A stretch of 64,000 bases of DNA from Oscillospiraceae bacterium (GTDB lineage: Bacteria > Bacillota > Clostridia > Oscillospirales > Acutalibacteraceae), in NCBI GenBank assembly GCA_902792905.1, contig CADBBH010000001.1, forward strand, positions 62,001 through 126,000, in the 5' to 3' direction. A program made the position numbers and the translations under genes. This document shows positions 1 through 64,000 of this stretch, piece by piece (positions within the stretch are counted from its first letter, which is position 1; each line of letters begins with the position of its first letter). Under the pieces are notes generated by a model. The model ran no database searches. It was not told the origin of the DNA and saw only the letters and a list, made by a program, of their open reading frames with translations.

Positions 1-787
1 GGGTAAGAGTAACAGTTTCGCCGTTGGCGCATTTAAGAAGTGTGGTTACGATATCGCCCTCATTGAATGCGTAACCGGCGAGGTCATATTCCTCGCCCTT
101 ATTCTTCTTTATCCACTCATTGAGACCTCTTGATTTCGATGCCATTGAAACAAGGGAAATAAATCTGTTGCCTCTGTTAATCGAGAGCACTTTTGAAATC
201 GGGCCAAGCTGATGAGTCGGATAAAGCTCGCCGTTTCTCAGCTGGAAATTAAAGAGCCTTCCGTGCCTGTTCTCTCTGCCGAGTGATATTTCATCGCGCA
301 GATCGTGACGATATCCACCTTCAAGGTGGACTATCTCTCCGAATATTCCCTGCCTGACCATATTATAGATTGCCATTTCAGTTCTGTCATAGCAGCAATT
401 TTCAAGGAGCATGCACATTTTGCCCGTCTCCTCGCTCGCGCGGACCATCTGCCAGCATTCTTCAATACTCGCGGCACCACCGACTTCAATGGCGACGTGT
501 TTTCCCGCACGCATGGAATCAATCGCTATTCTGCCGTGGGTAATCCAGGTGGTGCAGCACATAATCGCGTCAAGATCGGCGCGCTCGATAAGATTTCTGT
601 AATCAAGATATACATCGGGAGTGATTCCTGATTTTTCCTCGACTATTTCTTTTCCGCGGTTTGCGCGATCTTCGTATTTATCACAGACTGCCGGAACAAT
701 CACGCCCTCGCAATTGAGAAGCTCGCCGAGCTGGCCCTGTCCTCTGCCTCCGAGACCTATGAAGCCGATTCTGACTGTATCTTTCAT
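1..787 (-). CDS. Gfo/Idh/MocA-fold protein, GH109-like (partial, runs off left edge)
   Basis: The open frame starts at an ATG (785-787) and runs without a stop to the window edge, so only the first 262 residues are visible. An N-terminal Rossmann motif GFIGLGGRG lies at residues 8-16. Residues 127-134 (LLENCCYD), 161-164 (HDLR) and 188-196 (LYPTHQLGP) are hallmarks of glycoside hydrolase family 109, whose members use bound NAD to cleave alpha-N-acetylgalactosaminides. The usual oxidoreductase EKP motif is replaced by EVGG, which also fits GH109 better than a sugar dehydrogenase. It is the last visible gene of a four-gene minus-strand operon, 15 nt after the membrane protein. There is no signal peptide, so it looks cytoplasmic. 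Family assignment is good; the substrate is inferred. Confidence 0.85.
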   Translation of the reverse strand, partial: MKDTVRIGFIGLGGRGQGQLGELLNCEGVIVPAVCDKYEDRANRGKEIVEEKSGITPDVYLDYRNLIERADLDAIMCCTTWITHGRIAIDSMRAGKHVAIEVGGAASIEECWQMVRASEETGKMCMLLENCCYDRTEMAIYNMVRQGIFGEIVHLEGGYRHDLRDEISLGRENRHGRLFNFQLRNGELYPTHQLGPISKVLSINRGNRFISLVSMASKSRGLNEWIKKNKGEEYDLAGYAFNEGDIVTTLLKCANGETVTLT

Positions 788-802
788 AAGCAATACACCG
801 CC

Positions 803-1336
803 TTACTTAAAATATCTTCTGAAATGCTTTCTCCACTTGAGGTTATAGATATAGACAAGTTTTGATAGCGCAATATCATAGATTATAAATGCAAAAGTAC
901 CCATAGCGAGCAGAATAGGAATTGCCCACTTTCCCCATGTTTCGGTTTCATCTATGGTGACTCCCATGAACTTTATCATAAGGTAATACGATATAACCAT
1001 GGTTGAAAGGAATGACAGAAGTTTGAGCACCCATTCAAGTACTCCGGGACATTTGCTCTCAATCAGGGCCTTGAGTATCGGATAATAGCCGAAAAACGCG
1101 AGATACATCACCGCAACTTCTTTATCGGGGACAAGAAAAATTCCGAGAATTGCTACTGTGACATATATACCGAAAGCCCACCGCTTGTTAATCTCCATCA
1201 CGGCAAAAACCATCATCGCACCCGCCACCGCGGGAAGCGCATAGGTCAGAAACGGAACAACCGCAACAGATATCATCAGAACAAGCGAGAAAGCTGCTAC
1301 TATACCGCCGATGGCACATTTTGAACTCTGTTTCAT
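803..1336 (-). CDS. Multi-pass membrane protein of unknown function (177 aa)
   Basis: The protein has about five to six hydrophobic segments spread over residues 8-165, ends in a basic tail (KWRKHFRRYFK) and has no soluble domain. I do not recognise a defined family. Size and topology resemble small substrate-binding components of ECF-type uptake systems, but no ECF-specific motif is visible, so that is only a possibility. It lies 9 nt after the J-domain gene and 15 nt before the GH109-like gene, so all are probably on one transcript with the DUF5685 gene. The frame and the ribosome binding region (GAGGTGAGCAA before the ATG) make it a real gene. Confidence 0.8.
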   Translation of the reverse strand: MKQSSKCAIGGIVAAFSLVLMISVAVVPFLTYALPAVAGAMMVFAVMEINKRWAFGIYVTVAILGIFLVPDKEVAVMYLAFFGYYPILKALIESKCPGVLEWVLKLLSFLSTMVISYYLMIKFMGVTIDETETWGKWAIPILLAMGTFAFIIYDIALSKLVYIYNLKWRKHFRRYFK

Positions 1337-1345
1337 TTGCTCACC

Positions 1346-1939
1346 TCAGCAACCGGGGATACAGTCGCCGCCCATACACTCACAGCAGCTGTCGAGACAA
1401 AGCAGACCCATACACATACTGCAGACCGAATCATCGCAACCGGAATTGGATGACCTGCTTCTCTGTGCTTTATAACCTCCGCTCTGCTGAGAGATGACAT
1501 TTTCATATGCCTGTCTGTATTTACCGTTCTTGGGATCCATCCCGTGCGCAGTCGCAAACATATTTGCCGCCTGGTCAAGCCAGCCTTTCATCTGAAAGAC
1601 TGTTCCTTTGAGATAATACCACTCTGCGTCGCGCGATGATTCCGGGATACCGTCAAGCAGGATCTGTGCATCCTCGAGACGGTGAGCGTTGATTTTTGCA
1701 ATTATATCATCATAATTATTGACGGTTTTGTAGCCGTATGAATACGATGAAGATGAGCTCTGCCTCTGTCCCGATGAACCGGCATTGAGGATAACGCTGT
1801 CATAAGCCTCATTCAGCTCGTCGAGCTTACTAATCTGATTTTTCTCGCTGTAAATGCGCGCCTTTTCGCGGTAGGCCGCGTTTATCTGCTCTCTTGTCGC
1901 ATTCTGCGGCACTCCGAGCACATCATAAGGATTACTCAC
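1346..1939 (-). CDS. Degenerate J-domain protein with cysteine-rich C-terminus
   Basis: Residues 1-55 read as a DnaJ J-domain (NPYDVLGVPQNAT..., then the helix ending LNEAYD), but the HPD tripeptide that stimulates Hsp70 is absent; the matching place reads ARIYSEKNQ. A Ser/Tyr-rich linker (about 58-70) leads to a TPR-like helical stretch (about 75-150). The last 30 residues hold nine cysteines, including a CC pair, which suggests metal binding or a disulfide-rich tail. Without HPD it is unlikely to be a normal Hsp70 co-chaperone; the J-fold may serve as a docking unit. It follows the DUF5685 gene by 9 nt, a pairing I recall from other clostridia. Confidence 0.85.
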   Translation of the reverse strand: MSNPYDVLGVPQNATREQINAAYREKARIYSEKNQISKLDELNEAYDSVILNAGSSGQRQSSSSSYSYGYKTVNNYDDIIAKINAHRLEDAQILLDGIPESSRDAEWYYLKGTVFQMKGWLDQAANMFATAHGMDPKNGKYRQAYENVISQQSGGYKAQRSRSSNSGCDDSVCSMCMGLLCLDSCCECMGGDCIPGC

Positions 1940-1948
1940 GTTATCACC

Positions 1949-2842
1949 TCATTTCACGATAAATGTTTTATTATCACTGCTTTTGTCTTGATTGTATTTT
2001 CCCAAAACAGTCATTCCCGATTTATCAAGACCGCCGAAAAGAATATTCTCTAGAATCGCTCCAAAACGCCGGAATTCTATTTTATCTTTAACATCAAGCA
2101 GCTGTGCCTGCGTATGATTGAGAAGTTTTCCCGTTCGCTCTGAAAACAGAGCTATTCTATCCGGAGTATCAAGAGGGCCGAATTCTTTAATAAAAGGATT
2201 GAAATTGCCTTTTTTAATGTCGTCCTCATAATCATCAACAGCATCGAGAATATAGATGTATCTGCCGGTCAGATATCCGAGATTATAGATTGCCTGCCGG
2301 TTATTATCGACGCCGTTAGCGAAGATTTTTCCGAGAGCATCAGCGGAAGGGTGAGCCGCTTCGTCTATCCCGCAATCGTTATTTTCTTCGGCTTCTGATT
2401 GCGCCTCAATACTTTCGCTTATTATTGCTTCTACATCGGGGGCCAGGCGCTTTGCCTTTTTATGCATAAGCGAAATCATCGGAAAAGCAAGGGCAGAAAA
2501 GATTTTTTTGAGTATTCCTCTGTCCCCGAGGTTATCCTTAAGCTTATAATAAGCGATAATAATAACACAATGCGCACAGAGATCCAGCTCGCCTCTGCTT
2601 CTGCAGAACGCGCATTTTTTTGCGGGATTCAGCGGGCATCTGCGGCGGTCAAAGACGCAGGACTCCTCTCTCAAAGCGAGGCAAAGAACAGCCGCAAGCG
2701 CAAAATCATAGCTCAGAAGCAAACGGGCAAAGACGGAATAATTCCTGCCCAGCGCGTTGCAGAGTGAGCAGTAAACTGCGCGATACACTTCGTAATCGCC
2801 CATTTTCATATTCGGCTTATCCGCTTTCACATATCCGAGCAT
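1949..2842 (-). CDS. DUF5685 family protein
   Basis: I recognise the N-terminus (LGYVKADKPNM..., then YCSLCNALG) as DUF5685, a family of unknown function found in Clostridia. Cysteine groups lie at about residues 28-31 (CSLC) and 69-93 (CPLN...CAFC...CAHC), so a metal or Fe-S site is possible. The middle region is mostly helical, with an Asp pair (DAVDDYEDD) that recalls polyprenyl-type metal sites, though that is speculation. I chose the ATG at 2842 rather than an upstream in-frame TTG at 2860, because AAAGGA sits 6 nt before this ATG and would be inside the longer frame. It is the first gene of the minus operon and is divergent from the methyltransferase gene. Confidence 0.85.
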   Translation of the reverse strand: MLGYVKADKPNMKMGDYEVYRAVYCSLCNALGRNYSVFARLLLSYDFALAAVLCLALREESCVFDRRRCPLNPAKKCAFCRSRGELDLCAHCVIIIAYYKLKDNLGDRGILKKIFSALAFPMISLMHKKAKRLAPDVEAIISESIEAQSEAEENNDCGIDEAAHPSADALGKIFANGVDNNRQAIYNLGYLTGRYIYILDAVDDYEDDIKKGNFNPFIKEFGPLDTPDRIALFSERTGKLLNHTQAQLLDVKDKIEFRRFGAILENILFGGLDKSGMTVLGKYNQDKSSDNKTFIVK

Positions 2843-2920
2843 AGCATATCCTTTACACAATTAATCATTATGATTATATAATTATATATAATGTAATGGG
2901 TTAACAAAATGTAAATTCTG

Positions 2921-2949
2921 TTGACGGAAAATGAGTTAAATGATATAAT
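2921..2949 (+). promoter_or_regulatory. Promoter of the methyltransferase-hslO pair
   Basis: TTGACG (2921-2926) and TATAAT (2944-2949) are separated by 17 nt, a near-consensus vegetative promoter. It lies 27 nt before the chosen start at 2977. Confidence 0.8.
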
Positions 2950-2976
2950 AACGGCGTTCTGAAAGGATTGAAAACA

Positions 2977-3708
2977 ATGTCTTATAATTCATTTTCCAAG
3001 TATTACGATATACTGATGGCTGATGCCGATTATCCCTCCCGCGCAGAGTATTATCATAAGCTGCTGAGCGATAACGGTGCTTCATCGGGCATCATGCTTG
3101 ATCTCGGCTGCGGCACAGGCTCGATGAGTTTGCTGATGGATTCATTCGGCTATGATGTGATAGGAGTCGACTCAAGCGTTGAAATGCTGAATGTCGCAAG
3201 AGAAAAAGTAACCGGCAAAAGCATTTTGCTGCTCAATCAGCCTATGGAGGAGCTTGACCTTTACGGAACGGTTGACTGCGCAATAAGCGTACTCGACTGC
3301 ATTAACCATCTTGACGGTAAAGAGGCAGTAAAGGAAGCTTTTTCAAAAGTATCTCTTTTTATGAACCCGGGCGGAATCTTCGCTTTTGATGTTAATACCG
3401 TTTATAAACACAGAGAAATACTTGCAGACTCCTGCTTTATCACCGAAACAGATGAAGTTTTCTGCGCGTGGCAGAATTCACTTAACGATGATAACAGCGT
3501 TGATATTACTCTCGATTTCTTTGAGAATAACGGTGAAGTCTATTGCAGAAGCAGCGAGTTTTTCACAGAATACGCTTATGAGATCGGCGAGATAAAAGCA
3601 TTGCTGAAAGAAGAGGGTTTTGATATCATAGGAGTATATGATGATATGAGTTTTGAAAATGTAAAAACTGATAGTGAAAGAGCCGTTTTCGCGGCCAGGA
3701 AGAGGTAA
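2977..3708 (+). CDS. Class I SAM-dependent methyltransferase
   Basis: The SAM-binding motif I (LDLGCGTGSMS) lies at about residues 43-53, followed by the acidic strand end (VIGVDSSVEML) and a motif IV-like stretch (DCAISVLDCINHL). At 243 residues it is a single-domain class I methyltransferase of the small-molecule type (Methyltransf_25/11); the substrate is unknown. The frame can open at a TTG nine bases earlier, but that TTG is directly next to the AAAGG ribosome binding site, so the ATG at 2977 is preferred. It ends 2 nt before hslO and shares its promoter. The same gene order before hslO is familiar from other clostridia, but no functional link is established. Confidence 0.9.
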   Translation: MSYNSFSKYYDILMADADYPSRAEYYHKLLSDNGASSGIMLDLGCGTGSMSLLMDSFGYDVIGVDSSVEMLNVAREKVTGKSILLLNQPMEELDLYGTVDCAISVLDCINHLDGKEAVKEAFSKVSLFMNPGGIFAFDVNTVYKHREILADSCFITETDEVFCAWQNSLNDDNSVDITLDFFENNGEVYCRSSEFFTEYAYEIGEIKALLKEEGFDIIGVYDDMSFENVKTDSERAVFAARKR

Positions 3709-3710
3709 TT

Positions 3711-4589
3711 ATGGGAAAAGCGGTAAGAATGATTTCACAGGACGGCACACTGACCGTCATGGCAATAGATTCAACCGATATAGTCGCATTTGCCGAAAAG
3801 GTTCACAAGACCTCGGCAGTTACCTCCGCGGCGCTCGGAAGATTGCTCACTGCAACGTCGATGATGGGTGCGGTTATGAAAGGAAAGGACGATTCGCTGA
3901 CCGTGAGATTAAACGGCAACGGACCCGCAGGCCCTGTTATCGCGGTTTCGGACAGCGAGGGAAATGTCAGAGGATATATATCCGAGCCGATAGTTGAAAT
4001 ACCTCTCAACAACAAAGGAAAACTCGATGTTGCCGGAGCGGTGGGAACCGACGGCACATTGACGGTTATGATGGATCTGGGGCTTAAGGAGCCATATATC
4101 GGTCAGGTTCCGATAGTCAGCGGAGAGATAGCCGAGGATATTACGGCATATTATGCACAGAGTCAGCAGACTCCGACCGTATGCGCGCTCGGAGTGTTTG
4201 TAAATCCCGATTTATCAATCAGGGCTGCAGGCGGTTTTATGATTCAGCTTCTTCCTACCGCCGATGATGACACAATCACAAAGGTTGAGGAATGCATACA
4301 GGGTATTCCGCCCGTAACCAATATGCTGACCTCCGGTCTTACCCCGGAAAAAATCTGCAGAAGCGTATTGAAATCATTTGATCTCGATCTGCTTGATGAA
4401 TTCAGTCCGGAATACAGATGCGACTGCAGCAGAGAACGTTTTGCTCGCGGAATCGCCTCGCTCGAAACCGGCGAGCTCGAGGAGATGGCTGAGGAGGAAT
4501 TTACAGAAGTTCAATGCCATTTCTGCAACAAGAAATACCGCTTTGCGTCCGCTGAAATAAAGGCGATTCTTGACAGTAAGCGCAAATAA
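3711..4589 (+). CDS. hslO: Redox-regulated chaperone Hsp33
   Basis: At 292 residues it matches Hsp33 throughout. The C-terminal redox switch is intact, with CxC at C237/C239 and CxxC at C269/C272, which bind zinc in the reduced state and form disulfides under oxidative stress to activate holdase activity. The N-terminal holdase domain includes LGRLLTATSMMGAVMK at about residues 43-58. It acts in the cytosol on unfolding proteins during oxidation. It starts 2 nt after the methyltransferase gene and is followed by a strong terminator. Confidence 0.97.
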   Translation: MGKAVRMISQDGTLTVMAIDSTDIVAFAEKVHKTSAVTSAALGRLLTATSMMGAVMKGKDDSLTVRLNGNGPAGPVIAVSDSEGNVRGYISEPIVEIPLNNKGKLDVAGAVGTDGTLTVMMDLGLKEPYIGQVPIVSGEIAEDITAYYAQSQQTPTVCALGVFVNPDLSIRAAGGFMIQLLPTADDDTITKVEECIQGIPPVTNMLTSGLTPEKICRSVLKSFDLDLLDEFSPEYRCDCSRERFARGIASLETGELEEMAEEEFTEVQCHFCNKKYRFASAEIKAILDSKRK

Positions 4590-4593
4590 AAGC

Positions 4594-4632
4594 AATGCCC
4601 GCAGGACAATTTCCTGCGGGCATTTTGTTTTA
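4594..4632. terminator. Rho-independent terminator between convergent genes
   Basis: Inverted repeat ATGCCCGCAGGA (4595-4606) / TCCTGCGGGCAT (4612-4623) forms a 12-bp stem with a 5-nt loop, followed by TTTTGTTTT. It ends the hslO transcript and, being symmetric, may also serve the convergent hydrolase gene. Confidence 0.9.
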
Positions 4633-4656
4633 ATATGTTTTCAGTGGCTGTTCTTT

Positions 4657-5619
4657 TCAGAATTCTATGTATTTTCCGATGAATTCCTTGACCTTTCCCC
4701 AGTAGAGCTCGTTGTCAAAGAAGGCGGAGGCGGTATGAAATGCACCAGGAACGACGAGCATATCCTTATCGGGCGCTCCGCAGGCCTCATAGAGCTCAGG
4801 CATCATGCTGGGCGGAACAAAGGTGTCCGAATCACCGTGAATAAAGAGGGTCGGAGTTTTGGAGTGAACTATTGCTTTGATAGGTGACGCTTCCTTGAAA
4901 TCGAAGTTCCTGCGAAGTTTGGAGATGATGTTACCTGCGGCAAGGACAGGACCTGCCGGCAGGTGGAACATGGGACCTACCTGGCTCGCGTATTCCGCAT
5001 AAGCAGAGGTGAAGCCGCAGTCCTCAACAGCCGCTACTACATTTGAAGGCAGATTCTCGCCTGTTGCCATCATAGTTGTGGCGGCGCCCATTGAAACGCC
5101 GTGAAGAACTATCTTTGCATCTTTATTGAGAGAAACGATATAGTCAATCCAGTCAAGGATAATCAGCTTATCATAGAAGCCCATCGAGGTATAGTTACTC
5201 TTATCGGAGCCGTGCCCGACCATATGGGGCATAATCACATTGAAGTCGTGCTCATAATAAACCTTGGCATAGTGCGCCATACCGCGCGGTCGGGATGAAT
5301 AGCCGTGAATGACTATCGCCCATTTATCGGATTTTTCCTCCTGAAAATAGACCTTTGCGAAGGTGTTTCTCTTTAATCTGTCTGAGGCGAGAACCGTATC
5401 GCCCGCCGCCTTTGCATCATACCATTCCTCTGCCTCGTGACGAAGATCGTTGGTACCCCAGTATTCATTTTCGTTGGAATTCTCAAATGCGCCGTTTCTG
5501 CGGATAAAGTGATTGAGAGGAATATTCAGAACTCCCTCATACATCAGCTCGCCCATAACAAGATAGGCAGCACCTGCGCCGATTGCGGTTTTTGCAAGAA
5601 CTTTCAGCGGTTTTTTCAT
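4657..5619 (-). CDS. Membrane-anchored alpha/beta hydrolase
   Basis: Residues 8-24 form a hydrophobic N-terminal anchor, so the enzyme is probably tethered to the outer face of the membrane. The alpha/beta hydrolase triad is visible: nucleophile elbow GVSMG with Ser176, Asp265 in HGDSDTFVP, and His295 in GAFHT. The oxyanion region is IHGYSSRPRG (about 104-113). It resembles the clostridial S9-like serine esterase/peptidase group (DUF1749/BAAT-like hydrolases); substrate unknown. It starts 4 nt after the HAD gene and is the last gene of the tyrS operon. Confidence 0.9.
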   Translation of the reverse strand: MKKPLKVLAKTAIGAGAAYLVMGELMYEGVLNIPLNHFIRRNGAFENSNENEYWGTNDLRHEAEEWYDAKAAGDTVLASDRLKRNTFAKVYFQEEKSDKWAIVIHGYSSRPRGMAHYAKVYYEHDFNVIMPHMVGHGSDKSNYTSMGFYDKLIILDWIDYIVSLNKDAKIVLHGVSMGAATTMMATGENLPSNVVAAVEDCGFTSAYAEYASQVGPMFHLPAGPVLAAGNIISKLRRNFDFKEASPIKAIVHSKTPTLFIHGDSDTFVPPSMMPELYEACGAPDKDMLVVPGAFHTASAFFDNELYWGKVKEFIGKYIEF

Positions 5620-5623
5620 TTGA

Positions 5624-6397
5624 TTATCCCCTTTTCAATATCAGTTTTTCTATAGCCGAGCCGACACCGCCCTCTTCGTTTGAAAGAGTAACCATATCGG
5701 CATATTTCAGAAGCTCCGGCTGAGCGTTGGCAACGGCTATACCCGTGCCTGCAGCCTGAAGCATTCCAAGATCGTTTCCGCCGTCGCCGAGAGCGATACT
5801 GTTTTCAACCGGAATGCCGAGAATATCAAGAGTCATCAGCATCGAGTGGGATTTATTGTTCCCGGCGCTGACGATGTCATAATACCTGTCAAAAGTGAAA
5901 TAAGTAATCTCTTTGCTGAGTGAATCGAGAAACGCTCTGTCGGTTTCTTTGCTTCCCGCGATAACCTGAATATCGTCATCAGCAGATTTTTCAAGGAATT
6001 CTTCAAAAGAATTCACCGGAATCTCAAGCGGTGCGGGCTTTCTCGGTCTGCCGGGTATCGTATAGCTGCGCTTTTTACCCTCAAAAGCCGCCCAAAGATT
6101 GTCATTATCAAAGTAATAGCATACAAGCTTCAGGCAGATATCCCCGGGCATGAATCGCTCAAATACGGTCTCTTCACCTATGGTAATCATGGTTCCGTTA
6201 CCCGAGAGCACGCCGTCAAATTCAAGCTGCTCAAATATTACGGGCGGTATGTTTCCGAGAGAACGTCCGGTATTTATGAATACTTTATGCCCGAGCCGCC
6301 GTGCTTCGTTAACGGCATTGATATTCCGTTGCGGAATGATATGATCCCTGACGGTCAGGGTATTGTCAATATCCGTGAATACGGCGTAAGGAGTCAT
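5624..6397 (-). CDS. Cof-type HAD phosphatase
   Basis: The nucleophile motif DIDNT (Asp9, Asp11) opens the protein and the Mg-binding motif GDGGNDLGM lies near residues 203-211, with the long C2-type cap between, as in the Cof/YidA-like HAD subfamily IIB. Such enzymes dephosphorylate sugar phosphates or flavin precursors in the cytosol; the substrate cannot be read from sequence. Its ATG abuts the tyrS stop codon (no gap), indicating translational coupling. Confidence 0.93.
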   Translation of the reverse strand: MTPYAVFTDIDNTLTVRDHIIPQRNINAVNEARRLGHKVFINTGRSLGNIPPVIFEQLEFDGVLSGNGTMITIGEETVFERFMPGDICLKLVCYYFDNDNLWAAFEGKKRSYTIPGRPRKPAPLEIPVNSFEEFLEKSADDDIQVIAGSKETDRAFLDSLSKEITYFTFDRYYDIVSAGNNKSHSMLMTLDILGIPVENSIALGDGGNDLGMLQAAGTGIAVANAQPELLKYADMVTLSNEEGGVGSAIEKLILKRG

Positions 6398-7621
6398 TTA
6401 AGCCTCAACCTTATGGAAAATCTTTTTGCCTTTTTTAACTATTATCGGATTCGCCGCGAGCGCCTCTTTGGTATATGAGGTGTAGGTATCGGTGACCTTA
6501 ACATCGTCAACAGATACACCATTTTGCTCGCAGAGCTTTCTGCCCTCGCTTCTGGATTTCGCGATTCCGGTCTTTACGAGAATCGAGAGAATATCAATTT
6601 TGCCGTCTGTGAAATCCTCATCGGCAAGCTTTGTGGAAGGCATATTGTCATTGCTTCCGCCGCCTCCGAAGAGCGCTCTTGCCGCAGTCTGGGCTTTATT
6701 TGCCTCTTCCTCACCGTGAACGAGTTTGGTAAGCTCGAAAGCAAGGATTTCTTTTGCCTCGTTGAGCTTGCTTCCCTCCCACTGAGCCATTTCGTCTATC
6801 TGCTCAAGAGGAAGGAAAGTTAGCATACGGATGCACTTGATAACATCATCGTCGCCGACATTGCGCCAATACTGATAGAAATCATAGGGCGAGGTCTTTT
6901 CGGGATCGAGCCAGACGGCGTTGCCCGCGGTCTTGCCCATCTTCTTGCCCTGAGAGTCGGTAAGAAGGGTAATTGTCATTGCGTGAGCATCCTTGCCGAG
7001 CTTCTTGCGGATAAGCTCGGTGCCGCCGAGCATATTGCTCCACTGATCGTCGCCGCCAAACTGCATATTGCAGCCGTATTCGCGGAAGAGATAGTAGAAA
7101 TCGTAGCTCTGCATTATCATATAGTTGAATTCCAGGAAAGAGAGCCCCTTTTCCATTCTCTGCTTGTAGCACTCGGCTCGCAGCATATTGTTAACCGAGA
7201 AGCATGGGCCTACGTCTCTTAGCATATCAATATAATTAAGATTGAGAAGCCAGTCGGCGTTATTGACCATCTGCGCCTTGCCCTCACCGAATTCGATGAA
7301 TCTTTCCATCTGCTTTTTGAAACATTCGGCGTTGTGGTCGATATCCTCTTTGGTGAGCATTTTTCTCATATCAGTCCTGCCGGAAGGGTCGCCGATCATG
7401 GTAGTTCCGCCGCCGATAAGCGCAACGGGTTTATTGCCCGCCATCTGAAGGCGCTTCATAAGAGTAAGGGCCATAAAATGACCGGCTGTCAGCGAATCTG
7501 CCGTGCAGTCAAAACCGATATAGAACTTCGCCTGACCGCTGTTTACCATTTTTCTGATTTCTTCCTCATTGGTAACCTGAGCGATAAGACCTCTCGCCTT
7601 TAATTCTTCATAAATCTGCAT
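6398..7621 (-). CDS. tyrS: Tyrosyl-tRNA synthetase
   Basis: This class I synthetase charges tRNA-Tyr. The tyrosine pocket strand FYIGFDCTADSL starts at about residue 33; the HIGH-equivalent reads TAGHF and the KMSKS loop reads KKMGKT. An S4-like RNA-binding domain fills the last 65 residues or so. At 407 residues it has the normal length for bacterial TyrRS. The 151-nt gap to the divergent gene is too short for a T-box and shows no T-box sequence, in contrast to thrS in this window. It heads an operon with the HAD and hydrolase genes. Confidence 0.97.
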   Translation of the reverse strand: MQIYEELKARGLIAQVTNEEEIRKMVNSGQAKFYIGFDCTADSLTAGHFMALTLMKRLQMAGNKPVALIGGGTTMIGDPSGRTDMRKMLTKEDIDHNAECFKKQMERFIEFGEGKAQMVNNADWLLNLNYIDMLRDVGPCFSVNNMLRAECYKQRMEKGLSFLEFNYMIMQSYDFYYLFREYGCNMQFGGDDQWSNMLGGTELIRKKLGKDAHAMTITLLTDSQGKKMGKTAGNAVWLDPEKTSPYDFYQYWRNVGDDDVIKCIRMLTFLPLEQIDEMAQWEGSKLNEAKEILAFELTKLVHGEEEANKAQTAARALFGGGGSNDNMPSTKLADEDFTDGKIDILSILVKTGIAKSRSEGRKLCEQNGVSVDDVKVTDTYTSYTKEALAANPIIVKKGKKIFHKVEA

Positions 7622-7660
7622 AGTAATCTCATCTTTCTGTAAACTTTTATTAACTATATT

Positions 7661-7689
7661 ATTTTAATATGACGATAATAATTTGTCAA
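7661..7689 (-). promoter_or_regulatory. tyrS operon promoter
   Basis: Read on the minus strand: TTGACA (7684-7689), 17-nt spacer, TAAAAT (7661-7666). The tyrS ATG begins 40 nt downstream. Confidence 0.8.
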
Positions 7690-7713
7690 GTTAAATGTAC
7701 CTTCAAATTTGAG

Positions 7714-7742
7714 TTTACAAAGCGTGTTTCAGATGCTATAAT
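7714..7742 (+). promoter_or_regulatory. Promoter of metallophosphoesterase gene
   Basis: TTTACA (7714-7719), 17-nt spacer, TATAAT (7737-7742); the ATG at 7773 has AAAGGAG just ahead. It is back to back with the tyrS promoter. Confidence 0.75.
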
Positions 7743-7772
7743 ATTTTCAGTTATGAACAAAGGAGAATAAAA

Positions 7773-8732
7773 ATGAATTCATTTCTTGTTCCTGTTTTCA
7801 AAAAGATTTTTCTGCTGATTTTTTCAGCCTATCTTTCAATCACGGGCACGGCGCTTATTAGCCCTTCAACGGAAACTCCCATAACTCCTTCGGGCAACGC
7901 AAATCTCGTATTCGCGGCGATTGCAGACCCGCAGGTGAGCAACTATCTGCCCGAGAGATACAATTATTTTCAGGCAAGCGCAAAAGACCTTCAGAATGCC
8001 GAGGGACTTGACGCTCTTATCAACGCCGGAGATGTTGCCGAAAACGGGCTTGCGATGGAATATTCGCTCGTCATTGACGGACTTATGGGGATGAAGGTCC
8101 GTCACATTGCCTGCGAGGGAAATCATGATATACGCCTTAGAGTCTATGAGCAGAGTCTCGCGAGATTCGGCGAATTTGTCAACACTCTCAACGGCGACAG
8201 CGACTACACCTGTTTCCATTACAGTGAGGAAATAAACGGATATAAATTCATCGTTCTCGGCTCCGACAGAACCGAATTCGAAGAAAATTATCTAAGCCCT
8301 GAGCAGCTTGAATGGCTCGATAAGGAACTCGCTTCGGTTGAAGACGGGATGCCGAGATTCGTGCTTGTTCATCAGCCGCTCAAGAATACGAACGGCCTGC
8401 CAAAGGTCTGGAACAGCCCGATTGACTCCGCCGGCTCAATAGGTCCGCAAAGCGATGAACTCAAGGCAATTCTCGATAAATACAGCAATGTTTTTCTGCT
8501 GACAGGTCACGAACACACGGGTTTCGGGGAATACACCTACGAAAAGGTCGGCGAAAACATTCACTCGGTCAATATCCCCTCCCTCTGTGTCAATAACAAG
8601 GACGGCAGGAACAACGACCACGGTCTCGCTTTTATAGTTGAAGTCTATGACGGGAACGTGCTTTTCCGCGCACGCGATCTCTGTAAAGGCGAATGGCTGC
8701 CGGAATTCAATCTGGATATTGAACTTATGTAA
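7773..8732 (+). CDS. Exported calcineurin-like metallophosphoesterase
   Basis: Residues 1-30 look like a signal peptide or anchor (hydrophobic from about 11 to 28). The metallophosphoesterase metal ligands are present in order: ADPQVS (D of motif I), NAGDVAENG (motif II), CEGNHDIR (motif III) and GHEHTG (last motif). The family hydrolyses phosphomono- or diesters with a two-metal centre; extracytoplasmic members often act on nucleotides or wall polymers. Substrate unknown. The neighbouring glycerophosphodiesterase suggests a shared theme of phosphate-ester scavenging, but each gene has its own promoter. Confidence 0.88.
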   Translation: MNSFLVPVFKKIFLLIFSAYLSITGTALISPSTETPITPSGNANLVFAAIADPQVSNYLPERYNYFQASAKDLQNAEGLDALINAGDVAENGLAMEYSLVIDGLMGMKVRHIACEGNHDIRLRVYEQSLARFGEFVNTLNGDSDYTCFHYSEEINGYKFIVLGSDRTEFEENYLSPEQLEWLDKELASVEDGMPRFVLVHQPLKNTNGLPKVWNSPIDSAGSIGPQSDELKAILDKYSNVFLLTGHEHTGFGEYTYEKVGENIHSVNIPSLCVNNKDGRNNDHGLAFIVEVYDGNVLFRARDLCKGEWLPEFNLDIELM

Positions 8733-8751
8733 AAACGCTGATAAATAATAA

Positions 8752-8780
8752 TTGAATTTTAAGTGCAGTTATGCTACAAT
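8752..8780 (+). promoter_or_regulatory. Promoter of glycerophosphodiesterase gene
   Basis: TTGAAT (8752-8757), 17-nt spacer, TACAAT (8775-8780), 20 nt before the ATG at 8801. Confidence 0.7.
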
Positions 8781-8800
8781 GCAATTTGAGGTGTTGCTGA

Positions 8801-9562
8801 ATGTCCATATTAGACAAATTATTCCCAAAAAAGCCGGATGACTGGGAATGCCCCGAACTTCAATACGGCTTCACGGTCTGCCATCACGCGGGCGCACTCA
8901 AGCAGAAGCCGAATTCGCTCGAGGGAGTAAGCTATTCGATTTATCACGGCGCAAAGTGCATCGAACTCGATGTTTCTTTCAGGCCCGACGGCACTCCGGT
9001 TATTATTCATAATTCCGCTCCGACTATGAAGCAGGGCGAATCGCTTGACATGGCGTTCAAAATCATCGCAGGCAGCAGAAAATGCAAGATTAATCTCGAC
9101 CTTAAATCGACCGCCAATCTTCCCGCTATAGATGAAATGATTCACGAATACAATCTCAAGGACCGCGCATTCTATACAGGCGTAGGTGAGGGCTGGATAG
9201 AGAAGGTAAAATCAACCTCAATTATCCCCTTCTATCTCAATCACGAGATTACGGAGGAAGAGGCGAAAGACAGAGATGTGGGTAAGGCGCTGGTCGAGAA
9301 AGTCAAGGCAATGGGCGCGATTGGCGTCAATTCACCCTACGGAAACTGTTCAAAGCAGCTCTGCGATATGATGCACAGGCGCGACCTTTATGTTTCAATC
9401 TGGACCGTCAACCGCATTGACCAGACTAAGGAGCTCCTCAGCTACGGGGTTGACAACATAACCTCGATGAAACCAGATATTCTCGAGCATCTTATCTTCG
9501 GCGAGGATGAATACGCAAATATAAGCGTGTTCCGCGATGATAACTACGATGACGATGACTGA
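8801..9562 (+). CDS. Glycerophosphodiester phosphodiesterase family protein
   Basis: The GDPD fold is recognisable from the N-terminal CHHAG (for the usual HRG), NSLEG, IELDVSFRPDGTPVIIHN (metal-binding Glu/Asp then the second catalytic His) and the C-terminal VSIWTVN (for the usual WTVN). There is no signal peptide, so it should act on glycerophosphodiesters in the cytosol, giving glycerol-3-phosphate and an alcohol. At 253 residues it has the usual single-domain length. The Arg of HRG is changed to His-Ala here, a small departure. It is followed by a strong bidirectional terminator. Confidence 0.9.
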   Translation: MSILDKLFPKKPDDWECPELQYGFTVCHHAGALKQKPNSLEGVSYSIYHGAKCIELDVSFRPDGTPVIIHNSAPTMKQGESLDMAFKIIAGSRKCKINLDLKSTANLPAIDEMIHEYNLKDRAFYTGVGEGWIEKVKSTSIIPFYLNHEITEEEAKDRDVGKALVEKVKAMGAIGVNSPYGNCSKQLCDMMHRRDLYVSIWTVNRIDQTKELLSYGVDNITSMKPDILEHLIFGEDEYANISVFRDDNYDDDD

Positions 9563-9565
9563 TAA

Positions 9566-9597
9566 AAGAAGCACAGCCTCTAAAGCTGTGCTTCTTA
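9566..9597. terminator. Bidirectional terminator
   Basis: Perfect 12-bp stem AAGAAGCACAGC (9566-9577) / GCTGTGCTTCTT (9585-9596) with a 7-nt loop, between convergent genes. Confidence 0.88.
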
Positions 9598-9605
9598 ATT
9601 TATAT

Positions 9606-11201
9606 TTATTCTTTATTTCTCAGGAATTCAAGATACTCATCATAGGTCATCTTCTTATCAAAATGGTGGCCCGTGGTGATATCTATGATTCTGTCAGCAA
9701 CGGTCTGTACAAACTGATGATCGTGAGAGGTAAAGAGAATCGTTTGCGGGTACTTAATGAGACCGTCATTGAGAGACGCGATTGATTCAAGATCGAGGTG
9801 GTTCGTCGGCTCATCGAAAATGAGAACATTTGCTCCCGAGAGCATCATTTTGCAGAGCATACAGCGAACTCTCTCTCCGCCCGAAAGCACCTTTGCTTTC
9901 TTGAGAGCTTCATCTCCGGAGAACATCATTCTGCCGAGCCAGCTCCTGACATCACTTTCGAACACAAGATCGGAATAGCCGCGCAGCCAGTCGATAAGAT
10001 TATCCTCCACTCCGTCAAAGAAAGCTGAGTTATCCGAAGGAAAATAGGACTGTGATGTGGTGACACCCCACTTGATTGTTCCCTCATCAGGTTCGAGCTC
10101 GCCTGCGAGTATCTTAAACAAAGTGGTTTTTGCAACGGCATCGGTACCGACAAAAGCGACTTTTTCGCAGGGCAGAATCGTGAACGATACATCATCGAGC
10201 ACCTTACGGTCGCCTATTGCTTTTGAAATACCCGTAACAGTCAGCACATCATTGCCGACCTCTCTGTCCGGCTTGAAGCTGACAAACGGAAAGCGTCTTG
10301 AGGAGACGGGCATATCTGTTAAATCCAGACTTTCAAGCAATCTCTTTCTGCTCGTTGCCTGCCTTGATTTAGAGGCGTTTGCGGAGAAACGTTCGATGAA
10401 TTTTTTCAGTTCCTCTGCCTTTGCCTCGTTCTTTTTATTCTGCTCCTTGAGCTGGCGCTGGCGAATCTGGGTATATTCATACCAGAAATCGTAGTTGCCG
10501 GCATAGAGCGTGATTTTGCCGTAATCAATATCCGCGATATGGGTGCAGATCATATTCAGAAAATGGCGGTCATGCGAAACGACGATAATAGTTGACTCAA
10601 GATCCATCAGAAATTCCTCAAGCCAGGTAATTGCCTCAATATCAAGGTGGTTCGTCGGCTCGTCCATAAGAAGTATATCGGGATTTCCGAAAAGTGCCTG
10701 AGCGAGCAGAACTTTGACCTTGAGGTCGTTCGGCAGCTCGTTCATCATCTTATAATGCCATTCGTTTGTGACTCCGAGACCGTTGAGAAGAATCTCTGCA
10801 TCGCTTTCGGCGCTCCAGCCGCCCATCTCGGCAAATTCCTCTTCGAGTTCGCTTACACGGATGCCGTCTTCCTGCGAAAAATCCTCTTTCGCATAGATGG
10901 CGTCTTTTTCATCCATAATATCGCAGAGATGCTTGTTGCCGAGCAATACCGTGCGGATAACCTCGCAGTCATCAAACGCAAAGTGATCCTGACGCAGGAC
11001 GGAGATTCTCTCGCCGGGTGTAACGATTACCTTGCCGCCGGTCGGCTCAAGTTCGCCTGAGAGAATTTTGAGAAAAGTCGATTTACCCGCGCCGTTGGCG
11101 CCTATAAGTCCGTAGCAGTTGCCGCGGGTGAAAGTAATATCCGCGTGCTTGAAAAGTGCTTTGCCTGAATATGATAATTCTACATCCTGAGTTGCAATCA
11201 T
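9606..11201 (-). CDS. ABC-F family ATPase (YkpA/YbiT-like)
   Basis: Two ABC ATPase domains sit in one 531-residue chain without membrane segments, the ABC-F layout; these proteins act on ribosomes. Walker A of domain 1 is GANGAGKS (about 34-41); domain 2 has the reduced GTDAVAKTT, as I recall for the YkpA/YbiT branch. The domain 1 signature is also degenerate (LPNDLKVKV) while domain 2 has LSGGE; both keep DEPTNHLD. The linker region (about 240-275) is rich in Lys, Glu and Gln. It begins 10 nt after rnfB, so it is likely co-transcribed with the rnf operon. A link to Rnf function is not obvious. Confidence 0.93.
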   Translation of the reverse strand: MIATQDVELSYSGKALFKHADITFTRGNCYGLIGANGAGKSTFLKILSGELEPTGGKVIVTPGERISVLRQDHFAFDDCEVIRTVLLGNKHLCDIMDEKDAIYAKEDFSQEDGIRVSELEEEFAEMGGWSAESDAEILLNGLGVTNEWHYKMMNELPNDLKVKVLLAQALFGNPDILLMDEPTNHLDIEAITWLEEFLMDLESTIIVVSHDRHFLNMICTHIADIDYGKITLYAGNYDFWYEYTQIRQRQLKEQNKKNEAKAEELKKFIERFSANASKSRQATSRKRLLESLDLTDMPVSSRRFPFVSFKPDREVGNDVLTVTGISKAIGDRKVLDDVSFTILPCEKVAFVGTDAVAKTTLFKILAGELEPDEGTIKWGVTTSQSYFPSDNSAFFDGVEDNLIDWLRGYSDLVFESDVRSWLGRMMFSGDEALKKAKVLSGGERVRCMLCKMMLSGANVLIFDEPTNHLDLESIASLNDGLIKYPQTILFTSHDHQFVQTVADRIIDITTGHHFDKKMTYDEYLEFLRNKE

Positions 11202-11211
11202 AGTTTAATCC

Positions 11212-12027
11212 TTATTTTTTTGTTAAAGTAACGAGATCAATAGCTCCGACGGGGCAAGCGGCGTGGCAGGCTCCGCAGCCGATACATTTTTCATAATCGA
11301 CTTTCGCGCAGAATCTGTCAATCGTAATCGCCTCGCTCGGGCAGGCCTTGACGCATTTCATACAGCCGATACAGCCGGCGGTGCATTCCTTACGGGTCTG
11401 GGCGCCCTTGTCGTGGTTCTTGCAGAGAACCGCCGCCTCCGTCTCTTCAAGAGGAAGCATTTCGATAAGGCCCTTCGGGCAGGTCTTGACGCACATTTTG
11501 CATGCTTTGCACTTATGGGGATCGATTCTCGCTATTCCGTCGCAAATCTGAATTGCTTCATATTCGCAGACAGCCATACAGTCGCCGAAACCGACGCATC
11601 CGTAGATACATTCCTTGGGACCGCCGAAAACGAGCGATGCCATTTTACAGTTTTTGACGCCCTGATACTCGAGTTTCACCTGAGCGTTTCCGTTATGACC
11701 CCTGCAGAGAACAATCGCAGCCATGGGCTTAACGGTTCCCGCTTCTACGCCGAGAATTTCGCTGATTGCCTTCGCGGCTTCATTTCCGCCGGGATTGCAG
11801 AGCGCGGTCTCGGTTGTTTCGCCCTTTGAAAGAGCTGAGGCATAGCCGTCGCAGCCCGAAAATCCGCAGGCACCGCAGTTTGCACCGGGAAGACACTCTC
11901 TGATTTTTTCTGCCTTTTCGTCAACGGGAACGGCAAATACTTTTGATGCTATTGAAAGGAGAAGGGCGGCGAGAGCGCCTGTTACCGCAACTATTGCGAC
12001 GGCGATAATTATAAGTTTATAATCCAT
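11212..12027 (-). CDS. rnfB: Rnf complex iron-sulfur subunit RnfB
   Basis: RnfB takes electrons from reduced ferredoxin into the Rnf complex. Residues 5-30 form the membrane anchor. The special 4Fe-4S domain CLPGANCGACGFSGC follows at about residues 44-58. Further motifs are a C-rich group ending GDCMAVC and three CxxCxxCxxxCP ferredoxin motifs (CKACKMCVKTCP, CIGCMKCVKACP, CIGCGACHAACP). The length of 271 fits clostridial RnfB. It is the last rnf gene (order C-D-G-E-A-B), starting 15 nt after rnfA. Confidence 0.97.
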   Translation of the reverse strand: MDYKLIIIAVAIVAVTGALAALLLSIASKVFAVPVDEKAEKIRECLPGANCGACGFSGCDGYASALSKGETTETALCNPGGNEAAKAISEILGVEAGTVKPMAAIVLCRGHNGNAQVKLEYQGVKNCKMASLVFGGPKECIYGCVGFGDCMAVCEYEAIQICDGIARIDPHKCKACKMCVKTCPKGLIEMLPLEETEAAVLCKNHDKGAQTRKECTAGCIGCMKCVKACPSEAITIDRFCAKVDYEKCIGCGACHAACPVGAIDLVTLTKK

Positions 12028-12042
12028 ATTCTACCGCCTTTC

Positions 12043-12639
12043 TCATGAGAATAATCCGAATATGCCGTCAACTACGCCTGAGAAGCCCTGGAATGAGAGC
12101 GAGACGAGAGCCGCAGCTATCAGAGTGATTGGAAGGCCTTTGAGCGCTTTGGGAATATCGCATCCCTCAAGGCGCTCACGAACACCGGCGAACATTATCA
12201 TCGCTACCATAAATCCGGCACCGCCGCCGATTGAGTTAATCATCGATTCGGCAAAGTTGTAGCCGTTGTCAACATTTAGAAGGACAACGCCGAGCACAGC
12301 GCAGTTTGTGGTGATAAGCGGCAGATAAATACCAAGCGCCTCATAGAGCGAGGGGATGAATTTCTTGAGCACTATCTCAACGAACTGAACGAGAGCGGCA
12401 ATAACAAGGATAAACACTATTGTCTGCAGATAGTCAAGTCCGTTTTTCTCAAGCAGATACTTATTTATAGGGAAGGTAACAGCAGTGGCAAGGGCCATAA
12501 CGAAGATAACCGCAGTGCTCATACCGATTGCTGTCTTGAGTTTCTTCGATACGCCGAGGAAGGGGCAGATACCGAGAAATTTACAGAGAATGAAGTTCTC
12601 AGTGAGGATAGCTGTCAGAAAAATACCGGCAAGTTTCAT
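12043..12639 (-). CDS. rnfA: Rnf complex membrane subunit RnfA
   Basis: This integral membrane subunit has six predicted helices and includes the RnfA/E signatures ILTENFILCKFLGICPFLG (residues 10-28) and ITTNCAVLGV (about 108-117). The two cysteines of these half-channel motifs bind an Fe-S cluster shared with RnfE in the membrane. The length of 198 is normal. Its ATG overlaps the rnfE stop by 4 nt (ATGA), so the pair is translationally coupled. Confidence 0.97.
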   Translation of the reverse strand: MKLAGIFLTAILTENFILCKFLGICPFLGVSKKLKTAIGMSTAVIFVMALATAVTFPINKYLLEKNGLDYLQTIVFILVIAALVQFVEIVLKKFIPSLYEALGIYLPLITTNCAVLGVVLLNVDNGYNFAESMINSIGGGAGFMVAMIMFAGVRERLEGCDIPKALKGLPITLIAAALVSLSFQGFSGVVDGIFGLFS

Positions 12640-13406
12640 ACGGCGCTCTCCTCCTTTTCATTCTCTTTTGCAGGTGCGGTTTCGCATTTTTCATCCTTTT
12701 TGACAAGCGCACAGGATGCCGCCATCGGGCATGCGGCGCAACCGCTGAGCTCCGCTTTAGGCTTGCCCTGATGCTCGGCGATTCTGTTTGCTGCCGCCAT
12801 AACAAGACCGAATACAAGGAAACCGCCCGGAGCCATTGTCAGCATTGCTATCGGCTGCTTGAGAAGAGTGAAGCCGGTGAAACTCGTGACTCCGAAAAGT
12901 TTTGTGAGAGAATCGATGCTGTCAAGGAATGTACCTGCACCGAGAATCTCACGGATTGTCGCCATAACTATCAAGGCGAAGGTAAATCCGATACCCATTC
13001 CGAGTCCGTCAAGGAATGAAGCGGGAACGGAATTCTTGCCTGCGAAAGCTTCCGCTCTGCCGAGGATGATACAGTTGACGACTATCAGAGGAAGATAGAC
13101 GCCGAGAGCGTCATTGAGCGCAGGGACAAACGCTTTGACAAGCATCTGAACTATTGTAACAAACGAAGCGATAACAACTATATATGCGGGAATTCTGATT
13201 TTGGAAGGAATAACCTTTCTCAGAAGCGAGATAACGACATTGGAGCAGACGAGAACGAGAGTCGCCGCAATACCCATGCCTATTGAATTGGTGACCGATA
13301 CGGAAACCGCAAGTGTCGGGCAGGTTCCGAGCACAAGGCGCAGAACGGGGTTCTCTTTTATCAGGCCCTTGCTGAATTCCTTCGCGAGTGATTTATTCTC
13401 AGCCAT
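12636..13406 (-). CDS. rnfE: Rnf complex membrane subunit RnfE, with extra Cys-containing tail
   Basis: RnfE is the homologue and partner of RnfA, with six helices and the signatures PVLRLVLGTCPTLAV (about 17-31) and IVVNCIILGRAEA (about 107-119). The core ends near residue 212. About 44 more residues follow: GCAACPMAASC, another Cys, and a charged Glu/Lys-rich end. That tail is longer than in well-studied RnfE proteins, and its CxxC...C pattern could hold a metal. It overlaps rnfG at its 5' end by 8 nt and rnfA at its 3' end by 4 nt. Confidence 0.96.
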   Translation of the reverse strand: MAENKSLAKEFSKGLIKENPVLRLVLGTCPTLAVSVSVTNSIGMGIAATLVLVCSNVVISLLRKVIPSKIRIPAYIVVIASFVTIVQMLVKAFVPALNDALGVYLPLIVVNCIILGRAEAFAGKNSVPASFLDGLGMGIGFTFALIVMATIREILGAGTFLDSIDSLTKLFGVTSFTGFTLLKQPIAMLTMAPGGFLVFGLVMAAANRIAEHQGKPKAELSGCAACPMAASCALVKKDEKCETAPAKENEKEESAV

Positions 13407-13968
13407 TTGCGCTCACCTCCCCTTTGATATTCGAATAACAGATAAGAGCGTTGTTGACGGCATCGGTTATGCCGGTGGAAGTCTTGGTAGCGCCCGAAAC
13501 GGCATCTATCTGACCGCCCTTTACCTTTAGTGCGGCAGAGCCGCTGATTCCGAAGAACTGACCGAGGAAGCTCTCGTTCGTTTTCAGCTTCATACCGATA
13601 CTCGGAGTTTCATCAATTGAAAGAAAGCTGAGTTTCTGAACAGCGCCTTCCTTATTAATGCCTACCATAAGCTTGATTTCGCCGTTGTATCCGCCTTTGC
13701 CGGCAGCTGTTACGGCATAGCCGATGACGTTGCCCGAGGCATCCTTAGCCTCGGCCCAGGAGCAGCCGGATTCAGCATCCTCTGTGATTTTTCCGAATTC
13801 CGCGGCGTCGGGCAGGACCTCCTGCATTGCCTCCTGTGTCTGCTGCTTCTCTATCTCGGCGATTCTGGGAGCGGTGACTCCGTTTGTAAGGCCGAGCAGA
13901 GCGGCGGCAACAAGGCAGATAAGGAAAAGAGTCAGCGTCGGGACTACATAATCTTTAATGCTTTTCAT
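13399..13968 (-). CDS. rnfG: Rnf complex flavoprotein subunit RnfG
   Basis: One N-terminal membrane helix (about residues 11-30) anchors an extracytoplasmic FMN-binding domain. The covalent flavinylation motif DAVSGATKT lies near residues 158-166; the Thr of SGAT receives FMN from the ApbE transferase encoded at the head of this operon. The length of 189 is normal for RnfG. It overlaps rnfD by 4 nt upstream and rnfE by 8 nt downstream. Confidence 0.97.
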   Translation of the reverse strand: MKSIKDYVVPTLTLFLICLVAAALLGLTNGVTAPRIAEIEKQQTQEAMQEVLPDAAEFGKITEDAESGCSWAEAKDASGNVIGYAVTAAGKGGYNGEIKLMVGINKEGAVQKLSFLSIDETPSIGMKLKTNESFLGQFFGISGSAALKVKGGQIDAVSGATKTSTGITDAVNNALICYSNIKGEVSANG

Positions 13969-14957
13969 GCCTGTGCCTCCTTCTTTTCCGCTTTCTCCTT
14001 TTTGGGAGTGCCGAAGGGTTTCGGAGTGGTGACTCTCTCAATGAGCGGAGTCAATATATTCATAATGATAATCGAATATGATACGCCCTCGGGAAGAGAA
14101 CCGAACAGGCGGATGAGACAGGTGATAAGTCCGCAGCCGATGCCGAAGATTATCTTGCCTTTTGTACTTATCGGGCTTGTGGTGTAGTCGGTCGCCATGA
14201 ATACAGCGCCGAGGAAAAGGCCACCGCTCATAAGCTGATAAGCGATATATTCTGCACCCTCGTGCTTTACAAGCATTGCGATTGCCGAAATAACGGCGAC
14301 AGTGCCGATAAACGAGAAGGGAATTGCGGGGGAAATGACTCTGTTTATAAGCAGATAGAGACATCCGAGAATGAGAGCGAGAATGCAGGTCTCACCCAGG
14401 CAACCGCCTCTGACACCCATAAACATATCCATAAGCTTCGGAAGGTCGTCGGAAACAAGCGGGGTTGCTCCCGAGAGAGCATCAACACCGCCGAGGTTCA
14501 TAAAACCGGCTCTGGGGGCAGTCCACTCGCTCATTTTGCTTGAGAATGAGAGAAGCATGAAAATTCTGCCGCCGATTGCGGGATTTACGAAGTTCTGTCC
14601 GATACCGCCGAAAAGCTGCTTAACAATTACTATAGCAAAGAAATCGCCGAGCACAACCATCCAATAGGGAATACCCGACGGAAGATTGAAAGCGAGGAGA
14701 ATGCCGGTAATAACAGCGCTCAGATCACCGATTGTGTTGCTGCGCTTGACTATGAATTTGCGGAATGCCCATTCGAACACTACGCAGGAAACAACAGAAA
14801 CGGCTGTCACAACAAGAGCACGAAGACCGAATATCACGCCCGAAGCGATAAGGGCGGGAATAAGCGCGATGATGACATCGAGCATTATGCTTCTAGTTGT
14901 CTTGCGGCTTCTCGCGTGAGGAGAGGCGCTGACATATAATTTTTTATCGTTCACCAT
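13965..14957 (-). CDS. rnfD: Rnf complex membrane subunit RnfD
   Basis: This multi-pass subunit (about nine to ten helices, 330 residues) belongs to the NqrB/RnfD family. Its covalent FMN site reads DALSGATP (about residues 161-168), matching the ApbE recognition pattern DxxSGAT. With RnfG it carries electrons through the membrane and takes part in ion pumping. The ATG lies directly after the rnfC stop, with GAGG upstream inside rnfC. Confidence 0.97.
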   Translation of the reverse strand: MVNDKKLYVSASPHARSRKTTRSIMLDVIIALIPALIASGVIFGLRALVVTAVSVVSCVVFEWAFRKFIVKRSNTIGDLSAVITGILLAFNLPSGIPYWMVVLGDFFAIVIVKQLFGGIGQNFVNPAIGGRIFMLLSFSSKMSEWTAPRAGFMNLGGVDALSGATPLVSDDLPKLMDMFMGVRGGCLGETCILALILGCLYLLINRVISPAIPFSFIGTVAVISAIAMLVKHEGAEYIAYQLMSGGLFLGAVFMATDYTTSPISTKGKIIFGIGCGLITCLIRLFGSLPEGVSYSIIIMNILTPLIERVTTPKPFGTPKKEKAEKKEAQA

Positions 14958-16304
14958 TTATTTTGACGCCTCCTCTCTGAGAATTGTCTTTGCTAGGCGC
15001 ATATACTGAACAAGCGGAACGCCCGCAGGGCAGGAATAGGCGCAGGAGCCGCATTCCATACAGACATTGACGCCGATTCTCTTGAGCGTGTCTGTATCCT
15101 TTGCCTTGGTTGCTCTGACGATATTTGTGGGAGTCAGTGAGAGCGGGCAGGCGGCGGCACAGGAGCCGCAGCGAATACAGTCAGTCTCTTTCTTTATAAA
15201 CGCATCATTTTTATCGAACGCGAGAATCGCGTTATTCTGCTTGAGTATCGGCAGATCCGTGCCGACTATGGCAAGGCCCATCATCGGTCCGCCCGTAATT
15301 ATTTTTGCGGGCTCAGTCTTGAATCCGCCGCAGAAATCGATGATTTCGCCGATATTCGTTCCGATCGGAACCCTGACGTTTTTGGGATTTGCTATCGCCG
15401 AGCCGTCAACAGTCAGCGAACGCGAAACGAGGGGCTTTCCGAATTTGAGATATCTTGAGAGATAAGACACGGAAGCGACATTCATTACGACGCATCCGAC
15501 ATCCGCGGGAAGCTTTCCCGGCGGGACCTTTCTGCCTGTCGCAGACTGAACCATCATCTTCTCAGCGCCCTGGGGATACTTTGATTTGAGCACCATGAGC
15601 TTGACGGCATCGTCATCGTTGTTATCCTTGTCGGCGATATTCTTCAGTACCTTGAACGCCTCGGGTTTGTTATCCTCCGCGGCGATTATGACATTTTTGA
15701 AGCCGAGAAGCTCCTTGAGAGTATAGACAGCGGAAATGATATTCCAGGAATTGTCGAGACACTCGCGATAGTCAACAGTAATATAGGGCTCACACTCCGC
15801 CGCATTGACGACAAGCGTATCTATTCCCTTATCCTGCGGAAAGGCAAGTTTTACGTGGGTCGGGAATCCGGCTCCGCCGAGACCTACCAGACCACTGGCA
15901 CGCACGGCTTTAAGTAAATCCTCCCTGTTTTCCACCTTGGGCGGCTCGATGCCCTCCCAAAGGCGCATTTCACCATCACTCTCGATTGTGACAGCCTTTG
16001 ATAGCGTGCCGTTAGGCAGTTTGACATCGCCGACCGCCTTGACCGTGCCTGAAACAGAAGCGTGAATAGGTGCGCTGACGAACTTGTCGGTGTCGCCTAT
16101 CAGCTGACCTACGGCTACGGTATCGCCGGGTTTTACAACCGGCTCACACGGGGCACCGATATGCATCTGCATCGGGATAACTACGGTTTCCGGTGTCGGT
16201 ATTCTCACCACTTCCATATCAGCGGTATTCTTGTGGTGATCGACCTTGACGCCGCCTCTGACTTTCTTAACGGCTGTCAGAACTCCGCCGGGGACCTTGC
16301 TCAT
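14958..16304 (-). CDS. rnfC: Rnf complex NADH-binding subunit RnfC
   Basis: RnfC is the cytoplasmic subunit where electrons reduce NAD+. The N-terminal RnfC barrel domain is followed by the flavin/NAD loop LVGLGGAGFPTHVK (about 137-150), the SLBB region, and two 4Fe-4S motifs, CIRCGSCAAACP and CMECGSCAYSCP (about 370-425). At 448 residues it has typical clostridial length. It is the first true rnf gene, 41 nt after the Gx transporter gene, with GGAGGAG before its ATG. Confidence 0.97.
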   Translation of the reverse strand: MSKVPGGVLTAVKKVRGGVKVDHHKNTADMEVVRIPTPETVVIPMQMHIGAPCEPVVKPGDTVAVGQLIGDTDKFVSAPIHASVSGTVKAVGDVKLPNGTLSKAVTIESDGEMRLWEGIEPPKVENREDLLKAVRASGLVGLGGAGFPTHVKLAFPQDKGIDTLVVNAAECEPYITVDYRECLDNSWNIISAVYTLKELLGFKNVIIAAEDNKPEAFKVLKNIADKDNNDDDAVKLMVLKSKYPQGAEKMMVQSATGRKVPPGKLPADVGCVVMNVASVSYLSRYLKFGKPLVSRSLTVDGSAIANPKNVRVPIGTNIGEIIDFCGGFKTEPAKIITGGPMMGLAIVGTDLPILKQNNAILAFDKNDAFIKKETDCIRCGSCAAACPLSLTPTNIVRATKAKDTDTLKRIGVNVCMECGSCAYSCPAGVPLVQYMRLAKTILREEASK

Positions 16305-16345
16305 ATTGATCTCCTCCCAAACTTAACTGAATTGCTTCAGAATTA

Positions 16346-16891
16346 TTAACTCTTATAGAAATATTTTCTCTGCTTCTCGAGGGCGGGCAGAATCGCTCTG
16401 AATATAAGACCTGTTGCTATACCCGTAGCAAGACCGAAAAGCGCGAGAAACGGTGCGTAATATAATGTCTTTGCGCTTCCCGTAACAAATACGGAAGCGA
16501 CAAGCTGACCGAGATTGTGACAGAGAGCAGCCGTCACGGAAACGCCGATGATGCCGAACTTTTCTCTGAAGAATCTCATAAGGATAACTGTCGCCGTGCA
16601 GGCGAGTAATCCGCCGGACAGGCTCATAACCGCCGCTGTAGCTCCCCTTGTAATAAATACAAATCCGCTTTTTACAAACGTGATTATAAAAGCCTGAGGA
16701 ACACCGAGCGAACCGGCAGCAAACATAACGATAATATTCGGAAGTCCCGGCTTCGCCCCGGGCGGCATAAACGGAATCGCGGGCAGAAGATTCTCAATAA
16801 AACTCAAAGCGAGCGCCTGTGCACAGAGAATTCCGCCGAGCGCGGTTTTAAGCGCGATATTGTTTTTTTTCATATCAGTAGGTGACGGCAT
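16346..16891 (-). CDS. Gx transporter family membrane protein (heptaprenyl diphosphate synthase component I-like)
   Basis: The motifs GAKPGLPNIIVMFAAG and SLSGGLL...GVSVTAALCHNLGQL match the small membrane family PF07456, called Gx transporter or component I of heptaprenyl diphosphate synthase. It has about five helices. I place the start at 16891, with GAGGG about 10 nt upstream inside the previous gene; an ATG at 16873 (MKKNN...) is the alternative. In clostridia this gene often sits with apbE and the NusG-II protein beside rnf genes, so a role in supply or export of a flavin or quinone-like compound is conceivable but unproven. Confidence 0.88.
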   Translation of the reverse strand: MPSPTDMKKNNIALKTALGGILCAQALALSFIENLLPAIPFMPPGAKPGLPNIIVMFAAGSLGVPQAFIITFVKSGFVFITRGATAAVMSLSGGLLACTATVILMRFFREKFGIIGVSVTAALCHNLGQLVASVFVTGSAKTLYYAPFLALFGLATGIATGLIFRAILPALEKQRKYFYKS

Positions 16892-17246
16892 CGAGTTCTG
16901 ACCCTCTGACGGTAATAACCGTCTTTTCGGGCAGACAGACTGCCGTGTCCCCCTTCCGATATAATTCCCCCTGCTTAACGCAGAGTTTGTCGGGGCAATC
17001 CGAGAATTCAAAACGAATTCTTCCGTTTTCCGCGACTATAAGCACATCGACCGTTCCCTCGGGCCTTATTTCAACGCGGTCCGTAACCTTCGATAAATCA
17101 ACACTCTCCACCGTTTTCCCGTTTACGGAAATATCGGCAGTAAGAGGCGTCTTCCCACTCCTCTGCCAAAGGATGAAGATAAGCGCCGCGAGCGCGACCG
17201 TGAGTATTATTATCAAATCTGTTTTTCTGAAAAGTTTATTTCTCAT
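16875..17246 (-). CDS. NusG domain II-containing membrane-anchored protein
   Basis: A single N-terminal helix (about residues 9-27) anchors a small beta domain of about 90 residues that matches PF07009 (NusG_II), with the conserved SDCPDKLCVKQG near the centre. The cysteine pair in DCPDKLC may be a redox or metal site outside the membrane. It is not a transcription factor despite the name. I chose ATG 17246 over an in-frame TTG at 17252. It overlaps the apbE stop by 11 nt. The position between apbE and rnf suggests an accessory role in Rnf flavin maturation or assembly. Confidence 0.9.
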   Translation of the reverse strand: MRNKLFRKTDLIIILTVALAALIFILWQRSGKTPLTADISVNGKTVESVDLSKVTDRVEIRPEGTVDVLIVAENGRIRFEFSDCPDKLCVKQGELYRKGDTAVCLPEKTVITVRGSELDAVTY

Positions 17247-18234
17247 CCGCAAAGCTGTATGCGCCGTCGGTTATTTCGAGAGAATTCTTTATACCGTCTG
17301 TCGCATAAATCCCGTGATTATTATCTATGAATACTGCCTCACAGCCATATTCCTCACAAAGAGCAATACCATCCTCTACACCACAGACGAAGCAGGCAGT
17401 CGACAACGCGTCGGATAGAATTCCGCTCTGTGAGATGACCGTGACGCTTATGAGTGAATTTTCTGCGGGGCATCCTGTTTCGGGATCAAGTATATGATGA
17501 TACTTTTTCCCATCGCTTTCGAAATATCTCTCATAGCTGCCGGAAGTGGAAACACAGCACTGCGGAACGTGAAGAACGGCTATATAACCGCTGCCGCCCT
17601 CGGGGTCTTTTATGCCTACGGTAAATTCGCGGCTGCCGTAAACGAGAATACTGCCTCCTGCGGACATAACTGCTTCTTTCACTTCATAATCATCGAGAAT
17701 CGTCTTGATTTCATCGAGAACTATTCCCTTACCCGCGGAACCAAAATCAATAATGACTCCCTGCGGGAATTCAATATTGCTTCCGCTGAGCGTAAGCTTA
17801 TCCGCCCCGGCCAGATTCAGAGCTGCATTCAGTTCATCTTCACCGGGAACGGCAGGGGCTTTCCCAAATCCCCATAAATCGCTGACCGCTCCAAGAGTGA
17901 AATCATATTTTCCGCCGCTTTTTTCAGAAACATCAAGCAAGTCTGAAATATATTTTCCGAGCTTTGCGCTGAGTTTTCCGCCGTGATTCTTATTCAGCAG
18001 ATTCACTTCGCTGCCATCTCTCTTACGGGAGAGTATTTTTTCATCAAGGCAGATGATTCTCTCTTTGACTATTTCTGCTACCTTATCCGCCGCTCTGCCT
18101 TTGACAGTGAAACTCATATAGGTATCCATCGCAAAGAAATCTACAGACTCCGACTTCGGAGCATAAACAAAATATGTAACTGCAGCGAATGCAAATATGA
18201 TTAACGCAACTGCTACTAGAGCCTTTTTTTTCAT
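17236..18234 (-). CDS. apbE: FAD:protein FMN transferase ApbE
   Basis: ApbE cleaves FAD and attaches FMN to the Thr of DxxSGAT motifs outside the membrane. Conserved blocks are AMDTYMSF (substrate loop), IDFGSAGKGIVLD (Mg/FAD site), VSTSGSYERYF with HHILDPETGCPA, and LSDALSTACFVCG with its Asp/Ser/Thr metal ligands. Residues 4-24 form an anchor without a lipobox. Start ATG 18234 is preferred to a GTG at 18252. As first gene of the rnf operon it supplies the modification needed by RnfD and RnfG, both of which keep the target motif here. Confidence 0.96.
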   Translation of the reverse strand: MKKKALVAVALIIFAFAAVTYFVYAPKSESVDFFAMDTYMSFTVKGRAADKVAEIVKERIICLDEKILSRKRDGSEVNLLNKNHGGKLSAKLGKYISDLLDVSEKSGGKYDFTLGAVSDLWGFGKAPAVPGEDELNAALNLAGADKLTLSGSNIEFPQGVIIDFGSAGKGIVLDEIKTILDDYEVKEAVMSAGGSILVYGSREFTVGIKDPEGGSGYIAVLHVPQCCVSTSGSYERYFESDGKKYHHILDPETGCPAENSLISVTVISQSGILSDALSTACFVCGVEDGIALCEEYGCEAVFIDNNHGIYATDGIKNSLEITDGAYSFADEK

Positions 18235-18278
18235 ATTAACACCAAAAAGCACACAAATATCGATTATATATTAAAGAT

Positions 18279-18307
18279 ATAATACACCTATATTATAAAA
18301 TAATCAA
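18279..18307 (-). promoter_or_regulatory. apbE-rnf operon promoter
   Basis: Minus-strand TTGATT (18302-18307), 17-nt spacer, TATTAT (18279-18284), 45 nt ahead of the apbE ATG. No obvious operator is visible, although the region is very AT-rich. Confidence 0.65.
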
Positions 18308-18327
18308 TGAAAAAATGAAAGTTTTTA

Positions 18328-18355
18328 TTGATTTTTGAGTCAACGGAATTATAAT
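18328..18355 (+). promoter_or_regulatory. Promoter of iron alcohol dehydrogenase gene
   Basis: TTGATT (18328-18333), 16-nt spacer, TATAAT (18350-18355); AAGGAGG follows just before the ATG at 18383. Confidence 0.65.
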
Positions 18356-18382
18356 TAAATTATAAAATTAAGGAGGCGTTAT

Positions 18383-19486
18383 ATGACTTACGATGTTTAT
18401 ATGCCCGTTCGCTGTATTTACGGCTGTAACGCGGTAATTGAAAAATCCGCCCTTCTTGCAGAACTGGGCAAAAGATGCCTCATCGTTACCGGCAAAAGCG
18501 GAGCGGAAAAATCCGGCGCGCTCGCAGATGCGAAAACTGCGCTTGAAAATGAAGGCATTTCTTATGATATTTTCAACGGAATCGGCGAGAATCCTCTGAT
18601 TTCCGCCTGCCATGCCGCAGGAAAATCTGCGTATGATTTCAAGGCAGACTTTATACTCGGAATAGGCGGGGGTTCCGCTCAGGACGCCTCCAAAGCGATT
18701 GCCTTCTATGCTTCAAATCCGCAGTTTGCTCCGATAGATATTTATTCGAGAGAGGGCTGCAATCCTCCTCTGCCAGTTGCCCTGATAGGCACAACGGCGG
18801 GAACCGGCAGCGAGGTGACGGCAGTCTCGGTTCTCACAAATGATGAAACAGGTTTCAAAAAGAGCATAAAAGGTCCGGACTGCTACGCGAAGGTATCATT
18901 CTGCGACCCGAAATATACAGCGTCTCTTCCGTATAATTTTACGGTTTCGACGGCTCTTGACGCATTTGAGCACGCCATCGAGGGCTTCTTCACGGAAAAA
19001 TGCGAGGGAGTCGAGAGAATATATGCCGAAAAGGCGATTCCTCAGATTTATGAATGCCTTGTCGCGCTGTCAGAATCGGGGACGGTCGATGAGAGTCTCA
19101 GAGAGCCGCTCTATTACGGTTCAATTCTTGCGGGGCTTGTAATCAACACCTGCGGAACGGCATTCCCGCATCCGCTCGGGTATGTTCTGACCGAAAACTT
19201 CGGCACTCCACACGGAACCGCCTGCGCCGCATTCTTCGCGCCGTTCATTGACAGATGCGTGAAATTTTCGCCGGAAAAAGCAAAATATTTCTTTAAGATG
19301 ACCGATGATATTGATAAGGTGAAATCGGTAATAGCTTCTCTCGTAAAGATTGACAATGTAAAAATTTCTCCCGAGCAGGCGCATAAGTTTTCCGCACGGT
19401 GGGAGAATACCATTCCCGGCAATTTCACCGCCTCTCCCGGCTCGCTTACGCGTGAGGAAGCGGAAAAAATGATAATCTTCGGGTGA
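18383..19486 (+). CDS. Iron-containing alcohol dehydrogenase
   Basis: The type III (iron) alcohol dehydrogenase signatures are present: GIGGGSAQDASKAIA (nucleotide site, about 92-106), GTTAGTGSEVTAVSVL (about 135-150), and the metal ligands in the DAFEHAIE and HPLGYVLTENFGTPHG blocks. At 367 residues it is the normal single-domain form, working in the cytosol with NAD(P)H on an alcohol/aldehyde that cannot be read from sequence. The GH39-like gene follows by 4 nt, so it may process a sugar-derived product, though that is only context. Confidence 0.93.
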   Translation: MTYDVYMPVRCIYGCNAVIEKSALLAELGKRCLIVTGKSGAEKSGALADAKTALENEGISYDIFNGIGENPLISACHAAGKSAYDFKADFILGIGGGSAQDASKAIAFYASNPQFAPIDIYSREGCNPPLPVALIGTTAGTGSEVTAVSVLTNDETGFKKSIKGPDCYAKVSFCDPKYTASLPYNFTVSTALDAFEHAIEGFFTEKCEGVERIYAEKAIPQIYECLVALSESGTVDESLREPLYYGSILAGLVINTCGTAFPHPLGYVLTENFGTPHGTACAAFFAPFIDRCVKFSPEKAKYFFKMTDDIDKVKSVIASLVKIDNVKISPEQAHKFSARWENTIPGNFTASPGSLTREEAEKMIIFG

Positions 19487-19490
19487 TAAT

Positions 19491-21110
19491 ATGAGTAAAA
19501 TAATCTCCGCTCTGCTCGCGTTTCTTACTGCGGTCTTCTGCTCGGGAGCTCTCGGCAGCTACAATTATGTGTTTGACGCATCCGCGACCGCAGGGAAAGT
19601 GGGCAACAAAGTAAGCAACGTAAATGTATGGGAAATGGGGACCGCATTTTATAATGCGGAAAACGCGGAAGAAAACGACATCTATGATTTCGTAGAATAC
19701 ATTCAGCTTATGCAGTGCACGGGCGGAAATGACCTGAGAGATCTTTTCAGGTACCCGGACGACCGCTCGGTCCTTGACGATTACGATTTTGAAAGACTTA
19801 TAGAAAACTGCAGAGGTATTCTGCATCTCGGGGCAAAACCCTGCTTGAAGCTCGGCAATATTCCTTCAAAATTCTCCGCGAATCCCGAAACCGGCGGATT
19901 TGAAGTGAATGTCTGCCCGCCCGAAAACTATGATGTTTACTATAACTATATCTCGGCGATGGCGAAGGCTCTCGCCGACGAATTCGGGAAGGACGAGCTG
20001 CTGACCTGGCGTTTTACGGTATTCACCGAATTTGAAAACGCGGACTGGTTCAGATGCGATACTCCGGAAAAAACTGCGGAAGAATTCTGCAGAATATATG
20101 ATTATACGGTTCAGGCACTGATTGACAATATCGGTGAGAAAGTCTGTGTCGGTGCTCACTCAATGGCTACGACAGAAGGGTACTGGGATGAACGCATTTT
20201 TATCAAGCACTGCGCCTCCGGAACGAATTACGCAACCGGTGAAAAGGGTTCGAATCTGAATTATCTGACCGCTTCATACTATGAAGATGAGCCCGGAAAA
20301 ACCGGCAAAAGACTCAGCGTCGAGGACACAATAGCCCACCTTCGCAAGGCGGCGGAAAAGAACGGACTAAACGATCTCTTCTACGGCATTGATGAAGGCA
20401 GGGTGCTCTGCTCCTCGCCAGGAAAAGACAGCGACCAGCTGCTTTCGAGAACAGTCGGCTTCCAGTGGCAGGCGGCGCTCGACGCGAGAATCTACGCTCG
20501 CTGCATAGAGAACAACATTGATTATTTTTCAATGTGGAGTTACAAATCGAACGGCCTCAACAGCGGTAATCCCACTTTGAGTTTTCATGTTGCAAATCTG
20601 ATTTCGCGCTGGAAAAACGCGGATATTCTTAAATCCCAAAGATGGCCCGGCGGCTTCCTTTTCGGCTCCGAAGTAAGAGCACTCTCATCAATCGAAGACG
20701 GAAAACTAAGGGTAATGGCATATAATTTCAGAAATAAACTCGATTACGATAAAACAGCGAAACTTAATCTGAAATTTGAAAATCTTCCTCTTGATGAAGG
20801 AAAAGTCAAAGCAACCGTCTACACTGTCAACGAAAACTGTAATTATTTTGACGACTGGATTAAGGACAGGGAGAAATACGGAATAGACGACGACTGCTTT
20901 GAATGGTCACCCGACTGCCCGAATATCGGTGGCAGTCTGAAAGATCCGAAGGCGCGGGAAATCTATTATGGAAAACTTGAAAAGATATATGCCGAGAAAT
21001 CGACTCTTGTTCCCCACGAAACTGAATTTGAAATCAAGGACAGTAATCTGGTAATACCTGCCGAAATCAAGGCGAATAATGTTGTCTTCTATGAGATTGA
21101 ATTGTCTTAA
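19491..21110 (+). CDS. Secreted GH39-like glycoside hydrolase with altered acid/base motif
   Basis: Residues 1-23 are a signal peptide. The next 370 residues look like a TIM barrel of the GH39/clan-A type: WRFTVFTEFENADWF (about 183-197) aligns with the GH39 stretch WxFEVWNEPN, and YGIDEGRVL (about 298-306) could carry the nucleophile Glu. The usual NEP is therefore TEF here. A C-terminal beta-sandwich of about 150 residues follows. The specificity is unknown and GH39 is inferred from spacing and pattern, so a new or divergent family is possible. It starts 4 nt after the alcohol dehydrogenase gene. Confidence 0.75.
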   Translation: MSKIISALLAFLTAVFCSGALGSYNYVFDASATAGKVGNKVSNVNVWEMGTAFYNAENAEENDIYDFVEYIQLMQCTGGNDLRDLFRYPDDRSVLDDYDFERLIENCRGILHLGAKPCLKLGNIPSKFSANPETGGFEVNVCPPENYDVYYNYISAMAKALADEFGKDELLTWRFTVFTEFENADWFRCDTPEKTAEEFCRIYDYTVQALIDNIGEKVCVGAHSMATTEGYWDERIFIKHCASGTNYATGEKGSNLNYLTASYYEDEPGKTGKRLSVEDTIAHLRKAAEKNGLNDLFYGIDEGRVLCSSPGKDSDQLLSRTVGFQWQAALDARIYARCIENNIDYFSMWSYKSNGLNSGNPTLSFHVANLISRWKNADILKSQRWPGGFLFGSEVRALSSIEDGKLRVMAYNFRNKLDYDKTAKLNLKFENLPLDEGKVKATVYTVNENCNYFDDWIKDREKYGIDDDCFEWSPDCPNIGGSLKDPKAREIYYGKLEKIYAEKSTLVPHETEFEIKDSNLVIPAEIKANNVVFYEIELS

Positions 21111-21131
21111 GCATAATTTTCTTTCATATTA

Positions 21132-21160
21132 TTGTATTTCTTTGATAAAAATGTTATAAT
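21132..21160 (+). promoter_or_regulatory. Promoter of the yibE/F-iolJ-iolC group
   Basis: TTGTAT (21132-21137), 17-nt spacer, TATAAT (21155-21160), 36 nt before the YibE/F start codon. Confidence 0.65.
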
Positions 21161-21196
21161 TTATTATTGATTGAAATACTGTAAAGAAGTGTAAAT

Positions 21197-22366
21197 ATGA
21201 AAAAACAAACGGTTCAGCAGTTTTTTTCGGCTGTAATCTCGCTTGTAATCATAATCGCCGCATACGCATATGTGGTCGGCGGCGGCTCGGTTTTCAAGGG
21301 AGAGATGGAAGGAAAGACCATCAGGGCGAGCGTGCTGAGTATTGACAATACTCAGCAGGTAAATGCAACAGGCGAAGGAAATACGGTTAAGATAACATTC
21401 AGCGCCAGAGCGCTCTCTTCTGATTTACGCGGCAAAACTCTTGAGGTTACTCAGGAGATTGATAAATCCTACGCATTCAGCCCGCGTGAGGTTCGCGAGG
21501 GAGATAAGATTCTCATAGAGGCCTATACAGAAAACAATTCAACATCTTACTATTTCGGCGATTATGTGAGAATCACTCCGATAATCTGGCTCGGTGCGAT
21601 TTTCTGCATTCTGATTATTCTCTTTTCAAAATCACAGGGCCTTAAGACGATTGTTTCGTTGGGACTTACCTGTATGGCAGTATTCGGTGTGCTTCTTCCG
21701 GCGATTCTCGGCGGCAAAAACATATATCTGTGGAGCATACTTATCTGCCTCTATATAACGGTTATGACTCTCTCCATTATCGGCGGATTCAATAAGAAGA
21801 CACTATGCGCCGCTATCGGATGCCTCAGCGGTGTAATCTGTGCGGGGCTCATCACGACGGTGATGGATAAATTTCTGAATATGACCGGCCTGCTCGAGGA
21901 GGAATCCATTTATCTCTATCAGCTGTATCCGGATAACCCGATAAATATGAAGGGCATCATCTTCGCGATGATTATCGTCGGCGCACTGGGCGCTGTTATG
22001 GATGTGGCAATGTCGATTTCTTCATCTCTCTATGAACTCAAGGAGAAATCCCCCCGCCTTTCCCCGAAACAGCTTATGAAATCGGGATTCACAATAGGCG
22101 GAGATATGATGGGTACAATGGCAAATACGCTTGTGCTCGCCTACATAGGCAGTTCTCTGACCTGCGTTCTGCTCTATGTTTCATATAACGCGAATCTCTC
22201 GCAGGTCATCAACAAAGAAAAAATAATTGCAGAGCTTCTTCAGGCGCTTGCGGGAAGTATGGGAATGCTCCTGACTCTTCCGCTCACAAGCGCGGTCTGC
22301 GCTCTGATATACTACGGGAGGATAAAATCAAATGGCACTCGTCAGGATGAACGAACTGCTCGTTGA
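21197..22366 (+). CDS. YibE/F family membrane protein
   Basis: An N-terminal helix, an extracytoplasmic beta domain (about residues 35-125, with SYYFGDYVR near its end) and a C-terminal bundle of about seven helices match PF07907 (YibE/F). Conserved blocks are GALGAVMDVAMSISSSLYEL and GGDMMGTMANTLVLAYIGSSL. The function of the family is unknown; transport has been suggested. Its 3' end overlaps the aldolase gene by 35 nt in another frame; both frames are intact, so this is not a frameshift. Confidence 0.92.
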   Translation: MKKQTVQQFFSAVISLVIIIAAYAYVVGGGSVFKGEMEGKTIRASVLSIDNTQQVNATGEGNTVKITFSARALSSDLRGKTLEVTQEIDKSYAFSPREVREGDKILIEAYTENNSTSYYFGDYVRITPIIWLGAIFCILIILFSKSQGLKTIVSLGLTCMAVFGVLLPAILGGKNIYLWSILICLYITVMTLSIIGGFNKKTLCAAIGCLSGVICAGLITTVMDKFLNMTGLLEEESIYLYQLYPDNPINMKGIIFAMIIVGALGAVMDVAMSISSSLYELKEKSPRLSPKQLMKSGFTIGGDMMGTMANTLVLAYIGSSLTCVLLYVSYNANLSQVINKEKIIAELLQALAGSMGMLLTLPLTSAVCALIYYGRIKSNGTRQDERTAR

Positions 22367-23177
22367 AGCCAAAAAAGGCGGTTACGCAGTCGGCAGTTTC
22401 AGCGTTGCAAATATGGAAATGGTGCTCGGCGTGCTGAAAGCTGTCGAGGAAACAAAAAGCCCGGCCATTCTGCAGATAGCGGAAGTAAGACTTAAGCAGT
22501 CGCCCCTTGAGGTAATCGGTCCTCTCATGGTGGCAGCGGCGAAAAATTCGTCTATGCCGGTTGCAGTGCATTTTGACCATGGAAAAACGGCGGAAAAGAT
22601 TTCGGAGTCACTCGAAATCGGATTCACAAGCGTTATGTTTGACGGTTCGCATCTCCCGTTTGAAGAAAACAGCGCGCTGACCGCAGAGGTCAACGCTCTC
22701 GCGAAGAAATACGGCGCGACCTGCGAAGGCGAAATAGGCTGTGTAGGCGGAAGCGAAGACGGCAGTGAGGATATTGCAATTAACTGCACATCCCCCGCCC
22801 AGGCGCTTGAATTCTGGCAGAGCACGAAGGTTGACGCGCTCGCGGTAGCTATCGGAAATGCCCACGGCAACTATAAGCAGACTCCGAAACTCCGATTTGA
22901 TATTCTTGAGAAAACAGCGTCGCTCGTTCCTGTTCCACTCGTTCTTCACGGAGGCACAGGAATTGAGCCGGATGATTTCCGCAAATGTATTTCTCTCGGA
23001 ATACATAAGATAAATATTGCGACAGCAACCTTTGACAGCGTTGAGAATTCGGTCAGAAGCGCCTACGCCGAAGGAAAAATCGGCGGCTACTATGATCTGC
23101 AGGCGTCCGAAGTCGATGGCGCATACAGAAACGCAATGAAGCATATTGAAATTTTCGGCTGCGCCGGAAAAGCGTGA
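22332..23177 (+). CDS. Class II fructose-bisphosphate-type aldolase, IolJ-like
   Basis: Class II aldolase motifs are clear: VHFDHGKT (zinc ligand His), MFDGSHLPFEEN (catalytic Asp region), CEGEIGCVGG, GNAHGNYK (zinc His), LHGGTGI (zinc His) and KINIATA. At 281 residues it is in the GatY/KbaY/IolJ/Fba size class. Because the next gene is IolC-like, it may split 6-phospho-5-dehydro-2-deoxygluconate into dihydroxyacetone phosphate and malonate semialdehyde; ordinary fructose-bisphosphate aldolase activity is the main alternative. GGGAGG precedes its ATG inside the yibE/F gene. Confidence 0.88.
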   Translation: MALVRMNELLVEAKKGGYAVGSFSVANMEMVLGVLKAVEETKSPAILQIAEVRLKQSPLEVIGPLMVAAAKNSSMPVAVHFDHGKTAEKISESLEIGFTSVMFDGSHLPFEENSALTAEVNALAKKYGATCEGEIGCVGGSEDGSEDIAINCTSPAQALEFWQSTKVDALAVAIGNAHGNYKQTPKLRFDILEKTASLVPVPLVLHGGTGIEPDDFRKCISLGIHKINIATATFDSVENSVRSAYAEGKIGGYYDLQASEVDGAYRNAMKHIEIFGCAGKA

Positions 23178-23202
23178 CAAATAATAATTCGGAGGAATTT
23201 TT

Positions 23203-24222
23203 ATGAGTATAATCAATTTTGACAGCACAAAACCGTTTGATGTTATCCCCATCGGCAGAGTTGCCATCGACTTCAATCCCACAGATATGAACAAGCCGCT
23301 CAGCGAGAGTTCCAACTTCAACAAGTATGTGGGCGGCTCACCTGCGAATATCGCGGTAGGCCTCGCCCGTCTCGGTGCAAAATGCGGATTCATCGCGAGA
23401 GTTTCCGATGACCAGTTTGGTGACTATGTTGAGAATTATTTCAAGGCAGACGGCATTGATGTTTCTCATATCTTCAGATGCGAAAACGGTGAGAATTTGG
23501 GCCTCACATTCACCGAAATTCTCTCCCCCACCCAGAGCAGTATTCTTATGTATCGCGACGGCGTAGCCGATCTTCAGGTCTGCGTTGATGACGTTGATGA
23601 AGATTATATCAAACAGGCGAAAGCTGTTGTGATTTCAGGCACAGCACTTTGCGCATCTCCCTCCAGAGAGGCCGCACTCAAGACTCTTTTCCTCGCTAAG
23701 AAAAACGGCGTGGTTGTAATCTTTGACATAGACTACAGATCATATACATGGAAAAACAAAGACGAGATTTCCCTCTATTACTCGATTGCCGCGAAAAACA
23801 GCGATATAATCCTCGGCTCAAGAGAGGAATATGATCTTACCGAGGCACTTGAAGGAGTATGTGCCGACGACGAGGAGAGCGCTGCCCGCTGGTTCTCATA
23901 CGGCAATAAGATTGTCATAATCAAGCACGGCAAAGAAGGCTCATGCGCCTATGTAAATGACGGCTCGGCTTATAAAGTTAAACCGTTCCCCGTAAAGATG
24001 CTCAAGGGTTTCGGCGGCGGAGACGGCTATGCGAGCGCATTCATTTATTCTCTGCTTCAGGGCAAAGAAATAGACAAGGCACTTGAATTTGCTACCGCTT
24101 CAGCTTCCATGCTTGTTTCCGCTCATTCCTGCTCAGCGGCAATGCCCTCTGCTCAGGCAGTTCAGGAATTCATCGACGGCGCAAAGCCGACAAGCGGCGA
24201 AGTCATTGAAAAGATTAAATAA
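23203..24222 (+). CDS. iolC: PfkB-family kinase, 5-dehydro-2-deoxygluconokinase-like (IolC)
   Basis: The N-terminus (PFDVIPIGRVAIDFNPTDM..., then YVGGSPANIAVGLARLGAK) closely follows IolC, which phosphorylates 2-deoxy-5-keto-gluconate in myo-inositol breakdown. The usual PfkB second signature DTxGAGD reads LKGFGGGDGYAS (about 266-277), keeping the catalytic Asp, as I recall for IolC proteins. The length of 339 residues fits. Together with the upstream aldolase it would form the last two steps of the pathway before malonate semialdehyde. No iolG, iolE, iolD or iolB is in the window. It lies 25 nt after the aldolase gene. Confidence 0.88.
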   Translation: MSIINFDSTKPFDVIPIGRVAIDFNPTDMNKPLSESSNFNKYVGGSPANIAVGLARLGAKCGFIARVSDDQFGDYVENYFKADGIDVSHIFRCENGENLGLTFTEILSPTQSSILMYRDGVADLQVCVDDVDEDYIKQAKAVVISGTALCASPSREAALKTLFLAKKNGVVVIFDIDYRSYTWKNKDEISLYYSIAAKNSDIILGSREEYDLTEALEGVCADDEESAARWFSYGNKIVIIKHGKEGSCAYVNDGSAYKVKPFPVKMLKGFGGGDGYASAFIYSLLQGKEIDKALEFATASASMLVSAHSCSAAMPSAQAVQEFIDGAKPTSGEVIEKIK

Positions 24223-24231
24223 GGTGAATAT

Positions 24232-24879
24232 ATGATTCATAAAATTCTGGCCCTTCTCGGGATAGTCATTGCAGTGGCTCTGACCGTACTTTTGCTGCTC
24301 AAGGACGAGGAAAAGCGTCCGAATCTAAAAGCCTTCGGTTGCTCCGCGCAGGAAAGAGACAGATTTCTGAAATCTCCGGGATACAGAATTTATCTCAGTG
24401 CAAAGCGGATAACCTTTTTGAAAAGAGAGGGTATAATTCTTGCAATGCTTATCGTATCCGTTATATTCACGATAATCATAAGGTCAAGAAAAAATTCTTT
24501 TGATTCGCTCTGCATTGCATCACTGATTCCGGCGGCGGTTTTTGTTACCGTTATGCTGTTTTATCTGCTTGTTTTTCTCAAAAAAGACCCGGTTGCGCTC
24601 GCTCTCGGCAAAATCAGCGAAATCAAGATAGTCAGCGGCAAAAACGGTTCCGGCAGAGTGAAGGCAAAAGCGACGCTCAGAAGCGGACTGCAGTGTGAAG
24701 CATACTGTCCCGGACTCAAAACCGGAAAAGAGAATAACCAGGAAGGTATCCGCCCAGGTGAAATCTGCTTCTTTTTTGTGACCGGCGCAAATGATATATT
24801 TGTTGCTTCCGACCGAGTAAAAAATAAGCCTGTCGAGCCTTCATATGATAAGCCGCAGGCGGTAAATCTGAATATATAA
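24232..24879 (+). CDS. Membrane protein of unknown function (215 aa)
   Basis: There is one helix at residues 5-21, two more at about 66-85 and 93-115, and then a soluble C-terminal region of 95 residues with beta character and the stretch CEAYCPGLKTGKENN. I do not recognise the family. It follows iolC by 9 nt and ends at a strong terminator, so it is the last gene of the yibE/F operon. Confidence 0.75.
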   Translation: MIHKILALLGIVIAVALTVLLLLKDEEKRPNLKAFGCSAQERDRFLKSPGYRIYLSAKRITFLKREGIILAMLIVSVIFTIIIRSRKNSFDSLCIASLIPAAVFVTVMLFYLLVFLKKDPVALALGKISEIKIVSGKNGSGRVKAKATLRSGLQCEAYCPGLKTGKENNQEGIRPGEICFFFVTGANDIFVASDRVKNKPVEPSYDKPQAVNLNI

Positions 24880-24885
24880 AATCAA

Positions 24886-24915
24886 CCCGCAGGGAATCAG
24901 ACCCTGCGGGATTTT
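24886..24915. terminator. Terminator after the yibE/F operon
   Basis: CCCGCAGGG (24886-24894) / CCCTGCGGG (24902-24910), perfect 9-bp stem with a 7-nt loop, then ATTTTC. It lies between convergent genes and may work both ways. Confidence 0.85.
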
Positions 24916-24931
24916 CAATTAATAATAATTA

Positions 24932-25723
24932 TTAACCCAAGGCAACATCAAGTATCATCATCAGTACAAAGCCGAGCGCGAAGGAAATTGTGCCAACGTT
25001 GGTGTGCTTGCCCTGCGCCATTTCGGGAACAAGTTCTTCAATAACAACATAAATCATAGCGCCTGCTGCAAATGCGAGCAGATAAGGCAATACAGGCACA
25101 ATAACCGATGTTGCCGCTATGGTGATTATCGCCGCTATCGGCTCGACGACACCTGACATAACGCCGTAAATAAACGTCTTCCATTTTTTCATTCCGCCGG
25201 CAAGCAGGGGCGCCGAAACAACGCCGCCTTCCGGGAAGTTCTGAATCGCAATACCGATCGAAAGTGCGAGAGCTGAGGTCATGCTGATAGAGGTCTTGCC
25301 CGAAAGCCATCCGGCAAACACAACTCCGGCCGCCATTCCCTCCGGGATATTATGAATCGTGACCGCAAGGAAAAGCTTTGTATTATGGCTCATTCCTTTT
25401 CTTTCAGGTCCCTCCGCCTGATTATCAATATGCATATGCGGAGTTATGATATCGAGCAGAAGTAAAAACCCTATGCCGGCAAGGAAACCGAAAGCCGCCG
25501 GTAAAAATGCGAATTTACCGTAAGAAGAGGATTCCTCGATTGACGGCTCAAGCAGACTCCAGAATGACGCCGCGACCATTACTCCGCCGGCAAAACCGGT
25601 CAGAATCTTTCGCAGAGTCTGCGACATCTCGCCTTTCATAAAGAATACCACACCTGCACCGAGAGTCGTTCCCAGCAAAGGTATGAGTACTCCCGCAATT
25701 ACTTTAAGATTCAATTCAACCAT
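24932..25723 (-). CDS. ZIP family metal transporter
   Basis: Eight helices are predicted over 263 residues. The metal pathway motifs HNIPEGMAAG (helix 4) and QNFPEGGVVSAP (helix 5) are intact, and a short variable loop contains HMHID between helices 3 and 4. This is the ZIP/GufA-type layout, importing zinc or another divalent metal across the inner membrane. It is a single gene with its own promoter and GGAGGG before the ATG. Confidence 0.95.
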   Translation of the reverse strand: MVELNLKVIAGVLIPLLGTTLGAGVVFFMKGEMSQTLRKILTGFAGGVMVAASFWSLLEPSIEESSSYGKFAFLPAAFGFLAGIGFLLLLDIITPHMHIDNQAEGPERKGMSHNTKLFLAVTIHNIPEGMAAGVVFAGWLSGKTSISMTSALALSIGIAIQNFPEGGVVSAPLLAGGMKKWKTFIYGVMSGVVEPIAAIITIAATSVIVPVLPYLLAFAAGAMIYVVIEELVPEMAQGKHTNVGTISFALGFVLMMILDVALG

Positions 25724-25745
25724 TCCCTCCGAAACTTATGATGTT

Positions 25746-25774
25746 ATTATATACCGTTATTATATATATTACAA
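25746..25774 (-). promoter_or_regulatory. ZIP transporter promoter
   Basis: Minus-strand TTGTAA (25769-25774), 17-nt spacer, TATAAT (25746-25751). I see no clear Zur-type palindrome over it. Confidence 0.65.
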
Positions 25775-25786
25775 CAATAATATTTC

Positions 25787-25815
25787 TTGAAAGATAAAAA
25801 TATATGTGATATAAT
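25787..25815 (+). promoter_or_regulatory. proBAC promoter
   Basis: TTGAAA (25787-25792), 17-nt spacer, TATAAT (25810-25815), 22 nt before the proB ATG. There is no room for a T-box or long leader. Confidence 0.75.
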
Positions 25816-25837
25816 GACCTGAAACGGAGGGATACTT

Positions 25838-26608
25838 ATGCGAACGGTCATTAAAATAGGAACTTCGACCCTGACCTATGAAACGGGCAGGATAAATATC
25901 AGACGTGTTGAACAACTCTGTAAAATCTTTTCCGATCTTAAAAATGCGGGTCACGAGATAATTCTCGTTTCGAGCGGCGCTATCGCAATGGGAGTCGGCA
26001 AGCTTAATCTCAGTTCAAAGCCGGATGATATCTCCGCAAAGCAGGCAGCCGCGGCAACAGGCCAGTGCGAGCTGATGTATATTTATGATCAGGAGTTTTC
26101 AAAATACAATCACAATATCGCCCAGCTTCTCATCACCTATGCCGATATTGAAAATGAAAAGAATCACAATAATTTCCGCAACACTTTAAATAAGCTGCTT
26201 GAATTCGGAGTAATACCGGTTATCAATGAAAATGACACAGTCTCAACTGAGGAATTCACAATCGGAGACAATGATACGCTTGCAGCGACGGTATCGGTCA
26301 GCGTCGGCGCTGATATGCTCATACTGCTCTCGGATATCGACGGTCTCTATGACGGCGACCCGAGAAAACATCCCGACGCAAATCTCATCAGCGAGGTGAA
26401 GGAAATCACCCCCGAAATAGAAGCAATGGCCGAAGGCAAAGGCACCGCTCTCGGGACGGGCGGCATGGAAACCAAAATTCATGCGGCAAAGACAGTTACG
26501 GAAAAGGGCATAGATATGGTTATCATCAACAGCAACAATCCCGAGGCCCTTTATGATACAGTCGAAGGAAAGCCGGTCGGCACTAAATTTTACGGAAAAG
26601 GGAAATAA
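25838..26608 (+). CDS. proB: Glutamate 5-kinase
   Basis: ProB makes gamma-glutamyl phosphate, the first step of proline synthesis. The amino-acid kinase fold is complete: KIGTST at the start, [13 protein letters not shown] (about 47-59), [20 protein letters not shown] and [12 protein letters not shown] near the end. At 256 residues it lacks the C-terminal PUA domain found in E. coli ProB, as in many clostridial forms. It starts 22 nt after its promoter and ends 1 nt before proA. Confidence 0.96.
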
Positions 26609-26609
26609 A

Positions 26610-27854
26610 ATGACTACTTCTCAGATACTTTCAAACGCAGTCAGTGCGAAACCGTCAATCCGTTCGCTCAGTGCGGAACAGAAGAACAGAGCGATAGAAG
26701 AAATGGCGCTTAAGCTCGAAAACTCCGCCGATGAAATTCTCAGGGAAAACACGGCTGATATTGATGCTTCAAAAGATAAGATTTCGCCCGTTATGATTGA
26801 TCGCTTGACTCTCACAAAAGATAGGATAGCAGGAATGGCTCAGGGAATGCGCGAGGTTGCCGCCCTGCCCGATCCCAACGGGAGGATAATCAGAGAAATC
26901 GGGCGTCCCAACGGACTTAACATTCAAAAGGTTGCAGTACCTATGGGCGTTATCGGAATCATTTATGAGAGCCGTCCGAATGTTACAAGCGACGCCGCAG
27001 TATTATGTTTCAAGAGTTCAAATGTCTGCGTGCTGAGAGGCGGCAAAGAAGCATACCGCACTTCAAAAGCGATTATCGGGGCGCTTCGCAGAGGGCTTAA
27101 AAAGCTTGGAATAAACCCCGATGTTATTCAGCTGATTGACGATACCACCAGAGAGAGCGCAAACGAAATGATGCGTGCGAGAGGTCAGATTGATTTGCTG
27201 ATTCCACGCGGAGGCAAAGGCCTTATCAGGGCAATCACGGAGAATGCCACCGTTCCCTGCATTGAAACGGGCACCGGCATCTGTCACATATATGTTGAAA
27301 AGACCGCGGATATTGAGAAGGCGCTCAATATAGTTGATAACGCGAAAACATCGCGTCCCTCGGTATGCAACGCCTGTGAGGTCTGCCTGGTTGACAAGGC
27401 AATCGCCGATAAATTCCTGCCGGCACTCAAAGAAAGACTTACCGAAGGCAGAGAAAATCCCGTAAAGTTTGTCGTTGACGACAAGGCTGAGAAGATAATC
27501 GGGGGTACTCCGGCCGGCGAAGACGGATTTGACACTGAGTTTCTTGATTACATTCTCGCAGTAAAAGTGGTTGACGGGGTTGAAGAAGCGGTTGATCATA
27601 TCCTCGCTCATTCGACAAAACACTCCGAGGCAATAGTCACCGCAGACAGCGCGGCAGCGGAGTATTTTGTCAACAACACAGACAGCGCGGCGGTCTATGT
27701 AAACGCTTCCACAAGATTCACGGACGGCGGAGAATTCGGGCTCGGCTGCGAAATGGGAATATCAACCCAGAAGATGCACGCGAGAGGCCCGATGGGACTT
27801 GAAGAACTGATGACTTATCATTATGTTATTAAAGGAAACGGACAGGTGAGATAA
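26610..27854 (+). CDS. proA: Glutamate-5-semialdehyde dehydrogenase
   Basis: ProA reduces gamma-glutamyl phosphate to the semialdehyde with NADPH. Recognisable blocks are [40 protein letters not shown], the catalytic Cys in SVCNACE, and the C-terminal [26 protein letters not shown] start it at ATG 26610 (414 residues) just after the proB stop; an upstream in-frame extension would overlap proB. It forms the middle of proBAC, and proC begins directly after its stop. Confidence 0.97.
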
Positions 27855-28652
27855 ATGTTTAAATTCGGATTTATCGGAGCGGGCAATATGGGTTCCGCAC
27901 TCGCAAAGGCAATCTGCAATAAAGTCGGCGAAAATGAAGTTGTAATCTGTGACGCTGATTCTTCAAAAGCGCAGGCGCTTGCGGAAAAACTCGGCTGCGA
28001 ATGCGGTGACATTCATAAGGTTGCCGATGAAAGCAAATATATATTCATCGCCGTTAAGCCCCAGACTCTGCCCGCGATGTTCGCTGAAATAAGCGGTCTG
28101 CTCAGCGCAAGGGATGACAGATTCATTCTCGTCTCTATGGCGGCAGGCACGAAAATTGAAAAAATCGAATCGCTTGCAGGCGTTAAATGCCCTGTTATAA
28201 GAATCATGCCGAATGTCGCTGCATCTGTCGGCGCGGCAATGACTCTCTGCGCGAGGAATAAACTCACAAGCGAGCAGGAATACGATTATTTTATAGACGC
28301 GATGAGTGCTTCGGGAAAGCTCGACAAGGTCGAGGAAGAAAAGATTGACGCTTATTCACTTGTCACCGGGTGCGGCCCAGCCTGGGTATATCTTATGATT
28401 GAGGCACTGGCGGACGGTCAGGTGGATATCGGAGTTCCCAGAGATAAAGCATATCTCTACACGGCTCAGATGGTTGAGGGAGCAGCAAAGCTAATGCTCG
28501 AGAGCGGCAAGATTCCGGCGGCACTCAAGGATTCGGTATGCAGCCCCGGCGGTACTACAATAGAGGGAGTCCGAGCACTTGAAAACGGCAATTTCCGTTC
28601 TGCACTCATAGACGCAGTCAGAGCTTCATACAATAAAACACTGAATATGTGA
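27855..28652 (+). CDS. proC: Pyrroline-5-carboxylate reductase
   Basis: ProC performs the last step of proline synthesis. It has the Rossmann motif GFIGAGNMGSALAKA (residues 4-18), IAVKPQTL, IRIMPNVAASVGAAMT and the C-terminal signature SVCSPGGTTIEGVRALE. At 265 residues it is full length. It follows the proA stop without a gap, so proBAC is one unit giving the complete route from glutamate to proline. Confidence 0.97.
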   Translation: MFKFGFIGAGNMGSALAKAICNKVGENEVVICDADSSKAQALAEKLGCECGDIHKVADESKYIFIAVKPQTLPAMFAEISGLLSARDDRFILVSMAAGTKIEKIESLAGVKCPVIRIMPNVAASVGAAMTLCARNKLTSEQEYDYFIDAMSASGKLDKVEEEKIDAYSLVTGCGPAWVYLMIEALADGQVDIGVPRDKAYLYTAQMVEGAAKLMLESGKIPAALKDSVCSPGGTTIEGVRALENGNFRSALIDAVRASYNKTLNM

Positions 28653-28653
28653 T

Positions 28654-28685
28654 AAAAGGCACGGAATAATCCGTGCCTTTTTATT
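28654..28685 (+). terminator. proBAC terminator
   Basis: AAAAGGCACGGA (28654-28665) / TCCGTGCCTTTT (28670-28681), 12-bp stem with a 4-nt loop, then further T and A residues. From here to 28872 I see only AT-rich spacer with no clear single promoter. Confidence 0.9.
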
Positions 28686-28872
28686 ATTCTCTCCCGCCCG
28701 TCGTTTTACACATTAATTTATTCTTTTTTTAGGCATTTTCACAAGATTGACCGTATAGAAATACAGCTTTTTCCGATTTGTTCATACTATGTTAATATTT
28801 ATAGTATAAATTAAACTACAGTATAAAAATATACTTTAATTAAAATTCTTCAAAGGAAAAAGGAAGCAAACT

Positions 28873-29103
28873 ATGAAAAAGATTATTTCCAAGAGAGAGT
28901 ATGATACCTCAAAATCCGAACTCATCAAGAAGGTAACCGTAGGCACATTCGGCGATCCCGCCGGCTACGAAGAGACTCTCTACAAGACCGAAAAAGGTTA
29001 TTTCTTCCTCTATGTAAACGGCGGCGAAGAATCCCCCTACACCAAGGAAGATATCAAGTGCATGAGCGCCAAGAAAGCAGAAGAGTGGCTCGCAAACAAA
29101 TAA
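28873..29103 (+). CDS. Small conserved protein of unknown function (76 aa)
   Basis: AAGGAAG precedes the ATG and the frame is closed by its own terminator, so the gene is convincing. The sequence is charged, with GYEETLYKTEKGYFFLYVNGGEE near the centre (residues 36-58). That middle pattern recalls short clostridial proteins with the layout EETLYxxxxGxFFLYxxGG that occur in many genomes, often singly. No signal peptide or double-glycine leader is present, so it does not look like a peptide substrate for the ABC exporter downstream. Function unknown. Confidence 0.8.
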   Translation: MKKIISKREYDTSKSELIKKVTVGTFGDPAGYEETLYKTEKGYFFLYVNGGEESPYTKEDIKCMSAKKAEEWLANK

Positions 29104-29118
29104 TCAATATGCACTGCA

Positions 29119-29149
29119 ACTGTCGGGGCAACAGCCTCGGCAGTTTTTT
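29119..29149 (+). terminator. Terminator after the 76-aa gene
   Basis: ACTGTCGGGG (29119-29128) / CCTCGGCAGT (29135-29144), 10-bp stem with two G-T pairs, followed by six T residues. Confidence 0.85.
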
Positions 29150-29185
29150 CTTCATTTATGTGGCTTTCAAATGCGCTTTTGATAA

Positions 29186-29214
29186 TTGACTCATAATCAT
29201 ATCGATGATATAAT
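29186..29214 (+). promoter_or_regulatory. Promoter of the ABC exporter pair
   Basis: TTGACT (29186-29191), 17-nt spacer, TATAAT (29209-29214), 39 nt before the ATG at 29254. Confidence 0.75.
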
Positions 29215-29253
29215 TCAAATGTATTTGTCATAATAGTAATAAGGGGTGAAAAG

Positions 29254-31065
29254 ATGAGGTATATAAAACTCCAGAAAGAGAAGGCGCCGGTCGTCAAAAA
29301 TGTTGTCTGGGCGCTGAAGCTTATCCTGAAAACCGATAAGCGTCTGCCGATGAGCGCTTTGCTCATGCAGTTTTCGTCGAGCTTTTTTCATGTGTATGTA
29401 AAGAACATACTGTTTCTCAAGACGCTGCTCACTGTCATTGACTCGAGGGGCGATTTCTCGCAGTATATAAAATACCTGCTGATGTTCCTGGCAGTATCGG
29501 TGCTGTGCGAAGCTCTGTCATGGTATGGAAGCTATGTGAATTACTCTTCCGTAAAGGTTGTGCTCAAAAAGCTGAATAATCTTATATTCAGGAAGGCCCT
29601 TTCCCTCGATGTCGCAAATTACGAAGACCCGCAGTTTTATGATAAATATCAGCGTGCGACAGATATAACCGACAGGGGCTATTTCCATATTCTTTGCAAC
29701 AGTGTCGCTTCGATTTTCGGCACTGTATTCTCGTTGATTCTTGTTATTATAACGGTTATTCAGGTTAATCCTCTGTATCTGCTTTTTACGCTTCCGTCAA
29801 CCGCTGTTTTCGCAGTTGAACTCGCGAAGAGCAGAAAGCTCTACAAACGCGACCTGGCGATGACCGGCAATGAGAGAGTGAAGGCATATATCAAACGCAC
29901 TGTTTTTCTGCGCGAATATTCGAAAGATATGCGCACCTCCAATATTTTCCTCGTAATGATGAAAAGATTTGAAGCCGCGGTAAAGGCGAATATAATGATT
30001 TACAAAGAATATGGCTTTCCTCTTTTCATTTACAGCACTGTCAGCTCATTTTTCTCCGAATTTCTGCCGACTGTCGGCACCTATGCCCTCGCAGGCGGTC
30101 AGTTCATTTATACCGATACAATGACGATTTCTGCTTTTTCGGTCGTCATAAGTTCAATAAACTCGGTCAACCGTGCCGCAAATTCGCTTGTCAGCGCATT
30201 CAACAACATTTCACAGCTCGCTCTGTATTTCAGCAATCTGAGAGAGTTCTTTGATTATGAGCCGGGAGTTAATTCCGGAAAAGAGATCCCCGGTAAATTT
30301 GAATCTCTTGAATTCAGGAATGTATCCTTCCGCTATCTCGGCGCCGAAACCGATTCTCTTAAAAAAGTTTCGTTTACCCTCAACAAAGGAGAGAAACTTG
30401 CCGTTGTCGGCCTCAACGGCGCGGGCAAGACTACTCTCGTAAAACTGATGATGAGGTTTTATGATCCGACCGAGGGTGAAATACTCTACAACGGCAGAAA
30501 TATAAAAGAATTCGATATTGAAAAATACCGTCTGCTGTTCGGCGCGGTTTTCCAGGATTATAAGAATTTTGCGCTCTCCGTCAATGAGAACGTAATATGC
30601 AGAGTGTGCGAAGACAGCGACCGTGCCTTTGCCGAGGAAGCGATGAAAAACAGCGGCGCATGGGATAAGATTTCCACCCTTCCCGATAAGGGCGAAACCG
30701 TGCTGACAAAGGAATTTGACAAAAACGGCGTCGGTCTCTCGGGCGGCGAAAACCAGAAACTTTCAACAGCACGTCTCTTCGCTCACGATTTTGAGATTGC
30801 TGTGCTCGACGAGCCATCATCTGCGCTCGATCCGGTTGCCGAATACAAAATGTATGATAATCTTGTCAGGGCTACCGAAGGCAAATCAGTGGTCTATATC
30901 TCCCACCGTCTCTCGAGCGCCGTGCTCTCGGACAGAATCATCGTGCTCGACGGCGGTTCAATAGCCGAGCGCGGAAATCATACCGAGCTTCTTGCTTTAG
31001 GTGGCATATACGCGGAAATGTTCAATCATCAGGCTGAAGCCTACGGAAAAGCGGAGGTGGGCTGA
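29254..31065 (+). CDS. ABC exporter half-transporter, subunit 1
   Basis: This is a type IV (ABCB-like) half-transporter: six helices in residues 1-320, then an ATPase domain with Walker A GLNGAGKTTL (about 384-393), signature LSGGENQK, Walker B AVLDEPSSALDP and the H-loop SHRLSS. The catalytic Glu after Walker B is kept. At 603 residues it is of usual length. It partners with the gene 1 nt downstream to form a heterodimer. The substrate is not evident; no peptidase domain or accessory protein is fused or adjacent. Confidence 0.93.
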   Translation: MRYIKLQKEKAPVVKNVVWALKLILKTDKRLPMSALLMQFSSSFFHVYVKNILFLKTLLTVIDSRGDFSQYIKYLLMFLAVSVLCEALSWYGSYVNYSSVKVVLKKLNNLIFRKALSLDVANYEDPQFYDKYQRATDITDRGYFHILCNSVASIFGTVFSLILVIITVIQVNPLYLLFTLPSTAVFAVELAKSRKLYKRDLAMTGNERVKAYIKRTVFLREYSKDMRTSNIFLVMMKRFEAAVKANIMIYKEYGFPLFIYSTVSSFFSEFLPTVGTYALAGGQFIYTDTMTISAFSVVISSINSVNRAANSLVSAFNNISQLALYFSNLREFFDYEPGVNSGKEIPGKFESLEFRNVSFRYLGAETDSLKKVSFTLNKGEKLAVVGLNGAGKTTLVKLMMRFYDPTEGEILYNGRNIKEFDIEKYRLLFGAVFQDYKNFALSVNENVICRVCEDSDRAFAEEAMKNSGAWDKISTLPDKGETVLTKEFDKNGVGLSGGENQKLSTARLFAHDFEIAVLDEPSSALDPVAEYKMYDNLVRATEGKSVVYISHRLSSAVLSDRIIVLDGGSIAERGNHTELLALGGIYAEMFNHQAEAYGKAEVG

Positions 31066-31066
31066 G

Positions 31067-32875
31067 ATGAAGAAACTTAAGAATACCACCTCAATGATAG
31101 GGCATATGATTTATTTCGTTCGCCTGATGTTCTCGATTTCACCGGTATTTGTCATTCTGGAATTGATATACGGACTGTTATTGAGAGTCCCGGGGCGGCT
31201 TATCAGCGTGCTTGGAATGAAATACATTATCGATGTTGTCGAGAGCGGAGAGAATCTTGAGCGGATCTGGATCGGCGTCGGAGTAATTGCAGCCATACTT
31301 GTTATATCCCATCTGCTCTCCTGGCTCTACATGGAGTTTTACTGGAACATCGCCAAAGAAAAGCTTTCGGCAGGCCTGTGCAAAAAGCTCTATGAAAAAG
31401 CTCGTGAAATTGACCTGGAGGAATACGACAATCCCGGGTTTTACAATGATTTTATCCTCACTATCGAGACGAGCGCAGATAACATTCAGAATCTGCTAAA
31501 CTTCGTGAGAAATTATTTCACGGAATTTGTGCTGCTTTTCACAATAGGCGCGGTCATTTTCACTATTGACCCGATATGCCTGCTGATAATTGTAGTTACG
31601 GTAATTATCTTCCTGCCTTTTAGCGGGATAGTCGGCAATCTGCATATGGGCAGGCGCAAAGATAATGCCGAACTTCACCACAGATCCGATTATTTCCAGC
31701 GTATTTTCTATCTTCAGGATTACGCAAAAGAAGTGCGTATGAATAATATCAGCCCTCTGCTGATTAACCGGTATAACGAGGCGGCAGATGCCGTTATTGA
31801 AAACCAGAATAAATACTGGAAAAAGATTTCATTCTTCTCCGGACTTCAGGAGACGGGTATAGATGTGCTGGGATTAATGTTCGTGCTTCCAGCCTATCTC
31901 GGATACTGCGTGCTCGTGAAGCACAACATCGGCGCAGGTGATTTTGTCGCAAGTTTCAACGGCGCATATCAGATTGCGATTTCAATAGAATTCCTGACGG
32001 TAACGGCGCTCATGGTATTCTCGGAAAGAGGAAAGATGATTGAGAAATACCGCGAATTCCTTGCCTGCACACCGAAAATAAAGGGCGGCGAAGAGACCGC
32101 CTCATGTGAAAAACCGGAAACAATCGAAATCAAGAATCTGAGCTTCACATATCCCGGCAGCGATCATCCGGTATTGAAGAATATCAATCTGACGATTAAG
32201 CCTTATGAAAAGATTGCACTTGTCGGCTACAACGGAGCCGGAAAGACAACGCTGACGAATCTGCTCCTGCGTCTTTATGAGGCAAGCGATGGCGAAATAC
32301 TTATCGGCGGCAAAAACATCAAGGATGTTACACTCGAGTCCCACAAAAACCGTTTCGCCGCAGTTTTCCAGGATTTCCAGACCTACGCCTGCACCATAGG
32401 AGAAAATGTGGCGCTGGATGTGAATCCGGATAAAGACAGAGTTACTCAGGCACTAAAACACAGCGGATTCTCGAAGCCGCTTAAGAACGGCGTTGACACG
32501 GAAATTCTGCGTGAATTCGACGAAAGCGGAACTATGCTCTCGGGCGGAGAAAGCCAGAAAATGGCGGTTTCAAGGGCGTTTTATAAAGACTGCCCTTATG
32601 CCATTCTCGACGAGCCCTCGGCAAATCTCGACCCGATTGCCGAGTATGAGTTGAATAAAACAATGCTTGAAGCGGCTGAGCATAAAACCGTCATCTTCAT
32701 ATCGCACCGCCTTTCGACCACGGTCGGCGCGGATAGAATCTATGTGATGGCAGACGGCGAAATCATTGAAAGCGGCTCTCACGCCGAACTGATGGAAAAG
32801 AACGGCACCTATGCCTATATGTTCAATCTCCAGGCGGAGAAATACAGGCAGGATAAAGCAAAAGAAAACATTTGA
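31067..32875 (+). CDS. ABC exporter half-transporter, subunit 2
   Basis: Same architecture as its upstream partner: six helices, then Walker A GYNGAGKTTL, signature LSGGESQK, Walker B AILDEPSANLDP and SHRLST. Both subunits keep the catalytic Glu, so neither ATP site is obviously dead, unlike some heterodimeric exporters. I start it at ATG 31067, with GGAGG upstream inside the previous gene, which gives 602 residues. Its stop codon is embedded in the -35 element of the thrS promoter. Confidence 0.93.
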   Translation: MKKLKNTTSMIGHMIYFVRLMFSISPVFVILELIYGLLLRVPGRLISVLGMKYIIDVVESGENLERIWIGVGVIAAILVISHLLSWLYMEFYWNIAKEKLSAGLCKKLYEKAREIDLEEYDNPGFYNDFILTIETSADNIQNLLNFVRNYFTEFVLLFTIGAVIFTIDPICLLIIVVTVIIFLPFSGIVGNLHMGRRKDNAELHHRSDYFQRIFYLQDYAKEVRMNNISPLLINRYNEAADAVIENQNKYWKKISFFSGLQETGIDVLGLMFVLPAYLGYCVLVKHNIGAGDFVASFNGAYQIAISIEFLTVTALMVFSERGKMIEKYREFLACTPKIKGGEETASCEKPETIEIKNLSFTYPGSDHPVLKNINLTIKPYEKIALVGYNGAGKTTLTNLLLRLYEASDGEILIGGKNIKDVTLESHKNRFAAVFQDFQTYACTIGENVALDVNPDKDRVTQALKHSGFSKPLKNGVDTEILREFDESGTMLSGGESQKMAVSRAFYKDCPYAILDEPSANLDPIAEYELNKTMLEAAEHKTVIFISHRLSTTVGADRIYVMADGEIIESGSHAELMEKNGTYAYMFNLQAEKYRQDKAKENI

Positions 32876-32900
32876 CATTTATTGAAAGCGGTTATATAAT
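32872..32900 (+). promoter_or_regulatory. thrS promoter (overlaps the previous stop codon)
   Basis: TTGACA (32872-32877), 17-nt spacer, TATAAT (32895-32900): full consensus. The TGA of TTGACA is the stop codon of the upstream ABC gene. Confidence 0.88.
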
Positions 32901-32906
32901 ATATTC

Positions 32907-33110
32907 CGTTAAAGGCAGAGAAGGAGACCGAATCCGTAGCGGAACACCCCAGAGAGATGCGCCCCGGCTGAAAGCGCATTGTGTGACAGCGGAGGAGACC
33001 GCTCCCGAGCCGCCCGCGAAACAAGCGGAGCCGTTTCCCGCGTTAAGGGCCAAGAGTTAAATTCAAGGTGGAACCGTGCAAAGCACCCTTGTGATACAGG
33101 GGTGCTTTTA
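32907..33110 (+). ncRNA. T-box riboswitch, threonine type
   Basis: The leader ahead of thrS carries the T-box core AAGGTGGAACCGTGC (33065-33079), which forms the antiterminator and pairs with the NCCA end of uncharged tRNA. Stem I features are visible: AGAGAGATGCGC (32951-32962), the distal GGCTGAAAGCGCAT segment, and a specifier region GGAGACC followed by GCTCCCGAGC. The candidate specifier codon is ACC (32998-33000), a threonine codon, agreeing with the downstream gene. When tRNA-Thr is charged, the terminator at 33081-33107 should form instead. Confidence 0.92.
33081..33110 (+). terminator. T-box regulated terminator
   Basis: AAGCACCCTTGT (33081-33092) / ACAGGGGTGCTT (33096-33107) with a short loop, one G-T pair, and a TTTTATTT tail starting at the end of the stem. 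It competes with the T-box antiterminator. Confidence 0.9.
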
Positions 33111-33149
33111 TTTATTGCAACGTGAATAATTCTCAAAGGAGATAAAGAT

Positions 33150-34946
33150 ATGAAAATCATTTACAGAGACGGAACTGTTGCGGAATGTCCGCCCGAAGAA
33201 GTTCAGCATGTCCTTCGCCATTCAACGGCTCACTGCATGGCTCAGGCAATTCAGCGCCTCTGGCCAGATGCGGATTTCGCATACGGCCCCGCGACCGAAA
33301 AGGGCTTCTACTATGATGTTGACCTCGGCGACAGAAAACTGACCGATGAGGACCTTGCAGCTATCGAAAAGGAAATGAAAAAGATAGTCAAGGAGAATAT
33401 CCCCGTTAAGCCCTTCATCCTGCCGAGGGACGAAGCTGTCAAGCTCATGCACGAGCGCGGCGCAAAATACAAGGAGGAGCATATCGGCGACCTTGATGAG
33501 GATGCCGTCATCAGTTTCTATCAGCAGGGCGATTATATCGATATGTGTGTCGGCCCCCATGTCTGCTATACCAAGGCTCTCAAGGCCTTCAAAATCACTC
33601 AGCAGAGCGGCGCTTACTGGAAAAACGATTCCGAGAACAAGATGCTCACCAGAATCAACGGTGTCGCCTTCCAGACTCAGGAAGAGCTTGAAGAATATGA
33701 GAAGGCCGTCGAGGAAGCCAAGCAGCGCGACCATCGCAAGATAGGCAAGGAAATGGGCCTTTTCATGACCGACGAGCTTGTCGGCAGAGGACTTCCGATG
33801 TTCCTTTCAAAGGGATATACCGTCTGGCAGGAACTTGAAAACTATATCAAGGATAAAGAGCGCAAACTCGGTTATCATCATGTTATGACTCCCTGTGTCG
33901 GCACTGTTCAGCTCTATAAGACCTCCGGTCACTGGGACCATTATAAAGAGAATATGTTCCCGCCTATGGAGGTCGAGGGCGAAAGCTTTGTTCTGCGCCC
34001 GATGAACTGCCCGCACCATATGATGATTTACGCCAACAAGCCTCATTCATATAAAGAGTTGCCCATCCGTATCGGCGAAATTGCCCACGATTTCAGATTT
34101 GAATCATCAGGCACGCTCAAGGGAATTGAGAGAGGCCGCCATTTCTGTCAGAATGACGCACACCTCTTTGTCACACCCGAGCAAATCAAAGATGAGGTCG
34201 CCAAGGTAGTCGCTCTTATCCGCGATGTCTATGAGGATTTCGGAATTACCAATTACCGCTGTGTTCTCTCTCTGCGCGATCCGGAGGATAAGAAAAAGTA
34301 TCATCAGGATGACGAAATGTGGGATAAGGCGGAGAGCGCACTGCGCGAGGTTATGACCGATCTAGGTCTTGATTTTACAGAGGAAATCGGCGAAGCCGCC
34401 TTCTATGGTCCGAAGCTTGACGTAAATGTTACCCCCGCAGTCGGCGCCGAATATACCCTCTCGACCTGCCAACTTGACTTCTGCCTGCCCATGAAATTCG
34501 ATCTCAAATACATCGACAGCGACCAGAGCGAAAAGACACCCGTCGTACTTCACCGCGCAATTCTCGGCTCGCTCGACAGGTTCATGGCATATATCATCGA
34601 AGAAACAAAGGGCAAATTCCCGGTCTGGCTCGCTCCTCTTCAGGTCAAGGTGCTTCCCGTTTCTGAGAAGACCATGGACTACGCAACAGAGGTTTATGAG
34701 GCAATTTCAAAGGCCGATATCAGAGTTCAGCTCGATGACAGAAATGAAAAAATCGGATATAAAATCCGCGAGGCACAGCAGATTGACCGTGCTCCCTATA
34801 TGCTCATAATCGGAGCCAAAGAGGCGGAGAGCGGAATAGTCAGTGTCAGAAGCCGCGATACAGGCGAAACAGCCGAAATGTCACTCGATGATTTCATCTC
34901 GAAAGTCAAAGACGAAATCAAGAACAAAGTCAGATTCAGCAAATAA
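33150..34946 (+). CDS. thrS: Threonyl-tRNA synthetase with truncated N-terminus
   Basis: ThrRS charges tRNA-Thr. The editing domain (HSTAH at residues 24-28; MCVGPH further on), class II motif 2 region (RFESSGTLKGIERGRHFCQNDAH), PMNCPHHM, and motif 3 (VVLHRAILGSLDRF) are present, then the anticodon-binding domain. In most bacteria HSTAH lies near residue 70, after a TGS domain; here only about 20 residues precede it, so most of TGS is missing. There is no upstream in-frame extension, as the T-box terminator ends 40 nt before the ATG. Total 598 residues versus about 640 usually. Confidence 0.96.
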   Translation: MKIIYRDGTVAECPPEEVQHVLRHSTAHCMAQAIQRLWPDADFAYGPATEKGFYYDVDLGDRKLTDEDLAAIEKEMKKIVKENIPVKPFILPRDEAVKLMHERGAKYKEEHIGDLDEDAVISFYQQGDYIDMCVGPHVCYTKALKAFKITQQSGAYWKNDSENKMLTRINGVAFQTQEELEEYEKAVEEAKQRDHRKIGKEMGLFMTDELVGRGLPMFLSKGYTVWQELENYIKDKERKLGYHHVMTPCVGTVQLYKTSGHWDHYKENMFPPMEVEGESFVLRPMNCPHHMMIYANKPHSYKELPIRIGEIAHDFRFESSGTLKGIERGRHFCQNDAHLFVTPEQIKDEVAKVVALIRDVYEDFGITNYRCVLSLRDPEDKKKYHQDDEMWDKAESALREVMTDLGLDFTEEIGEAAFYGPKLDVNVTPAVGAEYTLSTCQLDFCLPMKFDLKYIDSDQSEKTPVVLHRAILGSLDRFMAYIIEETKGKFPVWLAPLQVKVLPVSEKTMDYATEVYEAISKADIRVQLDDRNEKIGYKIREAQQIDRAPYMLIIGAKEAESGIVSVRSRDTGETAEMSLDDFISKVKDEIKNKVRFSK

Positions 34947-34957
34947 GCAAAAGAATT

Positions 34958-34989
34958 ACGCCGCATCGGTTGATGCGGCGTGGTTTTTT
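34958..34989. terminator. thrS terminator
   Basis: ACGCCGCATC (34958-34967) / GATGCGGCGT (34972-34981), perfect 10-bp stem with a 4-nt loop, then GG and a run of seven T. It lies between convergent genes. Confidence 0.9.
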
Positions 34990-36026
34990 TACGGAGTATA
35001 GGTTGCGGCTTCGGAGTAGAAATATTTATACGGATTGTCAAGGCCGTCAAGATATCCGGACATATCATAACCCTGGGGATTCACGGCCTCGCCGTCGGGA
35101 GTGATGACTATCTCCATAAAGCCGGAGTAGACAAAGAGCAGCTTTTCGCCCTTGTGCTTCTGAAGGAACGCATTGTAATCATCAAAATGAGGGCCGCCGA
35201 ATGCGGGATTTGCGCTGAGCTTACCGTTCTCTTTAGTGAGGGTAACAATGGCGACAAGTTTTCCGTTATTATACACAAGATAATCCCTGAAATTCTGCCT
35301 AACCTCGAGCTGCTTGCCCTCTGTGCCGTCATATGAGACATGGCAGTAGCCCTTATCGGAAAACTTCAGATTATCCGCAGGAACTCCGCTTGACGAGAGA
35401 GCCGAAACGATCCAGGTATTCTCCGCGAAATATGCCTTTGCTTCGGCATCGGTAATCTTTTCACCGGTTATTCTAACCCCGGGTTTTGCGCCCGACACGG
35501 CCGGAACAGCGGGAATATACCACCCGCCTACCCCATCTCCGCCGTAGGTTCCGCCCGAGTTGTCATTGGGAGAAGCTGTTGTGTTCTCTTTTTGTGACTT
35601 CGTATTCTTTCCTTTTTCAATATCTTCCTTATCAATAAAGCCGGATGATTCACCGGGAACAATTGCACCGCTGTAAATTTTATCAGTTGTCTGCATCTCC
35701 TTGCCGGTCCACTCTGTTTCATTCGGGTTTCCGGCGGCGTTATCATCATCCGCCTTTGACACAGCGGTCTGTTCGGCCTCTTCGCCGTAAATATCTTCGC
35801 TCGGTATAATCTCACTGCCTTCATATCCGGCGGCATTCTGCGATCCGGCGGCGGTGACTGCCTTCAATGAACCGTTTTTTGCGGCAACGCCGAGCGTAAC
35901 ACAAACAGCAACAGCGAGAACTGCCGACCCTATTGCGCCGACGCGCCTGTTTCTTGCACGACGATGAACTTCGAATTCATCTTTGCGTTCCATTACAATA
36001 TCGTATATTTCCGCGTTAGTCTTCAT
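34989..36026 (-). CDS. Probable anti-sigma factor or sigma-linked membrane protein
   Basis: The first 32 residues are charged (MKTNAEIYDIVMERKDEFEVHRRARNRR), then comes one helix (about 34-51), a long low-complexity extracytoplasmic stretch rich in Asn, Asp, Glu, Ser and Thr (about 55-165), and a C-terminal folded region of about 160 residues. The topology fits a one-pass anti-sigma factor whose short cytoplasmic end binds the sigma factor encoded just upstream. I do not recognise the C-terminal domain. Its ATG overlaps the end of the sigma gene by 11 nt, so the two are coupled. Function is inferred from this pairing. Confidence 0.8.
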   Translation of the reverse strand: MKTNAEIYDIVMERKDEFEVHRRARNRRVGAIGSAVLAVAVCVTLGVAAKNGSLKAVTAAGSQNAAGYEGSEIIPSEDIYGEEAEQTAVSKADDDNAAGNPNETEWTGKEMQTTDKIYSGAIVPGESSGFIDKEDIEKGKNTKSQKENTTASPNDNSGGTYGGDGVGGWYIPAVPAVSGAKPGVRITGEKITDAEAKAYFAENTWIVSALSSSGVPADNLKFSDKGYCHVSYDGTEGKQLEVRQNFRDYLVYNNGKLVAIVTLTKENGKLSANPAFGGPHFDDYNAFLQKHKGEKLLFVYSGFMEIVITPDGEAVNPQGYDMSGYLDGLDNPYKYFYSEAATYTP

Positions 36027-36573
36027 AATCAAAACCATCCTTTCCGAGTTGAACTTTCAGCGCCTCGCGCGCCCTGCTCAGAAGAACCTTTGTATTTCCC
36101 TCGTTTTTGCGCATAATCGCGGCGATTTCCTTCACCTGAAGATTCTCAAAATACTTGAGCCAGAGGACTTCATAATACTCGCTCTTAATCTTCTTCATTG
36201 AAGACAGGAGCTGACGGTTTCTCTCCTCTTTGATATATAATTCCTCGGGTGATTGTTCCTTATCAACCGCCGGATTTTCTGAGCCTTCAAGATTTACCGT
36301 TTCGTGCCTTTTTGCTTTTCTTATGATATCGGCGGCTGTATTTCTGCCTATTCTGAAAATCCATGTTCTGAATGAGGCTTTCCCGTTATACTTTGGCTTT
36401 TTGGTTGCCAGTTTCACAAAGGTTTCTATCGCCGCATCCTCTGCAGTTTCATGGTTCTCGGTAAATGAATAAAGGAACATCTGCAACGGCATGCGGTATT
36501 CTTCAATCAGGTCTGCGAGGCCCCGGTCGTCACCTTCAAGAAAACGGCGGTAGCTACTTGCACCGTTGTCCAT
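36016..36573 (-). CDS. ECF-type RNA polymerase sigma factor
   Basis: Region 2 (FLYSFTENHETAEDAAIETFVKLATK..., then FRTWIFRIGRNTAADIIRK) and region 4 (LLSSMKKIKSEYYEVLWLKYFENLQVKEIA..., then KVLLSRAREALK) are both recognisable, separated by a short acidic linker with no region 3, as in ECF (group IV) sigma factors. At 185 residues it has normal ECF length. It is followed by the overlapping membrane protein gene, probably its anti-sigma. Regulation by autoactivation is common in this group but cannot be shown here. Confidence 0.93.
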   Translation of the reverse strand: MDNGASSYRRFLEGDDRGLADLIEEYRMPLQMFLYSFTENHETAEDAAIETFVKLATKKPKYNGKASFRTWIFRIGRNTAADIIRKAKRHETVNLEGSENPAVDKEQSPEELYIKEERNRQLLSSMKKIKSEYYEVLWLKYFENLQVKEIAAIMRKNEGNTKVLLSRAREALKVQLGKDGFDYED

Positions 36574-36621
36574 AAGGTTCCCCCTTTCCGAAAGAGCGGT
36601 GCCGTATTTGCCCTTTCACTT

Positions 36622-36650
36622 ATTATACGTCAAAGTCGGCAAAAAGGTAA
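36622..36650 (-). promoter_or_regulatory. Possible sigma operon promoter
   Basis: Minus-strand TTACCT (36645-36650), 17-nt spacer, TATAAT (36622-36627), 48 nt before the sigma gene ATG. The -35 box is weak. Confidence 0.5.
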
Positions 36651-36688
36651 CAGCTTTTTTGAGAAAATGAATTTTTAAATAAAACTTC

Positions 36689-36717
36689 TTGCATATTTTA
36701 ATTTAATATGATATGAT
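36689..36717 (+). promoter_or_regulatory. hppA promoter
   Basis: TTGCAT (36689-36694), 17-nt spacer, TATGAT (36712-36717), leaving a 70-nt untranslated leader before the ATG at 36788. Confidence 0.65.
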
Positions 36718-36787
36718 AATTAATCATTAAAAGAGGCATTTTTTCGTGAGATGGCTGTAAATTCTTTTAAAAACCGGAGTTGATGTA

Positions 36788-38872
36788 ATGGAAAAAATAA
36801 TCGTATGTATGACAGGAGCCGCGTCACTGATTGCAATTCTCTTCGCGGTGCTCAAGTCAATGAAGGTGCTCAAATTCGATGAAGGCACCGACATTATGAA
36901 AAAAATATCACAGTCTGTGCGCAAGGGCGCAAACGCCTATCTCAACAGGCAGTACAGAATTGTCATCATCTTCTTTGCCGTGATTTTTGTCATTCTCGGC
37001 GTTATGGCATTTCTGAAACTTCTCACTCCCTATGTACCGTTTGCGTTCCTGACCGGCGGCTTTTTCTCGGGCCTCTCGGGATTTATAGGAATGAAAATCG
37101 CTACTGCATCCAACGCGCGCACCGCAAACGCCTGCCGCGAAGGGCTGAACAAAGGTCTCAGAGTCGCTTTTGACGCCGGTTCGGTAATGGGTTTCACCGT
37201 AGTAGGTCTCGGCCTCCTCGATATAACCCTCTGGTTCTTCCTGCTCAAGTTTGTATTCAAGCTTCCCGACAATGAAGTTACGGGCGCTATGCTGACCTTC
37301 GGAATGGGTGCTTCGTCAATGGCTCTTTTTGCAAGAGTCGGCGGCGGAATATTCACCAAGGCGGCGGATGTCGGCGCGGACCTTGTCGGCAAGGTTGAAG
37401 CGGGAATTCCCGAGGATGACCCGAGAAACCCTGCGGTTATTGCAGATAATGTTGGCGACAATGTCGGCGATGTTGCGGGTATGGGTGCAGACCTCTATGA
37501 GAGTTATGTCGGCTCAATTATTTCATCCTGCGCTCTCGGCGTTTCGGCTTATGCTTCATTCAAGGCAATGGCTCTGCCGATGTGCATAGCGGCAATCGGT
37601 GTGCTCTGCTCGGTTATCGGCACCTTCTTTGTAAGAACAAAAGAAAACGCCTCACAGAAGGAACTGCTCAGGGCGCTTTCAAAGGGTACAAATCTCTCGG
37701 CGATTCTCATAGCGGTTGTTTCTCTTCCACTCGTATATTTCCTGCTCGGCAAAGAGCACTGGCATCTGTATTTCGCGATTCTTGCAGGCCTTATCTCGGG
37801 CGTGCTTATCGGCCAGTCAACCGAGCATTACACTTCCGACAGCTATAAACCTACTCAGAATCTTGCAAAATCAAGCGAGACGGGAACTGCAACAATCATC
37901 ATCAGCGGCCTTTCGGTCGGTATGCTTTCAACTCTGATTCCGATTATCATCGTTTCAATCTGCGTCCTTGTGGCATACTTTGTTTCAGGCGGTCGGGACG
38001 ACGGTGCTCACGGCCTTTACGGCATTGCTCTTGCAGCGGTCGGTATGCTCTCAACTCTCGGCATCACTCTCGCGACTGACGCATACGGCCCCGTAGCAGA
38101 TAATGCCGGCGGCATCGCGGAGATGGCAAAGCTTGACAAATCCGTTCGTGAGAGAACAGACGCTCTCGATTCGCTCGGCAACACAACGGCAGCTACCGGC
38201 AAAGGCTTCGCAATAGGCTCCGCTGCGCTCACAGCGCTCGCGCTGATGGCATCCTATATTGATAAAGTAAAAATTCTTCCCGGGGGCGCTGAGAAGATAG
38301 CAAATCTCAACATAAACAATCCTTCGGTTCTTATCGGTCTCTTCATAGGCGCGTGCCTTCCCTTCGTATTTGCGGCACTGACCATGAACTCTGTCGGCAG
38401 AGCGGCCCAGAGTGTAGTTATCGAAGTCCGCCGCCAGTTCAAAGAAATAGCAGGCCTTATGGAAGGCAAAGCGGACGCGGATTATGCGAAATGCGTTGAC
38501 CTGTGCACAAAGTCCAGCCTTCACGAAATGATCCTGCCGACCATCGTCGCGGTCATCGTTCCCGTAATCGTAGGTATGGTTCTCGGATGCACCGGCGTTG
38601 TCGGAATGCTCGCGGGTGCTACGGCGACCGGCTTCCTGATGGCTGTATTCATGTCAAACTCGGGCGGTGCCTGGGACAATGCCAAGAAATACATTGAGAG
38701 CGGACACTTCGGAGGCAAGGGCTCTGAGAATCACAAAGCCGCTGTTGTCGGCGACACGGTAGGCGATCCTTTCAAGGATACAAGCGGACCGTCAATCAAC
38801 ATTCTCATCAAGCTCCTCTCGATGGTTTCAATAGTATTCGCTGCGCTCATAATTAAATTCTCGATTCTTTAA
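36788..38872 (+). CDS. hppA: K+-dependent membrane-bound pyrophosphatase (ion pump)
   Basis: This integral membrane enzyme (about 16 helices, 694 residues) couples pyrophosphate hydrolysis to H+ or Na+ export. The active-site motif DVGADLVGKVE is followed by DDPRNPAVIADNVGDNVGD (about 197-228), and the C-terminal active-site block GDTVGDPFKDTSGPS is intact. The selectivity stretch reads GNTTAATGKG; Ala rather than Lys at the fifth place marks the K+-dependent class, many of which pump Na+. It has its own promoter and terminator. With Rnf in the same window, it suggests a cell that conserves energy by ion gradients. Confidence 0.96.
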   Translation: MEKIIVCMTGAASLIAILFAVLKSMKVLKFDEGTDIMKKISQSVRKGANAYLNRQYRIVIIFFAVIFVILGVMAFLKLLTPYVPFAFLTGGFFSGLSGFIGMKIATASNARTANACREGLNKGLRVAFDAGSVMGFTVVGLGLLDITLWFFLLKFVFKLPDNEVTGAMLTFGMGASSMALFARVGGGIFTKAADVGADLVGKVEAGIPEDDPRNPAVIADNVGDNVGDVAGMGADLYESYVGSIISSCALGVSAYASFKAMALPMCIAAIGVLCSVIGTFFVRTKENASQKELLRALSKGTNLSAILIAVVSLPLVYFLLGKEHWHLYFAILAGLISGVLIGQSTEHYTSDSYKPTQNLAKSSETGTATIIISGLSVGMLSTLIPIIIVSICVLVAYFVSGGRDDGAHGLYGIALAAVGMLSTLGITLATDAYGPVADNAGGIAEMAKLDKSVRERTDALDSLGNTTAATGKGFAIGSAALTALALMASYIDKVKILPGGAEKIANLNINNPSVLIGLFIGACLPFVFAALTMNSVGRAAQSVVIEVRRQFKEIAGLMEGKADADYAKCVDLCTKSSLHEMILPTIVAVIVPVIVGMVLGCTGVVGMLAGATATGFLMAVFMSNSGGAWDNAKKYIESGHFGGKGSENHKAAVVGDTVGDPFKDTSGPSINILIKLLSMVSIVFAALIIKFSIL

Positions 38873-38886
38873 TCAAATCAATTATT

Positions 38887-38919
38887 AAAGGGACTGTCCA
38901 CGACAGTCCCTTTGCTTTT
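38887..38919. terminator. hppA terminator
   Basis: AAAGGGACTGTC (38887-38898) / GACAGTCCCTTT (38902-38913), perfect 12-bp stem with a 3-nt loop, then GCTTTTT. It sits between convergent genes. Confidence 0.9.
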
Positions 38920-38924
38920 TATAT

Positions 38925-40310
38925 TCAGATTGTTGTGCTTTCCGAGCTAGGTTCAGCCGGAGCAGGATTTTCGCCAGTCGGTGGCTCGGGAGGAGTTTCC
39001 CCTTCTGCCTGAGGAGGTCTTTCTCCCCTCTCAGGCCGCTTTAAAGTTTCACCGTTTTCATTTGTAAAGTTCTTGAAATCCGGCCTTGTGAGCGTTTCGC
39101 CGTTTTCATCAGTCATAGGTTCTCTTTTTCCGAATCCGTCCTGTCCGCCGTGCATACCACCACCGAACTGATTGGATATCTCAGTAATCTTTTCGCCGTT
39201 TACAGTCACTTCGCCGCCGTTGATTTTGCCTTCAGTTTCGAAATCAAATGCTGACTGAGCGGTGATATTGAGAGAGCCGCCGTTTACCGCTATGCTTCCG
39301 TTTGAGTCGACAGCGTCGGTGTCGCCCTGCCCCATAACGATTTTAATATTGCCGCCGTTAATCTCAACCTTCGGGTCATAGAGTTCACTCTTCTTCGCAG
39401 CGTTGATACCGTCGTCCGAGGCGCTGATTGAGATTTCGCCGTCATTGATTATTACCTGCGTGGCTTCAAGCGCTTCGTGAGCCGTGATAATAAAAGTTCC
39501 GCCGTCTATCGTGAGGACCGTCACCGCGTGAATGCCGTCATCATCGGATTCGATATTGAAGCTGCCGCCGCTGATATAGACAAAGCCCTTATCCTTATCG
39601 TTTTCTTCATCCGCGTGCAGAGCGTCGTCGCCTGCCTTTATTACGAATTCTCCGCCGCAGATTCTGATTGAATTCTCGCCCTCAAGCGCCTTTTCCGCGC
39701 TCGTTATTTCATAGCTGCCGTCGGTTATTGTAAGATCTTTTTTGCTGACTATTGCGTGCTTGTAACCCGCTGTTACGGACAGTTTTCCGCTGCCGTTGAG
39801 TGTCAGATCGCTGTCGGCGAATATCACGCCGTCAATGCTTTTTTCGCCGGATTGCGTGTATTCCTCGCCTGAATCAGTGAGCGTATTTTCGGTTCCTTCC
39901 GGGAGGGTGATGAATACTTTATCTGCCGATTTCACATATATTGCGGGACCGGTTGAATTCGTGATTTCTGCGTTATTCAGTACAAGCTGAACCTTTGCGC
40001 TTTCACCTGCATCAATGATAACTCCTCCTTCATACTTGCCGGACAATATATAAACGCCTTCTTCGGTGATAGCCGTGCCGGAGTTTCCGGGCCGGAGCTG
40101 TTTCGCGTCTTTTTCTTCATAAGAAGGGTCAAGATCGCGCTCGGTGAAATAGTCGCTCTGCGCCGCGTCTGTCTTAACCTCTGAGGTTTTTCCTGACGAT
40201 GTATCTGTCTGATTATCGGTATTGTTTTTATTAATAGAGCAGGCAGTAACCGTTATTGCCACCAGAATAACCGAAACAATAATCGCAATGTATTTAATGT
40301 ATCTTTTCAT
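38925..40310 (-). CDS. Cthe_2159-like carbohydrate-binding lipoprotein
   Basis: A lipobox ends at Cys24 (VTAC), so it is probably a surface lipoprotein. After a linker, residues about 55-370 form repeats of the type GVYILSGKYEGG, DLTLNGSGKLSVTAG, ITDGSYEITSAEKALEGEN, characteristic of the right-handed beta-helix family PF14262, whose founder Cthe_2159 binds acidic polysaccharide with calcium. Many Asp-Asp pairs fit calcium sites. The C-terminal 90 residues are Pro/Glu/Thr-rich (GERPPQAEGETPPEPP). It is the third gene of an operon with a VTC-domain protein and DUF4956, 26 nt after the latter. Confidence 0.9.
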   Translation of the reverse strand: MKRYIKYIAIIVSVILVAITVTACSINKNNTDNQTDTSSGKTSEVKTDAAQSDYFTERDLDPSYEEKDAKQLRPGNSGTAITEEGVYILSGKYEGGVIIDAGESAKVQLVLNNAEITNSTGPAIYVKSADKVFITLPEGTENTLTDSGEEYTQSGEKSIDGVIFADSDLTLNGSGKLSVTAGYKHAIVSKKDLTITDGSYEITSAEKALEGENSIRICGGEFVIKAGDDALHADEENDKDKGFVYISGGSFNIESDDDGIHAVTVLTIDGGTFIITAHEALEATQVIINDGEISISASDDGINAAKKSELYDPKVEINGGNIKIVMGQGDTDAVDSNGSIAVNGGSLNITAQSAFDFETEGKINGGEVTVNGEKITEISNQFGGGMHGGQDGFGKREPMTDENGETLTRPDFKNFTNENGETLKRPERGERPPQAEGETPPEPPTGENPAPAEPSSESTTI

Positions 40311-40336
40311 AATAATTCTCCTTTTCTAAATTGTTT

Positions 40337-41014
40337 TTACAGTTCGCCTTCGCCGCTGCTCGGATAACCGCAACTGATCTCAAGGTTTCCGTTCTGTTCC
40401 CTGAGGGAATCAATGAAATTTTTAAGTGATGCACCCTGCTTCATTTGAATTTTATATGTCAGCTTATAGAGAGTTCCCATATTCGTTGTTTTCACATCGG
40501 TCATTTCACGGTAATCGGTATATTCGGCGAGCACATTTTCAAATACGCCCTCAAACTCAAGATTCTCTGGAACGGTGATTTTAAGAATTCTGAAGCCCTC
40601 TTCCTTTTTATCAAGGAACTTGCTCATAATCAGCAGGATAGCGGAAATCACGACGGCGAAAATCGCAGCTATGCCGATATATCCCATACCTGTCGCAAGG
40701 CCGACGGCCATTGCGAGGAATACCGCGGTAATCTCCTGCGCCTTGCCTGCCGCCGAGCGGAACCTGACTAAACTGAACGCGCCGGCTACGGCGACGCCCG
40801 CGCCGATATTGCCGTTTACAAGCAATATCACGAGTTGAACTATTGCCGGTATGAGTGCGAGGGTTATCGCAAAGCTCTTTGTGGTTTTTATCTGCCTTGT
40901 ATAAAGGAACGCTATTACCGCGCCGAGAAGAAGGGAAACCGCGGTGACGAGTAAAAAAGTGATTCCTGTGAATGTGCCGTTTTCGAGAACGGTTCCCAAT
41001 AAATTATCAAGCAT
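40337..41014 (-). CDS. DUF4956 membrane protein
   Basis: Four helices in residues 15-150 include the signature GNIGAGVAVAGAFSLVRFRSAAGKAQEI (about 69-96), which I recognise as DUF4956. The last 75 residues form a small cytoplasmic alpha/beta domain (ILKITVPENLEFE...). The family is of unknown function but regularly accompanies VTC-domain polyphosphate polymerase genes, as here, where it overlaps the VTC gene by 8 nt. AAGGAG precedes its ATG. Confidence 0.93.
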   Translation of the reverse strand: MLDNLLGTVLENGTFTGITFLLVTAVSLLLGAVIAFLYTRQIKTTKSFAITLALIPAIVQLVILLVNGNIGAGVAVAGAFSLVRFRSAAGKAQEITAVFLAMAVGLATGMGYIGIAAIFAVVISAILLIMSKFLDKKEEGFRILKITVPENLEFEGVFENVLAEYTDYREMTDVKTTNMGTLYKLTYKIQMKQGASLKNFIDSLREQNGNLEISCGYPSSGEGEL

Positions 41015-41762
41015 ATCTTATGACTCCTTCCTTTGTTAAAACAGGTGTAATGATTCTTGCGTTATCTCTGGTTTTCGTCGATGAAAATTCCGTATACGCG
41101 TTGCCATACTTTGAAAAACCGGAGGGATAGATTCCGTAACGGGACAGCAGGCGTGCTATTTCCAGCGGAACCGAGCCGGACACCTTCAGTTCCATAAGTT
41201 TTTCGCCTTCTTTAAGCAGCTCTTTTCCGCCGTCTCCGTAAGTCAGGTCGAGAGCGGTCGTGCGGTAGCGGATATTGTCATCGAAGGTGATTCTTAAATC
41301 CGGATCACTGTCACCGGCAAGCGCTATTCTGTCATAGCTGATAACCGCGGCGGGGCTGAGATTTTCCCAGATTTTCATAGTATAATCAATTTCATTTGAA
41401 ATCTGGTTTTTCACAGGCGAAGGCGTCCTGCCCGCGAGATAATCAAGAGCGAGGGAATAGGGCATCGAAATTCTTCTCTTATAAACTGTTCCTTTATACT
41501 TCTTCTTTATCTCCGCAAAGGCGTTTGTTTCTCTGCCGGGTATGCCGTAGGTTCTCAGACGCAGTTTCTCTTTATAGAGCGGCTTTTCGAGCGATGCTCT
41601 TATCATTCTGAAATCGGGTGTGTCATAATATATATTCATTATTTTACTTTTTCCGTATTCATCGATATGAGCTATTCCCGAAAGAGATGAGAAAAAAGAA
41701 TCGAACTGCGAAGCCGAAAGACGGTATTTTATTTCAGTTCTGGCAAAGCTGGTTTTGAACAT
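41007..41762 (-). CDS. VTC-domain polyphosphate polymerase-like protein
   Basis: The VTC/CYTH-like tunnel fold is recognisable from the opening FARTEIKYRLSASQFD, the NIYYDTPDF motif, KLRLRTYG, AFAEIKKKYKGTVYKRR and the late MELKVSG. The basic residues in these motifs line the tunnel that in yeast Vtc4 makes polyphosphate from ATP. The start is ATG 41762 with GGAG 8 nt upstream (251 residues); an upstream in-frame ATG at 41795 lacks this. First gene of the operon with DUF4956 and the Cthe_2159-like protein. A direct repeat upstream may be a Pho-type operator. Confidence 0.9.
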   Translation of the reverse strand: MFKTSFARTEIKYRLSASQFDSFFSSLSGIAHIDEYGKSKIMNIYYDTPDFRMIRASLEKPLYKEKLRLRTYGIPGRETNAFAEIKKKYKGTVYKRRISMPYSLALDYLAGRTPSPVKNQISNEIDYTMKIWENLSPAAVISYDRIALAGDSDPDLRITFDDNIRYRTTALDLTYGDGGKELLKEGEKLMELKVSGSVPLEIARLLSRYGIYPSGFSKYGNAYTEFSSTKTRDNARIITPVLTKEGVIRYA

Positions 41763-41793
41763 TTCAGTCACTCCTTCGTGTTTCTTTGACTGC

Positions 41794-41826
41794 ATAATAA
41801 CCCGCTTAACTTAAATGTAACTTAAA
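41794..41826 (-). promoter_or_regulatory. VTC operon promoter region with 11-bp phased direct repeat
   Basis: On the plus strand TAACTTAAA occurs at 41807-41815 and again at 41818-41826, an exact 9-bp repeat with an 11-bp period. Read on the minus strand (TTTAAGTTA twice), it lies just upstream of a possible -10 TATTAT (41794-41799), with no good -35. That arrangement fits activation by an OmpR/PhoB-family regulator bound at one helical turn spacing. Confidence 0.5.
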
Positions 41827-41865
41827 GTTCAGAATAATTTCAAAAAAGTTCCGGCAAAAAAATTG

Positions 41866-41894
41866 TTGACATATTTGCGATAACGTGATAAAGT
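41866..41894 (+). promoter_or_regulatory. Aromatic supraoperon promoter
   Basis: TTGACA (41866-41871), 17-nt spacer, TAAAGT (41889-41894). Perfect -35 with a moderate -10, 32 nt before the leader peptide ATG. Confidence 0.75.
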
Positions 41895-41926
41895 TATTTA
41901 CAAGATTTAAGGAAGGAGTTCCCGGA

Positions 41927-42013
41927 ATGAAACTTTCAGCAAAAGGGAATTCATATTCATACGCTTACGTTCGCTTTTTTGCGGGCTTTTATTTCCGCAC
42001 CCAAAAAGGATAA
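41927..42013 (+). CDS. Tyr/Phe-rich leader peptide of an attenuator (28 aa)
   Basis: A 29-codon frame starts at ATG 41927, with AAGGAAGGAG ending 8 nt upstream, and stops at TAA 42011. Tyr codons are at 10, 12, 14 and 22, and Phe codons at 17, 18, 21 and 23, so 8 of 14 residues in the stretch 10-23 are the end products of the operon it precedes. It is followed by a terminator (42047-42075). This is the layout of a ribosome-mediated attenuator such as pheL: ribosomes stall when charged tRNA-Tyr or tRNA-Phe is scarce and the operon is read. The peptide itself probably has no other job. Confidence 0.85.
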   Translation: MKLSAKGNSYSYAYVRFFAGFYFRTQKG

Positions 42014-42083
42014 TTTTACCGACGTAAGCAGATTAGTATAAGACCAAAGCGGTTCTGTTTCGTACGGAGCCGCTTATTTTATT
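41963..42083 (+). promoter_or_regulatory. Aromatic operon attenuator structure
   Basis: Segment 1 GCTTACGT (41963-41970, codons 13-15 of the leader peptide) is an exact complement of segment 2 ACGTAAGC (42022-42029). Segment 2 can alternatively pair through GTAAGC (42024-42029) with GCTTAT (42072-42077), which would open the 3' arm of the terminator. A ribosome stalled on the Tyr/Phe codons would cover segment 1 and free segment 2. The alternative pairing is short, so the exact switch is inferred; the components are seen directly. Confidence 0.6.
42047..42083 (+). terminator. Attenuator terminator before the aromatic operon
   Basis: AAGCGGTTCTGT (42047-42058) / ACGGAGCCGCTT (42064-42075), 12-bp stem with two G-T pairs and loop TTCGT, followed by ATTTTATT. 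It lies between the leader peptide and the first structural gene. Confidence 0.85.
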
Positions 42084-42102
42084 AAGGGAAAGGATAATGA
42101 TT

Positions 42103-43203
42103 ATGAATCCCGATATCAGCAAAGCAAGGCAGGAAATTGCAGAGGCGGACAGAAAAATCGCCGAGTATTTTGAAAAGAGAATGAACGCTGCCGCCGAAGT
42201 AGCGGCATATAAAAAGGAATACGGTCTGCCGATTGAAGATAAATTCCAGGAAGCCGCGGTAATTGAGAGAAATTCAGGATATATAAATAATAATGAAATC
42301 AAAGATTATTATTTATCCTTATGTGAGACTCTTATGGAGCTGAGCAAGAAATATCAGTTCCGTCTCAACGAGGGAACAAGGGTGGCATATAACGGCTCGG
42401 TCGGAGCATTCGCCTATATCGCGGCAACAAAGGTTTTCCCCGGCGCGCTGCCCATCCCTTACGGCTCATTTGAAAAGGCATATAATTCGGTCTGTGAAGA
42501 AGAATGCGACCTTGTTATTCTGCCGGTTGAAAACAGCTATGCGGGCGAGGTAGGAAAAGTTACGGATCTGATGTTTTCCGGTCCTTTATACGTGAACGGG
42601 GTTTATTCACTGCCTGTCAGCCATAATCTAATAGGTACACAAGGCGCATCGCTTGAGGGAATCAAAGCGGTAATCAGCCATCCGCAGGCACTGGCGCAAT
42701 GCGAGAAATATATAAAGGCGCACGGCTGGAAAACAATAGAAGCACCGAGCACCGCAGGCGCGGCTCAGACTGTCGCCGCCAACGGTGATTCCACTCTCGC
42801 GGCAATAGGCAGCGTTGAATCGGCAGAAATAAATTCTCTTGATATTCTCGCACAAGACATAAACGAAAGCAGGGACAATACAACAAAATTCGCCGTATTC
42901 TCAAGATCCTTCATACCGGAAATTCCTCTTAAAAAGAGCAGTGAATTTATAATGATGTTTACTGTCAACGATGAAGCGGGCGCTCTTGTAAAGGCGCTGA
43001 GTGTCATAGGCAAATACGGCTTCAATATGAAAGCACTCCGTTCAAGACCGGTAAAGGAAAAGGCCTGGCAATATTATTTCTATACGGAAATAGAGGGCGA
43101 CGACAATTCGGAGCAGGGAAAAGCGATGATAGCGGAGCTTACACAACAATGCGAAAAAATACGCATAATCGGTCATTTCAATGAAAGCGGGGCCGGAGAA
43201 TGA
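42103..43203 (+). CDS. pheA: Bifunctional chorismate mutase / prephenate dehydratase
   Basis: Domain 1 (residues 1-85) is an AroQ-type chorismate mutase helix bundle. Domain 2 (about 92-270) is prephenate dehydratase: VAYNGSVGAFA, VENSYAGEV, STAGAAQTVA and the catalytic TRF-type motif, here NTTKF. Domain 3 (about 280-365) is an ACT domain with GALVKAL and RSRP, where E. coli PheA has GAL and ESRP for Phe feedback. The enzyme gives phenylpyruvate. I prefer ATG 42103 (AAAGG at 9 nt) over ATG 42097 (spacing too short). First gene after the attenuator; it overlaps aroB by 4 nt. Confidence 0.95.
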   Translation: MNPDISKARQEIAEADRKIAEYFEKRMNAAAEVAAYKKEYGLPIEDKFQEAAVIERNSGYINNNEIKDYYLSLCETLMELSKKYQFRLNEGTRVAYNGSVGAFAYIAATKVFPGALPIPYGSFEKAYNSVCEEECDLVILPVENSYAGEVGKVTDLMFSGPLYVNGVYSLPVSHNLIGTQGASLEGIKAVISHPQALAQCEKYIKAHGWKTIEAPSTAGAAQTVAANGDSTLAAIGSVESAEINSLDILAQDINESRDNTTKFAVFSRSFIPEIPLKKSSEFIMMFTVNDEAGALVKALSVIGKYGFNMKALRSRPVKEKAWQYYFYTEIEGDDNSEQGKAMIAELTQQCEKIRIIGHFNESGAGE

Positions 43204-44210
43204 TAATCGAAGCAAATGGATACGATATCATAATTGAAAAGGGCTGTCTTGACAGAGCGGGAGATTATCTGCCCGCGGACAGAAAGACGCTTGTGGTTAC
43301 AGACAGCGGAGTTCCGGCGGAATACGCGAAGAAAGTTCTTTCCTTCTGCGGCGAAGGATCGCTGATAAAGACGATTCCGCAGGGTGAGGAGAGCAAGAAT
43401 TTCGATATTCTCAGGGATTTGCTCAAGACTATGCTCGATGCGGGATTCACGAGGCGCGACTGCGTAACGGCAGTCGGCGGAGGGGTAGTCGGCGATTTAT
43501 CCGGCTTCGCGGCTAGTATATATATGCGCGGAATAGATTTTTACAATATTCCGACCACTCTGCTCTCGCAGGTGGATTCCTCGGTCGGCGGCAAGACCGC
43601 GATTGACTTTGAGGGAGTCAAGAATATTGTTGGCGCGTTTTATCCGCCGAAGCATGTGCTTATTGACGAAAATGTGCTCTCCACGCTGCCGCTCCGTCAG
43701 CTCAACAACGGGCTCGCGGAGGCACTTAAAATGGGAATGACGAGCGACAGTGAGCTCTTTGAAATATTTGAAAACGGCAACCCTTATGAGAGCATTGAAG
43801 CGATTATAGAAAAATCGCTGCTCATAAAGACGGATGTAGTTAATAAGGACGAAAAGGAGCAGGGACTGCGCAGAGTTCTGAATTTCGGACATACAATCGG
43901 CCACGGAATAGAGGCGGAGCAGGCCGGCGCACTTTATCACGGCGAGTGCGTCGCAATCGGAATGATTCCGATGTGCTCATCCGAAACGGCAGGTAGATTA
44001 AAAACAATTCTTGCAAAGCTCGGTCTGCCCTCTTCGTGTGAGGGTGACGTAGAAAAGATTTACGAAGCGATGCTCCACGATAAGAAAAGCGGTAAAGAAA
44101 GTATTACCGCGGTATTTGTTGACGAGCCCGGCTTATTCAGATTTGAGGAAGTATCGCCGGATTCATTAAAAGAAAAAATCAGGACAGTTGTAAGGGGGAA
44201 GAATCAATGA
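43200..44210 (+). CDS. aroB: 3-dehydroquinate synthase
   Basis: AroB cyclises DAHP, the second shikimate step, using NAD and a divalent metal. Visible blocks are the NAD loop VGGGVVGDLSGFAASIYMRG, PTTLLSQVDSSVGGKTAID, the metal ligand Glu in GLAEALKMG, and the metal His residues in NFGHTIGHGIE and YHGECVAIGM. At 336 residues it is near normal length. Its ATG overlaps the pheA stop (ATGA) and its 3' end overlaps aroC by 4 nt, so translation is coupled on both sides. Confidence 0.97.
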   Translation: MIIEANGYDIIIEKGCLDRAGDYLPADRKTLVVTDSGVPAEYAKKVLSFCGEGSLIKTIPQGEESKNFDILRDLLKTMLDAGFTRRDCVTAVGGGVVGDLSGFAASIYMRGIDFYNIPTTLLSQVDSSVGGKTAIDFEGVKNIVGAFYPPKHVLIDENVLSTLPLRQLNNGLAEALKMGMTSDSELFEIFENGNPYESIEAIIEKSLLIKTDVVNKDEKEQGLRRVLNFGHTIGHGIEAEQAGALYHGECVAIGMIPMCSSETAGRLKTILAKLGLPSSCEGDVEKIYEAMLHDKKSGKESITAVFVDEPGLFRFEEVSPDSLKEKIRTVVRGKNQ

Positions 44211-45298
44211 AAAACACATTCGGCTCAAGCGTTTCTGTTACGCTTTTCGGCGAGAGCCACGGCGAATGTATCGGCGCTGTGATTGACGGTCTCGCTCCCG
44301 GAATTGCGGTCAACGAAAAATTTATCTCATCCCAACTTTCCCTTCGCAGACCCGCCGGCAAAACGGGCACCAAAAGAGTTGAAAGAGACAATTTCAGCAT
44401 CGTCAGCGGAGTATTTGAGGGCAGAACAACCGGCACGCCTCTGTGCATTATCATCCCCAATGAAAACGTAAAGAGCGCGGACTACGCCCTGAATTCATTT
44501 ATTCCGAGACCCGGCCACGCCGATTTCACCGCGAACAAAAAATATCACGGCTATGAGGATTACAGGGGCGGCGGACATTTCAGCGGCAGACTTACCGCGG
44601 CGCTGGTCGCGGCAGGAGCGATAGTCATCGACGCTCTCAGGAGCAAAGATATATATATCGGAACTCACATATTAAGGTGCGCAAAAATCAACGACAGGCG
44701 TTTCAAGAATCTCAAAGACGATATAAACTATCTGAATAAGCAGAAATTTGCAGTGCTCGACCCGGAGAAAGCGGAGCCTATGCAGGCAGCAGTCAAAGAG
44801 GCCGCGGCGCAGGGCGACAGCGTGGGAGGAATCCTGGAAACCGCTGTCATCGGTCTTCCTGCGGGAGTCGGCGAGCCCTGGTTTGACACACTTGAAGGAA
44901 CGCTCTCACATGCTCTTTTTTCAATCCCTGCGGTCAAGGGAATTCAGTTCGGAAACGCTTTCAGGGACATAGATCTCAGAGGCAGCGAATATAACGACGC
45001 GTTTACCATCAAAGGCGACAGGATTGAGACGAAGACCAACAGAAACGCGGGAATCAACGGCGGAATAACGAACGGTATGCCGGTCATTTTCTCGCTCGCG
45101 GTAAAGCCCACGCCTTCTGTTTTCACAGAGCAAAAATCGGTTGACCTGATGCAGATGAAGGAGACAGAGCTGAAGATTTCGGGCAGACACGACCCTGCAA
45201 TCATTCACAGAGCAAGAGTAGTCGTTGACTCCGTGACGGCACTTGTTATTGCCGATATGCTCGCTCAGAGATACGGCACCGATTATTTGGGAGAATGA
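44207..45298 (+). CDS. aroC: Chorismate synthase
   Basis: AroC makes chorismate from EPSP with reduced FMN. The signatures GESHGECIGAVIDGLAPGI (about 14-32), RPGHADFTANKKYHGYEDYRGGGHFSGRLTA (about 102-132) and the late GRHDPAIIHRARVVVDS are all present; conserved His residues in GESHG and GRHDP are intact. At 363 residues it is full length. It overlaps aroB by 4 nt and ends 1 nt before aroA. Confidence 0.97.
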   Translation: MKNTFGSSVSVTLFGESHGECIGAVIDGLAPGIAVNEKFISSQLSLRRPAGKTGTKRVERDNFSIVSGVFEGRTTGTPLCIIIPNENVKSADYALNSFIPRPGHADFTANKKYHGYEDYRGGGHFSGRLTAALVAAGAIVIDALRSKDIYIGTHILRCAKINDRRFKNLKDDINYLNKQKFAVLDPEKAEPMQAAVKEAAAQGDSVGGILETAVIGLPAGVGEPWFDTLEGTLSHALFSIPAVKGIQFGNAFRDIDLRGSEYNDAFTIKGDRIETKTNRNAGINGGITNGMPVIFSLAVKPTPSVFTEQKSVDLMQMKETELKISGRHDPAIIHRARVVVDSVTALVIADMLAQRYGTDYLGE

Positions 45299-45299
45299 T

Positions 45300-46505
45300 A
45301 TGAGAGCGGAATTTTTACCCTCACACATCAGTGGAAGAATCACGGCTCCGCCCTCAAAGAGCGAAGCTCACAGAGCGATTATCTGCGCCTGTCTGGCAGA
45401 CGGCGTAAGCCATATAGATAATATTGAGTATTCTAATGATATACTCGCTACGGTAAACTGTATGCGGTCGCTCGGTGCGGAGATTGAAACCGACAAAGAC
45501 TCCCTGACAGTCACAAATCCCGTCTCCGGGAGAGAATACGCAAAGCTCGACTGCGGAGAGAGCGGCAGCACACTGAGATTTCTTATTCCGCTCGCCGTCA
45601 ACCTCTGCGGTGAATGCGAATTCACGGGCAGCGGCAGGCTTATGGAAAGGCCGCTGACTGTATATGAGGATATATTCGGCACCTGCGGCGTTGAATATTC
45701 AAGAGACGTCGGGGTTCTGAAGGCCGTGGGGAAAATTCCCGCGGGCTGTTATACGCTCGCCGGCAATATCAGCAGCCAGTTTATAAGCGGACTGCTCTTT
45801 GCCCTTCCACTCACAGAAGCCGACAGCACTTTAATTATCTCTCCCCCGTTTGAATCAAAGCCGTATGTTGATATGACTCTGGATACGCTTTCCGCTTTCG
45901 GAATCAAAGCGGAATTCGGAGAAGAAAATATGATTTTCATAAATAAAGGAACATATAAAGGCAGAAATATCAAAGTGGAGGGCGACTGGTCAAACGCGGC
46001 GTTTCTCGAAGCGTTCAATCTCGCCGGCGGAAACGTGGTCGTTGACGATCTTGATGACGAAAGCCACCAGGGGGATAAGATTTACAGGGAATTCTTCAAA
46101 ATAATGCAACGCCCGCTCGCGCGGATAGATCTTACCGACTGCCCCGATTTAGGTCCCGTCTGCATGGCTCTCGCCTACCGGAACGGTGCTGAATTCAGCG
46201 GCACCGCGCGCCTTAAAATCAAGGAGAGCGACAGAACCGCGGCAATGGCGCAGGAGCTCGCAAAATTCGGAATTGCGACACAGGAGAGCGAGGATACTTT
46301 CACTGTTTTCCCGTCTGAAATCCACGCGCCCGTTTCTCCTCTCAATTCTCATAACGATCACAGAATCGTAATGGCACTCTCTGTATTATGCACAGTTACC
46401 GGCGGCGTAATCGACGGCGCCGAAGCCGTTTCAAAGAGCTTTCCGTCATTTTTTGATAATATAAAATCACTCGGAGCAGAGGTGAAATTATATGAAACTG
46501 CTTAA
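45300..46505 (+). CDS. aroA: 5-enolpyruvylshikimate-3-phosphate synthase
   Basis: AroA joins shikimate-3-phosphate and PEP. Blocks seen are APPSKSEAHRAII (residues 15-27), LDCGESGSTLRFLIPLA (about 81-97), the TLAGNISSQFISGLLFALPL region, and KIKESDRTAAMAQEL (about 310-324). I use ATG 45300 (401 residues), just past the aroC stop with GGGAG upstream. The 3' end overlaps tyrA by 14 nt. Confidence 0.96.
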   Translation: MRAEFLPSHISGRITAPPSKSEAHRAIICACLADGVSHIDNIEYSNDILATVNCMRSLGAEIETDKDSLTVTNPVSGREYAKLDCGESGSTLRFLIPLAVNLCGECEFTGSGRLMERPLTVYEDIFGTCGVEYSRDVGVLKAVGKIPAGCYTLAGNISSQFISGLLFALPLTEADSTLIISPPFESKPYVDMTLDTLSAFGIKAEFGEENMIFINKGTYKGRNIKVEGDWSNAAFLEAFNLAGGNVVVDDLDDESHQGDKIYREFFKIMQRPLARIDLTDCPDLGPVCMALAYRNGAEFSGTARLKIKESDRTAAMAQELAKFGIATQESEDTFTVFPSEIHAPVSPLNSHNDHRIVMALSVLCTVTGGVIDGAEAVSKSFPSFFDNIKSLGAEVKLYETA

Positions 46506-47349
46506 CACTCAGAATGTGATGATAATCGGCCTGGGTCTTATGGGCGGCAGCTACGCCAAGGCACTCAAGCGGCTCGATTTTCATATTTCGGCAACAGACA
46601 CAAACGCCGATTCCATTGAATACGCCCTTGAAAACGGCATTATCGATGAGGGATATACCTCGCCCGACCCCGATGCTCTTGGGAAAGCCGATATAGTGAT
46701 ATTCGGCCTTTATCCCAATGTTTTCAAACGGTGGATTGCCGAAAACCAAAAGTATTTCAAGAGCGGAGCGATCATCACCGATGTAACGGGTGTAAAGAGC
46801 TGTATAGTATATGATATTCAGAACATACTGCGTGATGATGTTGAATTCATAGCGGCTCACCCGATGGCAGGACGCGAGGTTTACGGAGTCCGCAACAGTA
46901 CTGAAAAAATGTTCCGGGATGCGAATTTCCTTGTAGTTCCCACAGAAAAGAACTCCGAGGAAGCGATAGAATGGTGCAAGGAAATGGGCAGACTTCTCGG
47001 ATTTATCAACGTGACGGTCCTCTCCCCTGAAGAGCACGATAAGATGATAGGCTTTGTCTCTCAGCTGACTCACTGTATAGCAATTGCGCTGATGACCTGC
47101 TCTGACAGCACCCATCTCGCGGACTACACAGGCGATTCCTTCAGGGATCTTACCAGAATCGCGAATATCAATGATAAAATGTGGAGCGAGCTTTTCCTGC
47201 TGAATAAAGAACCGCTCCTCGCAGATATGGACAGATTCATTTCGGAGATGCAGACTATGCGCTCTCTGCTTGCAGAAGACAACCGCGAGGGACTCAGAGA
47301 AAAAATGCGGCTTTCAACTCAACGCAGAGCCGCATTCAATAAGAAATAA
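46492..47349 (+). CDS. tyrA: Prephenate dehydrogenase
   Basis: TyrA oxidises prephenate to 4-hydroxyphenylpyruvate for tyrosine. The NAD motif GLGLMGGSYAKAL lies at residues 12-24, with AHPMAGREVYGVRN (about 123-136, holding the catalytic His) and the C-terminal helical domain including GDSFRDLTRIA. At 285 residues it is a monofunctional form without a chorismate mutase or ACT domain, so tyrosine feedback on this protein is not evident; the operon attenuator may carry that role. It overlaps aroA by 14 nt. Confidence 0.95.
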   Translation: MKLLNTQNVMIIGLGLMGGSYAKALKRLDFHISATDTNADSIEYALENGIIDEGYTSPDPDALGKADIVIFGLYPNVFKRWIAENQKYFKSGAIITDVTGVKSCIVYDIQNILRDDVEFIAAHPMAGREVYGVRNSTEKMFRDANFLVVPTEKNSEEAIEWCKEMGRLLGFINVTVLSPEEHDKMIGFVSQLTHCIAIALMTCSDSTHLADYTGDSFRDLTRIANINDKMWSELFLLNKEPLLADMDRFISEMQTMRSLLAEDNREGLREKMRLSTQRRAAFNKK

Positions 47350-47362
47350 GGAGATAATAAAA

Positions 47363-48394
47363 ATGAGTATGAATATGGTTTTTGATAAAAAACTCCCGAT
47401 ACCTATGGAGGTTAAGGAGATGTATCCGGTTTCCGTCTCGGTTCAGCAGACGGTTGAGCAGAAGGTGGCACAGCTCAAGAAAATCATCGCGGGCGAGGAT
47501 GACCGCTTTCTGCTGATAGTCGGCCCCTGTTCCGCCGACTGGGAGGAGAGCGTTCTGGATTATGTCCACCGCCTTGCTCCCGTTCAGGAGAAGGTTAAGG
47601 ATAAAATAATGATTATCCCGAGAATCTACACCAATAAACCGAGAACCACCGGCGCGGGATATAAAGGAATGCTCCATCAACCCGACCCGACCGCAAAGCC
47701 GAATCTCTTCGCGGGAATCATCGCTATCAGAGAACTTCATATGAAAGCGGTCAGCGAGACGGGTCTTATCTGCGCAGATGAAATGCTCTATCCAAGCAAT
47801 CACAAATATCTCGATGATATTATCGGATATGTAGCAATCGGTGCGAGAAGCGTTGAAAACCAGGAACACCGCCTGACAGCGAGCGGTATAGATGTTCCTG
47901 TCGGAATGAAAAACCCGACAGGCGGCGACATCGAGGTAATGATGAACGCAATCACGGCAGCTCAGGGAAGTCATCACTTCATCTATCGCGGATGGCAGGC
48001 AAAATCCATGGGCAACCCTTACGCTCACGCGATTCTCAGAGGCTATATGAATAAGCACGGCAACGCCCTTCCGAATTACCATTATGAGGATCTTGTTTTC
48101 GTAAACGAAAAATATCTTGCGGCAGGTCTTCAGAATCCCGCCGTCATAGTTGACTGCAATCATTCGAATTCGGGCAAGCAATATCTTGAACAGATAAGGA
48201 TTGCAAAAGAAGTAGTCAGCAGCAGAGTATATAACCCCGATATAAAGAAACTCGTCAAAGGACTTATGATTGAGAGCTATATTGAGGACGGATGTCAAAA
48301 GGGCAACAGCGAATACGGTAAATCAATCACCGACCCATGCCTCGGCTGGGAAAAGACGGAAAAGCTCATCTACGACCTTGCGGATATACTCTGA
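47363..48394 (+). CDS. aroF: 3-deoxy-7-phosphoheptulonate synthase (AroG/F type)
   Basis: This enzyme starts the shikimate pathway by joining PEP and erythrose-4-phosphate. It follows the E. coli AroFGH type: GPCSADWEESVLDY, PRIYTNKPRTTGAGYKGMLHQPD, GARSVENQEHR, GMKNPTGGD, and the metal-binding VIVDCNHSNSGK with a late EDGCQKG. At 343 residues it has no separate regulatory domain. The usual GPCSIHD reads GPCSADW. ATG 47363 is chosen because AAGGAG lies just ahead; a longer in-frame extension overlaps tyrA. Confidence 0.95.
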   Translation: MSMNMVFDKKLPIPMEVKEMYPVSVSVQQTVEQKVAQLKKIIAGEDDRFLLIVGPCSADWEESVLDYVHRLAPVQEKVKDKIMIIPRIYTNKPRTTGAGYKGMLHQPDPTAKPNLFAGIIAIRELHMKAVSETGLICADEMLYPSNHKYLDDIIGYVAIGARSVENQEHRLTASGIDVPVGMKNPTGGDIEVMMNAITAAQGSHHFIYRGWQAKSMGNPYAHAILRGYMNKHGNALPNYHYEDLVFVNEKYLAAGLQNPAVIVDCNHSNSGKQYLEQIRIAKEVVSSRVYNPDIKKLVKGLMIESYIEDGCQKGNSEYGKSITDPCLGWEKTEKLIYDLADIL

Positions 48395-48407
48395 TAGGAT
48401 GAATAAA

Positions 48408-49631
48408 ATGTTCGGTTTACTCGGAAAAAAGCTCTCGCACTCTCTTTCACCCGAGATTCATTCGGTTTTCGGCGACTATGAATATAAACTTTTCGAGCGG
48501 GAAGAAAATGAACTTGACGCTTTCTTCGCCGATACATCAATCGACGCCTTCAATGTTACAATCCCGTATAAGGTTGAGGCATATAAAAGATGCGATGTGC
48601 TAGACGAAACAGCGCGGGTAATAGGAAGTGTAAATACGGTTGTGCACAAAGGCGACAGGCTTTACGGCTATAACACCGATCTCTACGGCTTCGAATATAT
48701 GGTTAAAAAACTCGGCGCGGATTTTGCCGGAAGGAAGGTTCTCATACTCGGTAGCGGCGGTGCAAGCAAGACGGCGGTCGCATCTTCAAATCGTCTTGGC
48801 GCAAAGGAAACGGTCATAATAAGCCGAAGCGGCGAAAATAATTATGATAACCTTGAAAAGAATTATGATGCCGGAATTATCGTCAACACAACACCCGTCG
48901 GTATGTTCCCGGGAAACGGAAAAGCACCGCTTGAATTAAAATATTTCAAAAATATTGAATTTGTCATAGATTTGATATATAATCCCTGTATGACCGCGCT
49001 CCTACTGGAAGCAAAAAAGCTTGGGATTCCGTTTATCAACGGTATGCCGATGCTGGCGGCTCAGGCACTTCGCTCGGCGGAGCATTTCTTCTCAAAGGAA
49101 TTTGACAATTCTCTTATTGACAAAGCAGTCAAAAGAATAAGCGACAATATGAAAAACATCGTACTCATCGGTATGCCCGGATGCGGCAAGACTACTCTCG
49201 GAGCATATCTAGCTTCAAAAGCGGGCAGGGAATGTGTTGATACGGATGACATTATCGTACAAAAAGACGGGCGGAAAATTCCCGATATTTTCACTGACAG
49301 CGGCGAGAATTATTTCAGGGATATCGAGAGCGAAGCTGTTGCAGAATGCGGAAAACGGCTCGGAATAATAATTGCAACAGGCGGCGGAGCGGTAATGCGC
49401 GAAACAAACAGGAACGCCCTCGCGCAGAATGGTATCATCATCTATCTCAAGCGCGATCTTGAGTCTCTCGCGACTGGCGGAAGGCCGCTCAGCGCCGGCG
49501 AAAACGCCGTTTATGAAATCTTCAAAAAACGCAAAGACACTTATGAGAACTTTGCGGATTATATAATTGAGGTTGACCGTGATGTCGCAATCACGGCGGA
49601 AAGGTTGTTAAAATGCGTATCCTTGTATTGA
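48408..49631 (+). CDS. aroE/aroK: Fused shikimate dehydrogenase and shikimate kinase
   Basis: Residues 1-245 are shikimate dehydrogenase (GKKLSHSLSPEIH, NVTIPYK with the catalytic Lys, GYNTDLYG, NADP loop ILGSGGASKTA, NTTPVGM). Residues from about 247 on are shikimate kinase (Walker A GMPGCGKTTLG, the DTDDIIV strand, ENYFRDIESE with the shikimate-binding Arg, TGGGAVMRE, and a GGRPL lid). The frame is open throughout, so it is a true fusion doing steps 4 and 5. I start at ATG 48408 (AGGA at 8 nt); ATG 48399 is possible. It overlaps aroQ by 19 nt. Confidence 0.95.
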   Translation: MFGLLGKKLSHSLSPEIHSVFGDYEYKLFEREENELDAFFADTSIDAFNVTIPYKVEAYKRCDVLDETARVIGSVNTVVHKGDRLYGYNTDLYGFEYMVKKLGADFAGRKVLILGSGGASKTAVASSNRLGAKETVIISRSGENNYDNLEKNYDAGIIVNTTPVGMFPGNGKAPLELKYFKNIEFVIDLIYNPCMTALLLEAKKLGIPFINGMPMLAAQALRSAEHFFSKEFDNSLIDKAVKRISDNMKNIVLIGMPGCGKTTLGAYLASKAGRECVDTDDIIVQKDGRKIPDIFTDSGENYFRDIESEAVAECGKRLGIIIATGGGAVMRETNRNALAQNGIIIYLKRDLESLATGGRPLSAGENAVYEIFKKRKDTYENFADYIIEVDRDVAITAERLLKCVSLY

Positions 49632-50143
49632 ACGGTCCGAACATGAATCTGCTCGGCATCAGAGAAAAAGACATTTACGGCGAGAATTCCTACAAAGAGC
49701 TCTGCAAAATGATTGAAAAGAAAGCGGATGAACTCAATGTATATGCCGATATGTATCAGTCAAATCATGAGGGCGACCTGGTTGATAAGATTCAGGAGGC
49801 ATATAAGGGAATCGACGGCATAATCATCAATCCCGCCGCATATACCCATACCAGCATCGCAATTCTCGACGCTTTGAAAACGGTCCAGAAACCTACTGTC
49901 GAGGTTCATATCACCAATCTTAAGGAAAGAGAGGAATTCAGACAGATTTCCTACGTCGGCATGTATGCTGAAAAGACAATAATGGGAAAGGGTTTTGACG
50001 GTTATATCGAAGCACTCGAATATCTTGTTGAAAAGCTCAGCGCCATAGAAGCGGAGAAAGAGAAGCAGAGAGCCGAGGAAAGAGAAAAAGAGAGAGCGGC
50101 TCAGGCGGCAGCTGCGGCCGAAGCCCCTGCTGATAATCAGTAA
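49613..50143 (+). CDS. aroQ: Type II 3-dehydroquinate dehydratase with charged tail
   Basis: Residues 1-143 match the type II dehydroquinase: ILVLNGPNMNLLGIRE with the catalytic Tyr shortly after (DIYG), QSNHEGDLVDKIQ, INPAAYTHTSIAI and VEVHITNLKEREEFR. It dehydrates dehydroquinate, the third shikimate step. The last 33 residues form an unusual Glu/Lys/Arg then Ala-rich tail, predicted helical. It is the last gene of the operon, closed by a terminator at 50150-50174, and starts inside the aroE/aroK gene. Confidence 0.96.
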   Translation: MRILVLNGPNMNLLGIREKDIYGENSYKELCKMIEKKADELNVYADMYQSNHEGDLVDKIQEAYKGIDGIIINPAAYTHTSIAILDALKTVQKPTVEVHITNLKEREEFRQISYVGMYAEKTIMGKGFDGYIEALEYLVEKLSAIEAEKEKQRAEEREKERAAQAAAAAEAPADNQ

Positions 50144-50149
50144 AAACTA

Positions 50150-50178
50150 AGTCACGGTTCAGAGAGCCGTGACTTTTT
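50150..50178 (+). terminator. Terminator of the aromatic operon
   Basis: AGTCACGGTTC (50150-50160) / GAGCCGTGACT (50164-50174) with a 3-nt loop and one G-T pair, then TTTT. The next gene begins only 20 nt further on. Confidence 0.87.
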
Positions 50179-50194
50179 ACAAATGAGGATTTAT

Positions 50195-51019
50195 ATGCCG
50201 GATATTATTGAAATCAAAGATTTCAGCGCGCCGGAGCTTGATGCTTATGCGCGGCTGAATGAGAGAGAATTGCTTAACCGTGACAAGCCCGAAAACGGAA
50301 TGTTTGTCGCAGAGAGTCCGAAAGTAATCGAGCGCGCGCTTGACGCGGGTTGCGAGCCCGTTTCCCTTCTGCTTGAGAGAAAGCATATTGAGGGCGAGGC
50401 AAAAGGTATAATTGAAAGATGCGGTGACATTCCAGTCTATACGGCGGATTTTGATATTCTCACTCGGATTACGGGCTTTGAACTCACCCGCGGAGCGCTC
50501 TGCCTGATGAAGAGAAAACCGCCGAAAACGGTTGAAGAGGTCTGCGAAGGCGCTTCGAGAATAGCGATTCTTGAGAGAATAATGAATCCAACGAATGTCG
50601 GCGCGATATTCCGTTCCGCATCCGCGCTCGGTTTTGACGCCGTTCTGCTGACTCACGAATGCTCCGACCCGCTTTACAGAAGGGCAATAAGAGTCAGCAT
50701 GGGAACCGTTTTTCAAATTCCGTGGGCGTTCATTGATAAAAACGCCTGGCAGGATAAAATGTTCGGATTCCTTAAAGCAAAAGGTTTTTCAACTGTCGCA
50801 ATGGCGCTGGAAGATAATTCTGTTTCCCTTGAGGATGAAAAACTTGCCGATCTGGATAAAACAGCCGTCATTCTCGGCTCCGAAGGCGATGGACTCGAAA
50901 AACGGACCATTGCGCTCAGCGACATGACTGTTAAAATTCCCATGATGCACGGGGTCGATTCGCTCAATGTTGCGGCGGCTTCTGCGGTTGCCTTCTGGCA
51001 GCTCGGCAGGCGAAAATAA
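50195..51019 (+). CDS. SpoU/TrmH-family RNA 2'-O-methyltransferase
   Basis: The SPOUT knot motifs are clear: LERIMNPTNVGAIFRSASALGFDAVLL (motif 1, about 130-156), ILGSEGDGLEK (motif 2) and KIPMMHGVDSLNVAAASAVAFW (motif 3). The first 110 residues form the substrate-binding domain of the L30-like type. It should methylate a ribose in rRNA or tRNA; which site is not readable. I prefer ATG 50195, with GAGG 6 nt upstream, over ATG 50183. No promoter is visible after the upstream terminator, so it may depend on read-through. Confidence 0.9.
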   Translation: MPDIIEIKDFSAPELDAYARLNERELLNRDKPENGMFVAESPKVIERALDAGCEPVSLLLERKHIEGEAKGIIERCGDIPVYTADFDILTRITGFELTRGALCLMKRKPPKTVEEVCEGASRIAILERIMNPTNVGAIFRSASALGFDAVLLTHECSDPLYRRAIRVSMGTVFQIPWAFIDKNAWQDKMFGFLKAKGFSTVAMALEDNSVSLEDEKLADLDKTAVILGSEGDGLEKRTIALSDMTVKIPMMHGVDSLNVAAASAVAFWQLGRRK

Positions 51020-51021
51020 TA

Positions 51022-51050
51022 TTGAAGATTTTATAATTAAGTGATAGAAT
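51022..51050 (+). promoter_or_regulatory. Promoter of the beta-CASP nuclease gene
   Basis: TTGAAG (51022-51027), 17-nt spacer, TAGAAT (51045-51050), 23 nt before the ATG at 51074. Confidence 0.65.
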
Positions 51051-51073
51051 AAAAGCGGAAGGGCGGTGTTATT

Positions 51074-52672
51074 ATGAGAGTGATGTTCATAGGCGCAAAT
51101 CACGAGGTTACAGGCTCCTGCACCCTCATTGAGGCATGCGGCAAAAGGATTCTTGTTGACTGCGGAATGGAACAGGGTCCTGACATCTATGAAAACTGCG
51201 ATTTACCAGTGGTTCCCGGCGAAATCGACACAATCTGCCTTACACACGCGCACATCGACCATTCCGGCAAAATTCCCAATATGGTCGCTAACGGTTACAG
51301 CGGAAAGATTCATATGACCGAGGCAACAGGTAAACTGTGCTCGATTATGCTCCGCGATTCAGCGCATATTCAGGAATTTGAGGCGCAGTGGCGCAACAGA
51401 AAGGCAAAACGGAGCGGCGAGGAACAGTATTCCCCTCTGTATACTCCTGAGGATGTTGAAAAAACTGTCCACCTTTTTGTCACTCATAACTATGAGGATA
51501 CCATTAAGCTTTTTGACGGAATTAAAATAAGCTTCTTTGATGCCGGGCATCTGCTCGGCTCATCGAACATTCTCTTTGAAATCACCGAGGATGGCGTAAC
51601 AAAGACTATTCTTTTTTCCGGCGATCTCGGAAACCTCAACAGACCGCTGATAAAGAACCCGCAGACTCCCCCGCATTCCGACTATGTGGTGTGCGAGTCA
51701 ACTTACGGTGACAGGGTTCACGGCAAAGCGCCGGACTATGCCGGCCAACTCGCGCAGGTGATTTCGCAGACGCTGCCGGGCGGCGGAAATCTTGTTATTC
51801 CAGCTTTCGCGGTCGGCAGGACTCAGGAACTGCTCTATTTAATCAGGGTAATCAAAGAGAAGAATCTCTGCCCCGACTGCGGCAATTTTCCGGTATACGT
51901 CGATTCGCCCCTCGCCATTGAAGCGACAAATATCTATTCATCCGAGGTCGCGGAATACTTTGACGATGAGACTGTTTCTCTGCTTGAGAAGGGTATAAAT
52001 CCCATTTCATTCCCGAATTTGAGAGTCGCCGTTTCCAGCGAGGAATCGACCGCCATAAACAGCAATCCGGAGCCGAAGGTAATCATTTCCGCTTCAGGTA
52101 TGTGCGAAGCAGGCAGGATAAGACACCATCTTAAACATAATCTCTGGCGCAGGGAATGCGCAGTACTCTTCTGCGGATACCAGTGCGAAGGCACTCTGGG
52201 CAGGCGTCTGATTGACGGTGCGGCAATGGTGAAGCTCTTCGGCGACAATATCACAGTAAGAGCGAAGATTTATAATCTGAACGGTTTCTCAGGTCACGCG
52301 GACAGAAACATGCTGCTTCAATGGCTCAGGGAAGTCAACGCTAAGCAAATATTCATCAATCACGGTGAGGACGCAGTTTCAACCGATTTCGCCCTTGCCT
52401 GCGAAGAGGAACTCAACACACCCGCACTTGCGCCCTACAGCGGCGATGTCTATGACCTCGTGAGCGGCGAATGCGTTGAAAAAGCGAGAATTATCCGCGC
52501 TGAAGGCAAAAAAGATTTCGCAACCAAGAGGGCGAGGGATGTATTCGAGCGCCTGCTCTCAGCGGCTGCTCGCCTTAGAAGAGTTGCTGAATCGCTCAAG
52601 GGAAGCTCCAATAAGGAACTCGCGAAATTCACCGACCAGATAAACAATCTCTGTGACAAATATGAAAAGTAA
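51074..52672 (+). CDS. Metallo-beta-lactamase/beta-CASP RNA-processing nuclease-like protein
   Basis: The zinc motif LTHAHIDHSGK (about 56-66) and downstream DAGHLLGS define the metallo-beta-lactamase fold. The beta-CASP insert shows GGGNLVIPAFAVGRTQELLYL, SASGMCEAGRIRHHL and GFSGHADRNMLLQWL, the CPSF73/RNase-type pattern. The last 60 residues are an added helical tail. Such proteins cut RNA; the KH domain of archaeal homologues is absent. At 532 residues it is typical of the bacterial YSH1-like group. It ends 9 nt before the GNAT-like gene. Confidence 0.92.
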   Translation: MRVMFIGANHEVTGSCTLIEACGKRILVDCGMEQGPDIYENCDLPVVPGEIDTICLTHAHIDHSGKIPNMVANGYSGKIHMTEATGKLCSIMLRDSAHIQEFEAQWRNRKAKRSGEEQYSPLYTPEDVEKTVHLFVTHNYEDTIKLFDGIKISFFDAGHLLGSSNILFEITEDGVTKTILFSGDLGNLNRPLIKNPQTPPHSDYVVCESTYGDRVHGKAPDYAGQLAQVISQTLPGGGNLVIPAFAVGRTQELLYLIRVIKEKNLCPDCGNFPVYVDSPLAIEATNIYSSEVAEYFDDETVSLLEKGINPISFPNLRVAVSSEESTAINSNPEPKVIISASGMCEAGRIRHHLKHNLWRRECAVLFCGYQCEGTLGRRLIDGAAMVKLFGDNITVRAKIYNLNGFSGHADRNMLLQWLREVNAKQIFINHGEDAVSTDFALACEEELNTPALAPYSGDVYDLVSGECVEKARIIRAEGKKDFATKRARDVFERLLSAAARLRRVAESLKGSSNKELAKFTDQINNLCDKYEK

Positions 52673-52681
52673 GGTAATACT

Positions 52682-53596
52682 ATGATATATTTATCAGAAC
52701 ACTTCAAAGAAATAGAGAGAAGAACCGGATTCCCCGATGAAGCGGTGCCCATTCTTGAAGCGGCCGCCGCCCGCCTTGATAACGAAAAGAAATTCGGTGC
52801 GGAATTCGAAAAAATCAGACGCGGATATATGTATGGCAAAGGGCGGTTGAGCAAATCAACGGATAAGCTTGAAAAACTCGCCGAAAAATACGGAATTCAC
52901 ACATATACTCTCGAATTTGTGTTTATTATGGTCTGCTGTGAGCTTCTTCATAAGCGGTATATCAAAGCGGGCATCAGTGAGGAACTGTTCTGGGACGGTG
53001 TGGCCGATCTCAAATACAAGCTTGTTGAGTGTATGGAATGCGAGCACGTTGTCGGCACATTCGTCTCCGGGTGGAATGACGGATTTCTCAGAATGAACAG
53101 ATTTGCTCTCGGCAGATTTCAGTATGAATACGGCAAATTCGGAATGAATTACACTTCAAGGACCGGAGTAAAAATCAAAAAAGGTCAGGACTGTCTGAAC
53201 TTTCATATTCCTTCATCGGGCGTTCCGCTGACAGACGAGATCAGGGAAGATTCATACAAAAAGGCCTATGAGTTTTTTAAAGATATCAGAACGCCTGAAG
53301 GTTATCTGATTCTGAACTGCGGCTCGTGGCTTCTCTTCCCGAAACACGAAAAATACCTTGACCCGAATTCGAATATAATGAAATTTTATAGAGAATTTGA
53401 AATATACGAATGGAAGGAAAAAGATGAATTCAACGATGACTGGCGCATCTGGGGGCATTATTCCGACCTGCCTCTTGAGGAGCGCCCCGCGGATACGAAG
53501 CTTCGCGCCGCATACAAAAAATGGATGATGGCAGGCAACAAGACCGGTTACGGCTGCGGAATAATCATCCTTAAAGACGGCAAACCGATGAAATAA
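52682..53596 (+). CDS. GNAT-like acyltransferase domain protein (probable)
   Basis: At 304 residues, this soluble protein has a helical N-terminal half with GKGRLSKSTDKLEKLAEKYG and ELFWDGVADLKYKL and a C-terminal half with GRFQYEYGKF, NFHIPSSGVPLTDE and PEGYLILNCGSWLLFPKHE. I recall this pattern from clostridial proteins assigned to paired N-terminal and C-terminal GNAT-like domains (DUF5596-type acyltransferases). No specific substrate is known. It follows the nuclease gene by 9 nt, and its stop codon overlaps a possible clpB promoter. Confidence 0.75.
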   Translation: MIYLSEHFKEIERRTGFPDEAVPILEAAAARLDNEKKFGAEFEKIRRGYMYGKGRLSKSTDKLEKLAEKYGIHTYTLEFVFIMVCCELLHKRYIKAGISEELFWDGVADLKYKLVECMECEHVVGTFVSGWNDGFLRMNRFALGRFQYEYGKFGMNYTSRTGVKIKKGQDCLNFHIPSSGVPLTDEIREDSYKKAYEFFKDIRTPEGYLILNCGSWLLFPKHEKYLDPNSNIMKFYREFEIYEWKEKDEFNDDWRIWGHYSDLPLEERPADTKLRAAYKKWMMAGNKTGYGCGIIILKDGKPMK

Positions 53597-53599
53597 ATT
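53571..53599 (+). promoter_or_regulatory. Possible clpB promoter just before CIRCE
   Basis: TTAAAG (53571-53576), 17-nt spacer, TAAATT (53594-53599). Both boxes are weak, but the predicted start near 53606 coincides with the first base of CIRCE. A second possible promoter is the TATGAT/TATACT area near 53684-53697. Confidence 0.35.
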
Positions 53600-53606
53600 A
53601 CTGCCT

Positions 53607-53633
53607 TTAGCACTCCAATTGTTGGAGTGCTAA
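53607..53633 (+). promoter_or_regulatory. CIRCE operator (HrcA binding site)
   Basis: TTAGCACTC (53607-53615), 9-nt spacer, GAGTGCTAA (53625-53633): an exact match to the CIRCE consensus bound by the heat-shock repressor HrcA. It lies 107 nt before the clpB ATG. Confidence 0.97.
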
Positions 53634-53740
53634 TTATTTACAATTTGTTCACGATTCCTCTGCTTTTTATTCACAGCAATAAGATATGATTATACTGAAT
53701 TACAGAGAAAAAACAAACTCAGACAAAGGGGGATAAGATT

Positions 53741-56326
53741 ATGAACGCGGAAAAATTCACCAAAAAGAGCATTGAGGCGATACAGTCCGCTCAGAGTATC
53801 GCTGCGGAACACGGCAACCAACAGATTGAGCAGATTCACCTTCTCTATGCGCTGATGAGCGCAGACGGCGGGCTTGTGCCCTCGCTTATTCAGAGCATGG
53901 GAATCAGCGCCCCTGCCCTTCTCAGCACACTTCAGACAAAAATTGATTCTCTGCCGAAGGTAAGCGGAGCAGATTCATATTTCTCGCAGTCAGCTGTCTC
54001 TGTGCTTGATGAGGCGGAAAAAGCCGCCGCTTCTATGAAGGACGACTACATTTCAGTTGAGCACATAATGCTCGGCCTCATCCGCAGGGCTGACCCGGAT
54101 ATGAAAAACCTGCTCAGGAGCACCGGAATTGACGAGAACAAATTCCTCTCCGCTCTTAAAAATGTCAGGGGCTCGGGCTCAGTCAAGAGCGACAATCCCG
54201 AGGACACCTATGACTCGCTCAAAAAATACGGCAGAGACCTTACGGAGATGGCTAGGCAACAGAAGCTTGACCCGGTTATCGGCAGAGATGAAGAGATAAG
54301 AAATGTTATCAGGATTCTCTCGAGAAAGACCAAAAACAATCCCTGCCTTATCGGTGAGCCCGGTGTCGGCAAAACGGCCATAGCAGAGGGACTGGCCCAG
54401 AGAATTATAAAAGGTGATGTTCCCGAGAGACTGAAGGACCGGACCCTCTTTTCGCTCGACATGGGCTCGCTTGTCGCGGGCGCTAAATACAGGGGCGAAT
54501 TTGAGGAGAGACTCAAAGCGGTTCTAACCGAAATTCAGAAGAGCGACGGCAAGATTATTCTTTTCATAGATGAACTTCATCTGATAGTCGGCGCAGGCAA
54601 AACGGACGGCGCGATGGACGCAGGCAATATCCTCAAGCCCATGCTTGCAAGAGGCGAACTTCACTGCATCGGTGCTACCACTCTCAACGAATACAGGCAG
54701 TATATTGAGAAAGATGCCGCTCTTGAGAGAAGATTCCAGCCCGTTATGATTGACGAGCCAACGGTTGAAGATACGATTTCAATTCTCAGAGGTCTCAAGG
54801 AGAGATATGAAGTTTATCACGGCGTCAAAATTCAGGACAGTGCTCTGATTGCCGCCGCCACACTCTCCGATAGATATATAAGCGACAGGTTCCTGCCCGA
54901 CAAGGCAATCGATCTCGTGGATGAAGCGTGCGCTACGATAAAGACCGAAATCGACTCAATGCCGAGCGAACTTGACGAGATTTCTCATAAGATAATGCAA
55001 CTCGAAATTGAAGAAGAGGCGCTCAAGAAAGAAACAGATAAAATATCTGTTGATCACCTTACTCAAATAAGGGAAGAACTTGCACAGTTACACGATGAAT
55101 TCAATTCGCTCAAAGCAAAATGGGAAAACGAAAAGAAATCAATCGGCAGAGTCAGGGAACTGCGCAGCGAAATTGAAAACATTAACGCGCAGATAGAAAA
55201 GGCGCAAAACGACTACAATCTTGAAAAACTCGCGCAGCTCAAATACGGAAAACTCCCCGAACTGCAAAAACAGCTCGGAGATGAGGAAAAGAACGCCGAA
55301 GGCGGCGCGGATTCAATTCTCAGAGATAAAGTTACCGATGAGGAAATAGCGAAAATCGTTTCCCGCTGGAGCGGAGTTCCCGTTTCAAAACTTATTGAGA
55401 GTGAAAGAGATAAACTGCTCCACCTTGACGGAATTCTTCATAAGAGAGTAATAGGCCAGGACGAGGCCGTGCAAAAGGTCTGCGAGGCGATTCTGCGCTC
55501 GAGAGCGGGCATCAAGGATCCCGGAAAGCCGATAGGCTCGTTCCTTTTCCTCGGCCCGACCGGCGTCGGCAAAACAGAACTCGCGAAAGCGCTGGCTCAG
55601 GCGCTCTTCGATGATGAACACAATATGGTCAGAATCGATATGAGCGAATATATGGAGAAATTCTCCGTTTCACGTCTTATCGGAGCGCCTCCGGGATATG
55701 TCGGCTATGACGAGGGCGGCCAGCTGACAGAAGCGGTCCGCAGAAGGCCGTACAGCGTTGTGCTCTTTGATGAAATAGAGAAGGCGCATCCAGATGTTTT
55801 CAACGTTCTTCTGCAGGTGCTTGATGACGGCAGAATCACGGATTCACAGGGCAGAACGGTCGATTTCAAGAATACGATTATAATAATGACCTCGAATCTC
55901 GGCTCGGATATCATACTCGACGGAATTGAAAACGGAGAAATCAGTGAAGGGGCGAGAGAGCAGATTTCAATGCTGCTCAAGAATTCGTTCAGGCCCGAAT
56001 TTCTGAACAGAATCGATGAGACCGTATTCTATAAACCGCTTACGAGAGAGAATATTGACGGCATAATCGATCTGCTTATAGAATCGCTGAGAAAACGCCT
56101 TGAAGATAAGCAACTCGGCCTTGAAATCACACCCGAAGCAAAGAAATACATTGCCGATGAGGGTTATGATCCCGTTTACGGCGCAAGACCGCTCAAAAGA
56201 TTCCTGCAGTCACGCGTTGAAACCCTGGCGGCGAAGCTGATTATCGCGGACGACCCCGCCCCGGGCTCGGTCCTTGTCATTGATTATGACGGGAACGGAC
56301 TGACAGGCAGAGAAGTAAAGCAATAA
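53741..56326 (+). CDS. clpB: ATP-dependent disaggregase ClpB
   Basis: ClpB works with DnaK to pull proteins out of aggregates. It has the two-repeat N domain (about 1-145), ATPase 1 with Walker A GEPGVGKT (205-212), a coiled-coil middle domain (about 405-525) of the long ClpB type rather than ClpC, and ATPase 2 with Walker A GPTGVGKT (605-612). The pore loop 1 KYRGEFEERL and pore loop 2 GYVGYDEGG are present. At 861 residues it is full length. It sits alone behind a CIRCE element with AAGGGGG before the ATG, so HrcA control is expected. Confidence 0.97.
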   Translation: MNAEKFTKKSIEAIQSAQSIAAEHGNQQIEQIHLLYALMSADGGLVPSLIQSMGISAPALLSTLQTKIDSLPKVSGADSYFSQSAVSVLDEAEKAAASMKDDYISVEHIMLGLIRRADPDMKNLLRSTGIDENKFLSALKNVRGSGSVKSDNPEDTYDSLKKYGRDLTEMARQQKLDPVIGRDEEIRNVIRILSRKTKNNPCLIGEPGVGKTAIAEGLAQRIIKGDVPERLKDRTLFSLDMGSLVAGAKYRGEFEERLKAVLTEIQKSDGKIILFIDELHLIVGAGKTDGAMDAGNILKPMLARGELHCIGATTLNEYRQYIEKDAALERRFQPVMIDEPTVEDTISILRGLKERYEVYHGVKIQDSALIAAATLSDRYISDRFLPDKAIDLVDEACATIKTEIDSMPSELDEISHKIMQLEIEEEALKKETDKISVDHLTQIREELAQLHDEFNSLKAKWENEKKSIGRVRELRSEIENINAQIEKAQNDYNLEKLAQLKYGKLPELQKQLGDEEKNAEGGADSILRDKVTDEEIAKIVSRWSGVPVSKLIESERDKLLHLDGILHKRVIGQDEAVQKVCEAILRSRAGIKDPGKPIGSFLFLGPTGVGKTELAKALAQALFDDEHNMVRIDMSEYMEKFSVSRLIGAPPGYVGYDEGGQLTEAVRRRPYSVVLFDEIEKAHPDVFNVLLQVLDDGRITDSQGRTVDFKNTIIIMTSNLGSDIILDGIENGEISEGAREQISMLLKNSFRPEFLNRIDETVFYKPLTRENIDGIIDLLIESLRKRLEDKQLGLEITPEAKKYIADEGYDPVYGARPLKRFLQSRVETLAAKLIIADDPAPGSVLVIDYDGNGLTGREVKQ

Positions 56327-56344
56327 ACAACAGGCATTAGAAAA

Positions 56345-56376
56345 CCCCTGCGGTTGACAGACCGCAGGGGAATTTT
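56345..56376. terminator. clpB terminator
   Basis: CCCCTGCGGT (56345-56354) / ACCGCAGGGG (56361-56370), perfect 10-bp stem with a 6-nt loop, then AATTTTT; flanked by A residues on the other side, so it probably serves the convergent GH16 gene too. Confidence 0.9.
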
Positions 56377-56380
56377 TATA

Positions 56381-57289
56381 TTATTTCTGATAAATCCTTA
56401 CATAATCAACAGTAAACTGCGATGAGAAATCTTTCGCAAGGGAAATTTTTTCGGGAATTTCGAGCGAAACGATTACGCTCTCTTCGACCTGCGAAACGCC
56501 GCTCCCGAAGGAAGAACGCGCCGTCTCGACGCCGTTGATATAAAATATATATTCATCCTCGGTCCATTCCAGACCGTAGGTATTGTATTCGGTATAAATA
56601 TTATCCGCCTTGAAAATGCCCAGCATCCTCGAATCGATATGCTCTTTATCATCGTCAAGGCCGTTGCAGTGGATGGTCTGAGTGACGGAATTATAGAGGG
56701 GTGAGCCCTTCTTATTACCGTAAGGCGCTTCAAATATATCTAGCTCGGAACCGCCCGGTCCGCCTTTTGAGACATCGTGATTATAGGGGTTGTCCGCCTG
56801 AATCCAGAAGGCGCTCCAGAAATCTCCGCCGTCATTGCACTTGCATTTTATCTCAAAGTAGCCGCTGCAGTATTTCTGCCTGAGGGAAATCATCCCCGCA
56901 TACCAGCCGGGTCCGAATTCACCGTTTTCAAGATATTCGGCAGTCATAATGAGATTTCCGTCTTCAACCCTGACCTGCGAAGCGGCATTAAAGCCGTTTC
57001 GCCTGGTCCCGGACGCGCGGTAAAACCAGTTGTCCTCATTGAGGGAATCGCCCTCGAATTCATCCTCGAAAACGAGCGAGTAGCCCTCGAGACTGAGTTC
57101 GCTTCCCGCAGGAGTCAGTGGCATATCAAACAGCACACTGCCGAACATTTCAAAAAATGCGACGATTACGGCAACGAGCTTTTTGAAAGAAAAGCCTCCC
57201 GCGAATGCGGATGAAAATATTTCGCCTATCCTGTAAACCGCGTTTTCCTGCCTCCAGGCAAGGTGGAGAAGTTCAAACAGTTTTTCCAT
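56381..57289 (-). CDS. Glycoside hydrolase family 16 protein
   Basis: The GH16 catalytic motif ExDxxE reads ELDIFE, with Glu182, Asp184 and Glu187, in the context GGSELDIFEAPYG. The jelly-roll start YSLVFEDEFEGDSLNEDNWFY and the closing FTVDYVRIYQK are also typical. The first 60 residues are unusual for a secreted enzyme: a helix-like amphipathic part followed by one hydrophobic stretch (about 37-55), likely a membrane anchor. GH16 enzymes cut beta-1,3/1,4-glucans or galactans. It is the last gene of a long minus-strand operon, 24 nt after the previous gene. Confidence 0.92.
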   Translation of the reverse strand: MEKLFELLHLAWRQENAVYRIGEIFSSAFAGGFSFKKLVAVIVAFFEMFGSVLFDMPLTPAGSELSLEGYSLVFEDEFEGDSLNEDNWFYRASGTRRNGFNAASQVRVEDGNLIMTAEYLENGEFGPGWYAGMISLRQKYCSGYFEIKCKCNDGGDFWSAFWIQADNPYNHDVSKGGPGGSELDIFEAPYGNKKGSPLYNSVTQTIHCNGLDDDKEHIDSRMLGIFKADNIYTEYNTYGLEWTEDEYIFYINGVETARSSFGSGVSQVEESVIVSLEIPEKISLAKDFSSQFTVDYVRIYQK

Positions 57290-57313
57290 ATAAATTCCTC
57301 AATTCATTTTAAT

Positions 57314-57823
57314 TCAACTGTTCATTCTTAAACGGTATATTTCACTCAACCAGTCCGGAAAACCGGCGAGCCTTCCTTCAAATAACTGCAAAGACCGCTT
57401 GCCGCTCCTTCTGTCGATCAGGGCAAACATTGCAATTAACGGGTTTTCGCTCCCAAGGCTGGCACTTATCGGCTGATTGCGGTATTTCCCAAGTGCATCG
57501 GCGAATTCTTCATCGGTGTATTCATCGCGCTCTGTCGCCGGTATCTCCGCGAGCAGGCTGTGAAAACCTTCCCAGTATTCAAGGCGGCCTTTCGGATTAT
57601 TGTTTTCTTTTAGATTCTTCTTTATAAAATAAGAATTAACCGTCTCCCAGGAAAACTGCTTAAATAGTTTTTTATCAATATATATTTCGAACAGACCGCA
57701 TCCGTCCATGTTCGGATATGTGGTGCGGTTATATCTCACCCTGCCTTTGAGAGCAGGAGAAAGCATTTCCTCTTCGAGATACTTTCTCACCGCGCTCCAC
57801 GAACCTGACGCTCTTGCTGCCAT
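57314..57823 (-). CDS. Conserved hypothetical protein (SF0329-like)
   Basis: The 169-residue soluble protein opens with SGSWSAVRKYLEEEMLSPALKGRVRYNRTTYP and has GLFEIYIDKK and ALGKYRNQPISASL further on. The opening resembles a small family I recall as SF0329, of unknown function; that match is from memory and moderate. There is no signal peptide or membrane helix. It follows the 111-aa gene by 2 nt and precedes the GH16 gene. Confidence 0.75.
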   Translation of the reverse strand: MAARASGSWSAVRKYLEEEMLSPALKGRVRYNRTTYPNMDGCGLFEIYIDKKLFKQFSWETVNSYFIKKNLKENNNPKGRLEYWEGFHSLLAEIPATERDEYTDEEFADALGKYRNQPISASLGSENPLIAMFALIDRRSGKRSLQLFEGRLAGFPDWLSEIYRLRMNS

Positions 57824-57825
57824 CT

Positions 57826-58161
57826 TTACTGCTCCTTTAAGGTATCACTGATGAATTTAATCTGCGCCGGCGTTTTTGTCACCATGACGGATTCCTGATT
57901 GAAAAAAGCACACAAATCGGATGCTATATCGTCAACCTTGCTCTCTTCGACATCCATGAGCATCAGAGCGAGCGTATTCTCTTCCACATAGGAGCCGTCG
58001 GCGTGGAAGTAGCCGCCGTTTATAAAGCTGACGGAAAAGGCCACCTGATAGTTGTAGCAGACCTTTTTCAGAAGGGAGACATATTTTTCGGTCAGCAGCT
58101 TCTGCTCATGCGTATCTGAATCATTGAGACCGACATAAATTGTCCATTGTTGAGTTTCCAT
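57826..58161 (-). CDS. Hypothetical protein (111 aa)
   Basis: The small alpha/beta protein starts METQQWTIYVGLNDSDTHEQ and alternates short strands and helices in a way that suggests a ferredoxin-like fold (strands at TIYVGLN, AFSVSFINGGYF and TLALMLMDV). I do not recognise the family; a distant relation to DUF3574 is possible. I start it at ATG 58161, with GAGG 6 nt upstream, just after the PHP gene stop. It is translationally linked to both neighbours. Confidence 0.75.
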   Translation of the reverse strand: METQQWTIYVGLNDSDTHEQKLLTEKYVSLLKKVCYNYQVAFSVSFINGGYFHADGSYVEENTLALMLMDVEESKVDDIASDLCAFFNQESVMVTKTPAQIKFISDTLKEQ

Positions 58162-58162
58162 T

Positions 58163-58843
58163 TCAGTCCTCATTTATTATTGTTTCAAAGTTTTCGCTTT
58201 TGAGAATTCTGATAAGGTCGTCATTTGACGAGATTTTTTCGTCAGTCAGTATGCCCGAGAATCTTTCGTGAGTTCTGCGGTGAAAATCCGTGCCTGAGGT
58301 GCGGATACCGAGCTTATGCTTTTCCGCCCATCTTACTGCGTTTGCGTTATTCTCCGCGCTCTCCTTGCTGTTATATATCTCGCAGCCGTCAATGTATCTG
58401 ACGGCGGGCATAAGCGGATTCATTCTGTAAGGGTGAGGTGCGATTACAAGCATACCGTTTGCCTTCGCGATTTTTGAGAACCTGCGCGCATATTTGAAAA
58501 GCAGATTTCCGCTTTTTTCAATGAATTCCTCGGTGACTCCGTAAACCAGATAGTCTATCGCCGAATTCCAGCCGCGAAGCTCCATGCCGAGCAGAACGGT
58601 GAAGTCATCCCCGGCGGACTCTTTTGCCTTGCGGTAGCCGCGCAGGAATTTTTCAGCCATGTATCTGAATTTGAAAATTTTGAATTCTCTGAAAGTCATC
58701 TGGGAATAGTGATCGGTAATCACAACTCCGTCATAGCCCTTTGATTTATAAATTTCAACAAGTTCGTCAGCCGGCACTCTTCCGCACCGGCTCGTCTCAT
58801 CGGTATGACAGTGAATTTCGTATTTATATTTGCCGTTTTCCAT
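58163..58843 (-). CDS. PHP domain phosphoesterase-like protein
   Basis: The polymerase-and-histidinol-phosphatase metal motifs are in order: EIHCHTDETSRCG (residues 9-21), VVITDHYS (about 43-50), GMELRG, APHPYRMNP and GTDFHRRTHE near the end. Such proteins hydrolyse phosphoesters with a trinuclear metal site, for example phosphosugars or nucleotides; the substrate is unknown. The ATG overlaps the rfbB stop (TAATG), so the true start is 58843 and not an upstream extension. Length is 226 residues. Confidence 0.9.
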   Translation of the reverse strand: MENGKYKYEIHCHTDETSRCGRVPADELVEIYKSKGYDGVVITDHYSQMTFREFKIFKFRYMAEKFLRGYRKAKESAGDDFTVLLGMELRGWNSAIDYLVYGVTEEFIEKSGNLLFKYARRFSKIAKANGMLVIAPHPYRMNPLMPAVRYIDGCEIYNSKESAENNANAVRWAEKHKLGIRTSGTDFHRRTHERFSGILTDEKISSNDDLIRILKSENFETIINED

Positions 58844-59868
58844 TAAAGTATGAACCTTTTTCCTTCTGATTCGTTGTACTTCGCATATGCGCCGGATTTT
58901 ATATCGTCCATCCAGTCTCTGTTGTCGAGATACCATTTAACTGTATATTCTATGCCGTTTTCAAACTTTGTTTCGGGAAGCCAGCCGAGCTCCGAATGTA
59001 TTTTTGAAGGATCTATAGCATAGCGGCGGTCATGCCCCGCTCTGTCCGTCACAAAGGTAATCAGACTCTCGCTTTTGCCGAGCATCGCCAGAATGATTTT
59101 TACGACATCAATATTTCTCTTCTCGTTGTGCCCGCCGATATTATATACCTCGCCTTCTCTGCCCGAGTGAATAATCATATCAATTGCCCGGCAATGATCC
59201 TCAACATAAAGCCAGTCACGTACATTAAGGCCGTTGCCGTAAACGGGAAGGGGATCGTCAGCGAGTGCTTTCTGAATCATAAGAGGAATAAGCTTTTCGG
59301 GAAACTGATATGCACCGTAGTTATTCGAGCATCTCGAAACGGTAACGGGCAGGCCGTAGGTTCTGAAATATGCGAGAGTGAGCAGATCCGCTGACGCTTT
59401 TGAGGAGGAATAGGGGCTCGAGGTATGAAGCGGAGTCTCCTCGGTAAAAAATAAATCCGGCCTGTCGAGAGGCAGATCGCCGTAAACCTCGTCGGTGGAA
59501 ACCTGATGAAAACGCTTCACGCCGTATTTCTTCGAAGCGTCAAGCAAAGCGGCGGTGCCCATAATATTTGTTTCAAGGAATACAAAAGGATTGGCGATTG
59601 AGCGGTCAACATGGCTCTCGGCCGCGAAATTGATAACAATATCGAATTTCTCTTTCGAGAAGAGAGCGTCAACGAGCTCTCTGTCCGAAATACTGCCCCT
59701 GACGAATCTGAAATTCTTATGAACCAGGGCGCCGGTGAGATTTTTCAAATTGCCGGCATATGTAAGAGAGTCGAGGCAGACATATTCATATTCCGGATGA
59801 ACGGCAAGCATATAATTGACAAAGCCGGTGCCGATGAAACCTGCGCCGCCGGTAATCAGAATTTTCAT
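58843..59868 (-). CDS. rfbB: dTDP-glucose 4,6-dehydratase
   Basis: The extended short-chain dehydrogenase fold opens with GGAGFIGTGF (residues 7-16), then SHVDRS, the TDEVYGDL active-site strand, and YSSSKASADLL with the catalytic Tyr and Lys. CSNNYG and YGNGLNVRDWLYVEDHCRAI near the middle are specific for the dTDP-glucose enzyme. It commits dTDP-glucose to deoxysugars such as rhamnose. The partner genes rfbA, rfbC and rfbD are not in this window. It overlaps the exonuclease gene by 4 nt and the PHP gene by 1 nt. Confidence 0.95.
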   Translation of the reverse strand: MKILITGGAGFIGTGFVNYMLAVHPEYEYVCLDSLTYAGNLKNLTGALVHKNFRFVRGSISDRELVDALFSKEKFDIVINFAAESHVDRSIANPFVFLETNIMGTAALLDASKKYGVKRFHQVSTDEVYGDLPLDRPDLFFTEETPLHTSSPYSSSKASADLLTLAYFRTYGLPVTVSRCSNNYGAYQFPEKLIPLMIQKALADDPLPVYGNGLNVRDWLYVEDHCRAIDMIIHSGREGEVYNIGGHNEKRNIDVVKIILAMLGKSESLITFVTDRAGHDRRYAIDPSKIHSELGWLPETKFENGIEYTVKWYLDNRDWMDDIKSGAYAKYNESEGKRFIL

Positions 59869-60737
59869 TCCTCGTCATCCTCCTCTTCATCCGGCTCGTT
59901 ATTGATGACCGTAACAATCTTTTTGAAATCGACACTGTCATACAGCTTCTTGAAGCGCACCTTGACAAAATAGGTCGTATCACAGTTTTTGCAGTAGAAA
60001 TTCGCCCTGAAAAAATTGCAACTGAATTTCCATGGTTCAACGAGCTTACACTGAGTACCGCAGGTGTCACAGTAATGCTCGAGACGCTTTTTATCAATAA
60101 GCGGATTATCTATATTCTTGAGAATTTTTGCCTTGAAGAGCAGACGGCCGTAGAATTCATCGTCACAGACTCTGATTTCTTTTTTGAAATTCGCCTCGTC
60201 ATAGATAATCTCAAATATGTCGGCAGTCAGAAGCGAATCGCCGAGCGCTCTGTGATGGGTATATAATTCGGGATCTATTCCTATCTCCTGCGCGGCAGTA
60301 ATCAGCCCCGCCTGCTGATCCGCACGGCGCTTTTTGATGCGCTGAAAGTATCTCTGCAGATCGCAGTAATAACGCAGGAACGGAATCGTTTTGATTCCGC
60401 AGAAGTATTCATAATTTTCGAGCAGGGCTCTTATATCGCCGTCGCCCCAGCTCATAATTACCGTATCCTGCTCGCCCATCCAGTCCCTGAAAAGCGAGAA
60501 GGCCTTGGTAAACGGAACACCGGTGGAGATATCGTCATTGGTAAGATTGGTGAGCTTCTTGACCGAGCCGCGAAGTTTCCTGCCTATCTGCGAACGGACT
60601 ATACAGGAAAAGGTATCGACTGTGTCAAGATTCTCATCAATTTTGACAGCGCCTATTTCGATTATTTCGTTAATGAATCCCGCTGTCTTTTTTGAATAAG
60701 CGTTATTCCACTCAAGGTCAATGATTACATACTGCAT
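59865..60737 (-). CDS. DEDDh-type 3'-5' exonuclease with zinc-ribbon tail
   Basis: The exonuclease motifs are DLEWNNA (ExoI, Asp-x-Glu), WGDGDIRALLEN (ExoII), and HHRALGDSLLTADIF (ExoIII with His and Asp). These define an RNase T/epsilon-like fold over the first 175 residues. The rest carries CDTCGTQC and CKNCDT, a likely zinc ribbon, and ends in a strongly acidic tail (EPDEEEDDEE). It may trim RNA or DNA ends; the zinc ribbon suggests nucleic-acid binding. I start at ATG 60737, right after the galT stop. Confidence 0.9.
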   Translation of the reverse strand: MQYVIIDLEWNNAYSKKTAGFINEIIEIGAVKIDENLDTVDTFSCIVRSQIGRKLRGSVKKLTNLTNDDISTGVPFTKAFSLFRDWMGEQDTVIMSWGDGDIRALLENYEYFCGIKTIPFLRYYCDLQRYFQRIKKRRADQQAGLITAAQEIGIDPELYTHHRALGDSLLTADIFEIIYDEANFKKEIRVCDDEFYGRLLFKAKILKNIDNPLIDKKRLEHYCDTCGTQCKLVEPWKFSCNFFRANFYCKNCDTTYFVKVRFKKLYDSVDFKKIVTVINNEPDEEEDDEE

Positions 60738-60741
60738 ATTA

Positions 60742-62229
60742 TCAGACACTTTCAATGAATTTAAGGAACTGTGCCCTGCCCGCTTCGTCTCTTGAAAAGA
60801 CTCCGCATTGCTCAAGGATTGCCGAGAATACAATACCGATTTCCTTCTTGAGAATATCGGTTACGTTGTCTGCGTTTATCGCATATTTTGCCTTTATCAT
60901 ATCCGCCCAGACGGCGTGCTTTGCGAGAGTTTCATCGGATGAAATATCTCTGCCGTCAAGCATCGCCACTTTGAGGAGCGACATCTCGCTCTTGAGACGT
61001 GAGGGAAGAACTGCGAGGCCCATAACCTCAATAAGACCGATGTTTTCCTTCTTGATATGATGATATTCGGGATGCGGATGATAGTAACCGTCGGGACACT
61101 CTTCGGTTCTGATATTATTTCTCAGGACAAGATCAAGCTCATATTTTCCGCAGGCAAATCTTGCTATGGGAGTAATTGTATTATGCGGCTCACCATCGGT
61201 CTCGGCGTAAATGAACGCCTCCTCATCGGTATATGAGCGCCATTTATTCAGAATCTTTTCTGCAAGTTCTGTAATTCTCAGGGTATCGTCACCCCTGAGT
61301 CTGATGACCGACATCGGCCATTTTACTATGCCCGCCTCAATATCGGAATAGCCGTCAAATTCAACCGGCTTTTCAATGGGCGCCTTTGCCATTGCAAATG
61401 TATAGTTGCCACCCTGGAAATGCTCATGGGAGAGAATCGAGCCGCCGACTATCGGCAGATCGGCGTTTGAGCCGACAAAATAATGCGGGAGAAATCTGAC
61501 GAAATCAAAGAGTTTATTGAATGCGCTTCTGTCGATTTTCATCGGGACATGCGCACCGTTGAGAACTATACAGTGCTCATTATAATAAACATAGGGAGAA
61601 TACTGCATAAACCAGTTTTCGCCATTAATTGACATCGGAATTATGCGGTGATTTTCACGGGCAGGATGATTGACTCTGCCGTAATAGCCCTCGTTTTCGA
61701 TACAGAGCTGACATTTCGGATAGCCGCTCTGCTTTGCTTTTCCAGCGGCGGCAATCGCTTTGGGATCCTTCTCGGGCTTCGAGAGATTTATCGTTACATC
61801 GATATCGCCGTATTCTGTGGGCGTAACCCATTTCATATCGTTTCTGATTCGGTATTCCCTGATATAATCGGTCTTTCGGCTGAAATTATAATAAAAATTG
61901 GTCGCCTTCTCGGGAGAAACGGCGTAGTTTTCCCTGAATTTCTCAATCACATAAGAGGGACGCGGGGTCAGAGTGCCCATAATCTCGGTATCGAGCAGGT
62001 CTCTGTAAACCACCGAATCTTCGCAGACTCCCCTCTCGCAGGCATCATCAAGCAGGCAGGCAAGTATTTCCTCAAGAGCAGGCTCGCCTGCGCTCTCATC
62101 ATATTCGAAACCGTCGAGAGCGAGAACTCCGAGCACTGAATTCGCCGCAAAAATCTTATCCTCTTTTTCAATAAGCTTCTCTTTTACCGCATAGTTTACC
62201 AAAGCGGTTATCGCCTGATCAACCGTCAT
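60742..62229 (-). CDS. galT: UDP-glucose:hexose-1-phosphate uridylyltransferase (class II GalT)
   Basis: At 495 residues this matches the Firmicutes class II galactose-1-phosphate uridylyltransferase rather than the short E. coli type. Blocks are GYPKCQLCIENEGYYGR (about 166-182), PMSINGENWFMQYSPYVYYNEHCIVL, SNADLPIVGGSILSHEHFQGG (active-site His region), and DLVLRNNIRTEECPDG. It transfers UMP between glucose-1-P and galactose-1-P in the Leloir pathway. galK and galE are not nearby. It starts 1 nt after the preceding hydrolase gene and begins MTVDQAITALVNYAVKEKL. Confidence 0.94.
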   Translation of the reverse strand: MTVDQAITALVNYAVKEKLIEKEDKIFAANSVLGVLALDGFEYDESAGEPALEEILACLLDDACERGVCEDSVVYRDLLDTEIMGTLTPRPSYVIEKFRENYAVSPEKATNFYYNFSRKTDYIREYRIRNDMKWVTPTEYGDIDVTINLSKPEKDPKAIAAAGKAKQSGYPKCQLCIENEGYYGRVNHPARENHRIIPMSINGENWFMQYSPYVYYNEHCIVLNGAHVPMKIDRSAFNKLFDFVRFLPHYFVGSNADLPIVGGSILSHEHFQGGNYTFAMAKAPIEKPVEFDGYSDIEAGIVKWPMSVIRLRGDDTLRITELAEKILNKWRSYTDEEAFIYAETDGEPHNTITPIARFACGKYELDLVLRNNIRTEECPDGYYHPHPEYHHIKKENIGLIEVMGLAVLPSRLKSEMSLLKVAMLDGRDISSDETLAKHAVWADMIKAKYAINADNVTDILKKEIGIVFSAILEQCGVFSRDEAGRAQFLKFIESV

Positions 62230-62230
62230 T

Positions 62231-64000
62231 TTACCACCCCTTGATTATTGAATTGAACATACCGTAAAGCGCGGTATATATCATACTTACAAAGTTATAG
62301 AAGCCGATGCTTCTGAGGAAACCGGACATAAAGCCGAATAATGAACCGTCAAACGGAGTCTTTATCTCATTTTTGATTATACTGCCGTCTGTTGCGGGAA
62401 CATCTCCGTTAAGCAGAGTAAATGCCTGAGTTCTCTCGCCGAGCGGGGTCACCGAACCGAATGCCGTATAGCTGACGGTTATGTTCACTCTGCAGTTTGA
62501 TTTTTCGGGAACTTTGCCTTTTATCGGAATTTCGACATTTTCGCCCTGTTTTATAACCGTAAAGGGTTTTACGGTGAAATAAATATCATCGCAGTCACAT
62601 ACTACACTCTTGATAAGAAGGTCTCTGTCCTGTTCCGTCACATTCCTGAGAATCAGGCATGTATCCTCGCTTGAGAGATAACCCTCGACACTCTTGTCAA
62701 ATGCAACCCAGACGGCGTTTGAAGGGTTGGAGGAAGCGTGAAACTGCGGAAATCTCTTATCGGAGTAAACATCTTTTATCTTATCGGTCAGCGTCAGAGC
62801 CATCAGCAACTCTCTTGTATATGAATCCCAGTAAGTCATGCCGTGAAACAGACCCGATACAAACCAGGTATGATCCGGCATATATGATGTTGAAGCGTCA
62901 ATCGTCATTTCGGGAGAAAGTTTGTAATGACCGTCGCAGGGATTCTTTTGAATATATCCGTCGGGGAATCTCTCGCCGACATCGGTGCACACGGCACCGG
63001 TTGAGGATTTTGTCGGAATGATTCCGTCGCCCTGCGCCTGCCAGCCGGAAGTCATATTGATATCCGTGCCTGCGATTATCGAAACGTTCATACCGTATTC
63101 TTCATTGCAACGGTCGAGCGCGGTATAAAACTGCGGCATTACCTCATAATGCATATAATCGCTCTTTCGGATGATTTCGGCGTTTTTAACCGGGTCAAGC
63201 CATCTGGTCTTCATTTCTTCATATGCCTCAGTCGGGCAGAAATCCCATATACTGCCCCAGTGCCCCGCCACCTCGCAGAGATAGGGCACGAGCGCATTCA
63301 GAACATCATCGAGGAATCCGAGCTTTGTTGCCTCTACGAGCCAGTGATAATCATCCTCAGCCATTGTGCCGTGCTCGATGAATCTGACAAGATTATTCTC
63401 ATCGAACTTTATCTGCTGAGTAAGAATATCATAAGCCATTCCTGCTCCACCCGCTGCGGGAACGGTCAGGCAGGCATTTTTTACATCCTGCTTATAGCCG
63501 AAAAGAGTGAGATAGGTCGCAGTAACCTGACCGCCGTGACTCAGGCAAAAGATATTGACTTTATCCTTGCCGCTGTCTTCCTTGACTTCCTGAATGAATT
63601 CATCGAGTCGCGTTGCGCAGTCAACAGCGCCTTGTCTCCAGTCGCAATAGAAACTGTAAAGTTGCGAGCGAGAGATATATTCCATCATTCCGGCGGTAAT
63701 ATCGGGTTCATGCTGATATGTACCATCGCCGTATTTATCAAAGAGCACCTGATAATTTGATTCGTGTGCAGTGACGATTGTGGGCTTGAGATTATATGTG
63801 CTGCTGCCGTCGTCATTGCATTTTACCTTCTCAAGAAAAGCTATCGTCTCTTCACCGACAACCTTTGCGAGATAATCGGGTGAGCCGAATACAGCCGCTC
63901 CGAGACCGGCACCGACTTCCGCTATTCTGCTCAGCAGAATTCCGGGAATCTCACCGAAATCGGGATACCAGACGACCTGCTCGTTTCCATTCTCATCAAC
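62231..64000 (-). CDS. Large alpha/beta-hydrolase-like protein (partial, N-terminus cut by window edge)
   Basis: The frame is open from the right edge (64000) to a stop at 62231, giving 589 residues. An alpha/beta-hydrolase core is suggested by the order VWYPDFG..., YSFYCDWRQGAVDCATRLDEFIQ, then the elbow IFCLSHGGQVTATYL, with Ser in SHGG where lipases have GHSxGG. DGIIPTKSS and DGHYKLSPEM could hold the Asp and His. A beta-sandwich of about 120 residues and a C-terminal hydrophobic anchor (IGFYNFVSMIYTALYGMF) follow. It resembles LCAT/PGAP1-like acyl hydrolases; identity uncertain. Confidence 0.75.
   Translation of the reverse strand, partial: VDENGNEQVVWYPDFGEIPGILLSRIAEVGAGLGAAVFGSPDYLAKVVGEETIAFLEKVKCNDDGSSTYNLKPTIVTAHESNYQVLFDKYGDGTYQHEPDITAGMMEYISRSQLYSFYCDWRQGAVDCATRLDEFIQEVKEDSGKDKVNIFCLSHGGQVTATYLTLFGYKQDVKNACLTVPAAGGAGMAYDILTQQIKFDENNLVRFIEHGTMAEDDYHWLVEATKLGFLDDVLNALVPYLCEVAGHWGSIWDFCPTEAYEEMKTRWLDPVKNAEIIRKSDYMHYEVMPQFYTALDRCNEEYGMNVSIIAGTDINMTSGWQAQGDGIIPTKSSTGAVCTDVGERFPDGYIQKNPCDGHYKLSPEMTIDASTSYMPDHTWFVSGLFHGMTYWDSYTRELLMALTLTDKIKDVYSDKRFPQFHASSNPSNAVWVAFDKSVEGYLSSEDTCLILRNVTEQDRDLLIKSVVCDCDDIYFTVKPFTVIKQGENVEIPIKGKVPEKSNCRVNITVSYTAFGSVTPLGERTQAFTLLNGDVPATDGSIIKNEIKTPFDGSLFGFMSGFLRSIGFYNFVSMIYTALYGMFNSIIKGW

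Follow-up and report, generated by a model that had tools for sequence, protein, structure and literature searches.

The short leader ahead of a complete shikimate-Phe-Tyr operon in this bacterium is, in our judgment with high probability, an attenuator of transcription that works through the ribosome and responds to the charging of tRNA-Tyr and tRNA-Phe. This is a prediction from the DNA of the window, by which we mean the whole stretch of 64,000 nucleotides that was analysed, and from the leaders of its relatives. A preliminary description had proposed such an attenuator and the leader is very probably of this kind. As judged by sequence comparison, the leader ORF, the terminator and two possible pairings that share one segment (A:B and B:C) are kept as a set in relatives.

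In our working model RNA polymerase would start near 41901, as judged from the promoter, and a ribosome would enter the 28-codon leader. Scarcity of Tyr- or Phe-tRNA would make the ribosome stall on codons 10-21 and cover segment A, leaving segment B free for segment C, which would block the terminator and allow the eight-gene operon to be transcribed. When both tRNAs are charged, the ribosome would be at the stop codon (42011) with B partly covered, and when there is no translation A would tend to pair with B. With B occupied by the ribosome or by A, C would more often pair with arm 4 and transcription would end at about 42080. We infer transcription and translation of the leader, stalling of the ribosome and the dominance of Tyr or Phe.

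The leader and the operon behind it

The leader peptide, MKLSAKGNSYSYAYVRFFAGFYFRTQKG, has Tyr at positions 10, 12, 14 and 22 and Phe at positions 17, 18, 21 and 23; at the sequence level it is a translatable ORF with control codons for the product of the operon. Among short ORFs (10-65 aa, both strands, whole window) it is the sole one with at least eight F/Y in 14 residues. The 28-residue frame with four Tyr and four Phe in residues 10-23, the ribosome binding site and the 12-bp terminator had all been reported in the preliminary description, and each is present (Table 1). The terminator-like stem has 12 pairs (42047-42075), is followed by ATTTTATTAA and lies between the leader ORF and pheA. 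Folding of the leader, a check that had been suggested, placed 41900-42090 at 3.9 sd below dinucleotide shuffles, with 0 of 200 shuffles as good. In several relatives the Shine-Dalgarno sequence of the leader is GAAGGAG or GAAAGGAG, and a TTGAC plus -10-like pattern also occurs upstream of four other leaders (L002, L003, L005 and L010, by eye).

Table 1. Positions of the leader elements, the operon genes and the divergent neighbor in the window
Feature	Position	Strand	Basis or remark
Promoter-like TTGACA-17-TAAAGT, TG ahead of -10	41866..41894	+	sequence inspection
Shine-Dalgarno AGGAAGGAG	41910..41918	+	read from sequence
Leader ORF MKLSAKGNSYSYAYVRFFAGFYFRTQKG	41927..42013	+	28 aa; conserved among relatives
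Segment A (arm 1), Tyr codon region GCUUACGUU	41963..41971	+	predicted partner of B
H1 hairpin GUUCGC-U6-GCGGGC, coding VRFFAG	41969..41986	+	putative pause role
Segment B (arm 2) CCGACGUAAGCAGA	42019..42032	+	whole stretch predicted to pair with C
B sub-stretch GACGUAAGC	42021-42029	+	predicted partner of A
Segment C (arm 3) UCUGUUUCGUACGG: terminator 5' arm end, loop and 3' arm start	42054..42067	+	
Intrinsic terminator (arms 3:4) and U tract	42047..42083	+	
pheA, chorismate mutase-prephenate dehydratase with ACT domain	42097..43203	+	
aroB	43200..44210	+	
aroC	44207..45298	+	
aroA	45300..46505	+	
tyrA, prephenate dehydrogenase	46492..47349	+	
DAHP synthase (aroFGH type)	47363..48394	+	
aroE-aroK fusion	48399..49631	+	
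aroQ, type II 3-dehydroquinate dehydratase	49613..50143	+	
VTC-domain gene, divergent from leader	41007-41795	-	

The genes behind the leader had been said to make Phe and Tyr, and the operon is indeed complete: its eight genes cover the steps from DAHP to chorismate and the enzymes of both branches, with one leader ahead of them all. Adjacent genes overlap or are less than 15 bases apart (with start codons of our choosing), and no transaminase was seen within the eight-gene operon. The ACT domain of the window pheA scores just under the Pfam cut-off. On the other side of the leader, and divergent from it, VTC-domain and DUF4956 proteins adjoin each other (40337-41795, minus strand).

Leaders of this kind in relatives

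Protein searches with pheA were carried out on 60 relatives and then on 394 genomes of the order, upstream regions were fetched and 105 of these were used. From the 30 loci of the first search 19 were kept (L004 and L011 are cut by contig ends and L022-L030 are of low identity), and the second contributed 27 new loci and 59 fetched regions, with matches weaker than about 1e-77 and the incomplete starts of G270 and G312 left out. We then filtered for an ORF of 10-65 aa with a Shine-Dalgarno sequence, at least six F/Y/W per 16 residues and a terminator of -12 kcal/mol or lower before pheA, by criteria that were fixed after a first look at the data and run on all 105 regions. The attenuator reading is supported by the outcome: an aromatic-rich leader with both signals was found in 23 of 105 regions, window included, whereas the same filter passed 0 of 105 when the regions were reverse-complemented and 1 of 315 when they were dinucleotide-shuffled. 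Some of the 82 failing regions have pheA close behind an unrelated gene (by eye, uncounted), and the filter missed the MYINRFYYYSYTDCLC leaders seen at first look. The core of the window leader (VRFFAG or a variant, by eye) is present in 11 of the 23 (L001, L002, L003, L005, L010, L015, L016, L018, L021, L168 and L191, with an identical peptide in L015 and L016); the remaining 12 have other architectures, for example MFFFEYAYFYYFKKDCALL.

Further leaders came from scans with other tools. A pattern scan of public genomes gave 82 stretches, mostly chance matches, of which ten were judged genuine by eye (peptide plus terminator): the window's own leader, five already known and four new ones of the core type (L111, L127, L131 and L133) that precede pheA-aroB type operons (downstream genes by eye). 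In a scan of the 394 genomes 4 of 21 matches were genuine, the window's own among them. A CM search of the class matched 62 of 391 genomes at E 0.01; beyond the window, only two tandem matches in G469 were accepted, and no core-like ORF was found in 28 further loci from the CM search (L139-L166). The one match in a scan of viral contigs lies in a long frame and was rejected as a leader. Taken by family, leaders with the core or a diverged core occur in at least six: f1, f14 (L191), f16 (L168), f18 (L040, L041), f20 (L246) and f27 (G469), with G469 outside the window's order. A search of f27 gave matches in 3 of 99 genomes at E 1e-6, G469 being one of them. The two new ones carry other aromatic leaders with terminators, FFYDAFFGFYFGGYFYGAF and FRTYFYYYFYFTF, ahead of genes that resemble DAHP synthase (L254 and L255, by eye).

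Leaders that do not precede pheA plausibly all have targets linked to aromatic amino acids. L040 and L041 each have a core-type leader before a gene, the leader region being about 1200-1650 in gene sense; the gene in L041, to which alone the assignment applies, encodes a PF04392 ABC substrate-binding (ABC_sub_bind) protein, and its position would predict a Phe/Tyr transporter. In G469 (L138 / L253:1-843) two leaders with terminators stand in tandem (90 and 60 bits) before an AMP-binding gene followed by an ACT-domain-pair protein. We read the AMP-binding gene as a relative of phenylacetate-CoA ligase (PaaK); two attenuators in series would be an uncommon arrangement for an arylacetate gene.

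The core coincides with an 18-nt hairpin, H1 (GUUCGC-UUUUUU-GCGGGC), that recurs in the leaders of many relatives. Pairing is kept in the variants GUCCGC/GCGGGC (L040, L041), GCUUGC/GCAGGC (L138b, where Arg is changed to Cys) and AGCCGA/UCGGCU (L246); the loop of L138a is three longer (by eye), one pair is mismatched in L018, L021 and L131, and H1 is broken in L191. The search pattern that yielded L111, L127, L131, L133, L040 and L041 requires the core, so these six are uninformative on how well it is conserved. Among the 11 leaders reached through pheA (L001, L002, L003, L005, L010, L015, L018, L021, L168, L191 and L246, of which L001-L003 are close relatives), Arg is encoded by CGC in 10 of 11, Ala by GCG in all nine that have Ala and the second Phe by TTT in 10 of 11. 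In 12 window genes AGA is preferred to CGC (104 to 43) and TTC to TTT (128 to 73). That synonymous sites of the core are largely fixed, against the codon usage of the window, points to selection on the RNA. We considered H1 as the antiterminator and rejected it, since its match to the 5' arm of the terminator is lost in L005 and L131 (by eye).

The same sites bear on the possibility that the nascent VRFFAG peptide, possibly together with free Phe or Tyr, arrests the ribosome in the manner of TnaC. When distant leaders are compared, no part of the peptide is better conserved than RFFAG (some of them found by a pattern demanding RFFAG), but fixation of synonymous sites in the 11 pattern-independent leaders is as expected under selection on RNA and not on peptide, the peptide varies where the hairpin is kept (ACFFAG in L138b, RFIGF in L246) and the residues ahead of the leader stop differ between relatives (by eye). 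We regard peptide arrest as unlikely.

Still less probable is a leader sensed through tRNA or protein (a T-box, TRAP-like or metabolite riboswitch leader) in which the ORF is incidental. Such a leader would account for folding better than that of shuffles, and in the B. cereus group, according to the available text of PMC2494555, Tyr biosynthesis is under T-box control. However, runs of aromatic codons recur in leaders of unrelated architecture, and no Rfam 15 family, T-box included, gave a gathering-score match in the window or in 80 of the 105 related loci. A leader under TRAP control carries some eleven GAG/UAG triplets in close succession; in the window leader there are only three [GT]AG triplets.

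Apparently unrelated designs of aromatic leader plus terminator stand before pheA within one order, for example MFFFEYAYFYYFKKDCALL, MYINRFYYYSYTDCLC and ..SKYFFSFSVAFYFGYAYF.., the loci of differing designs being L207, L212, L219, L221, L228; L183, L189, L193, L204; L012, L177; and L013, L167, L170, L210, L222, L227, L247 (the designs of L177, L183, L189, L193, L204 and L247 come from the first-look scan only). This diversity suggests that Phe/Tyr attenuators have arisen repeatedly or turn over fast.

Within the class of the window leader, Tyr and Phe interchange at aligned control positions and Phe prevails: core position -4 is aromatic in 14 of 15 leaders (4 Tyr, 10 Phe) and position -2 in 12 of 15 (3 Tyr, 9 Phe; both by eye). 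The leader of L191 has seven Phe and no Tyr. The window had been described as having a dual Tyr/Phe leader; since Tyr is not universal in the class, 'Phe/Tyr' is the safer label.

Predicted alternative pairings that share segment B

The exact complements GCTTACGT (41963-41970) and ACGTAAGC (42022-42029) had been put forward as the elements of a switch. Their positions are exact, but they would form the 1:2 anti-antiterminator stem; the candidate antiterminator, which had not been named, is 42019-42032 with 42054-42067 and is exclusive both with the terminator and with the 1:2 stem. Predicted duplex energies in the window are -14.3 (A:B), -16.1 (B:C) and -18.0 kcal/mol (terminator).

We located 19 leaders, of which 15 are non-redundant (L002, L003, L015 and L040 were dropped), and took B as the stretch after the core, A as the codons just before the core and C as the end of the terminator 5' arm plus the loop. 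The segments of B used for A and for C overlap by at least 10 nt in 11 of the 15. When B was shuffled, the A:B duplex was matched by at most 15 of 300 shuffles in 8 of 15 leaders and the B:C duplex in 10 of 15. A column-wise count on a MAFFT alignment somewhat supported A:B together with H1 and the terminator (89.2% paired vs 86.4%; 1 of 500 shuffles) and did not support B:C (73.3% paired vs 72.3% in shuffles, with covariation not above shuffles); the RNAalifold consensus contained H1 and the terminator and lacked A:B. We tentatively ascribe the column-wise failure of B:C and the missing A:B to register slips between leaders.

Partner permutation was run after the column-wise tests with segment limits unchanged from the shuffle test. 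Cognate partners gave a total of -216.3 for A:B, compared with -175.4 (sd 10.5) for permuted ones, and only 1 of 20,000 permutations was as low; for B:C the totals were -262.3 and -212.1 (sd 10.3), with 0 of 20,000 as low. This test is not wholly independent, since some of these leaders had already been looked at when the pairing was first conceived by eye. The cognate partner was the best one in only 3 of 15 leaders per stem (combined rank p 0.038 for A:B and 0.020 for B:C), and L138b and L018 fail for A:B, with L138b failing for B:C also. It had been suggested that relatives be checked for aromatic codons and stems; both are kept, and cognate pairing that beats permuted pairing for both alternative stems strengthens the case for an attenuator.

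We also folded each leader as it would stand once C but not yet arm 4 has been transcribed, barring the bases under the ribosome from pairing; 'stalled' here means a ribosome on an F/Y/W codon between core positions -7 and +2. Across the 15 leaders (footprint 15/13) the mean expected number of B:C pairs was 13.6 when stalled, 9.4 with no ribosome and 4.3 with the ribosome at the stop codon. At three footprint sizes all 15 leaders had more B:C when stalled than with the ribosome at the stop codon, part of the gap arising because the stop codon is near B, a closeness that the mechanism requires. Stalled B:C exceeded that of the no-ribosome state by more than 0.5 pair in only 10 of 15 leaders (11 with the smallest footprint), and A:B without a ribosome was nearly absent in L005, L018, L021 and L246 and weak in L131, L138a and L138b. 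In this folding model, then, a stall at the control codons frees arm 2. For the window the expected B:C pairs were about 15 for stalls from Y10 to F21, 13 at Y22 and 11 at F23; a ribosome at the stop codon allowed 9, and with no ribosome there were 7. Full B:C also resulted from stalls at Q26 and K27. Since stalls from Y10 to F21 give full B:C, shortage of Tyr and of Phe should both act; since nine pairs persist at the stop codon (more than the seven without a ribosome) and Q26-K27 stalls give full B:C, repression in the window is predicted to be partial. The sizeable B:C that the modelled window leader keeps, whether the ribosome is at the stop codon or absent, would suit a constitutive leader in which the short ORF and terminator merely set a fixed level of expression. 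This is very improbable given that several families, and unrelated genes with an aromatic link, show the aromatic run, the alternative pairings and the association with aromatic genes again.

Coupling in Bacillota and comparison with known systems

The classing of Bacillota as a phylum with runaway transcription would weaken a ribosome-mediated switch. The source cited for this phylum-level assignment, reference 10 of PMC13323073, is presumably Johnson et al. (2020). That work is described in the available text of PMC7858274, and the assignment of runaway transcription to Bacillota phylum-wide is made in the available part of PMC13323073. If the attenuator works, ribosome and polymerase would be coupled over at least the window leader, though the phylum is classed as uncoupled in that part of PMC13323073, and the generality of uncoupling thereby becomes directly testable. 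A working attenuator in Bacillota would be an exception to runaway transcription or would need a pause, and H1 with the U-rich codons after it resembles a polymerase pause and may be one. We put forward, tentatively and at less than even confidence, that Clostridia have in this leader a portable module for Phe/Tyr attenuation, with H1 as a dedicated pause at which RNA polymerase awaits the ribosome, enabling attenuation despite runaway transcription. The conserved H1 hairpin is for us the main interest of the leader.

No Phe/Tyr leader attenuator in Clostridia was among the matches listed in our literature search, most subscription literature being outside its scope. The preliminary description was unaware of a leader of this sort in the group; His leader-peptide attenuators of Clostridia have been published (PMC9413887, available text). 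Aromatic amino acids would join the few amino acids with predicted leader-peptide attenuation in Clostridia.

Ribosome-mediated attenuation through a leader peptide is textbook for E. coli and enteric pheA. Like that system (pheL), the window has an aromatic-rich leader, predicted 1:2, 2:3 and 3:4 stems and a terminator before a chorismate mutase-prephenate dehydratase gene; unlike it, the window has codons for Tyr as well as Phe, a complete eight-gene operon, an extra conserved hairpin within the ORF and no Rfam leader match. Attenuation of pheA is named in the available text of PMC1183508.

In Bacillota or their wall-less relatives, predicted or evidenced attenuation is described for His (PMC2965389, PMC9413887), Leu/Ile (PMC5794164) and Phe (PMC8632094), in each case in the available text, to which the following comparisons also refer. 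The His attenuators of Eubacteriales, Erysipelotrichales and the B. cereus group (PMC9413887) share the predicted mechanism with the window and differ in having His codons and his operons. The Leu attenuator of S. aureus ilv-leu (PMC5794164), which is backed by mutants, and the His leader of bacilli hisS*/hisZ (PMC2965389) are likewise leader-peptide attenuators of Bacillota, for other amino acids and in other classes. The uORFC-13-1 motif of Acholeplasma aroF (PMC8632094) is, like the window leader, a predicted Phe-sensing uORF with a terminator before a shikimate gene outside Proteobacteria; by its description it is set apart, occurring in Acholeplasma and environmental sequences only, before aroF only and with a U run that codes at least one Phe.
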